Notes under the pieces: model-generated
What the model was told of the DNA's origin: nothing
Seen by the model: the letters and a program-made list of their open reading frames with translations, nothing else
Databases searched by the model: none
Part shown: positions 1-64,000 of the stretch, one piece after another
How positions within the stretch are numbered: position 1 is the stretch's first letter
Layout: each line of letters starts with the position of its first letter
From: Glomus cerebriforme
Lineage: Eukaryota > Glomeromycota > Glomeromycetes > Glomerales > Glomeraceae
Reading direction: 5' to 3'
DNA length: 64,000 nucleotides
NCBI GenBank assembly: GCA_003550305.1
Contig: QKYT01000069.1
Coordinates: 1 to 64,000 of the forward strand
Translations under genes and position numbers: made by a program

Positions 1-803
1 TTTAAAAATTAAAGATTCTTTTCTTTAGTTTTTATATTTTAAAGTAAGCTATTAAATAAAAATCATATTTAATAAATAATAATTATATCTAAATAAATTA
101 TAAATAAATTATATAATTAGATAAGTATAGGTTTTTTAATAAAATTAATAAAATTTGTATTAAGTAAAAATATATTAAAAATTTTTTAATTATTTTTTTT
201 TTTAAAAAAAATTACTAAAAAACACATGATTGCAATTATAATAATATAATTTATAAAATTAAACATTCAGAACTATCATTATTCACTTAACACTTTTTAA
301 CTAATGTTACATTAAAGAAGTTATAATCCTAAAAAGGATATACAAATAATGAAAAAAGTAAAAAAATTGATTTTAGATTTTATATTTTCATCTTTGTAAT
401 TGATCAAAATAAAAATCAAGTAAACAATGAAAAAATATTAAAAAAAAAATCGAAAAAAAAATAAAAAATAAGAAAACATTAAAAGAACAAGAAAATCATT
501 GAAGAATAAACAAATCAAAGGACTTTTTTTTAAAATACAAATAAAAGAAATAAAAAGAAAAGAAAATTTTTTAATGAAATGATAAAAGACTAGAATAACA
601 CTACAGGTTGACCAACAGAATTTTAAAAAACTAAAAATACCTACCTTTTTTTGTACATGTATTGTACACGAAAAACGAAAATCACTAAGTTACACAAAAA
701 CAATAACTGAAACGTAAAAAAGGGATAAGAAAAATTACACGAAATAAAGGGGTATTTTTATGATCAAATAAAAAAAAATTGTCACTAGATTACTTTCCCC
801 CCC
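1..803. other. AT-rich intergenic / 3' flank
   Basis: No coding frame of note is seen here. The DNA is A/T homopolymer-rich. The last part (about 600-800) is probably the 3' UTR and terminator of the minus-strand YTH gene whose stop codon is at 804-806. No tRNA or rRNA signature was recognised. Confidence 0.5.
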
Positions 804-3800
804 CTATACATTACTGCTAGCTTCAACATTTTGTCTTTGTTCTTCCATAAGATAAGACGGCATCATATGGGCTTCACTTTCCTGATCATTGCCCATATTT
901 TGTTCTTGTTGTGATGACACTTTATATGTCATATGACCATCTACATGACTATTATCTTCTGAAGATCTATAATATTGCTGTGGTGGTGCTTGTTGATAAT
1001 GAACTCCTGCACCAGGTTGATAAAGATGAGCGGGGACTGATTGATAATGGGAAGGATGTTGCATAGGTCCCTATGTAAAAAAAATCTAGATATGAGAATA
1101 TTTCGTTGCAAAATAAAAACATAATTTCTCTATATAAACCCCACACTTGGTTCCTTCTTATGGCCATATTTACCCATATTACCTCCACATATTGTTGTTG
1201 ATCTAAAGTCATCATTGGAGACATCGTGCTAGAACCAGTTACACCTGTTGAAGGTTGAGTTGGTTGGACACGAGTAACACCAACAGATTGATCCTTAGAT
1301 GAAGAAGCAGTCCAAGCTTGTTGAGGAACATAGCCCGGAGGAGCAGGAGGTGCACCATATGGAGGTATTATAATAGGTTGAGGATGCCAATATCCCGGAG
1401 GAGGAGTGAAAAATGCAGGCTGAGCATTTGGGATAAAATTAGGATCCATCATCGGCGGTATTTGCGCACCATTTTGAGTGATCATAGTTCTAAAGGGAGA
1501 AAGAAAAGGTTTCATAAATTACACCAATATTTAATAAATTTGTTTAACAATTAAAATACCTGTCTTGTCCTTCTCCAATAACACCTTGGCTATCAATATT
1601 TAATGGTTGGGTTAATAGAGGACCAGACATATTTGAATATGTCGCGGAAATTGTTTGGGGCGATTTATGGAATTCAGCAAGTAACCGTTCTCCAACAACT
1701 GGCTCAACTTCAGTACCATCACGACTGATTTTAACCTCGCGATTTGCATTCCACGGATTACGAAGTTGACGTGTACGAATAAAAGGAAGCTTTTGACTAA
1801 TTACATATATAAATATTATTAATACTATCCATACAATATTCATTTAGTAATAATAACATACACTTTGATCCATTCTACTTTAAAGGTTGTTCCCCAATTC
1901 CTAGATGGAACAGAGTCATCTTCACAATCTTCATTCTCTTCATCTTGCTTTTTTCTCAACTTCAATTCATCCTGATTTGGTGAAAGACGCGACGAAGAAG
2001 CAGCTAAAGCAGCTTCATCGATCGGAGTCCATTGTACTGTCTCGGTTGTCTCCTTACTAATCGGACTCAACATTCTAATAGTAATATTTAAATAATAATA
2101 TTAACGCAAAAATCATAAAATGATTTTACCAGGATTTTTATTAACCTGCCTTGCATAACCGTAAAATTCTCCACTCTTATTAGCACTGAATATGAGGTAT
2201 ACATTCTCGGCACTCTATAATAATGTAAAAAAAAACATTTAATTGATACATAATGTTTTATTTTACAATTATTAGAAATCTACCTTAAATGCCTTATTTA
2301 AGGCTGCTTCGTTATGAGGTTGCGTTGCCCAATAACCACTCTTAACAGAAATGTCAAGATCATCTTGAGTTAACGATTTGAGAATGAAATATCTATTTTG
2401 TGAAGATGGTTTTAAGGAAGAAACAGAAGAAGCTGGAGACATGGAAGCAATAGATGATTGTCGAATACGTTGACGTGGTGGCAAGGATGACCGGCGAGAT
2501 CTAGTGGAAGACGCGGTTGATCCTGCCTCTGAGGGCGTAGGGGGCGGCGTATTTTCCGAAATCAAATCAGATAAGGATTCGGTTTTCAATTTCAAATCAG
2601 CAGGTGTTTGCTGAGAGTTAATTGTTAAAATTAATTTATAAAGAAAGTTGGTTTGAAATAAATAAAAATTATGATATCTACCTTCCTTGGACGACAAACT
2701 AATTTAATTCCCTTAAACTCTAATGAATTAGACATAAAGTGAATAATAAATTACATGTGCAAATATGACCTAAACAAGCTAGTTTTTATCCCGAAATCTT
2801 ACCCATATCATTGTATTTATGTACAGCTTCCATAACAGCATCGTAAGTTTTGTAATTCACAAATGCACAATTGGATTTTTTAATGTGAAACACACTCTGA
2901 ATATAATGAAATTCATTAGAATAAATTAAAAAAAAAATATATATATATATATATATTCGATTAATAAATATGATTAAATAATTACCTCCATATTTACATC
3001 CGCAAAAAATTCTTTTAATTCATCATAAGTGGTTGAATCAGGTAAATTTCCAACCCAAAGAGCTTTATCCAATTGTTTAGGTTTCCTTTGTATTCTTGGA
3101 GAATGTTGGGGACCAAATTCTGGAGTTCTAACTTGATCTAGAGAACTTCTACGAGATGAAAACCCAGAATCACCACCAGCACTAGAAGGATTTAGATATC
3201 TTGCGGGGAGAGACTGGTGGGAAATTAAAGGTGAAGGACTATGATAAGGCGGAGGATGCATTGGAGGAATAACAGGTATTTGATGATAAGGATAAACATT
3301 TGATCTAACAAATGTTTGTTGCGCTGAAGGAGGAATTTGATGAGGCGGCCGTCCAAATCTGTTGTACTGAGGATCATAGAAGTATTGTCCATTATTTGGA
3401 AAAAATGGAGTAAAATATTGGGACGGAACAGGCATAAAAGGAGTGCTTGGATTCATATTCGGATATGACATTTGAGGCGTTTCTTCGTAAATTTGTGATG
3501 GCATATTGATACCATTAGAATACGTTGCATTTGTGGAAGTTGTAGTACTTGTGTTCGTGTTGTTTGTATTGTCCGGATTTGTGTTATCAATATTATTGTT
3601 ATTATCGTTATTTGAAGAGGATGATGGTGACGATGGTGGTGAAGAGGAAATACTTGTATTTGTTGTGATAAGGCTAATCGAAGAACTAATCGGAGTCGAA
3701 TTATGACGTTGATGCATAGAATGTGACTTCAACAACCTTTGTGAATTATCATTCATACTTTGTCTCCGAGGAATTGAAACACCATTTTCTTGGAATGGAT

Positions 3801-4209
3801 CATGACCAGTATCACCACCACTTATATTACTATCATTATTAAATGAAACATTAGAATTTTCATCTACTCCGCCAGAATTAATAACATTAGAAGCTGTAGT
3901 TGATGTGTTTCCGTTATTAGCCGATTTGTTATTATTGATAATGTCTTTGCCTGACACGCTTTGATAAGCATTGTTAGACTTTAAAATGTCTTTATTTTTG
4001 TCTTTTTGTTGCTTTCGCCCTAAATTCATTTTTATTTCTTGACTAGACTCAGCAGTTAAGTTTTGCTCATTTTGTGATTGTTGAGCCTGAAGGCTAGGAT
4101 GAGACGCGGACTTTTTTGGGGCAGTAGTAGAAATAGGAATTTCTCGCGATTCCCTATTTGTTGAGGTTGTCTGTTGCGAATCCGCTACAGTCACTTCCTC
4201 ACGAGACAT
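804..4209 (-). CDS. RRM + YTH domain RNA-binding protein (m6A reader)
   Basis: Nine exons: 4209-2986, 2896-2803, 2719-2682, 2610-2284, 2214-2150, 2074-1862, 1796-1560, 1489-1183, 1070-804, giving 923 aa in consistent phase. Residues 1-380 are Ser/Asn/Pro-rich and disordered. An RRM follows (about 385-452) with RNP2-like LWVGNL and RNP1-like CAFVNY. The YTH domain is at about 525-698: FILKS, SGYWATQPHNE (W546, cage), VYLIFSANKSGEFYGYARM, RNWGTTFKVEW (W643, cage) and the YTHDC1-like stretch PF.R...L.NPWN...VKI.RDG.E. YTH domains bind N6-methyladenosine in RNA. The arrangement resembles fungal RRM-YTH proteins; whether it acts in splicing, decay or meiotic mRNA control cannot be told. About 50 acidic, charged residues are inserted inside the YTH fold (about 600-640). 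Intron 5 needs a GC donor. The C-terminus is Pro/Gln/Tyr-rich. Confidence 0.88.
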
Positions 4210-6151
4210 TTTTATTAATTCGTTGTTTTTATCACACTTTCTTTTTTTTAATTACCGTATTAAAACTAACTGCCCCGTTTTCGCTTTAATGGTTAATTAC
4301 CTTTTGTACACTTTTTTCTTTTGATATGAACGTAAACAAATAAAACAAAAATACAACTAAACTAAATACAACTAAATTCTTCTATACCAAAATAAAATGT
4401 ATACGATGACTTTTCAACAAAATGGTACAAAAAAAAAAAATAATACAAAAGAAAAAAAAATATTTACAAAGAAAAAAAAAAGAGAAAAAAAAGAGATTCA
4501 AAAGAGATTTGTGACTAAAAAAAGTCGTTATTTAATGGGATATAAAAATGAAATAAGTTCAAAGTTGAACTTTTTAAAAATTTTAAACTAAAGAGAGGTT
4601 AAAAAACTATTATTTTTATAATAGGGCACGGGCTAGCCAGTGTACTGGCCGGAAAGAAACAACGCTCATGAAAGAAAAGGAAAATTTTTTTTTTATTTTT
4701 TGAAGTTCATTCAATTGATTTACAGTAGACGATATATAAACAAATTATAGTATAAAATATAATCATAAGTAAAATCTTTTTGAAATTAATTCTAAAAATT
4801 CGCGACTGAAATTCACCCGAGCAATCATTCGATTTTATTATTCTAAATAGAATATGTTGTTTGATTATTAAGTGACCAAGAGAGGTATAGTACTATTAAG
4901 TATTATAAAATAATTTAATAAAATTTTTCATTTAGTTTCTTTTTTAATAACAGAAAAAGTTATAAAAAAAACAAGTTATGAATATTGAATAGGTTACTCA
5001 ATAAAAACAAATATATAAAAATACCAGAATAGAATATTCTTAGGGAGAGAGATACATTGCATTCATTATTCATTTTTGCTGTTAAAAAAAATTAGGTTTA
5101 TTTCTAGGTTATTCTTCCTAACTGAAATTTAGACACGTCAATTAGTTGTATCACAAATAATTAAATTTCAAACATAAACAGAGCTAACAGAGCTCCCGCA
5201 ATTATTTCCGTATTATGAGATAAGAAAAATGGGCCCGTGATTTGTTATTTGCTACTTGTGCTTGTACTACGAAGCTGATAGAACAGTATGGTCGATTTTC
5301 CCCGCATATAACTATTTTCTGCGCCACAAACATTTTTTTCTAAACTTTGTGTAAATGTTTACACATTAAGATTTAACGTAATGTGTTTAATGTGACACTC
5401 ATCGAGTCTTCCTAAAATGACTAGATAGTTATATAATATATCCCAATTCATAAAAAAAATTTCAGCAATTTTGTGTATCATTATCACATGGCTTTTCTAA
5501 CCTTTATCAGATGGCAAAAATTAACAATTTAAAGTCCAAGTTCCCGACTGAAACAATTCTTCATCCACGCTTGGGTGTGGGTGGTTGGTTGGTGTCTAAT
5601 CCCCATGCGAGCATCCATATTAGTACGAGTCCCTCTTTTTTCAACAAGATTAATCCTGTTAAATCACACTTTAGGCATTCTTTTTTGTGAGATAATTTGT
5701 GCGTCATTTATCAAAAATCGTCAAGAATAAAATTTATTATAAAATCACATGCCATATATTAAAGATTTCCCTCTTGATGTGCATGATAAGCTGATTGTTC
5801 GATTGTCCTAATAACATAGAAGAAAACATCACACAGGTAAAAAGGTGATAATAATAAGGAAGATATCCCTGACAATCGAGTTAGGCAGTAAATCCTTTGG
5901 TACGACCGCAGTTTTTATTGATGACGAAATGTCTCGAAAAAATGCATTTCTTTGTGTTTCATTATTGAATTTTTTTTATTTTCGCGTTGAAATAACCATC
6001 ATTCGGAGGGATGTTTCACATAACTCGCCTCTACAAATAAAATAGTCAAGAATCAAATTCTTTTATAAAATAACTTCTAACCAATAAAGAAAAAATTTTC
6101 TTACTGTTTTTTTCTTTATTCATTTCCTTTTTTTGTTTCCAGTTCAAATAT
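4210..6151. promoter_or_regulatory. Divergent intergenic region between YTH gene and Bni4-like gene
   Basis: A 1.9-kb spacer between two divergently transcribed genes, so it probably carries both promoters. It is AT-rich with poly(A)/poly(T) tracts and a C+T-rich stretch just before the ATG at 6152. Short open frames here (for example 4397-4591 and 5845-6045) are Lys-rich or lack any family resemblance, and I do not call them genes. Confidence 0.4.
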
Positions 6152-8299
6152 ATGGCCGTCTCAATAGCAAATTATCCACAAACCAGCGAAACGTCGAATT
6201 TGACAGAATATGACGATGAAAATGTTTCTTTAGCCAGTTTTCTTCCTTCACATACTAAACAGGCTTTACCACGACTTCCTGTTACCGTTGTACCGGAACA
6301 AAATGAAAGTGTAGCAAATAAAAATACTCATTTTTTCAATAAAAGTAATACTTTTCCACGTTCCGTACAGCGAAACTCATCCTCGACAAATCGTCATAGT
6401 GTACCTTCACAACAAATAAACCGTAGTAGTACTAATAGGTCTCCTGTTAAAATGCGAAGGGCAGTAAGTTTTAGTGAAAATTCAGTTGTACGTAATAGTA
6501 GGAGTAATAATAATAATAATAATAATAATAGTAATAATAATAATAATAAATATAAAAATAATAATAATAGTAATAGTTTAAATACAACAGAAACAAAGAG
6601 GAAATCTACACCTTCATTAATTATTCAGATACCTTCGAAAGTAGATAAAATTGATTCTCCAAGATCTTCTCCAAGGTCTCCAAAAACTTCTCCAAAAGAA
6701 AAATCTTTACCAAAGGAAAAATCTTGTCCTGAAGATTCTCCAAAGTCTTCGACAACACAACATCATCATATAGAACAAAAACAAGAAAAACTAGATAATA
6801 ATAAAATTGGAATGTCTAATAATAATCAAGATCAAAATGAAAAAGAATTAAATAAATCATCATCTTTTGATAAAAGTCATAGACATACTTTTTCAGTTGA
6901 TTATACTCAAAATCAAAATAATAGTATAGAAATTAGTAATGTTGAAGATCCTCAATTAATTAGTAATAATAATTCAAATATTAATTCGCAAAATTCAAAA
7001 TCACAATCGCATAATCGATCATTTTTTCGGCATAATGTTACATTAAATAATGGTTCAAGTACTGATCTTAGAAAATCAATATATAAAGAACCATCTTTTA
7101 CAAAAAGATTAAGAAAGGTTTTTAGTTTAAGCAATATTAAACATGATGATAATAATTCTACTAGTACAAATTCTGCCATTTCGTCAGCTTCTAGTCCTAA
7201 ATTTTCTTCGGTTCGAGGCAAAAAATCTGATTTCAATAATGATAATAATGATGATAATTCATCATCTAATAACAACGATAAAGATGATAATGTGTCGGTA
7301 TCATCAGTTTCATCTAATAGTGATAGTGTACGAGATAATAACAAATCTTATTCTCGTCGTCGATCATTAATCGATCTTTTTTCTAAGAATGAAAAGAAAC
7401 GTAACAAACAGGATAAAAAAAAACAACAGCGACAACAGCAATTGTTGTCATCACCATCAGAACCATCAAATAAACAATCCGATGATAATAAAAGGGATGA
7501 TTCTATAGATAAAATGAGGGAAAATGAAGATGGTAACGAACGAGTAGACAATGATCCTAGTAAGACAGGTAAGCATATAAATATAATTATACAATTTGAT
7601 ATATATATATATATATATATTATATATCGAAGATAAAATTTTTAAAAAAACTAATTTTTTTTTTAAAATAATAATAATAATAATAATAATAATTCACCAG
7701 TATCTATTCCTTTATGGTTACATTCTTTAGATAACGATGATTCTCAAGTAACATCATCAAGTCCGTTTAAACAACAAAATTCTACCTCGCCTCTTTGTAA
7801 TCAATTTCGTATAAATAAATCAGAAAATCTTGATAATGAACAAAAGAACGATTCATCAAACCTATCATCATTGCGGCCATCTTCGTTACCAGCTTCTCCT
7901 AAGAAAGAAGAAACTCTTTCATTGACATCATCCAAAACCCCAAGACGATTGAGCGTTCCCGCTAATGCTAAATCTGATAAGAAGAATAATAATCAAGTCG
8001 AACCACCTTTTGCTAATTTAGGTGCAGCTCGTTCGGTTCCCTCTCTTGTTTTGCTTAGAGATACTGATGTGCCAACCGCTCCTTCTACACCTTCTCTGAA
8101 AAAACTTCAATTTTCTTCAACTATTCTTGTTCATGAAACTTGGACACGCGAAGATTATGATCGACGTGGTGATCAGTCTACTTGTAACAAATTAACTCCA
8201 ATTCTTGCTCAAAGAATTAAACAAGAATTAAATGATTACAAAACAGCCGAAATGCAAGTTCACGAAGATAGTAAGAATAATACTCATTTCTTTGTTTAA
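6152..8299 (+). CDS. Ser/Asn-rich protein with Bni4-like PP1-targeting C-terminus
   Basis: Two exons, 6152-7568 and 7701-8299, joined in phase 1 at a GTAAGC donor and a CACCAG acceptor; 671 aa. Most of the protein is disordered: Ser, Asn, Lys and Asp rich, with Asn runs encoded by AAT repeats and SP/RSS sites that look like kinase targets. The last ~65 residues are different in kind: KKLQF followed by ILVHETW, a YDRRGD segment, CNKLTP, and EMQVHEDSK...THFF at the very end. KLQF fits the degenerate RVxF docking motif for protein phosphatase 1. This ending resembles, from memory, the C-terminus of yeast Bni4-type bud-neck/PP1 scaffold proteins. Family assignment is inference; the gene itself is secure. 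An (AT)n and (AAT)n run sits in the intron. Confidence 0.75.
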
Positions 8300-9924
8300 A
8301 TTATTTACAAATGCAGGAACAATCTTAAGCTATTAATACTGTTGAACAGTTAAGGATTAGCTTAGGTATTGTATTCTTTTTGATTTTTGAATTTTTTCCT
8401 TTTCACTGCCTTTTTTTTTACTTTGGTAATATGAACAATGGTAAATTACAAAAAATGTATGATAACTCTTTTTTAAGTGTGGGGGTGTATTTATATATAT
8501 ATATATATTAGAATTTTTTATTGTATTTTTCCATTTAATATCTGTTATTGTATTTCTGTTTTTATAGAATTTTTTTGTTTTTTTTTGTGGATGGGATATA
8601 TAGATTTTGATAGGATGAAAAATATATAATTTTATTTATTTTTATTTGTAATTTGAAATAATCACATTGTGATTACAAAGAATTTGATTAATAAGTGTAC
8701 AAATCACATGATGATGTCCTCCATTTTTCACGCTCTTTTTTTGCAAAATAAAAAACATTATTCACTATATGACTAAAGGAATCTCAAACTTTTTTAGCAA
8801 AATTCCATTTAAAATTGTTTTTCGCTAAAAGTTTCAAAATCTGATCTAATTAGTTTCCCGAATTTTGATTTTAACGATTTGGGTCAATAAAAACCTGAAT
8901 CAAACCTTTATTTTATTAAAATTTTAGTGATTTTTCCCAATTTTTTTAATAAAAATGACTTAACTAAAGGTCCTAGAAATATTTGATTTAGTTCAGCTGA
9001 ACAAATTATTAACTCCTGTGTAACCCCAATCTATCCTCCGTGTTATTTTAATATTTGTACTTGTGTTGCAATGCAAGTCATAACTTTATCCGGAATTCTA
9101 CAGCCGAAAAACAAGCCTCAAGTATTCTTATTGTTTCAGCGCAGCCTTCTTTTTTGTCTCGGCTTTCGGAGAAAGTGATTCAATAAAAAAAAAATTTTAT
9201 TACTTCCTTGATAATGTATGTAGCAAACTAACGTTAACATAAACTCCGCGAAAAAATTTCATTTTGACAAGTAAAAAAAAAGAAAGAGAAAGAAAAAAAA
9301 AAAAGAATATAAAATTAGTAATAAATGAAAGGGAAAGAGAAAAAAAAGGGTATTATCATCTAGTGAAATGGTACAAAGCGGGGTCACATAATAAATAAAA
9401 AAAGGGTTTCTGCAAGACTTTGAGAAGTCAGACCAACGTTTGGCTCAAAGATTTTTTGGGATGAAAAGATAGTGGGTCTTTATATACTTCTTCAAGCCCT
9501 AACCCTTACTTTCCAAAACGGGCAGGCAAGCCGTACTAGCTTGAAATGTGCTTAGGAAGCACATAAAAGCACCCCATTTTATTTATACAGATTTACAATA
9601 TGTAATATATTTTATTAATATAAAATAATCTAATATGTTATTGTTCAATCAGTCTATATTGAGTCAGCTTTTTTTTCATTTTTATACATTACTCATTTTT
9701 TCTTCTGATGGACACTCATAATAATCACTATATAAACATAAAATTCAATACGCAACAATTATTGTTGCAAGTTTTTACTTCTTCTCAGGCGATACAATTT
9801 TCTACTTTTCTCTGGGAAGTTAAGAGATTCAAAACTCATTTTTCTTCTGGTTTTATTCAACCCGTTCATTGACGGTCTTTAAAAAGGAGTATTTAAACAT
9901 ACTTAAATAAGATCAAACGTCAAT
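8300..9924. other. Intergenic region upstream of RPB1
   Basis: 1.6 kb without a supported gene. It holds the 3' flank of the upstream gene, (TA)n near 8485 and the RPB1 promoter. The 9400-9560 stretch is less AT-rich and has short inverted segments, but I could not match it to a known structural RNA. Confidence 0.4.
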
Positions 9925-12900
9925 ATGAATGGACATCAGTTTGCTTACTCGTCAGCGCCTTTAAAGCGAGTTAAATATGTACAATTTGGAATTTTATCAC
10001 CAGAAGAAATTGTATGTTTGTGTTTTCTTATACGAGAACGCAAGGTTTTTTTGCTGCTTTTATTTAATATTAAAAATATTTTTTTGATACTATTTTCTCG
10101 TTTCCTATAGAAACAAATGTCGGTTGCCTTAATTGAACATCCTGAGACAATGGATGAAACTGGGCAACGACCAAAACAAGGCGGTTTATTGGATCCTCGT
10201 ATGGGTACTATAGACAGGAACTTTAAATGCCAGACATGTGGTGAAGGCATGTCCGAATGTCCAGGCCACTTTGGACACATAGAACTAGCAAAACCAGTAT
10301 TTCATATAGGTAAAGTATTTTACATTTATAATATTTATAATTTNTTTTTTTTTTTTTTTTGTTCTTCACATTCATAAAAAACAAAAGAATCTATATATTA
10401 TAATTTTATCTATAAAAATGATCTTTATTCTCGCCTAAAAATTCAAAAATTTTGGGAATTTTGAATTTTTTTCATTCAATTAATTTTTTTTTAATTCCTC
10501 TGTTATGTGTATCGTTACATTGTTACACAAAATTCATTTTTATCACATTCAATATACTGACGATATTAATTAAAATAGGATTTCTGCCTAAAGTTAAAAA
10601 GGTCTTGGAGTGTATCTGCATACATTGCTCAAAGTTGAAGACAGACGACGTGAGTTGTCTTCTTTTGTCTTTGTGAAATATTGATTTAATTTTTTCGAAA
10701 AATCAATTTTCACATTTTTTATTGCAGTTTAATATTATTTTATACTTTCCTTTATTTATCAACTTTTTTCTCTTCTTTTTTTTTCATTTGTACATATTTT
10801 TCCCGCATTTCAATTGTATATATTTAAAATAAAAAAAAAATTTTCGATCTTTTCTTTCAAATGTTGTTTCTTTTGTGTATAAAAAATTTCCCCATCATTT
10901 TCTATATATTTTATCTTATATATTTATGTATAGTCCAATGCAAAATTTTCGGTAGCACGCAAGATTCGTGATCCTAAACGTCGTCTCCGTGCAGTATGGG
11001 ATATCTGTAAGTCAAAGATGATATGTGAAAAAGGAGATGATCCGGAAAATGACCCAGATAAAACCTCGGAATACGGGGATGATTATGTTCCTAACGGCCA
11101 GAGTGGTAGTAGTAAGCCAATTCCCCAAAGAACCACTACATCTGCAGAAGATTTTGGCTTAAATAAATCTAAAAGACCTCATGGTGGTTGCGGTGCTCGC
11201 CAGCCTACCATTCGCAAAGATGGTTTAAAATTATATATGAATTTTAAAGTTCGAGATTCTGAAGTAAGAATTTACAACCGTTTCTAATTTTCTTTTAAGA
11301 TTCTTTTAAAGATTCTTTTATTGATATTCCCAAATTTTATAGGAACAATCAGGTCAAGATACTAGACAAATACTTACACCAGCACAAGTTTACAGTATAT
11401 TCAAGAAAATATCGTCAGAAGATTTACATGATTTAGGGTTAAATGAAGAGTACGCTCGTCCCGATTGGATGATCATAACAGTTCTTCCTGTACCTCCACC
11501 GCCTGTTCGCCCTAGTATTCAAATGGACGGAACAAGTAGAGGAGAAGATGATTTAACTCATAAATTGTCAGACATTTTGAAGGCTAATCAAAATTTACGA
11601 CGTTATGAGTCCGATGGTTCTCCAGCTCATGTTGTTAGTGAATTCGAAGCTTTACTACAGGTACCAATTTATCTATATAATTAGTTTATATAAGTATCAG
11701 AAAAATAAAATACTTTTTTTTTTTTTTGATTTATAGTTTCATTGTGCAACTTATATGGATAATGAAATGGCTGGTCAGCCACAGGCATTACAAAAATCTG
11801 GTAGACCTTTAAAATCAATTCGAGCACGTCTTAAGGGTAAAGAAGGACGTCTTCGTGGGAATCTTATGGGTAAACGTGTAGACTTTTCTGCTCGTACAGT
11901 AATTACAGGAGATCCGAATATATCAGTAGATGAAGTTGGAGTTCCGAAAAGTATAGCCTCAAATTTGACTTTCCCTGAAATAGTAACTCCGTTTAATGTT
12001 GATCTATTGCAAGAACTTGTAAAAAATGGTCCTTCAATACATCCTGGAGCTAAATATGTTATTAGAGATACTGGAGAACGTATAGATCTGAAACATACTT
12101 CAGGGACACATGTTGTACGATTACAAAATGGTTGGAAAGTAGAACGACATATTAATAATGGTGACATTATTATATTTAATCGTCAACCGTCTTTGCATAA
12201 AATGTCAATGATGGGTCACAGGGTTCGCGTGATGCCATTTTCAACTTTCCGTCTTAACCTTTCCGTAACATCACCATATAATGCCGATTTTGATGGAGAT
12301 GAAATGAATATGCACATACCACAATCAGTCGAAACTAAAGCTGAGATTAGAGAAATATGTATGGTACCAAAACAAATCGTATCACCTCAATCAAATAAGC
12401 CAGTAATGGGAATTGTCCAGGACACTTTATGTGCTATTCGTAAATTTACCAAAAGAGATACCTTTTTATCTAAAGATTTGGTAATGAACATTTTAATGTG
12501 GGTTAAAGATTGGGATGGAAAACTTCCAACTCCGTGTATTTTAAAACCAATACCTTTATGGACAGGAAAACAAATTTTGAGTATGATTATTCCCAGAGGT
12601 ATAAATTCGGACAATTTACGTCATTCTACTCATCCTGATGCTGAAACTACAGATATTTCACCTGGTGATACAAAAGTGTTGATAGAAGATGGAGAATTAT
12701 TGTGTGGTATCGTTTGTAAAAAAACGGTTGGTACTGCACAACAAGGTTTAATTCATGTTATTATGCAAGAATTAGGACCAAATAAAGCAAAAGACTTTTT
12801 GAATGGATGTCAAGCTGTTGTAAATTATTGGCTGTTACAAAATGGATTTAGTATTGGTATTGGTGATACTATCGCCGATAAAGATACTATGAGAACCATT

Positions 12901-15900
12901 ACACAGACTATTAATTCTGCTAAAGAACGTGTAGCTGAAGTCATAATGTCTGCTCAACAAAATACTTTAGAATGTCAACCTGGTATGACAATACGTGAAT
13001 CTTTTGAAAATAAAGTTAATAAAGAACTTAATACTGCTCGTGATTCTGCTGGTCGTAGTGCTGAGAAGAGTTTAAGTGAAGATAATAATGTCAAGCAGAT
13101 GGTAATAGCAGGTTCAAAGGGTTCCTTCATTAATATTTCTCAAATGACTGCTTGTGTTGGACAACAGAACGTTGAGGGTAAACGTATACCTTTTGGTTTC
13201 AAGTTTCGTACATTACCTCACTTCACAAAAGATGATCATAGTCCTGAAAGTCGTGGATTTGTAGAAAATTCTTATTTACGTGGCTTGACACCACAAGAAT
13301 TTTTCTTCCACGCCATGGGTGGTCGTGAAGGTAAAATAATTAAAGTTCTAATATTGATTAGGTAAAATTCAATATTCAAATGATGGAATTAATAATCAAA
13401 TTATATTGTTCAATAGGTTTAATTGACACAGCTGTAAAGACTGCTGAAACAGGATATATTCAGCGCCGGTTGGTAAAAGCTTTAGAGGATGTAATGGTAA
13501 AATATGACGGAACTGTTCGTAACTCTCTTGGAGATATTCTTCAATTTTGCTATGGAGAAGATGGAATGGACGCTTGTTTCGTAGAATCTCAAAACATTGA
13601 TTCTTTACCTATGTCTAACGAAACATTTGATAAAAAGTATTTGGTTGAATTACCAAAACCTGAGGAAAAAGAAAAAGATAAAGAAGAGAAGGAGAAGGAA
13701 AACAGAGAGGAAAAAAAGAAACAAGAACTTGAACAAGAAAAAGTTAAAATTAAATCCCAAGATGAAATAGTTAAAGAGAAAATCAGGGCTGAATATGAAC
13801 AATTAAAGGAAGATCGTCACTCGTTACAAACTTTTATATTTCCTAAAGGTGAAAACCGATGGCCATTACCAGTTAATATCAAGCGTCTTATCAAAAATGC
13901 TCAGCAAAAATTCAAAATCATTCCTTCTCAAAGGACAAAAAGTGATTTACAATTTGTTGATGTTATAGACAATGTCGAAGAACTTTTGTCAAAATTGGAG
14001 GTTGTTAAAGGTAAAGACAGAATCAGTGTAGAAGCACAATCGAATGCTACTTTACTCTTCAAGATCTTGTTAAGATCATGGCTAGCCAGTAAACGTGTAA
14101 TAGACGAATTCCATCTCAATCAACAAGCCTTAAAATGGATATTGGGCGAAATTGAGTTACGTTTCCAAAGATCTCTCGTCTCTCCAGGTGAAATGGTTGG
14201 TACTGTTGCTGCACAATCTATTGGTGAACCAGCTACTCAGATGACTTTAAATACTTTCCATTATGCTGGTGTATCGAGTAAAAACGTCACTCTTGGTGTG
14301 CCTCGTCTTAAGGAAATTATCAACGTTGCCAAAAACATAAAAACTCCTTCAGTTCATATATTTTTAAAGGATCAATATAGAAAAGATATTGATCGTGCTA
14401 AAGAAATACAGGCCGCTATCGAATACACCACTTTAAAGACGGTCACTCAACGTACTGAAATTTGGTATGAGCCAGATATTACAACAACCGAGATTGAATC
14501 AGATAGGGAATTCGTAGAATTATACTATGCAATGGAAGATAAAGATTCTATTTCTGGTTATCAATCTCCTTGGGTCTTACGTTTTGAACTTAACCATGAT
14601 GTAATGCTTGACAAAAAATTACACATGGACATCGTAGGTAATAAGATCCAGGAGAATTTCTCAAAAGATATTCACGCAATATGGAATGATGATAACGCTG
14701 ATTTAAAAGTTATACGTTGTCGTATTATAAGTGAACCCGGCAGCACTAAGGAACATATTGATGAAGAAAATGGTCACAAGATTGAGGAAGATGTATTCTT
14801 GAAACGTGTCGAAAATAATATGTTAACTAACATAGGTCTTCGCGGAATTAAAGGAATTTCTCGTGTTTACTTGATTGATAGTAATAAAACTCATATATAT
14901 CTTGATAGTTCGGGTATAATACAGAAAGAAAGTGAATGGACACTTGAAACTGATGGCACAAACTTACAAGAGGTATTAAATGCAGACAACGTTGATTATA
15001 CACGTACATACTCTAATAATTGTGTTGAGATCATGCAAGTTTTGGGCATTGAAGCGACACGTGCCGCATTATTGAAAGAATTACGAGGTGTTATAGAATT
15101 TGACGGTTCTTATGTTAATTACCGTCACTTAGCTCTTTTGTGTGATGTAATGACCTCAAGAGGTCATTTAATGGCCATTACTAGACATGGTATTAACCGT
15201 GCTGAAACTGGTGCTCTAATGAGATGTTCATTTGAAGAAACAGTGGAAATTTTAATGGAGGCGGCAGCTGTTGGAGAAATAGACGATTGTAGAGGCGTAG
15301 CAGAGAATATAATGTTGGGTCAAGTTGCACCTTTGGGTACAGGTGATTTTGATGTATATCTTGATCCAATATTGTTGAGAACTACAACACCTGCTGGTGA
15401 TAGTTCAATTGTGAAGGCCAAAGAAGGTTATGGTGTTGGTGATTATCGTCGTCCTGGAGGCAACATGACTCCAGCTTTAGGTGCCATGACACCATTTGGA
15501 GCTAGTGCCCGTACACCTTCTCATTTCGCGATGACACCAATGTATAGTGCAAAAACACCTTACGATTCACCTGGACCTAGTTCACCAGCATTTTCACCAG
15601 CATTCTCACCAGCATTTTCGCCTGTTCTTGAAGCAGGTGGAAAATCAGTATCAGTGGGTGGTATTTATAGTTACCAAACAAGTCCATATAACACGGGAAG
15701 TCCAAGTTATGGTCCAACATCACCACAATATTCTCCAAGTTCACCTGCTCCAACGGCATTTGCTCATTCTCCAGGTGGTAGCTCTTTTACACCCCAAAGT
15801 CCTGCTTATAGTCCAACTAGTCCTTCATATTCTCCTTCTAGCCCTACGGGTAATTTTGGCGGTGCATCAATGAATGCTTCAAGTACAATTAATGCACAAT

Positions 15901-16566
15901 CAGCTTATAGACAGCAGCCAACAAGTCCTACCTATTCGCCGACGAGTCCATCATATTCTCCTAGTTCACCAAGTTACTCGCCAACTTCTCCAAGTTATAC
16001 TCCAACGTCACCAAATTATACCCCAACATCACCAAAATATTCCCCTACCTCACCAAATTATTCACCTACTTCACCAAGTTATTCTCCAACATCGCCTAAT
16101 TATACACCGACTTCTCCAAGATATTCCCCAAATCAAGCTCAATCTCAGCATTATTCACCAACGTCGCCGATTTACTCACCGACTTCTCCAAGTTACTCTC
16201 CAACTTCACCTCATTATTCGCCTACTTCTCCATCATATTCGTAAGTGATTTATATTCTTTTGAAATAATTAATACCTTAACTAATTTTTGTTTTTATTAT
16301 AGTCCAACATCACCTGTCTACACACCCTCATCACCAAGTAATTATGCACCATCAGGATATTCACCTTCAGGAATGAATGCACCAACTTATAGTCCGAATT
16401 CTTTGTTAAGTCAATCAACGATGAATAGCAATTCTCCGGCATCACCTCGATATAGGTAAGTTATAGATTATAATTATGAACTTGCTTATGTTATTTAGGA
16501 AAGATAATAATATGTTGTACTTTTTCTCTTTATTTAGTCCGACTTCACCTTCCTATTCTCCATAGG
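9925..16566 (+). CDS. RPB1: RNA polymerase II largest subunit RPB1
   Basis: Nine exons: 9925-10011, 10111-10309, 10579-10649, 10934-11263, 11343-11660, 11737-13330, 13417-16240, 16303-16455, 16539-16566; 1867 aa, all GT-AG and in phase. The N-terminal clamp carries the zinc site CQTCG...[10 protein letters not shown]. The catalytic loop NADFDGDEM (517-525) supplies the three Asp residues that hold Mg2+. A Lys/Glu-rich insert lies at about 948-1000 before the conserved WPLPVNI segment. The trigger-loop region [21 protein letters not shown] is intact. The CTD begins around residue 1565 with non-heptad SPAFSP/TP repeats, then has about 20 YSPTSPS-type heptads, including position-7 variants K, R, N, H, I and V. 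Two introns interrupt the CTD. An N at 10344 lies in a T run of intron 2 and does not touch coding sequence. Confidence 0.97.
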
Positions 16567-17021
16567 AAAGATGTTGATAAATGATTATACTTGGTAGAAC
16601 ATTTATATTAAATACATATATATAATAGAAGGTTTTATTTGCATGAGGGGGGATTATTTGAGTTGGTTTTAATGTAATTCTTTTTATGATTTCGATTATA
16701 GAAAGGATGTTATAATAGAAATAGTTACATTTTAACCTTCACAAAAACAAAATTGTGATGTATGAATAATAGCTTCATATTAGACATCAACCATCAAAAC
16801 AAAAAAAAACAATTGTTTTTATATATATAAATATATACTTTATAATATTTTTTTTTTCTTTTCCTTTATTAAAAAAAAGAGGAAGAAATTTTTAATTAGC
16901 TAATATATATACATGTCAAATAGCTATGGTAAGACTTTCTCCTTTTTGTTTCGCTTTTATAGGTTTTATACATATACATATATTTTAATTTTGAAGCCTA
17001 ATTGCGAAAAAAAAAATACCA

Positions 17022-17118
17022 NNNNNNNNNNNNNNNNNNNNNNNNNNNNNNNNNNNNNNNNNNNNNNNNNNNNNNNNNNNNNNNNNNNNNNNNNNNNNNN
17101 NNNNNNNNNNNNNNNNNN
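17022..17118. other. Assembly gap (97 Ns)
   Basis: A run of 97 N. The flanks are A-rich homopolymers, which probably caused the break. Any open frame across it is an artefact. Confidence 0.99.
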
Positions 17119-18400
17119 TGGAAAAACAAAAAAAAAAAAAATAAATTTTTAAAATAATATATTTAATACCAGCGGATGTCTGATTAAAAGATAATTCCTT
17201 AAGTTTAAATCTTACCAGAATTAAATTATCCTTTTTTTTCAGGTTGTATGATTAAGTAACCATATGACAAATAATATAAATTCCCAAAATACTTGACATT
17301 AATAAAAAAAAAAAAAAAATAATGTGATATTAGGATTATAGAAATAAGATATTTTAATAAGCAAATACTGTTCTAATAGAACAAAAATTAGAGAAATGCA
17401 CTTGGATCTAAAACAATTACTTTAAGTTAGTATTATAAAAAGTTTTATTAAATAAAAATTAGATCAATTTGTATACCTGCAATAATATACAAAAGTGGAC
17501 CGAGTTAAGTATTGTATATATATATATGCAAATCTTAATTGTTTTTTTATCATAATCTTATATAACTTCTTTTCTTTTCTTTTTTTAGATAGCACAGTTG
17601 ATGGAAATCAAAAAGATCAAACCCCCAGAAAATCAAGAAAAATAGTACACTCTTTGATTTCTTATGTTATTTTCATCCTTTTATAGTCATAAATCTATAA
17701 TCGCAGTTTTTACGCATTTTTTCTCTTTTTTCTTTAACTTTTATGTAAATCATTTGATTTCTTTAACTCTACATAAATACATTATTTGAATGTGTTGTTA
17801 ATTGCATATTGTGATCTATCATGCAAAAAATTACTGCTAAAATAAATTACAATCGAATACTTCAATCAACGTTACAATTTTTTACCGATGTGAGCAAAAA
17901 CTTTATTAAATTTTTATGATAGAGACGCACCAGGTAGCGAAAGATGCTATTGAGTACGCGGATCCTAGGCCATTTATTTTAATGCGAGTCCCAACTTCAT
18001 ATTATTTCTTTGCTCTTTCAATTTTCGTAAATTTCTATTGCTAATTTGTTTCTATCACTAACTACGAACTTCTCATCCCCATACTCTTTTACTACACCAC
18101 ATTTTCGAAATAAATAATCCCACCCGTATCTTGCGTGCTTCTTTACCAGCCACACAATGATCATTGTTTTTTATTTATATGTATAATACTTTTTTTATAG
18201 GAACAAACAAATATAAATTAGGATACTGGATGTATTGGTATTTCTAATTTTCCATATAAATTATTTTTAGTTTTTATAAGATTATATTGTTTATTTATCA
18301 AGCAAAAAAGCTTTTCTATACAAAAATAAAACAAAAACAAATTACTGCGCAAAAAAATATATATAACTATTTACACTGTAATTAAAATTTTATATTATGC

Positions 18401-18431
18401 AAAAATAAAATAAAATAAAATAAAATAAAAT
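18401..18431. repeat. (TAAAA)n microsatellite
   Basis: About six tandem copies of the pentamer TAAAA, in the likely 3' UTR of the minus-strand MED15 gene. Confidence 0.8.
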
Positions 18432-18538
18432 ATACTTCACATTTTCACCTACTATTATACCATCCTTTATATATATATTTTAGTACTTTTTTTATTACAC
18501 CTCTTATTTCATCCTTTACGCCAAAAAGTCTTTCCAAC

Positions 18539-21500
18539 TCAAGCGATATTGTGCAAAGCAAACCACCCACCCAAGTCGTAACTTGGAATGTCTTGAGATT
18601 TCAATCCGTTAATGCGATCACGTCCAGCTCTTACTGGGGGTTGGAGAACTTGCATTAACTCCCTACCTTTATGTACCAATCGCTGCGCTTGTTTGCGGAC
18701 CCCTTCCATTGAGACACCTTCATCAATATAATTTTTTTGTAGTTCTTCAGATGCATCTTCTTTTGATGGTAATGAGATTGTGTTATTATTTACAATAACC
18801 TCTTGGCTGCTCTTGGCCTGCACGTTTTTTTGTAGTTGCTGTTCTTCAGACTTTACAATATCATCTGAGATGACAATGATAGAATTTCCACTTGATTGTG
18901 CAGGTATAGTAGCATTCGTTTCAGCGGATTTTGTTGGAGGATCAATAATCACCACATCTGGCGATTGCTTGCTTGATGCAACCTTCTTGTTCGGTTGTTC
19001 ATCTGTTGATGATTGCCTACGTTTCTTATTACCTGTTGAACTTCCAGGCGCCGAACTATCACGAGAATGCTGCTTTTGTGTTGGAAGCTTCAAATCAGAT
19101 AGGTTCATGCGAGGTGGAATGATGCTCTCAACTTGAGGTTGTGGGCGTTGTTGTGGTAAAACTGGATTTGCATTACTGAACCCTGCAGGTTCTATGATAC
19201 CTCTTCTTCTGCTCTCCACGAATATGAAATACTTCCGGAATTGCTGTAATAAACTCTCCACAAGATCAAGCCTTAACAAAAATTTATCAGGAAGAGCTTT
19301 TAATTGATCCTCGATCATGTATTTCATTCCCAAAAGACGATAAGTGCCTTGACTTGATTTAGTATAATGCCAAAAGTATGGTAATACATTGTCTACTTCA
19401 TGATACATCGGCTGTAATTCCTTTAATTTGTCCATAATCTTGTTCTTTTCGTCATCAGTCAAGTCATGGATTTCATGATATTGAATCCTTCGATCCTTGG
19501 CACGAGCATCGATAGTTGCAATTTGATTACTTGCTTCCTGAGCTTCTTTCTCATTCAAAACTGCTAAACCCGTTTGCGTTGCAGGTGTAGAGGATGATGA
19601 TTGTCCTATACTAGTATTCGTCTGCGTGTTGGATTGGGGTTGGCTTTGAGAATTAGGACGGAAAGCTGGCATGCTCAAATTAGCAATTCCAATTGATGAT
19701 GCTTGGGTACCTATCGTATTAGGTCTTGCGACAGCAATCATTGGATTATTTTGAACTAACATTGCGTTTGATTGTAATACATTTACACCTGAAGCAAGCA
19801 TTGCATTTGCTGTTGTATTATTATTCTGTGCCATTTTAATAGCCGCAGGGTTAATAGAAGTTGCTGTGCTATTATTAGACATCTTAGCCAACATATTAAA
19901 CATATTAGCATTCAATATTGGATTAGAGTTTGCATTTGTCATCATGTTAGGACGCGCAGCATTTTGAATATTGATCCCAGCGTTAGCTTGTTGTAAAATA
20001 TTAGAATTTGACTGTAACATAAGTCCGGTATTTTGTTGAATTACTGGAGAATTAACAGTATTCGCTGAAACTTGAGAAACTTGTGTTGAAGTTCCTTGAA
20101 CTGGGGAAGCATTTTGACTTTGTTGTATCACTGGGCTTATTGACATCTTGGCTGCAACGGAATTAGCACCTCCTTGAATCTTAACTTGCGCTGCTGCCAT
20201 TTTAGGTGTTTGATTTCTTGAAGGTCCTTTAGGTGGCGGCATGTTCGTTTTTGTTACAGGAACCGTATTCACCGCTGAAGCATTGTTCGCAGCACTAATC
20301 AGATTTTGATTCATAATCATCTTACTGATCATATCATTTGACATATTTTGCGCTGGCACTCTTCTAGTGTTTGGAGGCATTTTTATAGGGATCCCATTAT
20401 TCACAATAGCTGTAGTTTGTTTCAATCTATTATTCATCGTTGACAAATCTTGACTTGTTTGCTGAGGTGTTTTTGGTTGATTCATGATGGGTGTTGACTG
20501 CTGTTGTTGCTGATTAATTTGCGCTTGTGCTTGTGCTGCTTGTGCTGCTTGAGCTGCTTGAACTTGCTGATGTCTTACAATCGTTGCCATTAATTCTTCT
20601 TCATTCATACGTGGCTGTAATTGATTGTTGTGACGAAATTGAACCTGCTGTGGCCTCGGTGATGATGTTACTTGAACAGCCGGACGTGGAAAATTTGCTC
20701 CTAACATTTGAGTCTGTTGCAATGTTTGTTGCCCTGACTGTTGTCGTGCTAATTGGTATTTTCTGATTGTCTCTTGTTGCAAGATCTTCTGCTGATATTG
20801 AGGATTTGCTTGCAGAAATTGATATAAATGCGCATGATTTCGCAATGATGTCTGTGGAGATTGTTGTGATTGTTGTTGTTGTTGTTGTTGTTGTTGAGCA
20901 GCCTGTTGTTGTAATAATTGCAAAATATGTTGATGCACCTGCGGATTCACTTGATTTGCTTGCTGTTGTTGTTGCAGCAAGGCTTGTGCTTGTTGTGCTT
21001 GTTGTACACGTCTTTGTTGCAGAATATGCTGTCGAAGTTGTTCGTGCTGCTGCGGTGAATGAAATGGTTGTTGTTGCTGTTGTTGCTGTTGCTGTTGTTG
21101 CTGTTGTTGTTGCTGCTGTTGCTGCTGCTGCTGTTGTTGTTGTGAGAGTTGAGCGAGCAGCGGCTGTTGTTGTAAAGTTTGCTGCTGTTTAACTACTTGT
21201 TGTTGCTGTTGTTGCTGTTGTTGTTGAGTTACTTGTTGTTGAGCTACTTGCGTAGCCTGTTGTTGAACAGCAGCGGTCTGATTTTGTTGCTGCTGCTGCT
21301 GAGCAGCGCGAAGTTTAAGATGCGCCATTTTTGCTGCTATTTCTTGATTGTATTCGTCTCTTGAATTGGCCTTGTTATACGCATCGTCTTCCCACTTTTT
21401 TGAGGTAATAAATCTTTGATTCGTTGTGAGGTTACGCATTTGCATTTTCAAAAGTTCAAGGAGCTTAAATAACATGCCTACATTAGTTTTACGTTCGTCG

Positions 21501-21586
21501 TCTGACAATGTAAGACGCCAGTCAGTTGAAGAAGAGGCGGCAGCATTCATGTTTATTTGATTAACATTGCCATAGAATCCAGACAT
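18539..21586 (-). CDS. MED15: Mediator complex subunit 15 (Gal11/MED15)
   Basis: Single 1015-aa open frame without introns, unusual among its intron-rich neighbours. Residues ~20-95 form a KIX-like activator-binding domain: DWRLTLSDDERK, then WEDDAYNKANSRDEYNQEIAAKMAHL. A Gln-rich region follows (about 95-320), including one uninterrupted run of roughly 25 Gln encoded by mixed CAA/CAG. A long Asn/Ala/Gln/Met-rich linker follows. The C-terminal part holds the conserved fungal segment with ARAKDRRIQYHEIHDLT, ELQPMYHEVDNVLPYFWHYTK and LPDKFLLRLDLVESLLQQFRKYF, and ends with GGWFALHNIA. MED15 is a Mediator tail subunit that binds activators. A broken copy of its 5' end lies at 23575-23925. Plus-strand frames over the polyQ tract are shadows. 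Confidence 0.93.
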   Translation of the reverse strand: MSGFYGNVNQINMNAAASSSTDWRLTLSDDERKTNVGMLFKLLELLKMQMRNLTTNQRFITSKKWEDDAYNKANSRDEYNQEIAAKMAHLKLRAAQQQQQQNQTAAVQQQATQVAQQQVTQQQQQQQQQQVVKQQQTLQQQPLLAQLSQQQQQQQQQQQQQQQQQQQQQQQQQPFHSPQQHEQLRQHILQQRRVQQAQQAQALLQQQQQANQVNPQVHQHILQLLQQQAAQQQQQQQQQSQQSPQTSLRNHAHLYQFLQANPQYQQKILQQETIRKYQLARQQSGQQTLQQTQMLGANFPRPAVQVTSSPRPQQVQFRHNNQLQPRMNEEELMATIVRHQQVQAAQAAQAAQAQAQINQQQQQSTPIMNQPKTPQQTSQDLSTMNNRLKQTTAIVNNGIPIKMPPNTRRVPAQNMSNDMISKMIMNQNLISAANNASAVNTVPVTKTNMPPPKGPSRNQTPKMAAAQVKIQGGANSVAAKMSISPVIQQSQNASPVQGTSTQVSQVSANTVNSPVIQQNTGLMLQSNSNILQQANAGINIQNAARPNMMTNANSNPILNANMFNMLAKMSNNSTATSINPAAIKMAQNNNTTANAMLASGVNVLQSNAMLVQNNPMIAVARPNTIGTQASSIGIANLSMPAFRPNSQSQPQSNTQTNTSIGQSSSSTPATQTGLAVLNEKEAQEASNQIATIDARAKDRRIQYHEIHDLTDDEKNKIMDKLKELQPMYHEVDNVLPYFWHYTKSSQGTYRLLGMKYMIEDQLKALPDKFLLRLDLVESLLQQFRKYFIFVESRRRGIIEPAGFSNANPVLPQQRPQPQVESIIPPRMNLSDLKLPTQKQHSRDSSAPGSSTGNKKRRQSSTDEQPNKKVASSKQSPDVVIIDPPTKSAETNATIPAQSSGNSIIVISDDIVKSEEQQLQKNVQAKSSQEVIVNNNTISLPSKEDASEELQKNYIDEGVSMEGVRKQAQRLVHKGRELMQVLQPPVRAGRDRINGLKSQDIPSYDLGGWFALHNIA

Positions 21587-23034
21587 AATAAAATTATTTG
21601 TTATATGAGTAGGAATTTGGTTTAAAAATGTAAAAGCTATGAACGTAAAAGGTTTTATTTTATTTAATTTTTTCTTTATATTTATTTATTTGTTTGTATA
21701 AACGTTAAAGGAAGTGATAGAAAATTTTTTAAAAAATATTTTAATAAACACCACAAGAAAAATACTTGGGTAAATAAAAAAAGAGGAAAATTTAGGTTGT
21801 ATAAACAATGAAAAAAAGGTGGGTATAATAAGGAATTTTTTATTTTTATTTTTTTTTTTTTTTTAGTACGTTTAGTGAGGACTAAAAATCTGGTAATATT
21901 ATTTGAGATTTACGTCCTTTTGTTCAAAGTTAGGGAATAAAGAATTTGTCAAACGGAGTAGCAGACAAATAAATTCTTATATATGGAATTTTGCTCCCCC
22001 TTTTTTTGTGGTACATATAAATAATATAAAAAAATTTACACAATTGAATACTTTAAAAAAATATATATAATAATAATATATGTTGGTTTATCATCTCAAA
22101 CGCGTTGTTATTTATATACATCCGCAGTATTACTATATTTTCTTTTTTTTATATTCGAAAAAGGTTTAACTACAAAAAGGATACCCGTCTAATAACTTTT
22201 TTTTTTTTTTAAAAAAAAAAGAATAGCATTTAATGATGATATATCTTTTTAAAATTTCCAGCAAAAGAGAGAAATAACTACGGAAAGATTTTATTTATCT
22301 ATTCCTAATATATTCTTGCACAATATCTGCAAAAGGCTGTTATTTTTGCAGATTTATTTGATGATCACTTGAAACATGGTATCAATTCGGAAATTAACAT
22401 TTATTGTCCCTGAGAAAGTAGGATAAAAAAAACCTTTGAAAATATTTTTGAAAATTCTTTCGTTTAAAAATCAAAAAATTGAGTTTCAACAGTTTTTAAT
22501 TATTTTTTGATAAAAAGTTGTGAACATTTGGTAAATTACTGAATAAATGCATGAAAGTTTCGGACGCCTTTTGCTTAGTTACATTGACAATGGAAATGTT
22601 ACAGTTGCATATTGTCACTTATTTTGGGTTTCTATTTGAGTAATACGTTTTGTTCGTATGCATACTAGTAATGGATAAGTTAATTGCTTATAAAATTTAT
22701 TTCCTTTTTAAGTTGTTTGCCAATGTAAAAATTTCCATTATCAAATAATTTATTATAATTTATTATTAATTATTTTATTTTATTGCGGAAATTAAATACA
22801 CTTTTTTCTAAATTCACGTGATTTTTTTCATAGTTTCTAAATTCGAACGGAAAGACCTTTATACCAAATTTGTTCGGTAAAGAAACAAAGATATAACCAA
22901 ATAGAATTTTTTTAAAAAAAAAATATATTAAATATATTCTACGACGCATTTAACTTTATCTCCCGTTGTCCCGCTGTCGTGTAATTATTTTCCCTGAAAA
23001 TAATATTGCCATCAAATTATAATTTTATGGTTAT
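21587..23034. promoter_or_regulatory. MED15 / pseudo-POP3 divergent intergenic region
   Basis: This spacer lies between the MED15 start and the decayed POP3 copy and should contain the MED15 promoter. Several patches (around 21706, 22120, 22180, 22520 and 22770) recur in the same order and orientation at 23930-24250, showing that the promoter region was duplicated along with the genes. A CACGTG box is at 22815-22820. Confidence 0.6.
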
Positions 23035-23395
23035 CAAAATTCACAAACATTCCAAACTTTCCAAAGGTCAGGGAAAGAAATAATAATAACAGAGACGATC
23101 AGAAAGGAGAAATATAGAGACATCAAAAAGTGAATACAATATACTGGTAACACAAGAACGAAAACGAAAGACTGTTTTCAAAATTGTTCTTGGTTTTCCA
23201 TTTAATATAAGCTGATAAATATCATTGACATGAGAAAAATTTGTATGAATTAGATTGCTATATTTTTAGCACTAATTTCTCAATTAAAGATCAAAATAAA
23301 ATCTTTAATGCTCTTTGTAATTGAATTATCTAAAAATCGGGTTCAAAAACCATTATTAATTTTTAAATATCTTCACGTCTGTCGCAAAATTTCAT
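23035..23395 (+). pseudogene. Decayed partial copy of POP3 (5' half)
   Basis: Nucleotide similarity to 26195-26575 of the intact POP3 gene: shared CAAGAACGAAAACGAAAGAC, TCCATTTAATATAAGCTG and GATCAAAAT segments, the same exon 1/intron 1/exon 2 order, and a shared GGTTCAAAA...TTTTTAAATATCTTCAC tail. The start codon, the intron-1 donor (GGTAAG to GATAAA) and the reading frame are lost, and several short indels are present. Introns are retained, so this came from a DNA duplication, not from retroposition. Confidence 0.85.
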
Positions 23396-23574
23396 AAATA
23401 ACGAATTATTATTATTGAGATTAGATATGATATTAAGCCAAAATGGTTCAACTTTCTACCAGATTGATAATTAAATGTAAGTTTATTAAAGTTTTCAGAT
23501 GGTTCATTAATGTTAAACTTGATTAACAACAATTCTCATTTTTTTGTGAAATCTGAGCAAGCATCGATTATTGT

Positions 23575-23925
23575 TGTAAAATTTGTTGTAAAGTTTGTTG
23601 CTACTTAACTGCTTGTTGTTATTGTTGCTGTTGTTGTTGGGCTACTTGCGTAGCCTGTTGTTGAGCAGCAACGGTCTGGTTTTGTTGCTTCTGCTGTTGA
23701 GCAGCGCGAAGTTTAATTCTTTGATTGTATTCTTCTTTTGAACTGGCTTTGTTATACGAATCGTCTTTCCACTTTTTTGTCTTTGATTCGTTGTGAAGTT
23801 AGGCATTTGCATTTTCAAAGGATTCAAGGAGCTTAAATAACATGACTGCATTAGCTTTATGTTCTTCGTATAACAATGTAAGACGCCAGTCAGTTGAAGA
23901 AGGGGCGTCACGCTATAAGCGTTAA
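23575..23925 (-). pseudogene. Decayed partial copy of MED15 (KIX region and start of polyQ)
   Basis: Similar to 21170-21545 on the same strand. The segments for the Gln-rich start, the AARSLKL/KEEYNQ region, the WKDDSYNK-like region and the SSTDWRLTL-like region are recognisable at nucleotide level. Small deletions remove parts of the KIX domain (near 23720 and 23780) and shift the frame, and the ATG is gone. Upstream promoter patches were copied too (23926-24250). Confidence 0.88.
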
Positions 23926-24262
23926 AGGAAGTGTGAAAATGATTTTTTTTTGTGCGGTTTAAGGCATTATAAAATCAGCCCAAAATGATTAGACCGGTTG
24001 CAAATTACATCTATAATATTAAATTTATATGTCACACATCCGCAGTTGCGCAGTATTCCATTTTACAACTACGAAAGGGTACCAGTCTAATAACTTTTTT
24101 TTACAAAGTAACATTTAACGATGATAAAAGGCGAACGAAAGAAATGAACATTTGGTAAATTACTGAATAAATGCGTAAAAGTATTTGAGTAATTCTTTTT
24201 GTTAATTGGTTCAAACTAATGATTATTTATTTTATTGCGGAAATTAAATAAAGCGTCCTTAT

Positions 24263-24400
24263 CCTAGACCCTTGGATCAGGGTGAAACCCTGGGGTCTAG
24301 GAAATTTACCCAAATCTGATTGGTCTATAATGTGGCACGACTGATTTTTGTTAGCCACCGAAATTTATTGGAACGTTATTTCTTGCGTAACATTTATGCT
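24263..24400. repeat. Hairpin plus dispersed repeat fragment
   Basis: Positions 24263-24301 form a nested inverted repeat (CCTAGACCC...GGGTCTAGG around CAGGGTGAAACCCTG). The DNA that follows (CTGATTGGTC, ATAATGTGGC, AAATTTATTGGA, TTGCGTAA) matches the reverse complement of 36620-36705. It is probably the end of a degraded transposon family. Confidence 0.6.
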
Positions 24401-25260
24401 AAAACAAAAATTTTGTATTTAAAAACAAATTTACAATTATAATTATTTGAAAGAATTTTTGCTAAATGTCATAAGTGGTAATTGCACTACACATGAAATT
24501 TTTTTACTTTATTTAAATATATTAAGTTATTAATCTAATCATAATATAAATACTATTAATATATATAAATTTATGGAATAGAAAAAGTTTTTCTAAGGTT
24601 AGAAAAGCTGTTGTTTAGATAGTTATTAAGAAAAATATGAATTTTTGATTCTTATAATTTTTTTTTTACTTTAAGTAAATTTTTTAAATTATCATTTTTT
24701 TTTACAAGTATTCTTAACTTTAGCCAAAATTATCATATTTAGCCAGAATTAAGTGGTGACAATCACTGGTAAAAACAATGAGATTTAGCAATATTCTATA
24801 TAAGAACTATAATGATTATGTATATTGAATGTTTAAAGAACCAAAAGTAAAAAATAAATACAAGTTTCTATATTTATTTCAAAGTTCTAAATTTCTGTAG
24901 ACTTTTAGTCTATATAATAAAATAAATAATAGTTGTATATAAATTTTTAATAATATTATCATATTTTTCAATAATACATAATATCAGAATTTCTTATAAA
25001 ATTTTTGGTTAAGGTGATTAGTGAAAAGAGTCCATTTTATTAATTTATTATAAAGAATAATGATTGAATAAAAAAAGATTTACAGCTATTAATATTTACA
25101 AAATATACAGTATAATGTATCTAATAGAGAATGTAACAAAGAATCTATTACTTATAATGTTTAGTTTAATAAATATAAAGGTAATATATAACATTAAATT
25201 GTATCAAACAGTTAATATTTTGAATTATAATTTATTTTGAATAATTTATTATATATTAGT

Positions 25261-25564
25261 TAGTTTATAGACTAAAGGATCAAATATTACAAAATTAACT
25301 TTTGCAAAACTCAAATATGTAAATTCCAGTAAAAAGAAATCCAAGAAAACTATAAAAATTTCTGATTTAGGGGATGATTATTATAATAATAATTATAATA
25401 ATAATTGAAAAAAATACTTCTATAAGTTTTAATTTAATAAACTTAAATATAAAGAAAAAGAACTAGTTTTAAAAGAACATGAACTTGCTTTAAAAGAATA
25501 AGAAGTAAAAGTTTGTGAAATGGAATTATCAAATCTTATGAAAAAATATGAATTAGAAATTTAG
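25261..25564 (+). pseudogene. Degraded coiled-coil-type coding remnant
   Basis: A broken frame with Lys/Glu-rich heptad-like text (for example KEKELVLKEHELALKE, stop, EVKVCEMELSNLMKKYE) preceded by a Lys-rich and Asn-rich stretch. It has at least two stops and no start. Coding-like composition suggests an old gene or transposon ORF; family unknown. Confidence 0.35.
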
Positions 25565-26064
25565 AATTAAATTAATTAATAAATAACATATTATTTAAAT
25601 GATTTTAAACATATATTAAAGCAAATTATATTTATTACTGCATATAAATATAAATTTCTTTAAACCTATAAACTCATTATTCATTATTAATACACTTTAA
25701 AAAAAATTTATAAGATATAGCTATTGAGTATAAAAACTAGAAAGACTATATAAAAAATATGATCAGAAATGGATTATGAGTTTTTAATCAAATTAATTGA
25801 AAGTATACTTCAATGAATTGAAAATATAATAAAAGCAAAGAAAGGCTATACCAGCTATACCAGATGGTGAAGAATAATTTGAGTAATTTATTTTAATTTT
25901 AATCATTTGTTGTCCAGTAATTTCATTTTTATTAATGAATGTCAAAAATGGTCAAAAGAAATGCATCATACAAATTGAAATAAAGTTTATTTTTTTTAAC
26001 AATTAATAAATAAACTTATAAATCTTTTGAGCGCCACATTTAATGCCGTAATGCCGGCAAAAGT

Positions 26065-26070
26065 CACGTG
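26065..26070. promoter_or_regulatory. CACGTG box upstream of POP3
   Basis: Perfect CACGTG palindrome about 85 bases before the POP3 start codon. The same hexamer occurs at 22815-22820 upstream of the decayed POP3 copy and about 125 bases before RPA12 (38158-38163). It could bind a bHLH (Cbf1-type) factor; function is inference. Confidence 0.4.
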
Positions 26071-26154
26071 AAAGTGAAATTTTGTTGGGTAGTTAATATT
26101 GGCAACAAATTATGAAATTCGTATTTCAAAGGAATTATCAAAGAGAATAAATTC

Positions 26155-27627
26155 ATGTCACAAAAACAACAAACAATACCTACAAAGAAACATTCTCAAG
26201 TCTCCAAAGGCCAGGGAAAAGGAAATAATAGTAACAGAGACAGTCAAAAACAAGGAGGAAATAAAATTGAGACACCAAAAGTAAATACATATACTGGTAA
26301 CACTATTAGATCACAAGAACGAAAACGAAAGACTGTTTTCAAGGCTGTTCTTGATTCCCCATTTAATATAAGCTGGTAAGTATCAATTACATGAGAAACA
26401 ATTCAATATATTGTATTGAATTAAATTAATTGCTATATTTTTAGGCCTAATGTCTCAATTAAAGATCAAAATGAAATCTTGGATGCTCTTTGCGAGTAAA
26501 TTAAATAATTAATTGAAATATATAAATTGTTGGGTTCAAAACCAGTATTAATTTTTAAATATCTTCACATTTCTCATTCATAGAACTTTATTAATGATGG
26601 AAAAACCTGCAAAGAAGAAAATTAACAAAAAAATAAAAGCTCTTGATAAAGTAAACAAGATAGAAAATGACGATGACGGATTCAATAAAAATGATACGAC
26701 ATCCAATGATAGATTGGTTTCTAAAAAACAACCATCAACACCATCACCAATACGCTCTAATATATGTTTTGGTATTAATGAAGTAACAAAGCATCTTGAA
26801 CAAATGATCAGTCCGCATCATTTAATATCTGCTAATCCAGATTATCAACTATCTACTTTTTCAATCATAAAACAACATCATTCATTAGAAATAGTTTTTG
26901 TATGTAAAGCAGATCTTTTACCACAACTTTATTCTCATTTTCCAATAATGTGTAATATAGCTGGTGATGTGTTACTTGTTCCATTACCTTCTGGGGCTTC
27001 AAGAAGAATTTCTGATTTAATGAATTTTAAAAGAGTATCATGCATCGGTGTAAAGGTATTTCAAATAAATTATACATAATAATTGTTGTTTATTGGGGAG
27101 CTGAGGGGACTTATTTCTAGTACTAAAAAAATTGTCAATGTATTTTATTTCAGACAAATGCACCAGAATTCACTAGAATTTATAGAATGGTTAAGGAGAA
27201 AGTTAAACCTGTGAATGCACCTTGGTTGAATCCACTTAATCCACCAGACAATTTATTATATGAACGAAATGTCCCTGAAGAGGAAGTAGTGAAAAAAGAA
27301 ATGATGGAAGAAGAATCATTATTATTATCCAGTAATACTTTTAAACGAAAGCATGTAGAAACGTCGTGTGGTGACGAACCAAAAGTAAAGGTTGAAATTG
27401 CTTCCTCTTCATATACATCATCATCACCATCCATTTTCTTCTTTGGACAACAGCCACAAATAAAAATTGAATCTACTTCAACTCAGTCAAAACAAACCAG
27501 TTTCAATTATGTTCCTACACAGATTAAACAGCTTATAACAACTGCACCATTAAGTAAAGATCAAGTTAGAGAAAAAAGACGAGAGAAAAAGTTAAAATAT
27601 AAACAAAGAAAAATGAACATCAAATAG
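26155..27627 (+). CDS. POP3: RNase P / RNase MRP subunit POP3
   Basis: Four exons, 26155-26375, 26445-26495, 26584-27055 and 27154-27627, 405 aa, all GT-AG. The conserved core follows yeast Pop3: RKTVFKAVLDSPFNISWP, DQNEILDALCE, then after a basic linker GINEVTKHLE, EIVFVCKADLLPQLYSHFPI, VLLVPLPSGASRRISDL, and PVNAPWLNPL. POP3 is an L7Ae-like protein subunit of RNase P (tRNA 5' maturation) and RNase MRP (rRNA processing). It is longer than the yeast protein because of the basic N-terminus, an internal Lys/Asp/Asn linker and a basic tail ending in RKMNIK. The convergent neighbour is the SET gene, with 292 bases between stops. A decayed partial copy lies at 23035-23395. Confidence 0.87.
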
Positions 27628-27919
27628 AAACTCCATGTATGAATCATCGAAAACTTGATTGAAAATTTTAATTTGAATAAAGTTCATTTATTGAAGCATT
27701 TTGTTTGAATGATTTCTATGTAAAATTAACTAAAATTAAAAATTGCTATTAAAGTCTTTTATTCTAAATGTTATAGTTTTTACGCATTAGTGACTATTAA
27801 TATTAATTCTATTTCTCGCGTTTATTATTATTAATAATATAAACCTAATGCCCATACCTATTGTAATATCATTACAACGAACAAAAAAAAATTATAAAAA
27901 TAAAATAATGAGTACACAT

Positions 27920-29251
27920 CTATTTGTGAAAATATCCGATACAACTTGTAGCTTCACATTTACAAATATATTTTTCCTTGATCTTACTTAGACCACCTTC
28001 TATCTCACTATTAAAGTTCCCAAAATAATTAAAAGTTAATTCTTCACCAACTTGAATTTCTCTATTTGTAAAGAAAGCAATATGGTGTAACCTAATGTCG
28101 GCATTATCATTAATAAGAGGGTAGACTACCAAATTAGGATCACAAGAATGATTAAAGAAACGAGAGAAATTTCCATAATATGTGGCATCTACAGTATAGG
28201 CGCATTCATCATGGTCTTCTGCATTATAATCAAGGTCAAATAGGTAAGTTAACCCTTTTGTATCATATTGAGATCCACGCCTATCAGCTTCTGTAGACTT
28301 TATTATTTCTCCATAATAATAGGTTACAAACATACGCTCAGGAATTTTTCTCTTCGTAATTACACCCCAACCTTTTTTAGGGAACCTTTTAATTGCCAAA
28401 CTTAAATCAGACCTTCGTTGAGAAACTCGATTGACGCAATTAGAAAGACAAGTACACTTGTAATTACATTCATAAATCACGTTTCCAGGTTTTAACATTA
28501 CTTGAAATGTTGTTCTGTCATAATTTAATCTTGCCCCAGTGTGTTCAGTGAAACACGAACATACTTTGGCCGTACAATATCCTTCTTTACATTGACATCC
28601 TACCAACCGATCATTAAGATCAGCCTGACACGGAACACCCTCTCCATAAACATAATTTTCAATATATGTAAAATTTGATGGTACTCCAGCATCATCAATA
28701 TCATTTATAACAGAAATTGGTGGTCCATTTTTAATAGCACGACAAAGAAATCTTTCAAATTCCAAAGCTTTTGATGATTGAATTGATGTCATAATTTTAA
28801 GTTTTTTACTAGATGCAAATTTAGCATGTTGTTGGAATTTTTCAACTAATGTCATCGGTCTTTTAACTCCAATGCTATTACTTTTAGTATATTGTTTTAC
28901 CAAAGTATTTTTTTGTATTCGTGTTTCTTTGTGATTTGTATTTCTAACTTCTTTTTTATAAAACTGTACAGAAGTAGATCCATCTTTATTGGCAGTAGAT
29001 GTATTTGAATCACGTTCTTTAAGAAGAAGTTGACGTTTTTTTTCCAGTATTTTTTTATTTCTAATTATTTGCTCACATTGAAAATGGGTTAATAACTCAG
29101 GACAATTAAGATTATGATATGGTTCCCAAGAGTTATATTCACTTCCATAACCTTTCCATTTTATTTGATAGTAAATATTTCCGTTGACAACTTTTTGGTC
29201 AACAATTTTTTCTACTTCATATTCACTTTCTATTTGGTCCAGAGATTCCAT
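27920..29251 (-). CDS. KMT1: Histone H3K9 methyltransferase (chromodomain + SET, SUV39/Clr4 type)
   Basis: Single-exon 443-aa protein. The chromodomain is at residues ~11-62: YEVEKIV, YYQIKWKGY and NSWEP provide the aromatic cage (Y, W, W). The pre-SET region is Cys-rich (VGCQCKEGYCTAKVCSCF and YECNYKCTCLSNCVNRV), a zinc-cluster layout typical of SUV39 proteins. SET motifs: KKGWGVITKRKIP, FVTYYYGEI, YGNFSRFFNHSCDPN and EELTFNYFG. The post-SET CKCEATSC completes the fourth zinc site. The order chromo, pre-SET, SET, post-SET is that of Clr4/SUV39H, which reads and writes H3K9 methylation and builds heterochromatin. That fits a genome with many silenced repeats. Start chosen at the first ATG before the chromodomain. 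Confidence 0.94.
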   Translation of the reverse strand: MESLDQIESEYEVEKIVDQKVVNGNIYYQIKWKGYGSEYNSWEPYHNLNCPELLTHFQCEQIIRNKKILEKKRQLLLKERDSNTSTANKDGSTSVQFYKKEVRNTNHKETRIQKNTLVKQYTKSNSIGVKRPMTLVEKFQQHAKFASSKKLKIMTSIQSSKALEFERFLCRAIKNGPPISVINDIDDAGVPSNFTYIENYVYGEGVPCQADLNDRLVGCQCKEGYCTAKVCSCFTEHTGARLNYDRTTFQVMLKPGNVIYECNYKCTCLSNCVNRVSQRRSDLSLAIKRFPKKGWGVITKRKIPERMFVTYYYGEIIKSTEADRRGSQYDTKGLTYLFDLDYNAEDHDECAYTVDATYYGNFSRFFNHSCDPNLVVYPLINDNADIRLHHIAFFTNREIQVGEELTFNYFGNFNSEIEGGLSKIKEKYICKCEATSCIGYFHK

Positions 29252-30313
29252 GATAACTTTTTTTTTCGTGTTAAGAACGAGAAAGAAATTTAATTTATCA
29301 GTTTAGTAAACAAATCACACCTACTATATTTGGACTGATTCGGATTTGTATCACCTCATTTCCTGATGGATGAGATAAACCCGAAATAAGCAAACTCCCA
29401 CATTCTGCCGTACTCCTCGTACTCCAACTCTCCAAGAGGAGCTTCTTAAAAACTACGTTAGAATAAGGCATACAAACTTAATTTATTGGTTCTCATAACA
29501 TAAAAATTTCGAAAATGACCCGGCAACCCGGCTTTTAATTTTTTTTCAAAAAATTTTATATGTAAAATTTATATGAAATTTTTTTGTAATTTTTTAAAAA
29601 ATTGTACCCGGTATAGTAATAATATATAAAATTTTTTTTTAAAATTTAACACAGATTGACCCGGCCGGTTATGAGAACCAATTTTATTACTTTGTATCGT
29701 CTAATTCATAAAAGCTATTCGTATTTTTCATAACACAAAATTTTGAAATTAAATCAAGTCTATTCAGTGGACACTAATATCCTTAAACAATTATTCATAA
29801 TAACAGGGAGCTAACCTAAAATTCAATTATCATATTTTACATATTTTGCCAGGATCACCTTTTTAATTTATTAACAAGTGATGCTATAAGTTAAAAGGTT
29901 TAATTTATACTAACTTTTTTAGGGTACAATTAACAAAGCCACAGATTAAGATGAGATATTAAATTAATTTCAACGGTTGCTACATTTGATAATATATTGC
30001 ATCGATTTTCAATTCGAAATGCTTGAATTACTACTTTTTGATCAAAAGGGTTATTTTCTGGTTTATTTTTCGGAAAATCATACACACGACAAAGAGCGAA
30101 TGTATCAGTTGATCTTAGACCGTAATTTCGACCAATCACTGAATCAGATTTCTGAATGGCACGCGTTACTGAATACTAATGTTTTTGGACTTCCATTCGT
30201 TACCCATTTACTACATTTAGCGTTATCACGAGTCAGATGCATAGATAAAGATCGATTCTTACAATATTATATATAATACGCTTCACTTTTTTAACTTCCT
30301 TCTCCTATTCAAA
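29252..30313. other. Divergent intergenic region with a MITE
   Basis: Spacer between the divergent SET gene and SVIP-like gene. It carries a 226-bp inverted-repeat element at 29471-29696. Overlapping frames at 29930-30276 on both strands have no recognisable domain and may be chance. Confidence 0.45.
29471..29696. mobile_element. MITE copy 1 (TTGGTTCTCATAAC ends)
   Basis: Perfect inner inverted repeats TTGGTTCTCATAAC / GTTATGAGAACCAA, extending imperfectly outward to TA at both ends. A second copy at 55492-55697 shares the whole body, apart from about 20 bases missing in the middle. Size and TA flanks suggest a Tc1/mariner-type non-autonomous element. Confidence 0.8.
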
Positions 30314-30717
30314 ATGGGTAATGGACTTAGTGATTGTTTTCATACAAAACCAGAAGGCCGTAAACTTGCGCCGGATAATCCTCTTGAAAGCAGTGGACAA
30401 AGTACTACGGGAGGTCCTTCGAGAGAAGATATTGCTGCTGCTGCTCAAAAAAGACAAGAGGATGTAAGTAAAATTATCTATAAATTATCTTAATATGTAA
30501 AGATTAAGACTATTTTTTTTTTAAGGCGAGATCAAAAGGAGTACAAAAAACTGGAGGTAAATTAACTAAGCAACTTGAACGACAACAACAAAATCCGAAT
30601 CAACCTGTTTCGCCTCCTACCTCAAATTTACAAGTAAGAAGTTTAAACCTAATTTGTTTTCATAATTTACATTAACTTATAAATTTATTTTTATTTTTAT
30701 AGTGGAGAACGGATTAA
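30314..30717 (+). CDS. Small SVIP-like VCP/Cdc48-interacting protein
   Basis: Three exons, 30314-30463, 30526-30633 and 30703-30717, 90 aa; the last exon encodes only four residues and the stop. The N-terminus MGNGLSDCF has Gly2 for N-myristoylation and a nearby Cys for palmitoylation. The middle contains EDIAAAAQKRQEDARSKG, matching the Ala-Ala-x-x-Arg VCP-interacting helix of animal SVIP (small VCP-interacting protein), and the tail ends LQWRTD, like the LRW... ending of SVIP. Such proteins bind the p97/Cdc48 ATPase at ER or vacuolar membranes. Assignment rests on motif memory over a short protein. SCO1 is convergent, 212 bases downstream. Confidence 0.68.
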
Positions 30718-30929
30718 GATTTCAGTTATTTCAGTTGTTAATTATTTTATTGTAATTATAAATATTATTTAGTTAATTTATTACTGATATATTTGTAAAT
30801 TTATTGAATTTATTTTTAAGTTACTTCATTATAGTTTAATCATATCTCATGTATAAAAAATTTTGCTAAATTATTTGAGCAATAATAAATCGGAAATATT
30901 TCTTTTTCCTTCACATTTTTCTTCCTAAT

Positions 30930-32355
30930 CTATGTTTTTATAACTCCACCTTTTTTTAAGAAGTCTTGTACATGTTTATCAATACTTGAAGAAATTTGTT
31001 CAGCATCAAGATTTTTACCAAAAGCATCGACAAATTCACCATCTGGATTCATTAAATAAAAAAATATACTATGATCAACTAAATATTCTTCTCCTGGTTG
31101 TAATTTTGGCGGTTTACTATAATATACTCTATACGATTTAGCTACTTTAGATACTTGTTCATGTGATCCTGTTAATCCCACCATATCCTTATGAAAATCT
31201 GTGATAAGGATGGAAAAGAATTAGAAAGTAAAGAAAAAAAAATGAAATAATAAAAATTTTTTAATGAGGATAACCTACCTTCAAGGTACTTACGAACTAC
31301 TTCAACAGAATCCCTTTCTGGATCACAAGATATAAAAATTGGGATTATAACTTTACCGCTACCGATTTGCTCATTATTATCTACAAAAAAAAATTCATTC
31401 ATCGAAAATTTAATCTCTTCTTTTTTAAATAAACGAATCAAACGAAATTGAAAAAAATTTAAAATTACTTATGATATCAGTAACTTTAGACATCTTATCT
31501 AATTCTTCAGGACAAATATCAGGACAATGAGTAAATCCAAAATAAACTAATAAAAATTTTCCAAGAAAATCTTTATCCGTTACTAATTTTCCATCTTGAT
31601 TTATTAATTCAAATGGTCCTCCTATTTTTGCTTTTCCTACAGACTTATTTGCTAATTCTTCTTTTCCTATCAATTCCCGAAACATTCTTTTTAGTAAATA
31701 TATCAATAATGAATGAAAAAGTAATGCTTTTCATATACATACGTTTTTCTAATATCTTTTTTTTTTCATGTTTAAAATAAAAAAACAATCCTGCTCCTGT
31801 TACAAGAAATAATAATAAACTTTTCCATGTAGCAGGCTATTTATTTATTTAAAATTGAATTAATTATCGAATAATTAAAATTTTTAGGTTAAAGCTACAT
31901 AAAGTAGTAAATACATACTCCAACAGCATAACGATCTCTTATAGTTTCTTCAATTTTAACATTTTTAGGCGGTGTTTGTTGTTGTCCTTGCGAAGAAGTA
32001 TTATTATATCTCACTTTCCCACCGTTTGCATTTTTATTATTACGAATACGGGAATTAAAAGAATGCGATGAATTGTTACTTAAAGTTCTGATATTCCTTA
32101 AATAATACTGATTATTCTAAATTCCCATTTCATTTAATGCGACGAAAAATTCAATTAGAGAAAGATAGATTTATTAAAAAAAACTTTCAACCTATGTACT
32201 ATACCTGGTTTCTATGTACCAAGTTAATTATTATAGGCGACTTTGTTATAATCAAAGAAGATAAATTTCCAATCTTCTTAACTAAAATTAAATTAATATA
32301 TTAAATTTTTTAATATACGGTAAATATTCAAAAAATTTATTAACTTACTCAACAT
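30930..32355 (-). CDS. SCO1: SCO1-like mitochondrial copper chaperone
   Basis: Seven exons: 32355-32349, 32281-32205, 32116-31919, 31836-31739, 31686-31469, 31380-31279, 31198-30930; 322 aa. The first coding exon is 7 bases (ATG TTG A) before a GTAAGT donor. The N-terminus is basic and Asn/Ser-rich, fitting a mitochondrial presequence. A membrane segment at ~98-114 (TWKSLLLFLVTGAGLFFYF) is followed by the thioredoxin-like domain with the copper-binding pair C181/C185 (FTHCPDICPEE) and the third ligand His276 (YLVDHS). SCO1 delivers copper to the CuA site of cytochrome c oxidase subunit 2 in the inner membrane. The donor of exon 4 (GTATAT at 31738) was chosen over an overlapping GTATGT because only it keeps frame. 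Shares a 180-bp divergent promoter with the alkaline phosphatase gene. Confidence 0.9.
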
Positions 32356-32535
32356 TATTTCAAACGACTCCACGAAGTATTGAACCAATGTAACACGAAA
32401 TCAAAATTTTTTCGAAAAATCATTACATTACGTAATCATTTATTTCAGATTGATTAGCCGTAAATCCGTAATTGATATTGTTTTGTTTTGTCAACTTTTT
32501 ATTTTTTACATTATTAACAAAATAATTCAGGAATA

Positions 32536-35073
32536 ATGGCGAACATTCGTTTGGACCCAGAAGAGACAGAACGTTTACTTGGTTTTGGTCCAGAACGCAA
32601 AAAGGTCGGTTAAACTATGCTTGATGATAAGATTTTAGCTCATATTTTCAATAAAAACTATTAAATTTCAAATTAATTAATTGAATTATATTAAACCAAT
32701 TTTTATTTGATTGTTTTCTAAATCCAATTCTTATACATTCATTTAAAGACGCGAAGGGAATTGTGTGTTGTATGTTCCGCTGCGGTAGCAGTTATAACCG
32801 TAGCGATAGGACTAACCGCAGTATGGGTATCAGTATCATTAGCTTATGGTAAGAAATGAATAAAAAATATATATATATGTATATATATCTTTTTTAATAA
32901 AATTTAACATTAGCTGATTCTGGAAAAAGAAACGTCATCCTTATGATTTCTGATGGATTTGGTCCTGCCTCGGAGACATTTGCTCGTACTTACAAACAAT
33001 ATATAAATAAATTGGAATATAATTATGTCAGTCCCTTAGATAAAATACTTGTTGGATCTTCCCGAACTAGATCATCTGATAGTCTTGTCACTGATTCCGC
33101 CGCTGGAGCTACAGCTTTTTCATGTGCTATTAAAACTTATAATTCTGCTATAGGAGGTTAATCATTATAATTCATTATTTTTTTTTAAATTTTGAAAAAG
33201 CTATGCTTGTCTAACTCGCGTATATTATATATAGTTAATCCAAAGAAAGTTCCTTGTGGTACCGTATTGGAATCTGCGAAGCATTTTGGTTTGGCGACAG
33301 GTTTAGTTGTCACAAGTCGTATCACTGATGCTACGCCAGCCTCATTTTCAGCTCATGTAGTTCATAGAGAGATGGAATCTGATATTGCTGTACAACAAAT
33401 TGGTGATAATCCTCTTGGAAGACAAGTTGATTTAATAATTGGTGGAGGTCGTTGCTTTTTCTTACCAAACCATACGGAAGGAAGTTGTAGAATTGATGAA
33501 CGTGATTTGATTAAAGAATCAAAGAAGAGAGAATTTAAATTCTTTTCTACAAGACAAGAATTTGATGATCTTGAACCTGCAAAAGACAAGTATGCTTTTT
33601 AATACTTTATTTTGTTATTACTAAGAATTTATAACTCATTTTAATTATACAAATACAGGCTTCCTCTTTTAGGTCTATTTACGCTCGATGTAAGTTTTAT
33701 TCTTAAATATTATCAATGATTTATATTAAAAATGGTAATTAATATACATCATATAATAGCATATGTCATATGAAATTGATCGTGATCCTATTCAAGAACC
33801 ATCTTTGAAAGAAATGTCAGAAAAGGCTCTTAAATTTCTTGAATCTGCAACTTCTAATAGTGATAAAGGCTTTTTCCTCGTCATTGAAGGCAGTAGGATT
33901 GGTAATTAACAGGATTTTTTTTTTAATTTTGATTTATAATTCTAATCAAACCGATTAATGTAATTTGTTTACGAATTTGTTTCTTAAAAGATATGGCTGC
34001 TCATGTGTATGTATTATTTTTAATATTCTAAATATTTAATATTGTATTTATAAAATACTAATTTAATCATTTTGTAGGAATGACCCTGCCACACATGTTC
34101 ATGAAATCTTGGCTTATCATGACACAATTTCTCTTGTCAAGAAGTATGTTGATGAACATCCTGGCACAGTTATGATTTCAGTCAGTGACCATGAAACTGG
34201 TGGTTTATCTCTTGCTCGTCAAGTTAGTTCTGAATACCCAGATTATTTATGGTAAATATCATTAATATTAAAAAATTAAAAAATTAAAAATATTTTAAAA
34301 TATCAACTTTGTTATTTGTTTTGATAGGTATCCTGAACCTATAACACGTGTAAAGAATTCATCATATATTCTTTCACAAGCATTAGTAAGTTATCAAAAT
34401 AAAGATCGTAAAGAATATATTAAAGGTATAATTCGTGATGGATTAGGAATTGAAGATTTTGAAGATTATGATATCAGTTGGTTAAATGAAAATCGTACTC
34501 AAATGGAATACGAGATTTTTCTGGCTAATATGACAAGTTTTAGAGCTCAACTTGGGGTAAACTATCTTTAAATCTAGTTTATTTATTTATTTTTGTTTAG
34601 GATATATTGCTAAAGTTTTCTCTTTTTTTTTATTAAAAAACAAAAAAATGCTTATCTAGTGGGCAACACATGGACATTCTGCTATTGATGTTAATCTTTA
34701 TGCACATGGGCAAAATACTGATATTTTACGTGGAAATCATGAAAATACTGATATTGGAGATTTTATTGCTGAATATCTTAATTTGGATCTTGATTTTATT
34801 ACAAATAAATTAAATAGGCATGTATTAAGTATAGTGATTATTGATATATTTGCATATTTATTAACAAACTTTTTTTTCTCTCATTTAATTTAACAGTAAT
34901 AATGGTATGTATTTTTCGATTATAGTATATTTGATTTGATTGAATAGAAAACCAATATTTATTTATTTATTTTTTTATTTTTTATAGATACATTTCATCA
35001 AGTCACTGATTCCACTCATTTTCATGTTGATCGATTAAGTCACCATCACGGATTTATATCCGATGATAATTAA
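32536..35073 (+). CDS. PHO8: Vacuolar-type alkaline phosphatase
   Basis: Exons: 32536-32604, 32749-32848, 32914-33156, 33235-33589, 33659-33689, 33760-33901, 33991-34006, 34078-34251, 34328-34556, 34660-34817 (or 34828), possibly 34897-34904, 34988-35073. A short cytosolic N-terminus precedes one membrane segment (VCSAAVAVITVAIGLTAVW), a type II arrangement like yeast Pho8. The catalytic segment is LVTDSAAGATAF with the phosphorylated Ser118. Metal-site segments are NVILMISDGFGP, GSRIDMAAH, SDHETGGL and ATHGHS. It hydrolyses phosphate monoesters in the vacuole lumen. Exon 7 is only 16 bases yet encodes part of the conserved metal-binding DMAAH. The 3' end is ambiguous: either a GC donor at 34818 plus an 8-base exon, or a GT donor at 34829 spliced straight to 34988; both keep the same last 27 residues. 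Confidence 0.9.
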
Positions 35074-36801
35074 GTATATATTGTATTTAGAAAGAAATGA
35101 TATAAATTGTTGAAGTTTTTTAAATTAAGTTGGGATTTATGTCTATAATTTTAATTTTTAATTTGAATGTATCCTTAAAGTAATGGTAATATTTATAAAT
35201 ATAAAAGCTAAAAAAATATATAATTGTATTCATTTTAATATAGTACTTGAATTCTTGAAAGCATAAGCGGACAATATCTTTCATAACAGTATATTATAAA
35301 TTTAATATATTTAATGTGAATGGAATTAAAACCAATGAGAATATTATTAAGGATGAGAAATATAATACATAAAAATTTGTATTATTACATTTTGAATTTT
35401 GGCCAATATAGAATCATTTCACCAACAAACTATAAATCATTTAAATCCAATCACTTGTAAAAAAGATCTTCCATCTTTGATAGTAGTAATAGGTTATTGG
35501 TTAACAGTTAGTATAATTAGGATGTTTCGATGGTTTCATAGGAAAATAGGATAGCTTTAATATATATAAATTGCGATCAGTCAGTAAATCGAGTTTAGAA
35601 CCGGTTCATAAAACCCGGTTATTCGAACCGGAATTGGCTTAATAAATATATCTAGTAAAAAGTTTATTTATTTAAAATTTTTATTATAGGCAATTGTTAT
35701 TACGTTTGTAATTTGATTTTGCGTGCTTTATAGAATTCTATTTAAAAAATTTTAACGTTGAATCACGGTATTATTTTTTATTTAATAGTAATTCATTAAT
35801 TTCAGTATGTGTGTATGAATTCATTTGACTTGCTTGCCTGATTTTTATATCAAAAAATGAATCACAAATTATCAGATATTAAACACAAATGCATGCTCAG
35901 TAACTTGAAATTGTCCCATTCTTCCGATGCATGGTTCAGATTCTGATGTAGCGCAAGTCCTTCCAAATTATTAAAAAAAAAAGTGTACAGTACCAGGTGA
36001 AAACTGGATATATTCTTATTGAGCTCAAAATATAAATGCTATCCAAATTCAAAATAATTAGGATTTTGACACTTGAATTTGAAATTTGGCACTTAATAAT
36101 TTGGATTTTGAATTTTGATAACATCTATAGCTTGAAATACTAATCAAAAAAAAAAAAAAATAGAAAAAATCCTTAAAAATATACATATGATTAGCGAAAG
36201 TTAAATTGGTACTGAGTGGATTTCTAAAACTCTGGCAGTTAATCCTATTAGGCTTTATTCAATTAGCAAAAGTGAATCTTTATAATATAAAGAACCATCT
36301 TTTTCTTCTTATTATTTTGAAATTTTCATTGAAAATTTTGTTACTATTAAAACAAACAAAAAAGTCATAATCCTAAAATTACAAAGTTTTAATATTACAA
36401 ACCTATATTTTTATAGGTAATTTTTTGTTACAAGTAATTGTTATTACACAAAAAATTTCATTATATAGTTTAATTATTTATGTTATTTTTATTTAAAAAT
36501 AAATTAACAATAAATTCTGAAGGTATCTTAAGAGAAGAAACAAGCATTTTTGTATACTTTAATTAAATGAAACGGATCAATAAAATTTTTTTAGCAGTAT
36601 AGAATATGGATATTAATTTCATAACTTAGAAAAATTTTCTTACGCAAAAATAACATTCCGCATCCAATAAATTTACAAGCCATATTATGGACCAATCAGC
36701 CTCGGATCTAGAGAATAACTGATGATTTCCTTTGTTAAAAGTATATAAATCACACTAAATTTGTAAACTTCAGTAAAACTAGACGCGTCCTTTAAATAAG
36801 A
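35074..36801. other. Intergenic region with MITE and repeat fragments
   Basis: 1.7 kb without a supported gene. It contains an inverted AACCGG cluster at about 35596-35633, a short MITE at 36031-36129, and a fragment matching 24300-24390 in reverse orientation (36620-36705). An ACGCGT hexamer at 36783-36788 lies just before the next ATG. Confidence 0.5.
36031..36129. mobile_element. Short MITE (TATAGATGCC-family), copy 1
   Basis: 99-bp element whose ends (TATAAATGCTATCCAAATTC and, inverted, TATAGATGTTATCAAAATTC) match those of the element at 50838-50993. The interior is AT-rich and non-coding. Confidence 0.6.
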
Positions 36802-37881
36802 ATGCTTACAATAACAATAGTGAGACAGTAAGTTCAGCAAATTTTGTACCATATACAACGCGCTTTTATTTGGAAATCATTTGCTTTATAAATTTATTTT
36901 TTAGTGGAGAAAGTGTCGCAAATGTTCAACATCGTTGGCAAGGACATACCGATAGTCCATTAACAAACTTTGGTGCTCAGGTATAATTTATAAAATTTAA
37001 TTTATCTTTATGATCTTCAACTTTCTTCTAACTTATTCAATGGAATTGATTAATAAAGCAAGCCGAACAAGCAGGAGAAGTACTAAAACACGAAAAAGTT
37101 AGTCCTTTTTTTTCATCGGTTTCTTCTTTAAATTTTCATATCTCATATCTAATTTTCTTCCGAACAGTTTACATGTATAATAACAAGTGATTTAACAAGA
37201 ACAATATCTACTGCTAAATTAATTCTGTCACGAAATATTAATTTCAACACAAATCCAATAGAATTACATACATCAGAAGTTCGTTTAAGAGAACAACATT
37301 TCGGTTATTTTGAAGGTAAATCATACACCGAACCAGTAAAACATGCCTTAACTCCTCCTGATCCTCGCTTAATTAAGTTTGTTGGCGAAGGAGCAGAATC
37401 ATTAGAGGATGTTTTCAATAGAGCAATGTCATTCTTATCGGATTTATTATCATACCATCAGCAACAACAAAAAACCAATTTTCAACAGGAAGTTTCCTCC
37501 TTTCAACAAGAACATCCACATATATTAATTGTATCACATTCAATTTTCATTAATGAATTCTTAAATGCTTTATTGATACATAAAACAAATTTACGTCATC
37601 AACAACAATGGCAATTTATTACTTTGCATAATACGTCTATGTTTACGATAAAAATTCATTCATTTAATGATCACGATCGAGAACCTTTACATATGGAATT
37701 AATTAGAAATAATTATATTGAACATCTTCATGGATTAGTTAGACAACAAGGTGGTATTGGTAGTGCTGCTTATGATGTTAAACAAAGAAAAATTTCTTCT
37801 TTTTTTCAAAAGAAACAACAATCATTTGTGAGAGATATTGCTCAAAAGGGAGGTACAGAAGATTATATGGATGAAGATTAG
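36802..37881 (+). CDS. Histidine phosphatase (phosphoglycerate mutase-like)
   Basis: Four exons, 36802-36827, 36905-36980, 37059-37097 and 37168-37881, 284 aa. The first exon is 26 bases and its donor splits the codon for the catalytic His9, giving the RHGES motif (R8-H9-G10). Other family residues: SDLTRTISTA (phosphate-binding Arg), the acid/base Glu in REQHFGYFEGKSY, and the second catalytic His in LIVSHSIFINEFL. The family includes phosphoglycerate mutases, fructose-2,6-bisphosphatases and TIGAR-like enzymes, and the exact substrate cannot be read from the sequence. The C-terminal ~70 residues (GGIGSAAYDVKQRKISSFFQKK, ending in DYMDED) are an extra tail. Confidence 0.88.
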
Positions 37882-38286
37882 TTTCTCTCCTTCCTTACTA
37901 GATTAGAACATTTTACTTTTAATATAAAATTCATTTTGCATTTTATCATAAATAAATATACACATATATATGTAAGAAGAAATTTAAACGCTGCACTCAT
38001 GCACTTGGTGTATATACAGTATATATAATATAATATATAAAAGTCAAAAATGATATAAACCTTTCTGAGTTCGTTAAGAAACCTTATAATATGGTATCGT
38101 ATGTGTAAATTCTATTTTTTATATCACTTAATGTTAATTTCTTGATGCGGACCAAATCACGTGGGTGCACCGAGAAAGATTCATGTGTTACATATCATAT
38201 GACTTATTTTTATTTAATTAGTTTACTGCGGCAGGGCGAGAATTTTTTTTTTTTTTGATCTTATCCAACTTATAATAAATACAATA
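37882..38286. promoter_or_regulatory. Intergenic region / RPA12 promoter
   Basis: 405 bases between two same-strand genes. It contains a CACGTG box at 38158-38163 and a T tract just before the RPA12 start. No gene is seen. Confidence 0.45.
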
Positions 38287-38882
38287 ATGAATTCTGACAT
38301 AAAAATTTCTTCAGGGCCAATATTTTGTCACAGATGTGGTACGTTAATGATAAATACTGGCGATGATGTTTTAGAATGTTCAGCATGTAATGCAAAAAAG
38401 GACGCATCCGGTAATTTTTTTTAAAAAAAAGTTCGTTTTTTTTTTCAATTATTATTTTATCTAAAATATATTTATATTAGAATACGATAATATAAAAATT
38501 ATAACAAAAAGTAATCAAAAATCATTTCCATCGAAATTACGATTACGCCGTTCAAAAATTCAACAATTGGATAGATACAAAGAAGAAAGCGCAAAAGTAT
38601 ATTAAATAAATTATCCGTAATATCTTTTTTTTTTTTTTATGCATCAATTTTCACTTGTGTTTAGATTAAGGAAAAATGTCCAAAATGTGGAAACGATGAA
38701 ATGAATTATCATACAATGCAATTAAGATCAGCCGACGAAGGACAAACTATTTTTTATAGTTGTCCTAATTGTGGGTAAGCAAGCACATTATTATTATTTA
38801 AGTTCGAACAATAATTTAAATCACTATAAAAAAAAAAAATTTTTTTTTTTTTTTTAGACATAAATTTTCAATTAATTCATGA
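38287..38882 (+). CDS. RPA12: RNA polymerase I subunit RPA12
   Basis: Four exons, 38287-38410, 38481-38596, 38665-38774 and 38858-38882, 124 aa, the usual length of RPA12. The N-terminal zinc ribbon uses C14, C17, C31 and C34 (FCHRCG, ECSAC). The C-terminal TFIIS-like ribbon uses C85, C88, C113 and C116 around [15 protein letters not shown], whose acidic D104/E105 pair supports transcript cleavage. It is a core Pol I subunit acting in the nucleolus in RNA cleavage and termination. Convergent with the next gene, stops 126 bases apart. Confidence 0.95.
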
Positions 38883-39008
38883 ACAAAAAAAGTTATTGTT
38901 AATTTATTTCATCGAGTAAAAAAAAATATGCTATTAAATAAAATGACGAATGCAGAAATTTATATAAAAAAATAAAAAATTTGACTAAATAAAGGGATTA
39001 TTATCAGT

Positions 39009-39869
39009 TTAATTCTCTGGAATCCTAACTAAAGTTGAAACAAGTTTAGCAAGTCCTTTGCGTAATATCTAAATAAAATAAATAGGCGAAAGATTAGATA
39101 AATCGAGAAAGAAAAAAGATAAATTCCGTTTAAAAATACTTACTCCTTCTTTACCAACTGGTTTACCAGCCCACAAATCGGAATGTTTAGATATTTTGTC
39201 GTTCTCATTGAATTCCAAAATAATTACACTGTTTATTAAGACAGCTCGACTAATAAATGGAAGGACATATCTTTGAGATAAACTCATTTTTAATACATTA
39301 CGAGTATTTTCCAGAATCTTGTAATTTACAGTACTGGATTTAAGGAATAATTTTTGCATCGCGTAGAATTGAGCTTTCAAGTTTGACAATCCGGTGACGT
39401 ACATAAGTGGGTCTTCAAATACAACCTCGTCATCATAATGTTTGAAACATTCTTTTGATATCTTACAGCTATATAAGCTCAAGATATGATTTACGATTTC
39501 AATTCTATCATCCCTTAATGGAATAACATTATCGTCTAAATTTTCATTAGGAGGAGTTCTAGTAATTTCTCTTTCTTCAGACTCATCTACTGGTTCAAAA
39601 ATGGATGTATAAGAATGAACTGTATTCCCGATTGAAGAGGGAATAGAATAAATATAATCGGTTCCACTATTTAAGGTTGATTTAATAGTGGATCTTGGAT
39701 TGGATAAACTGGAAGAGAGGTATGGGTAACTTTCGTTAAGCTTGTTGTAATTATCCGCAACCTTGTTGGTAATAGTTGAGGAAGTGGTCGTAAAAGTGGA
39801 TTGGATGGAGGATGACAAGGATGAAGCCGTTTCGGCAGGACTGGTGACGGCTGAAATAATTCTGTACAT
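39009..39869 (-). CDS. SnoaL/NTF2-like domain protein, function unknown
   Basis: Two exons, 39869-39144 and 39068-39009, joined in phase 0 at GTAAGT; 261 aa. Residues ~1-115 are Ser/Thr-rich with YxSIPSSIG-like amphipathic text. Residues ~125-260 resemble the NTF2/SnoaL-like cone fold found in many fungal and plant proteins: a helix VNHILSLYSCK, then CFKHYDDEVVFEDPLMYVTGLSNLKAQFYAM, and later strands VIILEFNENDKISKHSDLWAGKPV. The fold assignment is from pattern memory and the ligand is unknown. The second exon encodes ILRKGLAKLVSTLVRIPEN. Confidence 0.78.
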
Positions 39870-41127
39870 CTTTATTCTTTTTTATTACTATTATCGTAAA
39901 AAAAAAAAAAAAAAAAATTTATGGCGAATTCCAAATAGAGATTTTTTTTTTCTTTGAAAAAAATCCATACTCTTATATATATATAATTTTTTTTTTCGGA
40001 ATTATCAAAAACATACGATAAAAGCGGATATTATAAATTTCCGGGAATTTCCATATTACGAATTCCTATTATAACTAATATAAAAAAAAAAATTTTTACC
40101 AGTCGTAAATTTGTTCAGAAATATTAAAGTAATTTCTCAGTTTTCCTGATAGAGAAACACGTATCATGTGGGATTTTCAATACTTGTATATGACATTATT
40201 TTTCACGAGTTTTAGTTCATAAAAAGCTTAAAAAGCATTTTATCACGAGTTGTTATGTTATCTTAATCGCGAAAAACGATACTTTATATGACCTAGTTAA
40301 AGGAAATCTTCGTATCTTTAGATCTTGATTTTAATTATTTTTACACGATTTCTTTTTTTTTTAAAAAAAAAATATACAATTTAATTATCACAAGGTATTT
40401 TTTTTATCTTCATATGTTTGATACGGATTTAACTAAAAGCCGATAATTCCATTTTGGTTTATCTAGGAAAAAATGATTCATTTTACGCGAATGTGATTTT
40501 GTTACTTAATCGGTTTCTGTGCGAAAAAATTAACCGGAAAAATTAAAATTCTTAATCTATCATAAGATTATTTATTATATAATAAATCAAATGAAAAAAA
40601 CCTCATCGTTGAAATCTGAAATTAATGATGAAAAAAATAACGAAAGAAACAAACTCTATTTTTAAACAACCGACATCCTGGTTCTATACGCCTAATCAAG
40701 AAAATCTATTGACCTTGTGACCCATTTTTATTTAATGTCGATCGGGTTTATCCTTAAGAATGTATCTTTTTCGGGTAAGAATAAGAGACAAAAAATTTTA
40801 AAATCACACACTTTTATCACATGTTTATCAATTGTTATGGCGCAACAATGAGCTGCAGGGATCATGTTTTTAATATTTAATTTATTAAAAAAATTTATTA
40901 ATTTTATTTTAAGGTATTAAATATTTTAGTCATGTGATAAGTTATCCCATAATAAAAAAATATATATTTTTTATGAAAATCGTAAGAAAATTGAAATGAC
41001 ATCATCTAAAAAAAAGTCCAGTGGTTTTGAAAAGGAGAAAAATATATTACATATTCAAAATCATATGATAACCACTCTTAAAATAAAAGGAATATATACA
41101 GAAAGAAAATTTTACGGATACTGATAA
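39870..41127. other. Intergenic region
   Basis: About 1.26 kb, AT-rich, holding the promoter of the SnoaL-like gene and the 3' flank of the gene at 41128. No coding frame or structured element was recognised. Confidence 0.45.
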
Positions 41128-42726
41128 TCATTGCCGCTTTTTACCAGGGAGGTAAGAGCTCACATTTTCAAATATTCTAGATTTAATCCAACTTTTGAGA
41201 ACATTAGTTGTACCATCCATATTAGTATTGATATATTGACGATACAATTGTTTACGATATTCGGTTTTTCCAGAATTATTACATTTAAATATTCTATTAA
41301 CTGTACATTTATCAACAGTTTTAGCCAAATGAAATGGAGTAAAATTCTCGTATAAATCATATACAAGTTGAGCCGTAATCAAATTATGTAACGGCTCTGC
41401 TAGTAAATTCACAAGTTCTTTTTCTCCATCAGGTTTCTTTCTTCTTGGTTGAACATCATGTGGAATAAGCTGAAAAGGTGCTGGCATAGATGAATGATCA
41501 ATTCTTTTAAATGGTGGAATTTTATTCACGTTTTCTTGTATTTCTAACCCTTCCAAATTTTTTCGCACTAATTCTCTTTCAAGTTCACGTAATCTCTTTT
41601 CTTCACGTTCCATTTGTTCTTGTTTTTTATATTCTCTTTTTCTTTTTCTTTCTTCTCGCTTATCTATTCCTGATCCTTCTCCTTCATCTTCAAATTTTTT
41701 ATCATCCTGTTTCCTTCGCTTATTTTCTTGTGAACTTTCTTCTTTCTCATTTCTTTTTCTTTCATCATAAAGTCGAGTTTTCTTATACTCATCTATTCTT
41801 TTTATAATCTCACCTAATATATAAATGATAATGCCTCAATTGATGATTTGAATAATTAGCAATATACAATAATTTTTTTAAACCTGTTTCTTTTAACCTT
41901 TCGACAACTTCAATAGCTTTTCGTGCAAGTAATTCGACTTGCTTAAATCTCTTTGATGTTGCCATGTAACGATCATCTAAATAAAAAGATCTTTAAATTG
42001 ATCGTAATTTCATAATCATAATAATAATGAGAAATCGGGTTATTTTAAACTTATAATTTTACCTCTCATCTTTGACATTAAACAATATATTAAATCAACC
42101 ACAAGAGTTTGAAGGTCATGAAATTTCGTAATAATTTGTTGATCTTCTTCATAAATTTTAAGATAAATTTTAGTAAAATCAACTATGATGTCGAATAACC
42201 CAATGTTGGTTTTATCATCTTCCAATATATACAAAAAAATCCTAACTGGGTTAATACGTTGGAATAATGAAGGGCTTTCCTTATTTGTCATCAAAACATA
42301 ATCATCGAGAAGATTAGTAGAAACTCTAATTTCATGTGCGGATTTTGAAGAATTAATATCCACGTTTCGATTCAAATCATTACTTAAATTTGGAGATTGA
42401 TCTGATGCGGAAGCCTCAAAAATTTTATTTTTCATTCCTTCAAAAACATTAGTAACATTTTCTTTCCCTTTACATTTTTTTTTTCTAGATACAACAGGTT
42501 TTCTAGTTTCAGTATCAGATTCAGAATCTGAAGATAAAACTATAACTTCAAATCTTTTAGTCTCTACTGTTTGGGTTACAGATTTAGGAACACTCTTTTG
42601 AGAGGTTACCATATTCTGAACCGACCCATTTAGCCTGGTTCCAGGTAGAGAACTAATAGCGATTTGCTGACTAGGTTTTTGTGAAAAGAAAACCGAATTT
42701 GCATTATAATGAGGTTGGTATGACAT
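41128..42726 (-). CDS. Unrecognised coiled-coil protein with SUMO-interaction-like motif
   Basis: Three exons, 42726-42063, 41976-41884 and 41813-41128, 480 aa, phases consistent. I do not recognise the family. The N-terminal ~65 residues are polar, followed by FEVIVLSSDSESDTE, a hydrophobic core plus acidic/Ser tail typical of SUMO-interaction motifs, and a basic RKKKCKGK nuclear-localisation-like patch. Residues ~140-250 are helical (YVLMTNKESPSLFQRINPVRIFLYILED...). A highly charged coiled coil (KRRKQDDKKFEDEGEG...REYKKQEQMEREEKRLRELEREL) precedes a folded-looking C-terminal ~110 residues with LLAEPLHNLITAQLVYDLYENFTPFHLAKTVD. A nuclear SUMO-linked role is inference only. Confidence 0.75.
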
Positions 42727-43818
42727 TTTAAACAGCCTCTTTTTCTTTTTATGATTTTATTATCCTCCCGAAATAAAATGTGATTTTTATAGGAAAAGTG
42801 GCTTGTCGCGTGATAGGATCGAAAAATATTTTGTTACCATGCTTTTTTCCTTTATAAGGTTACGGCTGTATACGTGATATTGTGAAATCGAATGTGATTG
42901 GTAGGTATATTTAAATTTATATACCGTGTTATCTAATATATGACCGAAACATCTTCAATGTTCCTACTAAACGAGGTCGAAAGAGGAAGGTTATTGTTGA
43001 TGGAGTTGATGTTATCGATGACAATAATCTTGCGGATCCTATAGTTCTGAGTCAGGAAAATCAAGAACTGGCAGTAGTCTCAAATCACTGCCAAAAAGCG
43101 AGGTCACAAGAAGAATAATCCTGTTGCTGAAGACGAACATTTTAAACAAACATATATTTTACTTAGATTAAATAAAATTACTTATCTAAGTAATTGAAAT
43201 ATTGAGATGTTAGGCTACTTTCAAAAAGGTTACTATTATTAAAATGTCAAAAGAAAAATGATTCTACTCAAATACAGATGTACACAGAGTATAACTGGTA
43301 TCTTATATAAAAAGCTATGCCAAAGTCAATTCAAAATATTAATAAAATAAACTCAAATAACAGATTTCTGATAACATTATTCAAGACATGAAATTATTAG
43401 TAATATTCAGTTTGGAAACTAAAGTGCAGAAAATTTATTGCTCTTTTGAAAAAAATATATATATATTCAGAAAAAATTAAAAAAATGATAGTTATTAAAA
43501 AGAACTGATTATATTATTTTTAAATTTAAGCTTATAAAATGGATTTTTAAAAAAAAATGAGATTTAGCTTATACTAGAAAATCACATATTTTTTTTAGTA
43601 AATTAAATATGGTCAATAATAGTAGTATAAATAGTAATCATACAGTTAAGATTACTTGATAAAACTAGGGGGTTTAGCAAATAGGTAAAATGACAAAATG
43701 TAGTAATTTGATGAAACTATATTAAAGTCTTAATTAAAAGTTAGCAAAACTTGACAAAAAACAAAATCTGTTGAAATTTATTATAAATGGTAAAACTGAC
43801 GAACCTTTGTAAAATAAT
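42727..43818. other. AT-rich intergenic region
   Basis: Contains the upstream flank of the coiled-coil gene and, at 43649-43820, a repeat that recurs at 45269-45440 and partly at 44905-44960. Broken frames at about 42930-43120 (basic, KRGRK-like text) may be an old coding remnant. Confidence 0.4.
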
Positions 43819-44184
43819 ATTTTAGAAACTGAATATGATAGGATGTATAAAGCAAATCAAGTGATTCAGGCAATGTTGAGTTTGAGTTCGGTGGCAAGAT
43901 CTGCAAATTCACAAAGTTGGGATAATAGTCAAGTATTAATAGCAGATTCTGCATGGGAATGAATAAAGGAGAATATTGTTCAAGATGTTAATAGTCAAGA
44001 AGAGGATGAAGAAGGATATTTAAATAGTGTAAATAATCAAGAAGTCGATAATCAAGATATTAGTAGTCAAGAGGAGGATGAAAAAGGATGTTTGAATCAT
44101 ATAAATAATCAAAGTGTTAATAATCAAGAAGTTAATAATGAAATTTTGTTAAAGAATTTTTTTTTTAACTTTTTTTTGTCTTGA
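43819..44184 (+). pseudogene. Degraded repeat-containing ORF
   Basis: One 122-codon frame with a single internal TGA. The first part reads YKANQVIQAMLSLSSVAR...; the second contains two copies of a ~24-residue acidic/Asn-rich unit (SQEEDEEGYLNSVNNQEV and SQEEDEKGCLNHINNQSV). No start codon is convincing. Probably a transposon-associated or tandem-repeat protein remnant. Confidence 0.45.
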
Positions 44185-44577
44185 AAAAGACTATATACTT
44201 TGCTTTTCAATTGTTAATTGCTATGTATTGCATAGTTACTTGATGTAATTCTTTAGTGAATTATGAAATTAAAATTTTTTTTATATTTCATAAAAATTTT
44301 ATACTTGAATAAAGAAAGTTTTTTTTTCATTATGCTACTAATAAAACTAAATATAAAAGGTCACAAAATCAATAAAAATTCAAACATTACAATTCATAAA
44401 ATCTATAAAAATTAGAGTATTAGAAATCACTAAATCACAAGTAAAAAAAATATGAGATCATCATAATGATGGGTCGCCAGATAGTAATGGCCTTAAGAAA
44501 TTAATGTTTAGTATATGATATTATAAATTAACAATTAATAAATTCAAATTGCAATATTATAGATTTATTATGATATT

Positions 44578-44685
44578 GCAGATGGATTGTGATATTGTGA
44601 ATTAATTGCAATATTCAGATGGATTGTAGATTACGAATTAATTGCAATATTCAGATGGATTGTAGATTACGAATTAATTGCAGAT
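44578..44685. repeat. 36-bp tandem repeat
   Basis: Two perfect 36-base copies starting at 44601 and 44637 (ATTAATTGCAATATTCAGAT...), preceded by a partial, diverged third copy. A similar GCAATATTGCAG text follows and recurs around 52040. Confidence 0.8.
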
Positions 44686-45268
44686 TTGCAGATTATTATA
44701 TGCAATTCAATTTCAAAATCTGCAATATTGCAGTTTTAAAAATCAATTGCAATGTTATTCTTATATTAAATATAAAAAAAAATTTTTCTGAATCAAAAAT
44801 ATTACATCCGGTTGGTATTACGTGACTAAAAAAAAATAAATTTTTTCTCTTTTTTGAGACATTTACATGACTCGGATAATGATGAGAAACTAACTATTTT
44901 ATTTATTTGGCCTAATAAAACTATAATAAAAATTTAGCGAAATTAAGCACAGAATTTTAGAAGAGCAATTTTATATACAGTCAATTCTTTTTATAATAAA
45001 TTTTACAATATATTTATTATATATTTAATGTATAAATTTGCATATATAAATGAAATTTTTTGTAATGCATTTTTTACAATGAATTTTTTTTTTAATATAA
45101 TAAAGAATTTTACAAAATGATTTTTTACTATAAAGGATAATCTGACATTTATTTATCATAAAAATTTTTTCAAATTTAGTAATTATATATATTATCTAAT
45201 TATTTATAATAAAATTAATAATGAATAGATATTCATGTTTTGCAATTTTTTACATTTTCTTGTCTGAA

Positions 45269-45495
45269 GATAAGATTGCTTAATGAAACTAGAGGGTTTA
45301 GCAAATAAATAAAATGACAAAATGTAGTAATTTGATAAAACTATATTAAAATCTTATTAAAAAGTTAGTGAAATTTGATAAAAAGTAAAATCTATCAAAA
45401 TTTATTATAAATGACAAAACTGATGAAACTCTATAAAATTATAATAAAACTATAGTAAAAATTTGGCAAAACTAAGTGCAGGATTTTAGAAAAGT
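45269..45495. repeat. Dispersed repeat, copy of 43649-43820
   Basis: Shares GGGTTTAGCAAATA, AAAATGACAAAATGTAGTAA, ACTATATTAAA and AATTTATTATAAATG in the same order with 43649-43820. The 3' part (ATAATAAAACTATAGTAAAAATTTGGC) also matches 44915-44960. Orientation is direct. Confidence 0.7.
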
Positions 45496-45549
45496 TTAGA
45501 TAAGCAATTCTATTTAAAAATGTAAAAATAAATCCAAAAACAACTTAAT

Positions 45550-46136
45550 TAAGTTCCTAAAAATCAAAATGAAGTTCTTAAAAAAAATGAAAGTTTCTTA
45601 TTACTATGCAAAAAAAAAGAAGTTTATTTAAAAAAAATATCATCATCTTTTTTAAAACAAAAATATTTTGCTAATAAATATAATATCAGTAAAAGTATGA
45701 TTAGTGATATTTTAAAAGCAAAAGATCATTAGCTTGCTATAGATACTGATTCATATCAAGCTAGTTTGAGATGTAAAAGAAAAATACCTTTTCTTATTAT
45801 TGAAAAAACTTTAACTCTTTGGATAAAAAATACATTTCAAGTTAATCTTATTATTACTGATAATATTCTTTTAACCAAAGCCTTAAAGTTCACATATTTA
45901 TATAGATAAATTTAAATGATTAAATGGATGGATTAATAATTTTAAAAAATGGAAGCAATATAACATTTATGAAAAAGTAGCAAGTATACCACTTCAAAAT
46001 TTTGAAGAAATACATAAAAATCTTTGTCAAATTTTAAAAGATTATAACTCTAAAGCAGTGATATATTTTCAATTAGGATTTACTAATAAGTATCACAATA
46101 CTATAATTTGCAACTATTCTATAATTACTATGTTTT
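45550..46136 (+). pseudogene. Tigger/pogo-type transposase relic (CENP-B-like DNA-binding part)
   Basis: A helix-turn-helix stretch (KYFANKYNISKSMISDILKAKDH, stop, LAIDTDSYQASLRCKRK) is followed by a second Tc5/CENP-B-type DNA-binding segment (LTLWIKNTFQ...ITDNILLTKAL), a frameshift near 45907, then LNGWINNFKKWKQYNIYEKVASIPLQNFEEI and ILKDYNS. The relic stops before any DDE catalytic domain. The stop at 45730-45732 (TAG) sits where such proteins normally have Trp, consistent with a G-to-A change. Confidence 0.75.
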
Positions 46137-46221
46137 AATATATGTTCACAATCTGCAACTTTTTAAAAAACAGTTAAAGATATTAAGATTACTCTTTGAA
46201 ATTTAAAATAGTTTTTGAACC

Positions 46222-49083
46222 TACAGTACATTACCTCTATACTTAACCAATAGGTTATAATAACAATTAGTTAACTTCAAATTCTTAAAAAAAAAAAATT
46301 TATTAAATATTCAAAAAAGTTAACCAATGATTTTTAAAGTTTATAGTTTAAGCTTTAAGAATTATTGGTTAGTTTATTAAAAAAATGATTATTGGTCGAG
46401 CCTTAGCATTTTAAAAATCGATAATTTAATTATAGCATTTAAATTTGAGACTATATAATTTTTGTATAATAAAATTTAAATTAACGTAACATGATGTAAT
46501 ACATAGATCATAATCATTTTTTTAAAAAAATATGCCGCAAAAAAAGAAAATTTCTAAAGCTGCAAAAGTAAGAGTTAAGTTATAAATTCGTAACTTAAAT
46601 ACAAGTCAATTAGTTACTAATAATGATGATGATGAGTATATACCATCTAGTAATTATTCAGAAGATAGCTTTGATGATGAATATATTGACGAAAGAATTA
46701 AAAATTTAGATAATTTTTTTTTAATATGGTCAAGTAATGCACATAGTAAATTAAAAAAATCATATACCAGAAATTCCAGAGCAACAAAATTTAAAAAGTA
46801 TGACCCTTCAGAAATATTTACTAAAGCTGCTAAATCATTACAGCCAATAACTAATTTTTTTCATAAAAGTTAAAAAGCATTTAGTAAATTAAAAAATAGG
46901 AGAGATGAGGAAATAGAAGATAAGAGAAATGATAATGAATTAGAAGATGAAAAAAATAATAATAAAATAGAATATAGAAGAGATGATTATGAATTAGAAA
47001 ATAAAAATGATAATGATGAATTGGGAGATGATGATGATGAATTAGAGGATGATTATAATAATGAACTAGAAGATAAAGATGAAGATGATGAAATAAAAGA
47101 TAAAGATGATGATGAATTAGAACATAAAGATGATGATAAATTAGAAGATAAAGATGATGATGATATAGGAAATGAAAATGAATTTGAAAATGATAATTTT
47201 AACTCTAAATTAATTAAACTTGAAGAGATTCTTTCTGGTAATCTGAAAAAAATGATGGCATATGATTATTTGCATTACAGAACTGTATATATGTTTTTTA
47301 AAAAGTGGAAATATGATAATTTAAATAAAGAACAAGCAAGTTTACATTCTACTAAAGTAATTTATGATAAAGGATCTTATAAAGCAAAATAAATAAGAAT
47401 ATGGGCGAAAAGTTGGCTTGAATATGGGATTTTACCAAAATCTTTACAGGAATATCATCAAAAAATTAAATCAATAATTGATGATGAAGATGTCATTGAA
47501 CAAAGTTTATTATTTATACGTGAAAAAGGAGGGAAAACAACTCCCAAAGAATATCAAACTTTCGTTAAAGAAGAATTATTTTCACATTTAGGTATAGAAG
47601 AATCTAAAAAATTAATTTCTATTAAAACTTCTTGTGTTTGGTTAAAAAAATTAGGGTTAGTATCACAATCAAGAAAAAAAGGTATATATTTTGATGGTCA
47701 TGAAAGAGAAGATGTGATTAAGTATAGAAAAGAATTTTTGGATAAAATGTTAATATACGAAATGTTTATGCCTACTTTTGAAGAAGAAAATATGGAACAA
47801 AAAGATCCCATACTTTTACCTAATGAAAAATTACATATTTTTATTACTTATGATGAATATTTATTTTATGTTAATGATGATAGGCCAATAGTTTGGGCTC
47901 CTATTGATGAACCTCTTCTAAGAAAAAAAGGACAAGGAAAGTCAATAATGATTAGTGATTTTCTTTTAGAGACAAATAGAAGATTAAAATTAAATGAAAA
48001 TGAAATTTTATTATATCCTGAAATTCCAATTGAAGCAAGAAAATTTCTAACTCCTGGAAAAAATGAAGAAGGATGGTAGACTGCAGAGCATTTATTAGAC
48101 CAAGTAATTAATTATGCTATTCCTATTTTTGAAGCAAAATATCCTAATGCTATTGGTATTTTTGCTTTTGATAATAGTACAAATCATGGGACAATGGCGA
48201 AAGATACATTAAATATTAACAATATGAATGTAAATCCAGGAGGAAAACAATCAATAATGAAATCAACTTTTTTTGGTCCAAATAATACTTTTCAATCAAT
48301 AGTATTTCCATCCAATCATTCAATATTTCCAAATCAACCCAAAGGTATGAGACAAATTTTAATTAAAAGAGGTTTATGGTATGATGGATTAGTTGGTCAT
48401 TGTCAGTTATGTAAATTAAATATTGATAATATTATAAGGACAGACTGCTGTATGCACAAAATTTTATCTTTAGAAGAAGATTTTAAATCACAGAAATCAC
48501 AATTACAGGAAGAAATTGAAAAGAGAGGACACATATGTATATTTTATCCTAAATATCATTGTGAATTAAATTATATAGAAATGTATTGGGAAGCTGCAAA
48601 GAGATATACAAAAGAAAATTGCAATTACACTTGGTCTAGTTTACAAAAAACAGTCCCAGAAGCTCTAGATTCAATTTCATTAATTACAATAAAAAAGTTT
48701 GCAAGAAAATCATGGAGATATATGGATATTTATAGAAAAGGAATTACTGGAAAGGTAGCTGAATATACTGGTAAAAAGTATAAATCTCATCGTCGTGTAC
48801 CTGATACAATTTATAATAAATTTAATTAAAATAAATTTTATATTTTAACAATTAAACGGTAAATACTAAATCACNTGATTTACAAATACTAATTTATGAT
48901 TGGCTCTTATTAATATCATGTGATGCTTACATAATTTGAAAAATTGAGACTTTTTTTTTATTTAATAAATTGATTTCTTTTTATGTATAGAATTCATGTT
49001 TTTTTATTCAAACAAAATTGAATCACTAGATTAAATTTAATTTCAATTTTTCTAAAAGTTGAGTATAGAGGTAATGCACTGTA
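46222..49083 (+). mobile_element. Tc1/mariner-superfamily DNA transposon, full length, inactivated
   Basis: Ends form 24-bp terminal inverted repeats (46224-46247 and 49058-49081, two mismatches, both starting CAGT/GCATT-like and containing ACCTCTATACT), each flanked by TA, the target site of this superfamily. The ~2.86-kb interior carries one transposase frame (46532-48829) interrupted by stops. It appears to have inserted beside older repeats. An ambiguous base lies at 48875. Confidence 0.88.
46532..48829 (+). pseudogene. DDE transposase of the TIR element, four in-frame stops
   Basis: A single frame of 765 sense codons, with TAA at 46583, 46871 and 47390 and TAG at 48077, and no frameshift. 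Segments: a basic N-terminus, an acidic Asp/Glu/Lys repeat region (~46900-47190), a DNA-binding-like region, then the catalytic part: FITYDEY (first D), AFDNSTNH (second D) and FYPKYHCELNYIEMYW, which parallels the PDLNPIE-W motif carrying the third acidic residue in Tc1/mariner/IS630 transposases. Also GPNNTFQS, RTDCCMHKI, ENCNYTW, EALDSISLITIKKFARKSWRYMD. Each stop is one C-to-T or G-to-A change from a plausible sense codon (CAA or TGG). The gene is inactive as written. Confidence 0.85.
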
Positions 49084-49260
49084 ATTCTAAACTCTAAAAC
49101 TAAATTTAAAACTAGTTCAAAATTCTAAAACTGAATCAAAAATATATATATATATAATTTCAAAACTAAATTAAAACATTCAAAACTAGTTCAAAATTAA
49201 TTCAAAACTTCAAAATTACTTTAAAACTAGTTTGAAACTAGTTTCAAAAAGCTTGCTCCT
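49084..49260. repeat. Left arm of inverted repeat (TTCAAAACTAG units)
   Basis: Degenerate tandem copies of a ~10-base unit, about TTCAAAACTA. The reverse-complement pattern (TAGTTTTGAA) fills 50560-50755, so the two arms flank the tandem array between them. Confidence 0.55.
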
Positions 49261-49364
49261 AAAAAACTATTAAAGTAATGTTAATAACATTTAACTAACA
49301 ATAAAATGCTCTTCCAGTCTAAGTTTCTGAAGTCTATTTATAAAGAGAATTAACACTTCTAAAT

Positions 49365-50150
49365 CCTATAAAAATAAAAAAAAAAATGTTAATACTTACT
49401 ATTTAGTACTATTTCTTTAAAATTTAAATGAAAAATTCCTTACCCTTCATAGTTCATACTCATCACATTTTATTTTGAAGGCCATTTCCCTATTCTATTG
49501 ATTATTTTTATAGCCATATAATGAAATAAAAAAATTTCTTACAAAAATAAAACAAAAAAAAAAATGTTAGTACTTATTATATAGTACTATTTCTTTAAAG
49601 TTTAAACAAAAATTTTTTACTCTTTATAATTCATACTTATCAATCACATCCTATTTTGAAGACTATTTTTTATTCTACTGATTATTTCTATAGCTATATA
49701 ACAAAATAAAAAAATTTCCTACAAAAATAAAAAAAAATGTTAGTACTTATTATTTAGTACTATTTCTTTAAAGTTTAAACAAAAAATTCTCTACTCTTCA
49801 AATAATGTTCCATTTTAAAGGCCATTTTCTTATTCTACTGATTATTTCTATAGCCATATAATAAAATAAAAAAATTTTCTAAAAAATAAAACAAAAAAAA
49901 AGAAACATTAATACTAAATGAAAAATTTCTTATTCTTTATAGTTTATATTTCATACTTACCACATTTCATTTAAAGGTTTCCCTATTCTATTATTTCTAT
50001 AACCATATAATGAAACAAAAAATTTTTTCCAAAAATAAAACATAAAAAAAGAAACATTAGTACTTACTACTTATTACCATTTTTTTAAAATTTAAACAGA
50101 AAATTTCTTACTTTTTATAGTTTATAGTTCATACTCACCATATTTCATTT
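49365..50150. repeat. ~175-bp tandem repeat array (about 5 copies)
   Basis: Units begin with an A run and GTTAGTACTTATTATTTAGT, continue with CTTTAAAGTTTAAA, a CTACTCTTCA/CATACTCATCA-like segment, and TTCTATTGATTATTTCTATA with GCCATATAATGAAATAAAA. Copies start near 49384, 49562, 49735, 49906 and 50052, with length differences of up to ~30 bases in the last ones. Non-coding; a local satellite or the core of a composite element. Confidence 0.8.
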
Positions 50151-50559
50151 TAGAGATAGTAAGTTTAATTCCTATCTTTTCATTTTTCAAAAACTGTTTC
50201 TTAAAGGATAAAAAAAAAAAAAATTTCTTTTGTTTTATTTTAATAAAAAATTAAATAAAAAAATATATAATTACATAATATGATATTATTATCTATTGCA
50301 CAGTTTATACATATTATTTATATATAATTATGTATATAGCTCAAAAATCTTTTTTTTTAATGATTATCAAGTATTTTTATATCTTTCATTTCATAAATTT
50401 TAAATTTCGAAAAAAAAAATTCAGGTAATATTTTATTATAACTATTTTTTTTTAAATTATAATTTATAAATTATAATATAGAACTATTATACTAAATATA
50501 AATACTAATGCTTAATAAAAACAGATATGCTACTTAAAAAAAAACTATGTATTACATAA

Positions 50560-50755
50560 GGCATATATTTTGAGTTTTGAAATTAATTTTAAAGGTTTAA
50601 AAATAGTTTTAAAGTTTTGAAAATTAGTTTCAAAGTTTCAATAATAGTTTTGAAGTTTTAAATTAGATTTGAAATGTTAAAAATTTCAAAATTTAAAATA
50701 AATTTCTAAACTAGTTTAAACTAGTTTTAATTTTTAATAATTCTAAATTTATGAA
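50560..50755. repeat. Right arm of inverted repeat (TAGTTTTGAA units)
   Basis: Mirror of the left arm at 49084-49260: repeated AGTTTTGAAATT/AGTTTTAAAG units and two AACTAGTTT palindromes. Confidence 0.55.
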
Positions 50756-50837
50756 TTTTGAAGAGCAACTTTAGAGAACATATTATAGCTTTAAAAATAT
50801 ATTTAATTGTGATGAAATAGGTCTATGTATTCCAGTT

Positions 50838-50993
50838 TATAGATGCCGTTCAAATTATTTTGGAATGTTATAAATATAATTTGGAATGTACAAATTCATT
50901 TAGTTTATATGTAATTTATTAAGTAAAGTACCAAAATAATTTGGGATTTTACTATATATCCAAATTGATTTTGGAATTTGGATGGCATCTATA
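50838..50993. mobile_element. MITE (TATAGATGCC family), copy 2
   Basis: Terminal inverted repeats TATAGATGCCGTTCAAATT / AATTTGGATGGCATCTATA (three mismatches), 156 bp, AT-rich interior with further internal CAAATT/AATTTGG symmetry. The 36031-36129 element has the same ends. Confidence 0.75.
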
Positions 50994-51239
50994 TTTTAAT
51001 CATACAATTTCTAATAATTAAGTTTTTAGAAGAAAATAGCTAAAGAATCATGTAACATTTTTGTCACCTGTAATTAAAGATGGTTTCGCAAATAGATAAT
51101 TGTGAAGTAATTGTAATTTGTTATATTGCAAACAATTGTGAAAATTAAGGTCCAATTCTGCAATTCAGACAAAATTAATAAAATTTTGGCTAAAATTATA
51201 TATTATAAATTTATTAAAGTATAACTCTACCAATATTGA

Positions 51240-51708
51240 CATAATGGCTTCTAAGCTTCCTGCTAAAGAGTTAATAATATCATGTGCTCCCGCTGACGCT
51301 ATTTGGGTTTCAAGACTCTCATCACCAATCTCAGCCTCTGTTCTGAACTTGCTTGATAAAGTATTCTCTCTAGGAACCTTCTGAATTAAACTTTTTGACC
51401 AATCAGTCTTCCTGATAGATCTGACAGTTCGAAGGGTTAGGTTTCAGCTCTCCTTTAACTTATTTTAAGGGATTAGAGAAAATATTCTTTGGATGGTCGA
51501 CCTGGTTGCTACCTCTCATTGTGAAGTAGTATATTGGATATGTTTTTATATTAGGTTTATAGCATAAGAATTTAGATTAGTTTTACTTTTTAAATTTTTA
51601 TTTATGTAAATTAGATAGAGACAAGATCCATATATTTTGTTTATGTACATATTTGTTTTATTTAACAATAATTTATTAAATAAAGTATGTTGTTAAAAAA
51701 AAAAAAAA
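51240..51708 (+). mobile_element. Retroposed insert with polyA tail and target-site duplication
   Basis: A ~470-bp, GC-richer segment that starts CATAATGGCTTCTAAGC and ends with AATAAAG, then GTATGTTGTT and ~15 A. It is flanked by near-identical 16-base direct repeats (51224-51239 ACTCTACCAATATTGA; 51709-51724 ACTTCACCAATATTGA). These are marks of LINE-type target-primed reverse transcription. A 46-residue frame opens at the first ATG (MASKLPAKELIISCAPADAI...). The source, a LINE 3' end or a host mRNA, is not recognised. Confidence 0.7.
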
Positions 51709-51754
51709 ACTTCACCAATATTGATGCTAGAATGATAGAATTATTACTTTAGAT

Positions 51755-51920
51755 CCTCTTATTGAGACAAATCAAATGGTATAAAATTTATTAAAATCCA
51801 ATCATTAGATCATGTTTTATTTTTAAAATTAGTTAAATGTTTGTATAGTTGTATTTTTATTAATATTGATTTTAGAAAGACAAAATTTATACCATTTAAT
51901 TTATCTTAATGAGAGAATTC
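51755..51920. mobile_element. Possible MITE with ~35-bp imperfect inverted ends
   Basis: CTCTTATTGAGACAAATCAA...ATGGTATAAA near 51757 is mirrored by TTTATACCATTTAATTTATC...TTAATGAGAG near 51880-51915. The interior is AT-rich. Its boundaries are uncertain. Confidence 0.5.
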
Positions 51921-52223
51921 AAATAACATAAATTTTATTAAAATCTAATCACTAAATCTCAAGTAATTTGCGATTTTGTATTTTATACAAATCACGTAAT
52001 TGGAATTGTGAAATTGTAGATTACTATATGTAATTCAATTCAAAATTCTGCAATATTGCAGATTTGAAAAAATAATTGCAGTATCATCTTTATCTGTAAT
52101 ACAACTAGAAGTGAAAAATTATGTCCATTGTTTATATACAAATATGAAAATTCACGAATTCTTAAAAATATTGACAAAAAAACTCTTTCAGTTGATTATT
52201 ACTGGAATTTTAAAAGCTGAATG

Positions 52224-53173
52224 TATAGTGCTCGGCAACAAGTTACCGGTCACCTATAAATTAAGATAATCATTGNACAAATATANTCTCATGTAAACAT
52301 TTTTTTTTGATAATTAANTTACTTTTTATAGTATAAGTAAAGTTGATCATCAAGTTAAAATGTATTTTCGTTAAAAATTATATGAAATTTTAATAAAAAT
52401 TGATCCCTGTATTTCAGGTTTTATCAGAAAAATTAGCATTTTAATAGAAATTTTAGGTATTATTATAATATTAAAATAATTTGTATTATTATGATATTTT
52501 TTTAAATAAAATTATTTGTCATAATTTATAGTATATTATTATAAAATATTATTAAAATTAATGAAATAACCAGCTAGTTATATACATTTAATAATGATAT
52601 TTTTCATTTATTAATTGTTTGTAAATTATTGAGCTAAAGAATAAATTATAATTTTAAATTTTGATTATTATAAAAAAGTTAAAAAATAAATAGTAAATTT
52701 GTATCTCTTTAATAAAAAAATTTTGGCCAAATTTAGTTCATTAGATCTGGCTAAAATTTGGTAAGTAATTTAGTAATGATTTACAAATGATCGGTAGATG
52801 CCAATTAAAAGTGCGTAAATTGCCAACTATTTCATTAATTTTGATGATACTTTATAATAATATATTATAANTTATATCAAATAATTTTATTTAAAAAAAA
52901 TNTNATAATAATACAAATTATTTTAATATTANAATAATACCTAAAATTTCTATTAAAATGCTAATTTTTCTGATAAAACCTNAAATATANNGATCAATTT
53001 TTATTAAAATTTCATATAATTTTTAATGAAAATACATTTTAACTTGATGATCAACTTTACTTATACTATAAAAAGTAAGTTAATTATCAAAAAAAAATGT
53101 TTACATAAGAATATATTTGTACAATGATTATCTTAATTTATAGGTGATTGGTAACTTGTTGCCAGGCACTGTA
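52224..53173. mobile_element. 950-bp foldback element with ~350-bp inverted arms
   Basis: The arm 52224-52574 is the near-perfect reverse complement of 52822-53173, around a ~250-bp centre. Ends are TATAGTGCTCGGCAACAAG and, inverted, TACAGTGCCTGGCAACAAG, so TA flanks again suggest a Tc1/mariner-type non-autonomous element. Most of the isolated N bases in this window fall inside the arms, as expected when reads from two arms are collapsed in assembly. Confidence 0.85.
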
Positions 53174-53386
53174 GGTATCAATTTGAAATCAATATATTAA
53201 AAAACTTGATTCTTAAATAAAAAGACAAGGTCAAAAAATTCCCCTTTTTATAGATAATATTCTAACATATATTTTATATGAAACTACATATTTTACTAAT
53301 ATCACAATTGGATATTTTTCTTCAAATACTACTGCATATTTACAACCATATGATCAAGAAATTATTAATAGTTTTAAGATAAATAA

Positions 53387-53909
53387 TAGGTGTCTTCACA
53401 AAATGCATGATTGAGATTAAAATTAAGATTAGTGGTTAATCTAACTTCACAAAAAACATGATTGAGATTAAGCTTAATCTTAAGCTAATCATAATTGAAA
53501 TTTCATATGAATTTTCAATCTTACTTATTAAGTAAGATTAGGAATGAAAAACCAAGTAAACTACTAAGCAGATTAAAATCACAAAGTTTAGCATATTACT
53601 CTAAAAGAAAATTATGCATAAATGTGTATAAGTATATATGTATTTATAATAGAAAAATTTTAATTGGATTTTTACTTATAAATGTATATGCAAGAAATGC
53701 TATGCATTTTGTATTACTTAAACCCAAAAAAGTAAAAAATTTTTATTTAATATTACACAAAATTTTGGCCTGAATTAATATTTACCTAATATTAATGTAA
53801 TCTTAATCTGATTTTTGTGAATTAAGATTGAAGTGCTAATTTTAATCTCAAGCTAATCATAATCTCAATCCTAATCTAATCTCAATCATGCATTTTGTGA
53901 AGACACTTA
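53387..53909. mobile_element. 523-bp TIR element (GTGTCTTCACAAAATGCATG ends)
   Basis: About 30-bp terminal inverted repeats starting GGTGTCTTCACAAAATGCAT and, inverted, AGTGTCTTCACAAAATGCAT, both running on into ATGATTGAGATTA, flanked by TA. Subterminal GATTAAGATTAG repeats continue the symmetry. A 92-codon frame inside (53495-53773) lacks transposase features and is not called. Confidence 0.82.
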
Positions 53910-56229
53910 GTAATATAAAAAAGGTTAAAATCTACAAATAATAATTATAAAATTATTAAAAAAAGTTTATTTATTCTCTTATTTTGTCTATATTTTATTA
54001 ATAAAAAGTTTATTAAATTTATTTATGATATAGTAATTATAATAGAAAGTAGGAATATTAATTAATATGTATTTTTTAATATTTAAAAAATAATGTAAAT
54101 TATATTACTAAAATAAATAAGATACAAATACTATAAATTATATATAATAATTATTAGTTATATAGTTATAAAATTCTTCTATATAATTATATTTTCAAAA
54201 AAAAACTAATTTATATAAATATTATATAAATAAGCCTTTATATAATCATAATTTTTATATAATCATATTTTTAGATTTTTTTTATTATATAACTAACTTT
54301 ATGATTATATAAAAATCTAACTGTATTTTATTTATTTTATAATAATAATATTTCAATTTTTTTAGTTATTTTGTAAAATTTTTAAGTAATAAATAATTAA
54401 AAAGTTTTTATAAAGTTAATAAATAAATAGATAAGTATCAAATTTATTAGCATTTGTTTTTAAAATACTTTGCATTTTAACTTGTTAAGTATATCTATTA
54501 TCCAAAAAAAAAATTTTTTTTATAATTTAATTTGCAAATATTTTTTTATTTATATTATTAAAATTATTTTTATTTTTTATTTATAATCTTATAAATAATA
54601 TGAAGAATGGTTACAATTCTAAAAAAAATATAAAATAACAATATATTTCATTATATTACTTTTTAAAATAAATAAATATATTTATAAATAATATTATTTA
54701 TATTATTTTTATCTATCTAAATATATTAATTAGTTATATTATAATAATTTTTATAAATATAATTATAATAATTTAATAATAATTTGATTATTTAAATAGT
54801 TTTATTTAATAAAAAGACTATTTCTTTGAAAAATTAAAAGCCAAGTCTATATTACTATGAAAATAATAATAAAATAATAACTTTTCTTTTTAAAAAATTA
54901 TTTTGGATTTATTTTAATTTTCTTATATTAAGTAATAATAATAAAAAATATCCAAATTTCTATTAAATGCCTTAGAAATTCTTTATTAAAATTTAATAAT
55001 TCAAATGGTATTTGTAATATAATATATTATGCAGACTAGTAGAATATAAATATCTTATTCTTATTTTTATAATATTAAATATTGCTTCTTATCTATTAGA
55101 AAAATTTAAATTACTATATTTATATATAATTAATTTATTTTAGATATTTTATAACATTTTTTTAATAAAATAATTATATTATTTAATTTTTAAAGTATTT
55201 TGTTCTATTATTATTAATATGTTTACAAAAATTATATAGGTTTTAAAATATAAAAATTTTTTCTATCTAATTTAATAAAAAAAAAAGAAATTTTTTAAAA
55301 TTTGAAAAAAAAAATCTTTTTTTTTTTGTAATAAATTATAAATAAATATTTAATAAATGTTTTTAGAACTTTAAAAATCTTTTAGTAAATTTATTATTTA
55401 TAGATTTAACCAAGTAATTTCATAATATTATATACAGTATTTAAATAAATATATTAAATTTATTTTTTGTAAAAATTTTTAAATAAGACTATATAAACTT
55501 AATTTATTGGTTTTCATAACATAAAAATTTTGAAAATGACCCAGCAACCTGGCTTTTAATTTTTTTTCAAAAAAATTTTATATGTAAAATTCATATGAAA
55601 TTTTTTTGTAATTTTTTAAAAAATATATAAAATTTTTTTTTAAAATTTAACACAGATTGATCCAGCCGGTTATGAGAACCAATTTTATTACTTTGTATTA
55701 CCTAAATTTAATTAAATATTAAATTATAAATATAAAATTTATAAAATTGACTTTTTGTTATTAGATAATATATTTTCAAATTAATTAGTACAAATTAGAA
55801 ATAAATTAATATATAGAGAAATAATTATATATTTATCTATATAAAACTAAATGTAATAATATAATAAAATAATAGTAACTTTAAATAAAAGTTACCAGTT
55901 GTAATTTAATAAAAAATATATTTAAATTACAAATATTATAATATATTAATTTTATATAAAAATACAATTATTATATATAAAATAAATAAATAAAACTAAT
56001 AATAATTAACTGTACTATAGATTTAAAATAAATAATCTGAATTATCCAATTATTAAATTTATGTATAATATAACTTAGAATTTAGATTTTGAAAATTTTC
56101 TTTTGTATAAATTTAACCTTTTTGTTTCAATTTATTTAATTTTATATTACATATAAATAATAAATGTTTTGTTCTTTAACCTTATTTTTTATAAATATAT
56201 AAATACTATGTAAAGTTATAGTTTTTATA
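53910..56229. other. Extremely AT-rich gene-free block with MITE copy
   Basis: Mostly A/T with almost no G or C; no coding frame. The only clear structure is the MITE at 55492-55697. Confidence 0.5.
55492..55697. mobile_element. MITE copy 2 (TTGGTTTTCATAAC ends)
   Basis: Second copy of the 29471-29696 element: same order of segments (AAAATGACCC.GCAACC.GGCTTTTAATTT, ACACAGATTGA.CC.GCCGG), TIRs TTGGTTTTCATAAC / GTTATGAGAACCAA. Differences are mostly C-to-T or G-to-A, plus a deletion of ~20 bases in the middle. Confidence 0.82.
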
Positions 56230-57644
56230 TTATACTGTTGCTGGTGTATCACAAACTTTTGTTGGTATATAACTCATCTGTTTTTGATATATATCAATTG
56301 TGGATGGTAATGTAAAATCTTTAATTTCTTTAAAATAATGATTTAATAAAGCATTTTTTGCAGCCTATATTAAATTAAAAAGTAAATAATAAAGAATTTA
56401 TATATTAAACAATATTTTTTGTAAATATACTAATATAGCTACCCTGAATTCTGCCATTTTCAAACTACTTCCAAAACCTTCAGCTAACTTTTTGGTGCCT
56501 GAATATATACCAATAACAAAAATAGGTTCCTTTGTCAAACGACCAGCTTCATATAATAATCTATAATTGACATTATAAATTAATTTAAATTCTCATAATT
56601 TAAGAAAGGTTTAGAGATATATATGAGAAATACCTAGAAACAGGTGGCTCTTGTCCTAGGCGTTTCATTAATGCGGATAAATGTCTCTTTGGTTCTTTAA
56701 CATCATATTGTTGTTGAACGTTCAAATCTCTTGATAATAGATGATCTTGAACAAATTTTTGTGCAGAATTTGGTCCCTAATAATATAGTAAAAATTTAAT
56801 ATCAAAATTCTTACATGAGAAATATATTGTTTTATAACTTACTTTGACTAAATATAATGCGCCAACAATCGCTTGTACAGCCCGTGCCACAACATGTCCT
56901 ATTTTAACGGTAGTTTTGCGTGATTCATATAGAACAGGGGATTCATTTTCATCTGTAGGCCCCAATTGGTCTTCATCATTGGTGGCTGTCGATGAGGTAT
57001 ATAAATCTGTTGACTGAATAAATTTAATTCAATGAAACGCTTACACGTAAAGAAAAAGGACTTTGCATTAAACTTAAGCAAAATTAATTAAATTCATTAA
57101 AAAACCAACCTCATTCCACCTCACTACATAATTCAGTCCAATTTCATGACCAAATGTTGATAGAGTACCGTCTCTACTATAAATATTCACTACATCTTTC
57201 AAATAATTCGTGTGCAATAGTGGGTACTTTATATGAAAGTATTCTGTAATATAAAGCTGTATCGCGCACTTTCCTAAGTGAAATAAAATATAATTTTGTT
57301 TTTAATTACAAACCCTATTAAATGATATTGTTTCTAAAGCTAAACGTGCCTAGTTCTTTAAAGCGTTTGTTTGATGGTAAATTAGTATCTGTAAAACTTT
57401 TATGTGTAACGGCTTGCAATAATATTTTGGGGTCAGAAAAATTAAGACGCATACGCGCTGCAAACGCGTTCAATGCTGGTGATATCACATCCTTTCGTAC
57501 TATTTTGTTTTGTTCTTCGAGTTTCTTGTTATAAAACGTATTAGAATTTGAAAAAGGACGAATTGCGACAAAACATGTATGACGCAATATCAATAGTGAA
57601 ATATTTCTATTGAAAATTGAGTAACTTTTAACCAGCGAAAACAT
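56230..57644 (-). CDS. MRPL3: Mitochondrial large ribosomal subunit protein mL44 (MRPL3/MRPL44)
   Basis: Six exons: 57644-57350, 57273-57110, 57013-56843, 56776-56634, 56560-56443, 56364-56230; 341 aa. The basic N-terminus (MFSLVKSYSIFNRN...) fits mitochondrial import. An RNase III-like domain follows: LLQAVTHKSFTDTNLPSNKRFKELGKCAIQLYITEYFHIKYP, then GHVVARAVQAIVGALYL, without the catalytic acidic signature of true RNase III, as in mL44. A dsRNA-binding-like part follows (KEPKRHLSALMKRLGQEPPVSRLLYEAG..., IYSGTKKLAEGFGSSLKMAEFRAAKNALL). It is a structural protein of the mitoribosome. Intron 1 has a GC donor (AG|GCACGT, 57349), needed to keep the conserved ELGK join. Divergent from the TBC gene across 273 bases. 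Confidence 0.9.
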
Positions 57645-57917
57645 TTTCGATTATTCAAGGAAAATCGTAGGTTTTTTTTTTTTATTTGATGAGGTAACAC
57701 AGATGAGATTTATCAAAAGATTCGAGGTAACACGCATACCATGCATAATACGTTAAAATGTACAATTTGACCTGAGCATTTGCATTTTACATTTACATCG
57801 CATTTATTGACCAAATTACCGTTACGCTCCTTTCTAAAAAGTTCTTTTCTCTGAGAGAAAAAATTTATACCTTAAAGTCACCGTTAATATTTTTACTTTT
57901 TATTTACATCTTGTGCA
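57645..57917. promoter_or_regulatory. Shared divergent promoter, mL44 / TBC protein
   Basis: 273 bases separate the two start codons. A T run and mixed sequence are seen; no specific factor site is claimed. Confidence 0.5.
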
Positions 57918-59536
57918 ATGTCGAAGAAAAATAAAACTTATTTGCGAAGGAGAAATGTTAGCTCGAAGAAAGATTTACAAGAAAGAATAAATCTGATCAA
58001 TGAAGCTTATGTGAATAAGAATATTTCTGAACTTCGAAAATTGGCAACTACAGGTCCTGGTTTAGTCAACGATGGATTGCGACGACTATGTTGGTAAGTA
58101 AGTTGATTTTGCAAATATTTTGTCGCGTCGTTAATTTATAAATTTCAATTTAGGCCATTACTCTTACATTGCGAACCCTACGATAAGAAAGACCTTCGAG
58201 GTTGAAATGATCCAAATTAAACTATTTTGCTATTTTGTCTATTATTTTAATTGAAACTCATTAACAAATTTTTCTAGAGGAACATAAAGACGAGCGTCAA
58301 GTTCTGCTTGATATCAATCGATCGTTTGTTCATTATCCTCAAGGTAAACATGTCATTTAAATGCCCGAATTATATCAATTATCGTTCTAATAGCTATTGC
58401 ATGATAAGGGTTAAATCATGTTAAGAGGAAACAGAAACAATCCGAATTGAATGACGTCATCGTGGGAATTTTACGGAGACATCCCAAGCTTGCATATTAT
58501 CAGGTGTGGATTTGGATAGCATACATTACAATTCATTCTAATTCCTATTAACATAATTATATTAGGGATTCCATGATGTATGTTCGATCCTTCTACTTGT
58601 ATTGAGAAATAAAGAAGTTGCTATTAAGGCAGGAGAGAACATTGCAATGTTTTTATTAAGATATCCTTATAATATCGAACATATTAATTTCGTAAAATTT
58701 ATTTGTCATTCCTTAACTTCAATGAACGGATGCGATGCTTGATTCATTAGATCCTATTTTAAGGCAACTTACTCTCCTAAACACTCTAATACGTTTAGAA
58801 GACCCAGAAATTGCAGATTTTCTTGAGAAGTCAAATACTTTACCATATTTTTGTCTTAGTTGGGTTATCACTTGGTGTAGTCATGATGTTCGAGATCTCT
58901 CAAGAGTTGTTCGTTTATTCGATCTATTCATCGCATCAGATCCTTTAATAACAGTATATTTATCTGTTAGAGTAAGTAATATTTATATAAATATTTTTGA
59001 ATTACTTCGAATTGAATATAAAATATTAACTATATATAACAGATTGTCATTAGCCGTCATAAAGAATTATTAGCGCTAGAGTGTGATAGTGCAATAGTCC
59101 ATTCATTCTTATCCAAATTTCCTCAGTATATTGATATAGATGAACTGATTTTAAAAACAATTCAACTATATAATAAGTATAAAAACCGTCCACCCCCTGT
59201 GCTTCAGAAAGCTATCAATGAAGCGTTGGATGAAACGTAATTCTTTTTTTTTTTTATGTTTTTTTTTTTAATTTTCTGATAATTTTATGTTAACTTTCTT
59301 TTTTATATTTAAATAGGTCTTGTGTGAGTTTACACGAACAACATTGGCAGAGCTTGAATGTTGATGAACCCGTCAATTATTTGGATGTAAATGAAATTCT
59401 TTCTTTACCTTCGGTTAAAAAACCTGTGCCAATTAAAAATTCAAAAAAATCAAATAAGTTAAATAAACAAACTACCATATTAGCTGTAGTGTTGGTAATA
59501 GCTGTTGCTTGGATATTTCATAGGAACTCTCCTTAA
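57918..59536 (+). CDS. TBC-domain Rab GTPase-activating protein (TBC1D20/Gyp8-like), membrane-anchored
   Basis: Eight exons: 57918-58093, 58154-58200, 58278-58343, 58409-58503, 58566-58660, 58728-58971, 59043-59236, 59317-59536; 378 aa. The TBC domain has GLRRLCWPLLL, the arginine finger R89 in LLDINRSF, the glutamine finger Q128 in YYQGFHDV, then FLLRDAMLDSLDPILRQL, LPYFCLSWVITWCSHDV and RVVRLFDLFIASDPL. A C-terminal membrane segment (~358-373, ILAVVLVIAVAWIF) anchors it, as in TBC1D20 and Gyp8, which act on Rab1/Ypt1 at the ER. Intron 5 (58661-58727) is a U12-type AT-AC intron. Without removing it the frame hits a stop; with it removed the conserved FLLRDAMLDSLDP block is exact. The exon-4 acceptor at 58408 was chosen because it restores the family's G...E.L segment. 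Confidence 0.92.
58661..58727 (+). other. U12-type AT-AC intron in the TBC gene
   Basis: 67 bases. The 5' splice site ATATCCTT matches the minor-spliceosome consensus. TTCCTTAAC at 58709-58717 matches the U12 branch-site consensus, with the likely branch A about 11 bases before the 3' end. The 3' end is AC. No GT donor or AG acceptor gives an open frame here. Removal joins ...TTATTAAG to GGATGCGATG in phase 2. Confidence 0.9.
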
Positions 59537-62400
59537 AAAGCCCACGTAAGAGTTTCAAATACCATTCTAAGAACGAAATTATAAGATACAGTATGTTTTC
59601 ATGAACACTTATTAAGACAAAAAAATATATACACACATTATTATTTTGATAGAATATTATTTAACATAGATAAAAAATACTATAGAAATATAAGTATGGT
59701 TACTGGGAGATATATGTAATTTTATATACTATTTTAATATAATCTGTATCAACCACTATGGTGCTGGTTTATATTTCAATTAAAAATTCTTTAAATGTCA
59801 CTAATTCGTAGCAATATGAATTTATGATAGATTTATTCTTAAATAAATATAATCAAAGAGATTATAATAAAACGAACTTGAAGTTAATAAGGATACAGTA
59901 TATGACCAAAAATAATGGGAAGTGGGTTTAATATATTTTTGGTTATTATTATAATTCGAATCACACAGCGGAAATCACTATACAATATATACTATAACTG
60001 CTTCATTTAAAACAATGTATCATTGCTGCGACTTATATTCTGTCAGCATATACCCTAATACTTACGATCTTTGTGCAGTAGCTCAACTCTGAGAACCTAC
60101 TCTATGTAAGTCTAAATTTAGTAATCAACAAGTCCTGTAAGGGAATAGGCTTTTACGTCAGTACTAGCTGACTCCTTTTAGTAAGATATCGAAGGAGAGC
60201 ACCATTAATACATTTATCGTTAGATTCTTATTTTGTAAGCGTGAAATATAGAGGTCTTAATAATTATTTCAAAAAGCTAATTAATACAATAACTCATTAA
60301 TTATTGGCGATAAAAACAAATTTATATTTACTTTCAATAAATAAAACGATTGGTGATCAAATAATCAATATATAAATTTTTTTTTTGCTACTTATAACCT
60401 CTATTAATATTATTTGAAATCCTATTATAATATAATATAATTATAATATCTTGAAAAATAAGATCTTAGTTATTTTAAATGAACTTTATGTTTTAATTTT
60501 ATATTTATATATTTATTTCAATAGTTTTTATTTTAAAAGCTAAAACAAATAATATTAATTAGTTAAACTAAAAATTTTAAGTTTTTTGAGAATAATAGTA
60601 TTATTATAAATTTTGTTATAATTTTAATTGGATTATCAATCTATATATTTTACTAAATTTTTTTTCAGCAATAAATTTTATAATTTTAAGTTCAACATAA
60701 TAAATTTCAATATTATACTTTTTTTTTGTTAAAACAATTTGTTTATATATTTAATAAAATTATTAATAACTTTATTTTTGCTTGTTTTTTATTTTATTAT
60801 ATTAAGGGAAGAATGTATAATTACTATTTTAAATATAAATCATATGGCAAAATTTTTATGTATAATTATAATATAAATAGTATATAGAAACAAAAAACAG
60901 AATATATTAAGTTAAAAAAACCAAATATTTAATATAAAATATATATTAATATTATTATAATAGTACTTTTATATATATTTATAATAAGTAATATTTATAA
61001 ATATAAAGTTTTTTTAAGCTATTTATATATTACTTTATATTTTTTATAATAAAATTTTATTTATGCAAATAATTTACTTATATAAATAAAACTATTAAAT
61101 AATATAAACTTTTTTTACAACAAATAAATAATAAATATTTATACTAATAAATATTTAGTAAAGTTATAAAAAATTAAAAAAAAATTTATATTATGTAAAA
61201 AATCACATTATTTTTTAGATAGTGATTTATTAATCAAAATAATCATTATCATATACTGTACTTCAGTAACTCTATCTTTAAAATTAGTTAAATATTTTTA
61301 TATAAGTAATTATTTTTTTTAAAATTTTAATTAAGTAAAAGAGATTTTAAATATTAAAATTATAAGTATTTTTATAATAAAATTATTGATTTATATATAT
61401 ATATTTTTTTTATAATTGTAATATTTAATATTTAATATTATATACAGTATATAATATTTTAGCTAAAATTAGTCTAATTTTATCAAAATTAAAAATTTTA
61501 AACTATATATTATATTTGGATTTTTAAAGTAAAAATATTAATTTAAAAAAAAAGTAAATTTATTTTTTATTTAAAGTAAAATTTAAATATTCCTTTTCCT
61601 TATATTAAAAATACTATATATATCTCAAAAACAGTATTTATAACATTATTTAAAACTCTAAATAAATTTGTAGAACAGGTAAAATTACTTATAATTTATA
61701 ATTTTAAGAAAAGCATAATGTTATATTTATATATTAAATTTGAAAGAATGAGTGATTTACTTAGATGAAAAATAATTTTTTTCTTAAAAAATTATTATAT
61801 ACAGTAATTATAAAATAATAATGAATTAATAATATTCTTTATTTTTTAATTGTAAAAAATAGTAAATAATTTAAAATTTAATTTACTGTATAAAAAATAT
61901 TAAATATTAATAAATATTTTTAAATAAAAATATAAATCAGATTTAATTAATTAGTAATGAAATTAGCAATTAAAATATATAATATAAATTTATTTTAAAA
62001 TTAAATTATATAATAAAATCAATCTTTCTAATTATTATATTAATAATTATCTATAAATAAAATATTAATTAAAATGTATTTTTATTAAAGCAATTTTTAT
62101 TTATATATAAGTATTTAAATATAATATAAGTTACATGAATTTTCTTATTTGAAAATTTGTATAATATCATATGATTTTTAATTTATAATATAGAATTTGA
62201 TTAAAATTAACTATATAATAAAATAGTAATAAATAGAATTTTTTATACTAAAAAAATTTTGTTTTAAAATATATAGTGAAAATAGAAAATTAAAAAGTAT
62301 AATGCTAAATATAAATAAATAAAATCATATGGCTTGTATTTAAATATCTATTTATCTTAGTATTACCATAAAATTTTTACTTCTATATAATTGCATTATA
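59537..62400. other. Intergenic, AT-rich
   Basis: Nearly 2.9 kb without a gene. A GC-richer patch at about 60000-60210 stands out from its surroundings, but I could not identify a gene, tRNA or snRNA in it. The rest is A/T-only-like sequence. Confidence 0.4.
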
Positions 62401-62439
62401 ATATTAAAAAATTATTTATATAATAAATAATGGAAAAAA

Positions 62440-63110
62440 GGAATTGGCGACCCTGTCACGTGACTTCATATACAAATAATTTGTCACCTCTGTGTCACAT
62501 CCCTAGTTTTCTATTTTTACTATTTATTCTAGGAACAAATTTTTTTGGCATAAAAAAGCCTATTTGTCACATGTTATTCGTTACACTACTAATTTTAGCA
62601 AATTTTATAACGCCGGCCGGAATTTTCTTATTTGGAATTGATGTAACGTTATACAACCAAAAAAGGCAATTTTATTTCTCTCGAAAATCAAAGTTTTGCA
62701 TTACACAAAATTCCAAAAAAGGATAATTTTTGCCAATCACTTACCGTATATAGCGGGCCACAGTACCCCGGGTATCTTGCAAAAATCGGGGGTTTGACCC
62801 TGTACCCCCGGGTACTAAATAAAACCTAAAAATTCCGTTTTTTGCGAATATCTCACGATATACCGGTCCAATTTGAACGATCTTTTTTTTATTATGAAGA
62901 GCTCAATGAGAGCTATCAAACAAAAAAAAGATGGCTCAAATCTGATCACTGGATCACGAGATAATTGTAAAATATCCCCCCGGATACTATACAATTCTAT
63001 TAAATTTTTCAAGAGGGGTACTATGCATAGGGGGGGTACTATGGCCCGTGATATACGGTAATTTTGGCCGGAATTATAGAGGTCGCCATGGCGACAGGTC
63101 GCCACATAGT
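62440..63110. mobile_element. Outer element with TGGCGACC-type ends, carrying a nested MITE
   Basis: TTGGCGACCCTGTC near 62443 is mirrored by GACAGGTCGCCACATAG at 63094-63110. GCCGGCCGGAATT near 62613 and GGCCGGAATTAT at 63067 add further symmetry. A short GGTCGCCAGATAGTAA fragment at 44472 is related. The boundaries are approximate. Inside lies the better-defined element 62742-63060. Confidence 0.45.
62742..63060. mobile_element. 319-bp MITE with CCGTATATAGCGGGCCA ends
   Basis: Inverted ends of about 28 bases: CCGTATATAGCGGGCCACAG at left, and at right (inverted) CCGTATATCACGGGCCATAG, both running into ACCCC, flanked by TA. The interior has runs of G or C (GGGGGGTAC, CCCCGGGTAC) that are unusual in this AT-rich window. 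Confidence 0.8.
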
Positions 63111-64000
63111 AACGTCCATAAATAATAATATAATAAATAAAATTTTATATCTTGTAGAAATAATGGAATATGATGGGAAAAAGGACAACTTTTCTTACTG
63201 ATCTCTATACCTATTTTTTTCAAGAAGTTTAGGAAAGAAAAGTTATACTTTTTGCCATTTTGCACTAAGAAAGTGGACTTTTAATTTTAGAAAAAGTTGT
63301 TTTATGCCACTAGAGTTAACTAAAAAGCTTTAAAAAGTATGAATAATAGTTTTTAATTTACCAAGTTTCTTCATAAATTAGGTTTATAATAACTTTCAGT
63401 CATCTACATCTTATTTTAAGTTGATATTCAAAGAGCCGTTTGGTATTCTAAGATACCTTTTATGAACATAAGATGAAAGAGTAAGACTTATAGCTGCTTT
63501 TGGTAGACCCAAAAGTGGGTTTAGTATAAAGTTTTTTTAGAAGTAAAGCAATTTTTCTCAGAGTTGATATGATATAAAAGTTTGGTGAATAATTTCTTTT
63601 TTAATTTTTAATTCATTTTGTAAATGTGTAGAGAAAGATATCAAATTTTGAAGTATTCGTGAGGATAAATGAAACCGGCTAGGAAATATACCATATACCA
63701 GCATTTAAAAATTATTCAGATATCCTTGATTCTGAATTTTTTGATATCATAAAGTGGTATTCTAGGTGGGATACTAGAAATTTGATAGACAGTCAATCAC
63801 CTGTTAGTAATTAGTTCTCTTATTATTACATTTCTCTTGGTTTTTATTTCATAGTGAAGATACCTTTTTTAGTTCCTTAAGATGACATAACATGTTGTTA
63901 TTAGAAAAAATAAAAAAAAGTTAAAAGATATGTAAAGATATGAGTTCACTAGGTTAGTATGTATTAATATGAGAAGCAGATTTGGATGGCTATTGGTAAG
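63111..64000. other. Intergenic to window end
   Basis: No supported gene. Base composition is a little more balanced than in the AT-only blocks, and the sequence may be old transposon or untranslated DNA, but no frame longer than ~60 codons has features. Confidence 0.35.

What the first reader, a model, noticed from the sequence alone, without database searches (positions are those of the whole stretch)
58661..58727. U12-type (minor spliceosome) AT-AC intron in a fungal TBC1D20-like gene
Seen: the intron starts ATATCCTT, has TTCCTTAAC 11 bases from the end (measured from the branch A), and ends in AC. Reading through gives a stop after MNGCDA, and no GT-AG choice restores the frame. Removing exactly these 67 bases rebuilds FLLRDAMLDSLDP, the expected TBC1D20-family block. 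Known: ATATCCTT and TTCCTTAAC are the two hallmark U12 signals; most Dikarya lack the minor spliceosome, while some early-diverging fungi such as Rhizopus have been reported to keep it. Inferred: this organism has a working minor spliceosome.
Basis: partly seen in the sequence, partly recalled or inferred. Interest (0 to 1): 0.88.

Follow-up and report, generated by a model that had tools for sequence, protein, structure and literature searches.

The report
Minor-spliceosome AT-AC intron in mycorrhizal fungus
A gene resembling Rab regulators, in what is likely an arbuscular mycorrhizal fungus, carries a 67-base intervening stretch with the AT-AC ends and inner signals of the rare minor spliceosome, and the same genome holds genes for all four minor-spliceosome RNAs, which are predicted to remove it.

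Summary
Window 58661-58727 (67 nt) has ATATCCTT at the 5' end, TTCCTTAAC with the branch A 11 nt from the end, and AC at the 3' end. Of 549 candidate introns, removing exactly these bases fits relatives' proteins best (445.9 bits; best GT-AG 413.2; unspliced 186.9). One reader statement is wrong: eight GT-AG choices keep the frame, but fit worse. The same 112.5-Mb genome encodes U11 (two copies), U12, U4atac (narrowly) and U6atac above Rfam cut-offs, plus U11/U12 48K and 25K proteins. The strict AT-AC pattern has 10 matches in the genome against 1 reversed; six lie in recognisable genes. Eight of 13 named gene models from related mycorrhizal fungi break at this joint; three of them read the splice site as protein (R-Y-P). 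The nearest protein is from Rhizophagus clarus (75%). Minor introns are already reported for Rhizophagus irregularis (205), so this is a new member of a known kind. No RNA data were available; splicing itself is inferred. Side finding: the one U12 gene found has the promoter layout of this genome's U6 and U6atac genes, so RNA polymerase III likely makes it.

The parts
57918..58093 (+). exon 1 of the TBC1D20/Gyp8-like gene (start ATG 57918)
   Evidence: gene model; protein match
58154..58200 (+). exon 2
58278..58343 (+). exon 3 (holds the LLDINRSF arginine-finger block; the role of the Arg is recalled)
58409..58503 (+). exon 4 (ends YYQ; glutamine-finger block, role recalled)
58566..58660 (+). 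exon 5, ends ...FLL(AG|), phase 2
58661..58727 (+). AT-AC U12-type intron, 67 nt
58661..58668 (+). U12-type 5' splice site ATATCCTT
   Evidence: can pair with U11 and U6atac
58709..58717 (+). U12-type branch-site motif TTCCTTAAC (branch A 58716)
   Evidence: can pair with U12
58726..58727 (+). 3' splice site AC
58728..58971 (+). exon 6, begins (|G)DAMLDSLDP
59043..59236 (+). exon 7
59317..59536 (+). exon 8, with hydrophobic C-terminal segment and stop
   Evidence: membrane segment judged by eye

Best explanation
Window bases 58661-58727 are predicted to be a U12-type AT-AC intron of a TBC1D20/Gyp8-like Rab-GAP gene that the minor spliceosome of this fungus would remove. Inferred working: U11 pairs with UAUCCUU at the 5' end, U12 pairs around the bulged branch A of UUCCUUAAC, U6atac (delivered with U4atac) replaces U11, and the exons join as AG|G, giving FLLR-DAMLDSLDP. 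If the intron stays in, the protein ends after 186 aa, about halfway through the GAP domain and without its C-terminal hydrophobic segment, so a full-length protein would depend on minor splicing. Shown here: the motifs, the reading frame, matches to the four snRNA genes, to 48K and to 25K, and the complementarities. Inferred: that splicing takes place, and that the position is old and shared by Glomeromycotina and Mucorales.
For: Motifs and coordinates. Rank 1 of 549 candidate introns against a profile of 29 non-Glomeromycotina fungal homologues: 445.9 bits; next 433.6; best GT-AG 413.2; unspliced 186.9. The alignment with human TBC1D20 has no gap at the joint. Pfam RabGAP-TBC 89.1 bits spliced, 42.3 unspliced. 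snRNAs in the own genome, bits/cut-off: U12 70.8/53, U6atac 77.2/33, U4atac 55.9/53, U11 77.0 and 69.2/39; over the cut-off in 0 of 14 prokaryote controls. U4atac and U6atac share a 16-nt perfect duplex; U11 can pair with this 5' site at -9.3 kcal/mol, reached by 4 of 1000 shuffles of the site. 48K and 25K match human U11 snRNP chains of 8r7n (E 3.4e-13 and 4.1e-20). Strict genome pattern: 10 matches, 1 for the reversed control; 9 of 10 join frames open for 30 or more codons on both sides, against 246 of 3000 random deletions; a Pfam domain crosses the joint in 5 of the 9 others. All 7 matches of the protein in the genome lie at this locus. Relatives: 8 of 13 named Glomeromycotina models break at this joint; R-Y-P[F/L] read-through at the joint in P0003, P0006, P0101, P0037, P0045, and T-D-[AE]-M (an AC| codon) in P0002, P0033, P0036, P0037, P0070 (102 rows examined). 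P0007, nearly identical to P0006, has FLLRDAMLDSLEP instead of FLLRYPLRIHSLEP.
Against: No RNA evidence from this organism. U4atac only just passes its cut-off (55.9 against 53). The snRNA controls are prokaryotes, not AT-rich eukaryotes; below the cut-offs, at E up to 10, U4atac rang in 11 and U11 in 3 of 14. Two of the three intron pairings are weakly specific: shuffled sites reach the energy in 47 of 1000 for U6atac and 140 of 1000 for U12. The loose open-joint test (15 codons each side) passes for all 10 genome matches, but also for 1077 of 3000 random deletions. L034, L036, L038 and L041 gave no Pfam match, and L038 looks non-coding to me. RYP also occurs away from the joint in 6 of the 11 rows that hold it. 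Gaps per 10 residues are higher at 281-290 (0.292) than at 141-160 (0.137 and 0.113). P0007 being cDNA is inferred. The intron's ninth base is A, where the other nine genome matches have T.
Confidence: 0.95

Rival explanations
1. The major spliceosome removes a different, GT-AG intron here (for instance 58705-58750) and the protein simply differs from its relatives at this spot.
For: Eight GT-AG choices keep the frame; the models P0003 and P0006 look as if gene finders chose such a solution (my reading).
Against: The best GT-AG is 32.7 bits worse against homologues and loses DAMLDSL, which P0001, P0007 and P0008 have; its 5' site GTCATT is poor (by eye).
Confidence: 0.02
2. The AT-AC intron is removed by the major spliceosome, as some ATAAG-type AT-AC introns are (recalled).
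For: AT-AC ends alone do not prove U12 dependence, and the U12 and U6atac pairings with this intron are only weakly better than shuffled sites.
Against: The interior signals are the full U12 ones; all four minor snRNAs are present; the U11 pairing is specific.
Confidence: 0.02
3. No intron: an insertion, frameshift or assembly error made a pseudogene.
For: The frame is broken as written.
Against: Exact 67-base removal restores the family block; the rest of the gene is intact and no second copy was found; independent assemblies of related species show trouble at the same joint; the signal combination is not expected by chance in the window.
Confidence: 0.01

Closest known systems
Minor introns of Rhizophagus irregularis (Larue and Roy 2023, PMC10639083; abstract and passages seen)
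   Same: Glomeromycotina; U12-type 5' site and branch site; all four minor snRNAs and many minor-spliceosome proteins; 205 minor introns reported there.
   Different: The main text has no hit for TBC1, polymerase or promoter; its supplement could not be read here, so this intron may be on its list for R. irregularis.
Minor introns of Mucorales (about 4 in Rhizopus oryzae, about 20 in Phycomyces, as quoted in PMC10639083)
   Same: Same intron class; gene models of Helicostylum pulchrum, Mucor flavus and Mucor saturninus suggest an AT-AC intron at the same place.
Human TBC1D20 RabGAP (4hl4, 4hlq)
   Same: Same domain, no gap at the joint, E 4.2e-51.
   Different: Whether the human gene has an intron, minor or major, at this position was not tested.

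Membership tests
U12-type (minor) spliceosomal intron, AT-AC subtype | 5' splice site ATATCCTT | tested here: met
   58661-58668
U12-type (minor) spliceosomal intron, AT-AC subtype | branch site TTCCTTAAC a short distance from the 3' end | tested here: met
   58709-58717, branch A 11 nt from the end, (usual range recalled)
U12-type (minor) spliceosomal intron, AT-AC subtype | terminal AT and AC | tested here: met
U12-type (minor) spliceosomal intron, AT-AC subtype | removal restores the frame and the family's conserved block better than other choices | tested here: met
   rank 1 of 549
U12-type (minor) spliceosomal intron, AT-AC subtype | host genome has U11, U12, U4atac and U6atac | tested here: met
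   (U4atac narrowly)
U12-type (minor) spliceosomal intron, AT-AC subtype | host genome has U11/U12-specific proteins | tested here: met
   48K and 25K found; 65K, 59K, 35K, 31K, 20K not tested
U12-type (minor) spliceosomal intron, AT-AC subtype | snRNAs complementary to the splice signals | tested here: met
   shuffled sites reach the energy in 4 (U11), 47 (U6atac) and 140 (U12) of 1000
U12-type (minor) spliceosomal intron, AT-AC subtype | position conserved in orthologues with the same signals | tested here: inconclusive
   inferred from faulty protein models; no relatives' DNA
U12-type (minor) spliceosomal intron, AT-AC subtype | excised in vivo, dependent on U12/U6atac | not testable with these tools
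   no RNA data
TBC1D20/Gyp8 RabGAP | RabGAP-TBC domain closest to TBC1D20 among solved structures | tested here: met
TBC1D20/Gyp8 RabGAP | Arg and Gln finger blocks and C-terminal hydrophobic anchor | tested here: met
   LLDINRSF, YYQGFHD and the C-terminus; catalytic role recalled, anchor judged by eye
RNA polymerase III snRNA gene (side finding: U12 gene L001) | upstream element plus TATA at the position and offset of U6 and U6atac genes | tested here: met
   TCCCATAA -61, TATATAA -27; same 34-nt offset as U6-1, U6-2 and U6atac (U6-3 has the TATA only)
RNA polymerase III snRNA gene (side finding: U12 gene L001) | T-run at the RNA 3' end, no internal T4, no 3' box | tested here: met
   T9 directly after the RNA; no AGCGGGTT within 60 nt
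RNA polymerase III snRNA gene (side finding: U12 gene L001) | transcribed by RNA polymerase III | not testable with these tools
   needs inhibitor, cap or ChIP data

The most novel reading that the evidence does not exclude
The minor spliceosome that serves this intron runs on a U12 snRNA made by RNA polymerase III. The one U12 gene found has the U6/U6atac-type promoter (TCCCATAA at -61, TATATAA at -27), a T9 terminator right at the RNA end, no internal T4 and none of the AGCGGGTT 3' boxes that follow U2, U4, U5 and U11 here. In humans U12 is a polymerase II gene, so this fungus would have moved the branch-site RNA of the minor spliceosome to another polymerase. The AT-AC intron itself would date back to before the split of Glomeromycotina and Mucorales.
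Probability: 0.6. Interest if true: 0.7.

Novelty: new member of a known kind. Interest (0 to 1): 0.45.

Why it matters
It adds a well-supported minor intron, together with minor snRNA genes of all four kinds, to the fungi in which minor splicing can be studied. It also shows that public models of this conserved gene go wrong in many relatives, probably because gene finders do not expect AT-AC introns. The U12 promoter layout, if confirmed, would be a case of a core splicing RNA changing its RNA polymerase, and it can be tested with standard methods in cultured Rhizophagus.

Tried and rejected
Rejected: GT-AG alternatives; a pseudogene reading; a second relaxed AT-AC hit in the window at 43987-44019 (-), 33 nt (relaxed AT-AC pattern expected 0.1 per window); six viral contigs matches to a U12 motif, with no Rfam match over a cut-off; the second U4atac match L004 at 21.9 bits and the fourth U6 match L013 at 30.5 bits, both under their cut-offs. 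The loose open-joint test turned out weak: 1077 of 3000 random deletions pass it, so I rest on the 30-codon version and on the Pfam domains. The U12-branch pairing energy is also weak evidence (140 of 1000 shuffles).

Led nowhere: genome contigs gave no relative of the protein; TBC1D20 with minor introns: 0 papers, and 1 unrelated listing; polymerase III and U12: 0 papers; 6 listed; passages seen of PMC545797, PMC5493778 and PMC4133162; 0; 5 listings, none on the question by title. PMC4133162 says that no polymerase III promoter motif was found in Lichtheimia. My first idea that the broken Sm run of U12 (AATATTTGG) is an adaptation to polymerase III is weakened: U4, which has a 3' box, carries AATATTTGG too.

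Full report
What was checked. The 67 bases at 58661-58727 read ATATCCTT...TTCCTTAAC...AC. The gene around them is on the + strand with eight exons, 57918-59536, coding 378 aa; the seven introns are 60-80 nt, and the other six are GT-AG.

Is this the right intron? I built a profile from 29 of the 100 proteins, chosen by me as non-Glomeromycotina fungi (two of them, P0033 and P0036, are themselves faulty at the joint), and scored 549 candidate introns of five end types plus the unspliced frame. The stated AT-AC choice came first (445.9 bits), the next was an AT-AC choice 6 nt upstream without the U12 5' site (433.6), the best GT-AG scored 413.2 and the unspliced frame 186.9. The alignment with human TBC1D20 has no gap at the joint. 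The strict motif combination was found once in the window and in 0 of 100 Markov simulations of it.

Does the genome have the machine? Own genome G000: 112.5 Mb, 1117 contigs. Rfam matches over the curated cut-offs: U12 70.8 bits (L001), U6atac 77.2 (L002), U4atac 55.9 against a cut-off of 53 (L003), U11 77.0 and 69.2 (L005, L006). None of 14 prokaryote control genomes passed a cut-off; with E up to 10 allowed, U4atac rang in 11 and U11 in 3 of them below it (the G000 loci rescanned). The searches score only the best candidates, so copy numbers are lower bounds. U4atac and U6atac share a 16-nt perfect duplex. The U11 5' end can pair with this 5' splice site, U12 with this branch site around a bulged A, and U6atac with the 5' site (-9.3, -8.0 and -5.4 kcal/mol); shuffled sites do as well in 4, 140 and 47 of 1000, so only the U11 pairing is clearly specific on its own. 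The 48K zinc finger (PF05253, 36.1 bits; the search also passed the cut-off in one control, Sulfolobus) and the 25K ubiquitin-like domain (PF18036, 50.9 and 30.1 bits; 0 of 14 controls) were found. Joined exon pieces match the human 48K (E 3.4e-13) and 25K (E 4.1e-20) chains of the U11 snRNP structure 8r7n. Other U11/U12 proteins were not searched.

Is it alone? The strict pattern ATATCCTT-N25-55-TCCTTAAC-N6-12-AC has 10 matches in G000, and 1 when read backwards. All 10, this one included, pass a loose test in which removal joins frames open for 15 codons on both sides; 9 of 10 pass with 30 codons, the exception being L035. Random deletions pass in 1077 and 246 of 3000. In L035 and L038 the joint used ends at an AC a few bases beyond the matched string. 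L038 looks non-coding to me. Of the nine others given to Pfam, five have a domain that crosses the joint: prefoldin (PFDN5-like, L035), DHHC palmitoyltransferase (L037), ChAPs (L039), MT-A70 (METTL14-like, L040) and WD40 (neurobeachin-like, L043; the neurobeachin model itself is under its cut-off, WD40 is over). Four had none: L034, L036, L038, L041. Four of the five were compared with solved structures: PFDN5, METTL14 and ZDHHC9 came out on top, and the WD40 piece hits many WD40 proteins.

Relatives. Of 13 named Glomeromycotina gene models found (P0001-P0006, P0009, P0010, P0019, P0043, P0061, P0079, P0101), 8 are broken at this joint: P0002, P0003, P0006, P0010 and P0061 have replaced or missing residues, P0019 and P0079 begin at the Met after the intron, and P0101 ends just inside it. 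R. clarus and Gigaspora margarita have two models each, one intact and one broken. Intact are P0001, P0004, P0005, P0009 and P0043. P0003, P0006 and P0101 read FLLR-Y-P-[F/L], which is what AG|ATATCCTT gives in frame; Helicostylum P0037 and Mucor saturninus P0045 read R-Y-P-F there too, and P0037 reads on to S-T-DEM, where T would be the AC| codon. T-D at the 3' side also appears in P0002, P0033, P0036 and Piptocephalis P0070. Over 73 rows, a gap of at least 4 in 8 residues is commoner at this joint (8 of 70 rows; maximum 9 of 70 at residues 156-159) than at the six other introns of the gene (1 to 4 rows of 68-72); by plain gap fraction, residues 281-290 are higher (0.292 against 0.137 and 0.113). 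P0007 (1423-bp JGI contig) is nearly identical to P0006 but reads FLLRDAMLDSLEP; it may come from a spliced transcript, which I infer and cannot prove, since a genomic copy with short introns could also fit in that length.

Known context. PMC10639083 (abstract and passages seen) reports 205 minor introns and all four minor snRNAs in R. irregularis, and quotes about 4 minor introns in Rhizopus oryzae and about 20 in Phycomyces. So the finding is a new member of a known kind. A term search of that text finds no TBC1, polymerase or promoter; its supplement could not be read.

Side finding. Fifteen snRNA genes of G000, all the matches over cut-off in the searches for U2, U4, U5, U6 and the four minor snRNAs (U1 was not searched), were compared. 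TCCCAYA lies upstream of 13 of 15 (not U6-3, nor U4, which has CCCATAA). TATATAA at -27 to -30 is found in U6 (3 of 3), U6atac and U12, and in 0 of 10 others; U4 and one U2 have it at -38 and -40. AGCGGGTT 9-21 nt downstream is found in U2 (3), U11 (2), U5 (3) and U4, 9 of 9, and in 0 of 6 of U6, U6atac, U12 and U4atac. U12 ends in T9 and has no internal T4; U4 also has none, U4atac has a T5 only in its last bases, and U5a has a T-run after its end, so it is the TATA position and the 3' box that separate the classes. In humans U12 is a polymerase II gene and U6 and U6atac are polymerase III genes (PMC5493778, passages). The likely reading is that U12 here is made by polymerase III; U4atac fits neither class. 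Four paper searches listed no earlier report that I could recognise; this is weak, since only open-licence papers are held and I saw passages of three of the papers listed.

Noticed in passing
L001:1501-1663 (+), G000:C233:21832-21994: The one U12 snRNA gene found has the U6/U6atac-type promoter (TCCCATAA -61, TATATAA -27), T9 at its 3' end and no 3' box: likely a polymerase III gene.
   Followed up: partly
L014, L015, L016, L005, L006, L023, L024, L025, L033: U2, U11, U5 and U4 genes all have AGCGGGTT 9-21 nt after the Rfam end of the RNA, a likely 3' box of this fungus (9 of 9).
   Followed up: partly
L003 (U4atac): U4atac has the upstream element but neither the TATATAA at -30 nor the 3' box; class unclear.
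   Followed up: no
L001 and L033: U12 and U4 share an Sm-like site AATATTTGG, where the Rfam U12 consensus has AAUUUUUG.
   Followed up: no
P0002, P0003, P0006, P0010, P0019, P0061, P0079, P0101, P0033, P0036, P0037, P0045: Public gene models of this gene in mycorrhizal fungi and Mucorales look faulty at the AT-AC intron.
   Followed up: partly
L034-L041, L043: Nine more strict AT-AC pattern matches in the genome, including PFDN5-, ZDHHC9-, ChAPs-, METTL14- and neurobeachin-like genes.
   Followed up: partly
window 11737-16241 (+); 18542-21685 (-); 27923-29302 (-): Neighbouring genes: RNA polymerase II largest subunit (Pfam match on 11737-13362; the C-terminal part by eye), Mediator 15, and a chromo/SET methyltransferase.
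   Followed up: no
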